NCBI GenBank assembly: GCA_030652805.1
Contig: JAUSPT010000053.1
Coordinates: 1 to 7,049 of the forward strand
Source of the DNA: a bacterium
GTDB taxonomy: Bacteria; JAHJDO01
Direction of reading: 5' to 3'
Length of the DNA: 7,049 bases
Both the position numbers and the translations under genes were made by a program. Below, piece by piece: positions 1 to 7,049 of this stretch (position 1 is the first letter of the stretch; each line of letters opens with the position of its first letter). The notes beneath the pieces were generated by a model. The model ran no database searches. It saw only the letters and a list, made by a program, of their open reading frames with translations, and was not told the DNA's origin.

Positions 1-2
1 CA

Positions 3-140
3 TGGCAGTTGGCTAGAGAGAAGGTGCCGGATCTGGACAAGCGCTTGCTTATGATTCCACCTATTGACCTTGATGTCGTGATCAGATTAGATCAGTCTTT
101 TTCTGGCAAGGGGGGTAATGATGTGTTGACCGTTCCCTAA
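3..140 (+). CDS. C-terminal end of an unidentified protein (5' end outside window)
   Basis: An open frame enters from the left edge and gives 45 residues before a TAA at 138-140. The other two plus frames are closed early by stops. The peptide is moderately charged, with the stretch LMIPPIDLDVVIRLD near its middle and the ending GGNDVLTVP. I do not recognise the family. Hand-counted GC of the first 60 bases is about 53 percent, clearly higher than in the zinc-locus genes that follow, so it probably belongs to a different genomic segment. No hairpin terminator is visible between it and the next gene. Confidence 0.5.
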   Translation, partial: WQLAREKVPDLDKRLLMIPPIDLDVVIRLDQSFSGKGGNDVLTVP

Positions 141-172
141 AATTTTTTGTGTTGACAGAATCAGAAAAAAAC

Positions 173-202
173 TTGACAGGGAAATAGCAATTCTTGTAAT
201 AT
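173..202 (+). promoter_or_regulatory. Putative sigma-70-type promoter of the regulator gene
   Basis: A perfect TTGACA (173-178) is followed after 18 bases by TAATAT (197-202), a 4/6 match to the -10 consensus. The predicted transcription start falls around 208-210, inside the palindrome at 205-227, so a bound regulator would block initiation. A second TTGACA at 152-157 has no good -10 partner at normal spacing. The promoter is inferred from sequence only. Confidence 0.55.
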
Positions 203-204
203 CC

Positions 205-227
205 CAAATAGAAGTTGTTTCTATTTG
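205..227. promoter_or_regulatory. Zur/Fur-type operator, copy 1 (autoregulatory)
   Basis: This is a perfect 9-bp inverted repeat, CAAATAGAA and TTCTATTTG, separated by 5 bases (214-218). It starts 3 bases after the putative -10 and ends 13 bases before the regulator's ATG. The same arms recur at 671-693 and 5160-5182, which makes chance unlikely. Placement directly before a Fur-family gene suggests autorepression. Confidence 0.8.
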
Positions 228-240
228 TTTTTGGAAAGTT

Positions 241-657
241 ATGAAAATATATCTAGATAAATTGCAAGAAAAAAAATTTAAGCTTACTCCTCGGCGTATA
301 GCTATTATAAGTTTCTTTTTAAGCAGGGAACGATATCTAAATCCTGAAGTTATTTGGAAAGGGCTGAAAAAGAAGTTTAAACATCTAGGCTTGCCAAGCA
401 TCTATAGAAATCTGGAGTTATTTTCAAAGTGTGGGATACTTACAAAGATTCAGATGCCTGATAGAAGGCTTTATTATGGATTATGCAAGGCAAAGGACAA
501 CAAACACCACCATCATATAGTATGTATAAAATGCGGCAAAGTTGGAGAATTTCCTGAGGAAAATTTGTTTAAAAAGAAAACGATCAATGGATTTAAGGTA
601 TTAAATCATTTTTTGCAGATAGAAGGTATATGTTCTAATTGTAGGATAAAAAGCTGA
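241..657 (+). CDS. Fur-family metalloregulator, probably Zur-like
   Basis: This 138-residue protein is a metal-dependent DNA-binding repressor of the Fur superfamily. The N-terminal winged helix shows the family's LTPRR motif (15-19) and the recognition-helix pattern LGLPSIYRNLELFSKCGIL (49-67). The dimerisation domain carries HHHH at 89-92, then C95-x-x-C98-G-K, and a second C131-x-x-C134. These two CxxC pairs are the usual structural zinc site. H89-H92, E103 and H123 are candidate sensing ligands by family analogy. Length is near that of Bacillus Zur/PerR proteins. The ATG has a weak GGAAAG ribosome-binding site at 233-238. Metal specificity is not readable from the protein alone. I infer zinc because it heads a znuACB cluster and shares its operator with two other promoters there. 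Fur, Mur or PerR activity remains possible. Confidence 0.9.
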   Translation: MKIYLDKLQEKKFKLTPRRIAIISFFLSRERYLNPEVIWKGLKKKFKHLGLPSIYRNLELFSKCGILTKIQMPDRRLYYGLCKAKDNKHHHHIVCIKCGKVGEFPEENLFKKKTINGFKVLNHFLQIEGICSNCRIKS

Positions 658-661
658 TTTT

Positions 662-667
662 TTTAAT
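662..667 (+). promoter_or_regulatory. Possible internal promoter -10 (TTTAAT) before the CcdA-like gene
   Basis: TTTAAT (662-667) matches the -10 consensus at 5 of 6 positions. The sequence 17 bases upstream, TTGTAG (639-644), matches the -35 at 3 of 6. Initiation would fall about 674-676, leaving a leader of only a few bases before the ATG at 680. AT-richness makes such matches cheap, so support comes mainly from the operator immediately downstream. Confidence 0.35.
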
Positions 668-670
668 TAT

Positions 671-693
671 TAAATAGAAATGATTTCTACTAT
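671..693. promoter_or_regulatory. Zur/Fur-type operator, copy 2, overlapping a start codon
   Basis: The left arm TAAATAGAA (671-679) is identical to that of copy 3. The right arm reads TTCTACTAT (685-693), matching the repeat for its first five bases and then diverging. The core TAGAAAT-G-ATTTCTA (675-689) is a perfect 7-1-7 palindrome, the geometry typical of Fur-family boxes. The ATG of the CcdA-like gene (680-682) lies in its centre. Confidence 0.7.
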
Positions 694-1375
694 TCAGAGG
701 ACATTAACGGAAACGCCTTTATTGGCTATATTCATTGTATTCTGGGCAGGAGCTATAGCCTCTTTGGGTTCCTGCACCTTAGTAAGAATCCCAGTGTTTT
801 TTGGATATGTTGTTGGAGCTTCAAACTCCAAAAATAAGTCTATACTTTTAACAGCCCTTTTTAGCTTAGGCCTTATTGTTAGTTATACTCTTTTTGGGGT
901 ATTTCTTGGTATTATCAGTAATTTAGCTGGCAAGTTAGTAGAGATAAGCAGATATATTTTCATGGGATTGGGTGTCTTATTATTTTTGAGTGGTCTATTC
1001 ATCTCCGGCTTGATTACCTGCTTTAACCTGCATTCTAACCGTCATATTAATAACAGGTTTAAAAGTACGAGCTTTCTTGGAACATTTCTGTTTGGAATAA
1101 CTTTTGCTTTTTTAGAAATGCCAGCTTGCCCTTGTTGTAGTTCAGTGCTTTTTGTTATTGCGGGGATTGTGGCTATAAAAGGTTCATTTTTATATTCTGT
1201 AATAATATTTTTCAGCTTTGCTGTGGGACAAAGTTTCCCAATACTATTGATTGGTTCATCAATGAATCTGGTTAAATATTTGACATCCAGGCTAACAAGA
1301 TTTGAGGAATATATTAGATTAATAGCGGGAGATATATTAATAGTTTTTAGTATGTACTTTTTTATCATAGCTTAA
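680..1375 (+). CDS. CcdA/DsbD-like membrane thiol-transport protein with a CPCC motif
   Basis: This 231-residue, very hydrophobic protein has about six membrane spans. It follows the CcdA/DsbD transmembrane plan: span 1 has GSCTLVRIPVFFGYVVG (30-46), with C32 where CcdA has its first redox cysteine, and span 4 has EMPACPCCSSVLFVIAG (146-162), where CcdA has its second cysteine. CcdA-type proteins pass electrons from cytoplasmic thioredoxin to extracytoplasmic thiol proteins. The second site is unusual: C150, C152 and C153 form CPCC instead of a single PCxxP cysteine. No ribosome-binding site precedes the ATG, which sits inside an operator. AGAGG (696-700) lies just after it, but no ordinary start follows at useful spacing, so near-leaderless translation is the likely reading. 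The next gene begins 12 bases downstream. The specific redox partner is unknown; the CPCC protein at 2011-2637 is a candidate. Confidence 0.75.
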   Translation: MISTIQRTLTETPLLAIFIVFWAGAIASLGSCTLVRIPVFFGYVVGASNSKNKSILLTALFSLGLIVSYTLFGVFLGIISNLAGKLVEISRYIFMGLGVLLFLSGLFISGLITCFNLHSNRHINNRFKSTSFLGTFLFGITFAFLEMPACPCCSSVLFVIAGIVAIKGSFLYSVIIFFSFAVGQSFPILLIGSSMNLVKYLTSRLTRFEEYIRLIAGDILIVFSMYFFIIA

Positions 1376-1387
1376 TGAGGATTTTTC

Positions 1388-2014
1388 ATGAAAAAATGTG
1401 AACTATCTTATAATTGTAGTCATGAGAATAAACATGAAAGGCACATAAAACAATCCACAAGATGGTTATTCAGTCTCATTTTTATCTCTATTAGTATTTT
1501 TCTTATAAAACCGTTTATGATCAGCCAATTACTCAATAGAGCTTCGTCATATACATCATATAATCTATACCCTGAAGCAATAAGGCAATATAAGAAAGTG
1601 TTAATTATGGATAAGCGCAATAATAATGCTTGGAACTGGTTAGCGTATAGCTATAAAAACGAAGGATATTTAGAAGAGGCTATACAGACTTACAAAGAAG
1701 CAATAAAGATTAACCCAGAAAACAGAGTCGCCCATTTCAACTTAGGTATGATATTTGTATCAAAAAAAGATTACAAAAAGGCTATTCAATGTTTTGAGCA
1801 GGTAAGAATTTCATCTTCTAAAACTAAAATCCAGAAAGCTATAAATATGGCTTCCTATCATAAATCGTCCTTGAACATGTTGTCGACCTGTTATGAAAGA
1901 TTGAAAGATTTTAATAAGGCAATAATTGTATTGGAAGAATTAACGAGATATTATCCTAATGATAGGATAGTGGAGGAAAAGCTTAACTTGCTGAAGAAGG
2001 AATTAAATAAGTGA
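1388..2014 (+). CDS. Membrane-anchored TPR protein with Cys/His-rich N-terminus
   Basis: This is a 208-residue protein. A short N-terminal segment contains C4, C10, H12, H16 and H19. One membrane span follows (about 26-48), then tetratricopeptide repeats at roughly 50-83, 85-113, 115-145 and 158-191. The second and third show the clearest pattern, for example LAYSYKNEGYLEEAIQTYKE. TPRs are protein-protein scaffolds. By the positive-inside rule the N-terminus is probably cytoplasmic and the repeats outside, though the topology is uncertain. GAGGA (1377-1381) sits 6 bases before the ATG and supports this start. The stop overlaps the next gene by 4 bases, so the two are probably translationally coupled. 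I infer an assembly or tethering role for neighbouring envelope proteins. The sequence does not reveal a specific partner. Confidence 0.75.
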   Translation: MKKCELSYNCSHENKHERHIKQSTRWLFSLIFISISIFLIKPFMISQLLNRASSYTSYNLYPEAIRQYKKVLIMDKRNNNAWNWLAYSYKNEGYLEEAIQTYKEAIKINPENRVAHFNLGMIFVSKKDYKKAIQCFEQVRISSSKTKIQKAINMASYHKSSLNMLSTCYERLKDFNKAIIVLEELTRYYPNDRIVEEKLNLLKKELNK

Positions 2015-2637
2015 AAGTAAGATTATCCCATATTTTTAAGTATCTTATGTTTTTCATATTATTTACTGTAATAGCCTCAACAAATGTAACTCGCACCGAA
2101 AGACCACTTCTTTATTCAATGAAATGGCTGCACGAAGCAAAAGCAGCGTCGATAGACAATAACGCAAAAGTCGAAGTAGAAGTAAAGACAGCCAAAAACG
2201 AAAAAATTTATACATTAAATTTCAAAGCACTTGAAAAAACAGAAAGGGATATTATTAACACAGATAAAAATAACATGACAGGGATCTCTGAAGAAGTTTT
2301 TAATCTGCATGGAAAGACAGTTAAAATTACAGGATACTTTCTTGTGCCGGCTGAAGCATATTTTTTAAACACTCCAGTAAGCAGTTTTGCTGTGTCTAAA
2401 AATGCTTATGGTTGTCCTTGTTGTTCATGGGGTCCGCTGCCTACAATATTTAATACAGCAATAGTAACTATGAAAAAAGGACTTAAGGTAAATCCGCCAT
2501 TTCCTCAGCTTGTAGAGGTTAGAGGAACATTTATGGTTAAAAAAGAATATTATACCGCTGAAGACGGCAAGGAGTATTTAACAGGTCTTTTCTTTATAAA
2601 GAATGCCGAAGCGGAGGAAAAGAAAAGGCGTTTTTGA
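2011..2637 (+). CDS. DUF3299-like exported protein with a CPCC motif
   Basis: This is a 208-residue protein with a GTG start that overlaps the preceding TGA; AAGGA at 1998-2002 precedes it by 8 bases. An N-terminal hydrophobic stretch (about 8-24) is a signal peptide or anchor. The domain at about 95-200 resembles DUF3299: GKTVKITGYFLVP (101-113), a cysteine-centred loop YGCPCCSWGPLPTIFN (133-148), and VEVRGTFMVKKEY (168-180). In that family the loop usually carries a cysteine followed by a proline-rich PPxN segment. Here C135, C137 and C138 make CPCC, a plausible thiol or metal site. DUF3299 genes are known beside zinc-responsive transport genes in other bacteria, which fits the position just ahead of znuA. 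Function is not established. The family call rests on pattern recognition and should be tested by profile search. Confidence 0.65.
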   Translation: MKVRLSHIFKYLMFFILFTVIASTNVTRTERPLLYSMKWLHEAKAASIDNNAKVEVEVKTAKNEKIYTLNFKALEKTERDIINTDKNNMTGISEEVFNLHGKTVKITGYFLVPAEAYFLNTPVSSFAVSKNAYGCPCCSWGPLPTIFNTAIVTMKKGLKVNPPFPQLVEVRGTFMVKKEYYTAEDGKEYLTGLFFIKNAEAEEKKRRF

Positions 2638-2653
2638 TAAATATTAATAAATT

Positions 2654-2659
2654 AGGAGG
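2654..2659 (+). promoter_or_regulatory. Strong ribosome-binding site of znuA
   Basis: A perfect AGGAGG lies 9 bases before the znuA ATG. It is the best ribosome-binding site in the cluster, as expected for a binding protein needed in excess over its permease. Confidence 0.75.
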
Positions 2660-2668
2660 CTGATACTT

Positions 2669-3559
2669 ATGAAAAGATTAATGGTTCTTTTGGTTGTTAC
2701 TGCTTTACTGGTAAATGGTAAAACAATCAATGCTCAGTCTATTCAAGACAGCAAGAAAAAGATTGGAGTTGTCGTAACTATACTTCCTCTGGCTGATTTT
2801 GTAGAGAACATAGGGAAAGATAAAGTTGATGTGTCTGTTATGATTCCTCCGGGCGGGAACCCCCATACTTATGAACCAACTCCAAGTCAGTTAAAACAGG
2901 TAAGCCAAGCGCAAATGTATGTGAAAGTGGGCTCAGGGGTTGAATTTGAATTAGCCTGGATGGATAAACTCGCTTCTTTAAACAAGAATATGCTTATTTG
3001 CGATAGTTCAGAAGGTATTAGATTGATAGAGATGACGGAGCACCATCATGAGGAAAATGAAGGACATCATCGTGGCAGAGATCCACATATTTGGCTTTCT
3101 CCAGTTAATGCGATGCTGATGGTAACAAGCATTAAAAATGCTCTTATTGAAATCGACTCAGGGAACAAAGAATTTTATACTCATAATGCACAGGAGTTCA
3201 TCTTAAGGCTAGACAATCTTAATAAAGAATTCGGAGATAAGCTTTCTGCATTAAAAAACAGGTCTTTTGTTGTTTTTCATCCTGCATGGGGCTATTTTGC
3301 TGCTGATTATGGTTTAAAGCAAATACCGATTGAAGTTGAAGGCAAAGAACCTACTGCTAAAGAATTGACTCAACTAATAAAGGAAGCGAAAAAATGTAAC
3401 ATAAAAGTTGTTTTTTCTTCTCCTCAGTTTAGTAAAAAAAGCGCTGAAGTTATTGCCAAAGAAATTAACGGTAAAGTTGTATTTATGGATCCCTTAGCTA
3501 AAAACTATATAGAAAATTTACATAAGGTTGTAGATGCATTTACCCAAAGTTTAAAATGA
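2669..3559 (+). CDS. znuA: Zinc ABC transporter, substrate-binding protein
   Basis: This 296-residue cluster A-I metal-binding protein delivers zinc to ZnuBC outside the cytoplasmic membrane. A signal peptide covers about residues 1-22, with likely cleavage near NAQ. No lipobox cysteine is present, so it should be soluble periplasmic. The expected metal ligands are all there: H66 in GGNPHTYEP, H140 in DPHIWLSP, H204 in FHPAWGYF, and D274 in MDPLA. Between the first two lies a short acidic, His-rich loop (about 124-134, with HHH at 125-127 and HH at 133-134). Such a loop is characteristic of zinc-specific rather than manganese-specific members. The gene follows the DUF3299-like gene by 31 bases and overlaps znuC by 4. 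Zinc specificity is inferred from the loop and the regulator. Manganese or mixed use is less likely. Confidence 0.93.
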   Translation: MKRLMVLLVVTALLVNGKTINAQSIQDSKKKIGVVVTILPLADFVENIGKDKVDVSVMIPPGGNPHTYEPTPSQLKQVSQAQMYVKVGSGVEFELAWMDKLASLNKNMLICDSSEGIRLIEMTEHHHEENEGHHRGRDPHIWLSPVNAMLMVTSIKNALIEIDSGNKEFYTHNAQEFILRLDNLNKEFGDKLSALKNRSFVVFHPAWGYFAADYGLKQIPIEVEGKEPTAKELTQLIKEAKKCNIKVVFSSPQFSKKSAEVIAKEINGKVVFMDPLAKNYIENLHKVVDAFTQSLK

Positions 3560-4323
3560 ATAGCGAAAAAGAAATTGTTAGTTTAAAAAATATTTATGTG
3601 GATTATGACGACCAGACTGTCTTGGAAGGTGTGAGCCTTTCTATAAAAGCAAATGACTTTTTGGGTATAATTGGGCCGAATGGAGGAGGAAAGACTACGT
3701 TGCTTAAAGTAATCCTTGGCTTGATAAATCCAAAGGGTGGAGAAATTAAAGTTTTTGGAGAAAAGCCTAATAAGGTAAGGAGATTTGTAGGATATGTTCC
3801 GCAGACCCGTATTTTTGATCGGGAGTTTCCTGTGAACGTTTGGGATGTTGTGTTGATGGGCAGACTTTCCCACACGAGCCTATTTAACTATTACAGTGAG
3901 GAAGATAGAAATATTACCCATCAAGCTCTCAAGACCGTAGAAATGCTTGATTTCAAATATAGACAAATAGGCAAACTCTCTGAAGGTCAGAGACAAAGGG
4001 TTTTTATCGCTAGAGCTCTTACCTCTGAACCTAGGCTTCTTCTTCTTGATGAACCGACAGCAAGTGTTGATACGCATATGCAGCAAGGAGTTTATGAGTT
4101 ATTAAAAAGATTAAAGGATAAGATGGCAATTGTCTTAGTGTCGCATGATATTGGAGTAATTTCGAGTTTCGTAGATAAGATTGCTTGTCTTAACCGCAGG
4201 CTCTTTTACCATAACTCTAAAGAAATAACCAGAAAAGATCTGGAGACAGTCTATCAATGTCCTGTAGAGATGATAGCGCATGGTATCCCTCACAGGGTAA
4301 TGAAGGAGCATAAAGAAAAATGA
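3556..4323 (+). CDS. znuC: Zinc ABC transporter, ATP-binding protein
   Basis: This 255-residue ATPase powers zinc import through ZnuB at the inner face of the membrane. All ABC motifs are intact: Walker [10 protein letters not shown] (40-48), Q-loop glutamine in GYVPQ (Q83), signature LSEGQ (141-145), Walker B LLLLDEP (161-167) with catalytic E166, D-loop SVD (170-172), and H-loop H197 in VSHD. GGGK in Walker A, rather than GSGK, is normal for this transporter subfamily. [13 protein letters not shown] (91-103) is the family's coupling-region pattern. The ATG overlaps the znuA stop (ATGA), and the gene's own stop overlaps znuB in the same way, so the three subunits are translationally coupled. 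Confidence 0.93.
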
Positions 4324-5144
4324 TAGAAGCATTGCAATATGAGTTTATAAGAAATGCTTTATTAGCTGCAATACTTGCTAGCATTGCCTGTGGGATTATC
4401 GGGACATACGTTGTCGTAAAAAGAATAGTTTTTATAAGCGGCGGTATTGCTCATGCCGCCTTTGGCGGTATTGGGTTGGGATATTTTTTGGGAATAAATC
4501 CAGTATTGGGAGTAATACCTTTTAGCATTGCGTCTGCGCTGGGTATAGGATTGGTGAGCAGAAAAAGTAAACTTCCTGAAGATACGACCATTGGGATTTT
4601 TTGGTCAATGGGAATGGCTCTAGGTGTTATCTTTATTGGGCTTACTCCAGGTTATGCCCCTGACCTTTTTAGCTACCTTTTCGGCAACATTTTAACCGTA
4701 CCATTTTCCGATGTAATTCTCATGCTTATTCTAGATTTTATCATTATTGTGTCGGTGAGTTTGCTGTATAAAGAGTTTTTAGCCCTTTCTTTTGATGAGG
4801 AATTCGCAGAAATATCAGGAATTAAAGTTACGATACTTTATTTATTTCTCTTAAGTCTTGTTGCCATCACAGTGGTAATGCTTGTGAGGATTGTTGGTAT
4901 TATTCTGGTAATTGCTTTATTAACGATTCCTGCTGCAATCGCAAAACAGTATACAGATAGTTTAAGGAAAATGATGTTCCTCTCTATTTTTTTTGGCGTT
5001 CTGTTTACTCTGTGTGGCTTATGGTTTTCTTACCTTTTCGACATGGCATCCGGAGCAACAATCATCCTGTTTTCAGGGTGCGCTTTTGGGATTTCTTCAA
5101 CATATAAAAGTATCACTAAACGCTTGCATAATACACGCATGTAA
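4320..5144 (+). CDS. znuB: Zinc ABC transporter, permease (ABC-3 family)
   Basis: This 274-residue integral membrane protein has about eight spans and works as a homodimer forming the zinc channel. Recognisable ABC-3 family segments are [19 protein letters not shown] (40-58, the usual S-x-x-x-x-HA block), the cytoplasmic [14 protein letters not shown] (155-168), which contacts the ATPase, and [18 protein letters not shown] (from about 192). The length is slightly above the roughly 260 residues of E. coli ZnuB. The gene overlaps znuC by 4 bases and ends the transporter set. Forty-nine bases then separate it from the Cys/His-rich gene, and a third operator lies there. No convincing hairpin-plus-T-tract terminator follows the stop. 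Confidence 0.92.
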
Positions 5145-5154
5145 TATTTTTTTA

Positions 5155-5160
5155 TTTAAT
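5155..5160 (+). promoter_or_regulatory. Possible -10 (TTTAAT) of the Cys/His-rich gene
   Basis: TTTAAT matches the -10 consensus at 5 of 6 positions and abuts operator copy 3. The same hexamer precedes copy 2. No good -35 is visible at 16-18 bases upstream, so this is weak on its own. Confidence 0.35.
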
Positions 5161-5182
5161 AAATAGAAATAGCTTCTATTTA
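5160..5182. promoter_or_regulatory. Zur/Fur-type operator, copy 3
   Basis: Perfect 9-bp arms TAAATAGAA (5160-5168) and TTCTATTTA (5174-5182) flank a 5-base spacer. It lies between znuB and the Cys/His-rich gene, 11 bases before that gene's ATG. Its arms differ from copy 1 only at the outermost base pair. This is strong evidence that the last gene of the cluster can be controlled on its own by the same regulator. Confidence 0.8.
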
Positions 5183-5193
5183 GAACAAGAGAT

Positions 5194-5544
5194 ATGAAAA
5201 TTATTATTAGAGCAGGACGAATTTTAGGTATTGCATTATTCGTAAGTGGTGTCGTTCTTTATCTTTTATTTGCTTCTTTTCATCCTCTGCTTCATAATCA
5301 TTCAGGCTGTGAATATAGCAACCACTGTTGCGATACGCACAGTGATTCTAACAGACATCATCCAGATTGTCCTGCCTGTAACTTTTTATTTGTAGCCGCT
5401 TTTTTTGATATACCAGAGATAGTTATTGTCCCTACTATTTCATATCATGTAGCCTTTGGAACATTTTTTGACTATCAACAACCGTACCAACAGTTATGTT
5501 ATGACTGTCACTCCATCCGTGGACCTCCTATAATCTCTGTATAG
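5194..5544 (+). CDS. Small Cys/His-rich membrane-anchored protein
   Basis: This 116-residue protein has one N-terminal membrane span (about 10-29) followed by a short domain dense in metal-binding residues. It contains seven cysteines (39, 45, 46, 59, 62, 102, 105) and nine histidines. Clusters include HPLLHNHSGC (30-39), NHCCDTH (43-49), HHPDCPAC (55-62) and CYDCHSIRGPP (102-112). The CPAC motif and RGPP tail recall short DUF2946-type membrane proteins found in metal-related operons, but that assignment is tentative. Composition and placement under its own copy of the operator suggest binding of zinc or another soft metal at the outer membrane face. The ribosome-binding site is poor (AAGAG, 5187-5191), and no alternative start is better. 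Whether it serves as reservoir, sensor or donor to ZnuA cannot be told from sequence. Confidence 0.7.
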   Translation: MKIIIRAGRILGIALFVSGVVLYLLFASFHPLLHNHSGCEYSNHCCDTHSDSNRHHPDCPACNFLFVAAFFDIPEIVIVPTISYHVAFGTFFDYQQPYQQLCYDCHSIRGPPIISV

Positions 5545-5596
5545 GCTTTCTACGTCTGTCATAAAACTCTCCACGAATTACTTAACTTATACAGTA

Positions 5597-5625
5597 ATGA
5601 CGTTGAGTATGTTATCCACTACAAT
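5597..5625 (+). promoter_or_regulatory. Putative promoter of the pseudopilin gene
   Basis: ATGACG (5597-5602, 4/6 to the -35) and TACAAT (5620-5625, 5/6 to the -10) are separated by 17 bases, within the 101-base gap before the pseudopilin gene. No copy of the zinc-type operator lies here, so this gene is probably outside the regulon. Confidence 0.4.
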
Positions 5626-5645
5626 ATGCAAATAGGAGTGACAAA

Positions 5646-6344
5646 ATGCAATATTATAAAAAAGGATTTAGAAGAGTTTTAAACTGGATTCAAAGAATGA
5701 GAGGATTTTCACTGATTGAGCTTTTGGTTGTGACTGCGATTATCGCTATGCTTGCGTCAATGTTACTTCCAGCTCTTGCAAAAGCGAGGGAAGTAGCAAG
5801 AAAAGCCAAGTGTATTTCTAACCTGCGTCAGATTGGAATGGCTCTACATATGTATGCAGAGGATAATGGGGAGTATTTCCCTCATGTTCATCAGGGTCCC
5901 ACATATACTGATACAGCAATGACATCAAGTCAAGAGTGGTGGGAATTTCTTGAGCCATATTCTAATGGTATATACGATTATATGAAGTGTCCTTCAGATC
6001 CTCATCGAGATGAAGCAGGTATCGAGAGCTATATATTTAATGGAATGTTTGCTTTTGGTAAAAAAATAGGACAGGTGAAGATGACAAGTGAGAGAATTAT
6101 TGTTTCAGAAAGGGCAGATGAAGGTGGTGTTCTCACACATCAGGGCTATCCTGCATGGAAGACTCATGCTGAATGGCGAAGCAGTATAAAAGAAAATAGA
6201 CATGGGGACGGTTCAAATTATCTCTTTGTTGATGGACATGTCAAATGGCATCGATTTGAAGAGACTATTGGGACAAGACCCAGTTGTGACATGCACTATG
6301 TTGCAGGATTTGATCATGGTGGAGCTTGGCAGGATATTGAATAA
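5646..6344 (+). CDS. Type II secretion/type IV pilin-like protein (pseudopilin) with H-X9-DG motif
   Basis: This 232-residue protein begins with a basic 20-residue leader. The prepilin peptidase site follows at G20/F21SLIE, with the conserved glutamate E25. A hydrophobic helix runs to about residue 43 and continues as an amphipathic stretch to [10 protein letters not shown] (55-64) and [11 protein letters not shown] (69-79). The C-terminal part has CPSD (115-118) and the H-X9-DG signature, H186 to D196-G197 in [11 protein letters not shown]. Such proteins are assembled into or exported by type II secretion/type IV pilus-like machines, and they occur in many copies in PVC-group genomes. AGGAG (5634-5638), 7 bases before the first ATG, supports this start over M18. 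No other secretion gene is nearby, so the substrate or partner is unknown and the link to zinc uptake may be mere adjacency. Confidence 0.88.
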
Positions 6345-6511
6345 CTAAAATTATCTTTGACTACATAAATAATCGTTCTAAAGTTGTACTAAATTATGAC
6401 TAAACAGACCCACTAAATATATCCTATAAAGTTACAAATGTTCTTAATGTTCCGTAAGTTCCTTGTGCTATGTAACTATAGTAACATTTCTTCACTATTC
6501 AACACATTGGA
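6345..6511. other. Intergenic stretch with no supported gene
   Basis: This AT-rich sequence lies between the pseudopilin stop and the palindrome at 6512-6528. I see no coding pattern, no tRNA and no hairpin followed by a T-tract. The only local symmetry is an 8-base palindrome ACTATAGT flanked by GTAAC-like repeats near 6473-6485, which is too short to interpret. Confidence 0.6.
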
Positions 6512-6528
6512 GGTCACAATTTGTGACC
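6512..6528. repeat. Perfect 8-bp inverted repeat GGTCACAA-T-TTGTGACC
   Basis: The 17-base palindrome has a single central base. It lies 2 bases beyond the minus-strand TGA at 6531-6533. As RNA it could fold as a six-pair stem with a five-base loop, but no T-tract follows on either strand, so it does not look like a standard terminator. It could be an operator or the end of an element. It is unrelated to the three zinc-type boxes. Confidence 0.6.
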
Positions 6529-6530
6529 AG

Positions 6531-6629
6531 TCAATCTTCCTCCTCTTTAGCCTCAAGTAGCTTTTCTTCAAATGCCTGCGTAACAAAAGAACTTAATTTT
6601 ACCCATTTCTCTAAGAATAAAGAATATAA
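6531..6629 (-). pseudogene. Coding-like in-frame extension beyond the TrpD-like stop
   Basis: Reading past the minus-strand TGA at 6630-6632 in the same frame gives 32 further residues, ending EEKLLEAKEEED at a second TGA (6531-6533). The sequence looks like a genuine protein tail, with alternating charged and hydrophobic residues and no start codon of its own. The simplest explanation is that the internal TGA is a nonsense mutation, or that the tail was joined to the fragment. Genetic-code reassignment is unlikely because TGA ends the regulator, TPR, znuA and znuC genes. Confidence 0.4.
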
Positions 6630-6923
6630 TCAGAATATTTTTAATTTTTTTATCAGGTCTTCAAGCCGTTCAGTCCCACGGCCACTTGTAGCGTCCTGTG
6701 TTGATACCCACTGACGGAGCTTATTAAGGGCAAGCTTATGTTCAATAGCATCACTACTGATTTCAACTCCACGTTTAAGACTGGCACACTTATCTGTTAG
6801 ATAAAGTATGGCTCCAGCGTTCAGACACGTAAAGTCAATACATGCCTCGTGCCCTATGCCTGCTAGCACCTGAACAAAGCGTACAGCTTCTTGATGTATA
6901 TTTCCTAAATTGAGCCTGTTCAA
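6630..6923 (-). pseudogene. C-terminal fragment of an anthranilate phosphoribosyltransferase-like (TrpD) protein
   Basis: The frame gives 97 residues. Its middle follows the TrpD C-terminal pattern: DFTCLNAGAILYL (30-42), then SLKRGVEISSDAIEH (48-62), then ALNKLRQWV (65-73). Compare the family form LNAGAALY...SLKEGVELA..AI..G.AL.KL. TrpD transfers phosphoribosyl from PRPP to anthranilate in tryptophan synthesis. A full protein is about 330-350 residues, and its PRPP-binding glycine-rich part lies earlier. None of that appears upstream in any frame to the window edge. A TTG start with GAGGTG (6929-6934) suggests this piece could still be translated, but a lone C-terminal segment should not be active. 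The tail after about residue 74 is not TrpD-like. The family call is from memory of the motif, not a search. Confidence 0.5.
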
Positions 6924-6925
6924 TA

Positions 6926-7048
6926 TTACACCTCAATTACGTCGCTACGCTTTCCAGTTCGAGCGTGCTGAAAGATGATATCCAGAGTTAAGACGATGTC
7001 ATGCTCGATGACGTGGATAAGCACATTGTCATGCCCCATGTAAGTATT
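6926..7048 (-). CDS. C-terminal end of an unidentified protein (5' end outside window)
   Basis: A minus-strand frame enters from the right edge and gives 40 residues ending KRSDVIEV at a TAA (6926-6928). The TAA is 2 bases before the TTG of the TrpD-like fragment. The ribosome-binding site of that fragment is formed by the last codons of this gene, which suggests co-transcription. A methionine occurs 4 codons in (7037-7039), so it might also be a complete 37-residue peptide, although no ribosome-binding site is visible in the few bases present. I do not recognise the family, and it does not resemble the expected upstream part of TrpD. Confidence 0.4.
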   Translation of the reverse strand, partial: NTYMGHDNVLIHVIEHDIVLTLDIIFQHARTGKRSDVIEV

Positions 7049-7049
7049 G

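Follow-up and report, generated by a model that had tools for sequence, protein, structure and literature searches.

Organization of the locus

The window, that is, the whole stretch of 7,049 nucleotides that was analysed, is an entire 7.0-kb contig (C53) of a bacterial genome assembled to 2.0 Mb (G000). Its plus strand carries, in order, fur, a ccdA-like gene, genes for a TPR protein and an exported DUF3299-like protein, znuA, znuC, znuB, and a gene for a small membrane protein (Table 1). Start and stop codons overlap at 2011/2014, 3556/3559, and 4320/4323 and the gaps elsewhere are short, so co-transcription of these genes is likely. Members of the ZnuA, ZnuC, and ZnuB families (PF01297, PF00005, and PF00950) are all present together and, with the Fur-family gene and the common operators, bear out the zinc-uptake operon that had been proposed in an earlier note on this DNA. 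The window is most likely a metal-starvation operon under a Fur/Zur-type repressor, with zinc as the metal, as suggested by ZnuABC and the His-rich loop of ZnuA. It shares with ZnuABC systems controlled by Zur a complete importer, a His-rich ZnuA, a Fur-family regulator, and palindromic operators, and differs from them in its four accessory genes and in the operator, TAAATAGAAATnATTTCTATTTA.

Table 1. Features of the window with their positions and the evidence for each.
Feature	Position	Strand	Basis
Sigma-70-like promoter TTGACA-18-TAATAT, upstream of fur	173..202	+	10/12 match
Operator 1, AATAGAAGTTGTTTCTATT, directly 3' of the fur -10 hexamer	207..225	.	Palindrome scan
Fur-family metalloregulator, probably Zur	241..657	+	PF01475, E 4.8e-24
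Operator 2, AATAGAAATGATTTCTACT, overlapping the ccdA start codon	673..691	.	One mismatch
CcdA/DsbD-type membrane thiol carrier, CPxC subfamily; C32 (site 1), C150-P-C152-C153 (site 2)	680..1375	+	PF02683, E 2.2e-13
CPCC codons of the CcdA-like protein	1127..1138	+	Sequence
Membrane-anchored TPR protein with a Cys/His tail of 25 residues and a single TM segment at about 27-45, followed by predicted external TPRs	1388..2014	+	TPR families up to 8e-24; hydropathy
Exported DUF3299-like (ZrgE-like) protein with YGCPCCSWGPLPTIFN, N-terminal TM/signal segment, GTG start	2011..2637	+	hhalign; sub-threshold PF11736 of paralogs
CPCC codons of the DUF3299-like protein	2413..2424	+	Sequence
ZnuA-type substrate-binding protein, His-rich loop HHHEENEGHHRGRDPH	2669..3559	+	PF01297, E 2.2e-79
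ZnuC-type ATPase	3556..4323	+	PF00005, E 3.7e-31
ZnuB-type ABC-3 permease	4320..5144	+	PF00950, E 9.5e-83
Operator 3, AATAGAAATAGCTTCTATT, upstream of the small membrane protein gene	5162..5180	.	Palindrome scan
Small membrane protein, Cys/His-rich stretch HNHSGCEYSNHCCDTHSDSNRHHPDCPAC	5194..5544	+	Sequence; hydropathy

Pfam and NCBIfam searches with the small membrane protein gave no meaningful family match; operator 3 places it in the same regulon. A small protein with HHDGDDGHECSIC is also present in the operon of genome G221 (locus L028, 12395-12670). The Cys/His-rich stretches of these two proteins end in CPAC (window) and CSIC (G221), and both proteins resemble ZrgD and DUF2946, a likeness that carries no family score.

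Regulator, promoter, and operators

Membership of the regulator in the Fur family is given by PF01475, and its assignment to Zur rests on the operon content; the Zur equivalog model NF008646 scores it at 29.0 bits, below the cut-off of 167. The operators are copies of a 19-bp palindrome, AATAGAAnnnnnTTCTATT, of which the window holds three, and the fur promoter ends five bases upstream of the first. Only three more sites with at most one mismatch to the palindrome are found in the rest of the genome; look-alikes at C28, C12, and C71 were rejected, as all lie within genes.

Homologs of the window regulator stand at the head of three other loci, L008 (UBA6233), L028 (G221), and L109 (G366). In each of these, the perfect palindrome TAAATAGAAATnATTTCTATTTA lies directly behind the promoter of fur, with TTGACA at a spacing similar to that in the window. 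The palindrome was not found in seven related CcdA-TPR loci that are devoid of a metal importer. On this distribution, the regulator, the operator, and the module travel together. A palindrome search of contig C58 (L004), which holds a second copy of the cassette in the same genome, gave zero matches; this contig starts inside a fur gene, so the promoter lies off its end.

The CcdA-like carrier and its TPR neighbour

The CcdA-like protein scores above the curated PF02683 cut-off (50.4 bits vs 27.1), and in alignments its C32 matches the first PC site of CcdA/DsbD_TM and its C150/C152/C153 the second, one site per repeat. It has in common with the CcdA/DsbD transmembrane domain (PF02683, PF13386) the fold family, the first-site cysteine, and the architecture of a thiol carrier. 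The second site is where it departs: the CPCC claimed for this position is present, as PACPCCSS, and the site reads A-C-P-C-C instead of the x-P-C or close variant of the best-scoring other CcdA proteins compared, none of which has CPCC. Across the subfamily this site is CPCC or CPVC, with about three extra residues. The first site of the window protein is likewise SC instead of PC. Its best NCBIfam match is NF040495 (E 8.5e-15), although identity with ArsG was rejected on score (54.7 bits vs an equivalog cut-off of 200); unlike ArsG-type CcdA homologs, it has no arsenic genes near it in the window.

A survey of 384 Omnitrophota genomes returned ten members of the subfamily, two of them in cassettes already known, and the two copies in G000 bring the total to 12 loci. 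These CPxC proteins form one fully supported group separate from canonical CcdA. Their alignment shows C32 as an invariant first-site cysteine, and the second site is CPCC in eight loci and CPVC in four; in the CPVC relatives the canonical second-site position is V and the neighbouring cysteines are kept. Among plasmid sequences, just one distant CcdA relative was found, and the literature searched contained no description of a CcdA with CPCC. AlphaFold models of this protein and of the DUF3299-like protein, built from two-row alignments, were too poor for use (pLDDT 46 and 44, respectively).

The constant neighbour of the CPxC-type ccdA is the TPR gene, which stands directly behind it in 12/12 loci. 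Positive charges precede its single TM segment, which would place the tail in the cytosol and the TPRs outside. In metal loci the tail is rich in Cys and His (CELSYNCSHENKH in the window, HCSCSHSHNHD in C58, a long His run in L109), and in L110-L115 it is plain or lost.

The LysE-type transporter superfamily counts CcdA as well as metal transporters among its members, and the CPxC of the window protein lies inside or beside a hydrophobic segment. Together with the adjoining metal importers and the Cys/His tails of the TPR protein, this would fit a metal carrier in place of an electron carrier, with metal bound at the membrane-helix CPCC, much as at the CPC of heavy-metal P-type ATPases, and buffered by the TPR tail. 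Against such a role, every member of the subfamily alignment keeps the CcdA-type C32 and the subfamily also occurs in non-metal contexts, such as beside a thiol peroxidase in L108, and we regard it as decidedly unlikely.

The exported DUF3299-like protein

The second CPCC claimed in the earlier note is likewise present, as YGCPCCSWGP (C135, C137, C138). The two CPCC genes are co-located, as had been stated, but they are separated by a single gene, that of the TPR protein, and not by three genes' length. The DUF3299-like label had no direct support, in that the window protein has neither a Pfam match nor a meaningful NCBIfam match at E<=0.1, but it stands by way of its relatives. A profile of four copies compared with 21 DUF3299 proteins (hhalign) gave a probability of 98% and an E-value of 1.3e-12 over 186 columns, in one comparison made without a database background, and two paralogs of the window protein scored 14.2 and 15.4 bits against PF11736, under the gathering cut-off of 22. 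On these profile scores, the exported CPCC protein is related to the DUF3299 (ZrgE) family but has diverged from it. A search of the PDB with a profile from three copies gave nothing significant, and relatives were not found among the viral contigs or plasmids searched.

One cysteine column (C159) is invariant across the DUF3299 alignment. The forms of the site include ACIHxPPPPxN, ACCFG, CFFC, and CLFC; in the copies studied here the Cys and the P..P..N of the Cys-PPPPxN motif are kept, and a GCPCC with inserted residues replaces CIH. As with zrgE, many ordinary DUF3299 genes adjoin a MacB/FtsX-like ABC pair, according to our reading of the flanking ORFs, and no CcdA lies within 1.5 kb of any of the 21 ordinary DUF3299 loci. 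In L030 (453-1454), a DUF3299 gene adjoins a COG0523-like GTPase with a GCMCC motif. COG0523-like GTPases are a family of zinc chaperones, and the neighbourhood again ties DUF3299 to zinc.

Copies and distribution of the cassette

The three-gene cassette (CcdA, TPR, and DUF3299-like) is present in four copies, two in G000 and one each in G221 and UBA6233, and an ABC-3 importer adjoins it in all four; L109 has a variant of this arrangement. The operon layout and operator recur in distant uncultured bacteria. UBA6233 (L008) has fur, importer, and cassette. The second G000 copy (C58, L004) has YGCPCCDWG in the DUF3299-like protein and CPCC in CcdA, and our own reading of its sequence gives the order binding protein, ATPase, ABC-3 permease, CcdA, TPR, DUF3299-like, NikR, porin-like, CbiM, and CbiN. 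The gene order in G221 is the same, with fur at the front. C58 and G221 are 90% identical over 4.6 kb, which points either to DNA that moved recently from one distant lineage to another or to a contig placed in the wrong bin. In both loci (L004, 2682-8544; L028, 4684-12347), the genes after the cassette encode NikR, a porin-like protein of the outer membrane, and CbiMN, neighbours that suggest a nickel regulon; with NikR and CbiMN beside the second copy, zinc is uncertain as the sole metal.

The exported CPCC protein is rare, being found in 2/384 of the Omnitrophota genomes sampled and in no other genome of a set of 385 spread over bacteria. Of three weak matches in the latter set, those in G630 and G069 (L024, L025) were rejected because they cover the N-terminal part only, and the third (G526, L026) is a weak match only; a match in G048 (L007), likewise N-terminal, was set aside. 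A scan of genome contigs with short exact patterns yielded UBA6233 alone.

Relationship between the two CPCC motifs

The tetrad had been called rare; TGYCCNTGYTGY matches 14 places in the 2.0 Mb genome, and four of these are the two cassettes. Of the remaining ten, three are in frame in ORFs of at least 40 aa (40, 47, and 59 aa), among which the 47-aa ORF alone is a plausible gene, with the look of a zinc ribbon. The paired occurrence of CPCC exceeds chance. Conservation in orthologs had been set beforehand as a test, and both proteins keep CPCC in 4/4 copies, with the DUF3299-like protein directly behind the CPCC CcdA-TPR each time.

These four copies are what speaks for the idea that the carrier and exported motifs co-evolved as a strictly matched pair. 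The wider survey contradicts the co-occurrence that had been expected of the two proteins, in that 8/12 loci of the CcdA subfamily have no exported CPCC protein; CcdA has CPCC in four of these (L108, L109, L114, L115) and CPVC in the other four (L110-L113). A DUF3299 protein was not detected in L108, L114, or L115, and L109, a syntenic fur-ccdA-TPR-znuA-znuC-znuB-DUF3299-small operon, combines a CPCC CcdA with a CLFC DUF3299. An exclusive pairing is thus highly improbable.

Judged by these neighbourhoods, the recurring unit is CcdA-TPR, to which metal operons add a DUF3299 protein that bears Cys. In 7/12 loci CcdA-TPR is accompanied by neither DUF3299 nor a metal importer, and four of these are neighbourhoods of NuoEFG/hydrogenase type. 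It is conceivable, then, that CcdA-TPR has a general thiol or assembly role in the envelope and is merely recruited to the operon, where it serves a metal-binding or another exported protein, and that the DUF3299-like protein gained its CPCC independently, by elaboration of the family cysteine site, which also takes its various forms (ACIH, ACCFG, CFFC, CLFC, CPCC) in proteins with no CcdA neighbour. The invariable position of the CPCC DUF3299 gene directly behind ccdA-TPR (4/4), and the Cys-bearing DUF3299 of the syntenic L109, make this account somewhat unlikely.

Two of these neighbourhoods deserve description. In L110-L113 (G370, G116, G130, G215), the CPVC CcdA and TPR genes adjoin NuoE/NuoF/NuoG- or hydrogenase-like genes in conserved order, and CcdA-TPR is possibly an overlooked partner of some electron-bifurcating complex there. 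In L108 (4709-5692), which has no metal importer, the CPCC CcdA and TPR genes adjoin thiol-peroxidase-like and small lipoprotein-like genes.

Comparison with the Zrg system

The closest known counterpart of the exported protein is ZrgE (PF11736), encoded in the Zur-regulated zrgABCDE. Both are exported proteins of a zinc-starvation operon beside an ABC importer, and both appear to have a DUF3299-like core in which an invariant Cys precedes a stretch rich in P and containing N. ZrgE has ACIHxPPPPxN where the window protein has CPCC; ZrgE accompanies a MacB/FtsX-like permease and ZrgA, whereas the window protein accompanies ZnuACB, CcdA, and TPR. Neither ZrgA (DUF2796) nor the MacB-like permease ZrgB has a family member among the window proteins by Pfam. 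In vibrios the gene responds strongly to zinc starvation, with zrgE of Vibrio parahaemolyticus induced 76-fold by zinc lack (PMC9817125). The functions of ZrgD and ZrgE are not known, and the structure of Pseudomonas aeruginosa ZrgE, probably PDB 4hsp (PA4066), offered no clue (PMC9820375). Single zrgD or zrgE knockouts of Vibrio cholerae grew undiminished under zinc chelation (reported in PMC9820375), and the ZrgE-like protein may therefore be dispensable.

The literature search found no published description of the three-gene set with znuACB, in agreement with the novelty claimed for it. The gene combination and the CPxC CcdA-TPR unit appear to be undescribed, and their parts are members or relatives of known families. 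One apparent precedent for CcdA with Znu (PMC3668242) was rejected, as it concerns a metal-induced ccdA beside cadA, in another operon.

Proposed function

The presence of a divergent, Cys-enriched DUF3299 relative, a thiol carrier, and a metal importer in one operon gives rise to a testable idea, namely that a thiol metal site is kept reduced from inside the cell. The genomics are well supported, and from them we infer a thiol relay, with a probability of roughly 45%, as the best explanation of the locus: an accessory module in which CcdA would pass reducing equivalents outward and so keep exported cysteine metal sites reduced. This envelope module would consist of the CPxC CcdA, the membrane TPR protein, the DUF3299-like CPCC protein, and the small His/Cys membrane protein, and would be made when metal is scarce and the repressor leaves the operators. 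Electrons from cytosolic thioredoxin would flow through C32 and the CPCC helix of CcdA to exported thiols, most directly to the CPCC of the DUF3299-like protein; the reduced cysteines could then hold a metal ion and pass it on, either to the binding protein or to the permease. The TPR protein may serve CcdA as an adaptor and may use its tail to capture metal as it comes in.

Several observations favour this outward relay: the confinement of the operators to the window promoters and the palindrome before fur in L008, L028, and L109; the importers beside the cassette (4/4) and the Cys/His-rich TPR tails of metal loci; the conserved first redox cysteine in a DsbD_TM protein with CPxC/CPCC at its second site; and a DUF3299 site that always bears Cys, in a family whose ZrgE is induced by zinc lack (PMC9817125). 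CPCC-type CcdA without an exported CPCC protein counts against the relay, as do the undiminished growth of the Vibrio cholerae knockouts and the second copy beside NikR/CbiMN, which suggests that the metal is perhaps not always zinc.

A further point against the relay concerns the electron acceptor. CcdA usually serves a thioredoxin-fold partner, and none is encoded in the window operon, which in this respect also differs from CcdA/DsbD systems; the nearest acceptor would therefore be the DUF3299-like or the TPR protein. The cassette has the look of a small accessory, for redox work or metal handover, with which several uncultured bacteria have equipped their metal importers. An extension of the relay, which we consider unlikely and offer as speculation, is redox-coupled metal acquisition, in which cytosolic reducing power would drive metal loading or release at the exported CPCC, and the module would plug into different ABC-3 importers, for zinc in one copy and perhaps nickel in the other.

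Beyond the operon, the window also encodes a prepilin-like protein (5646-6344), unrelated to the operon, that bears a methylation motif at its N-terminus and the H-X9-DG motif (TIGR04294) at its C-terminus.
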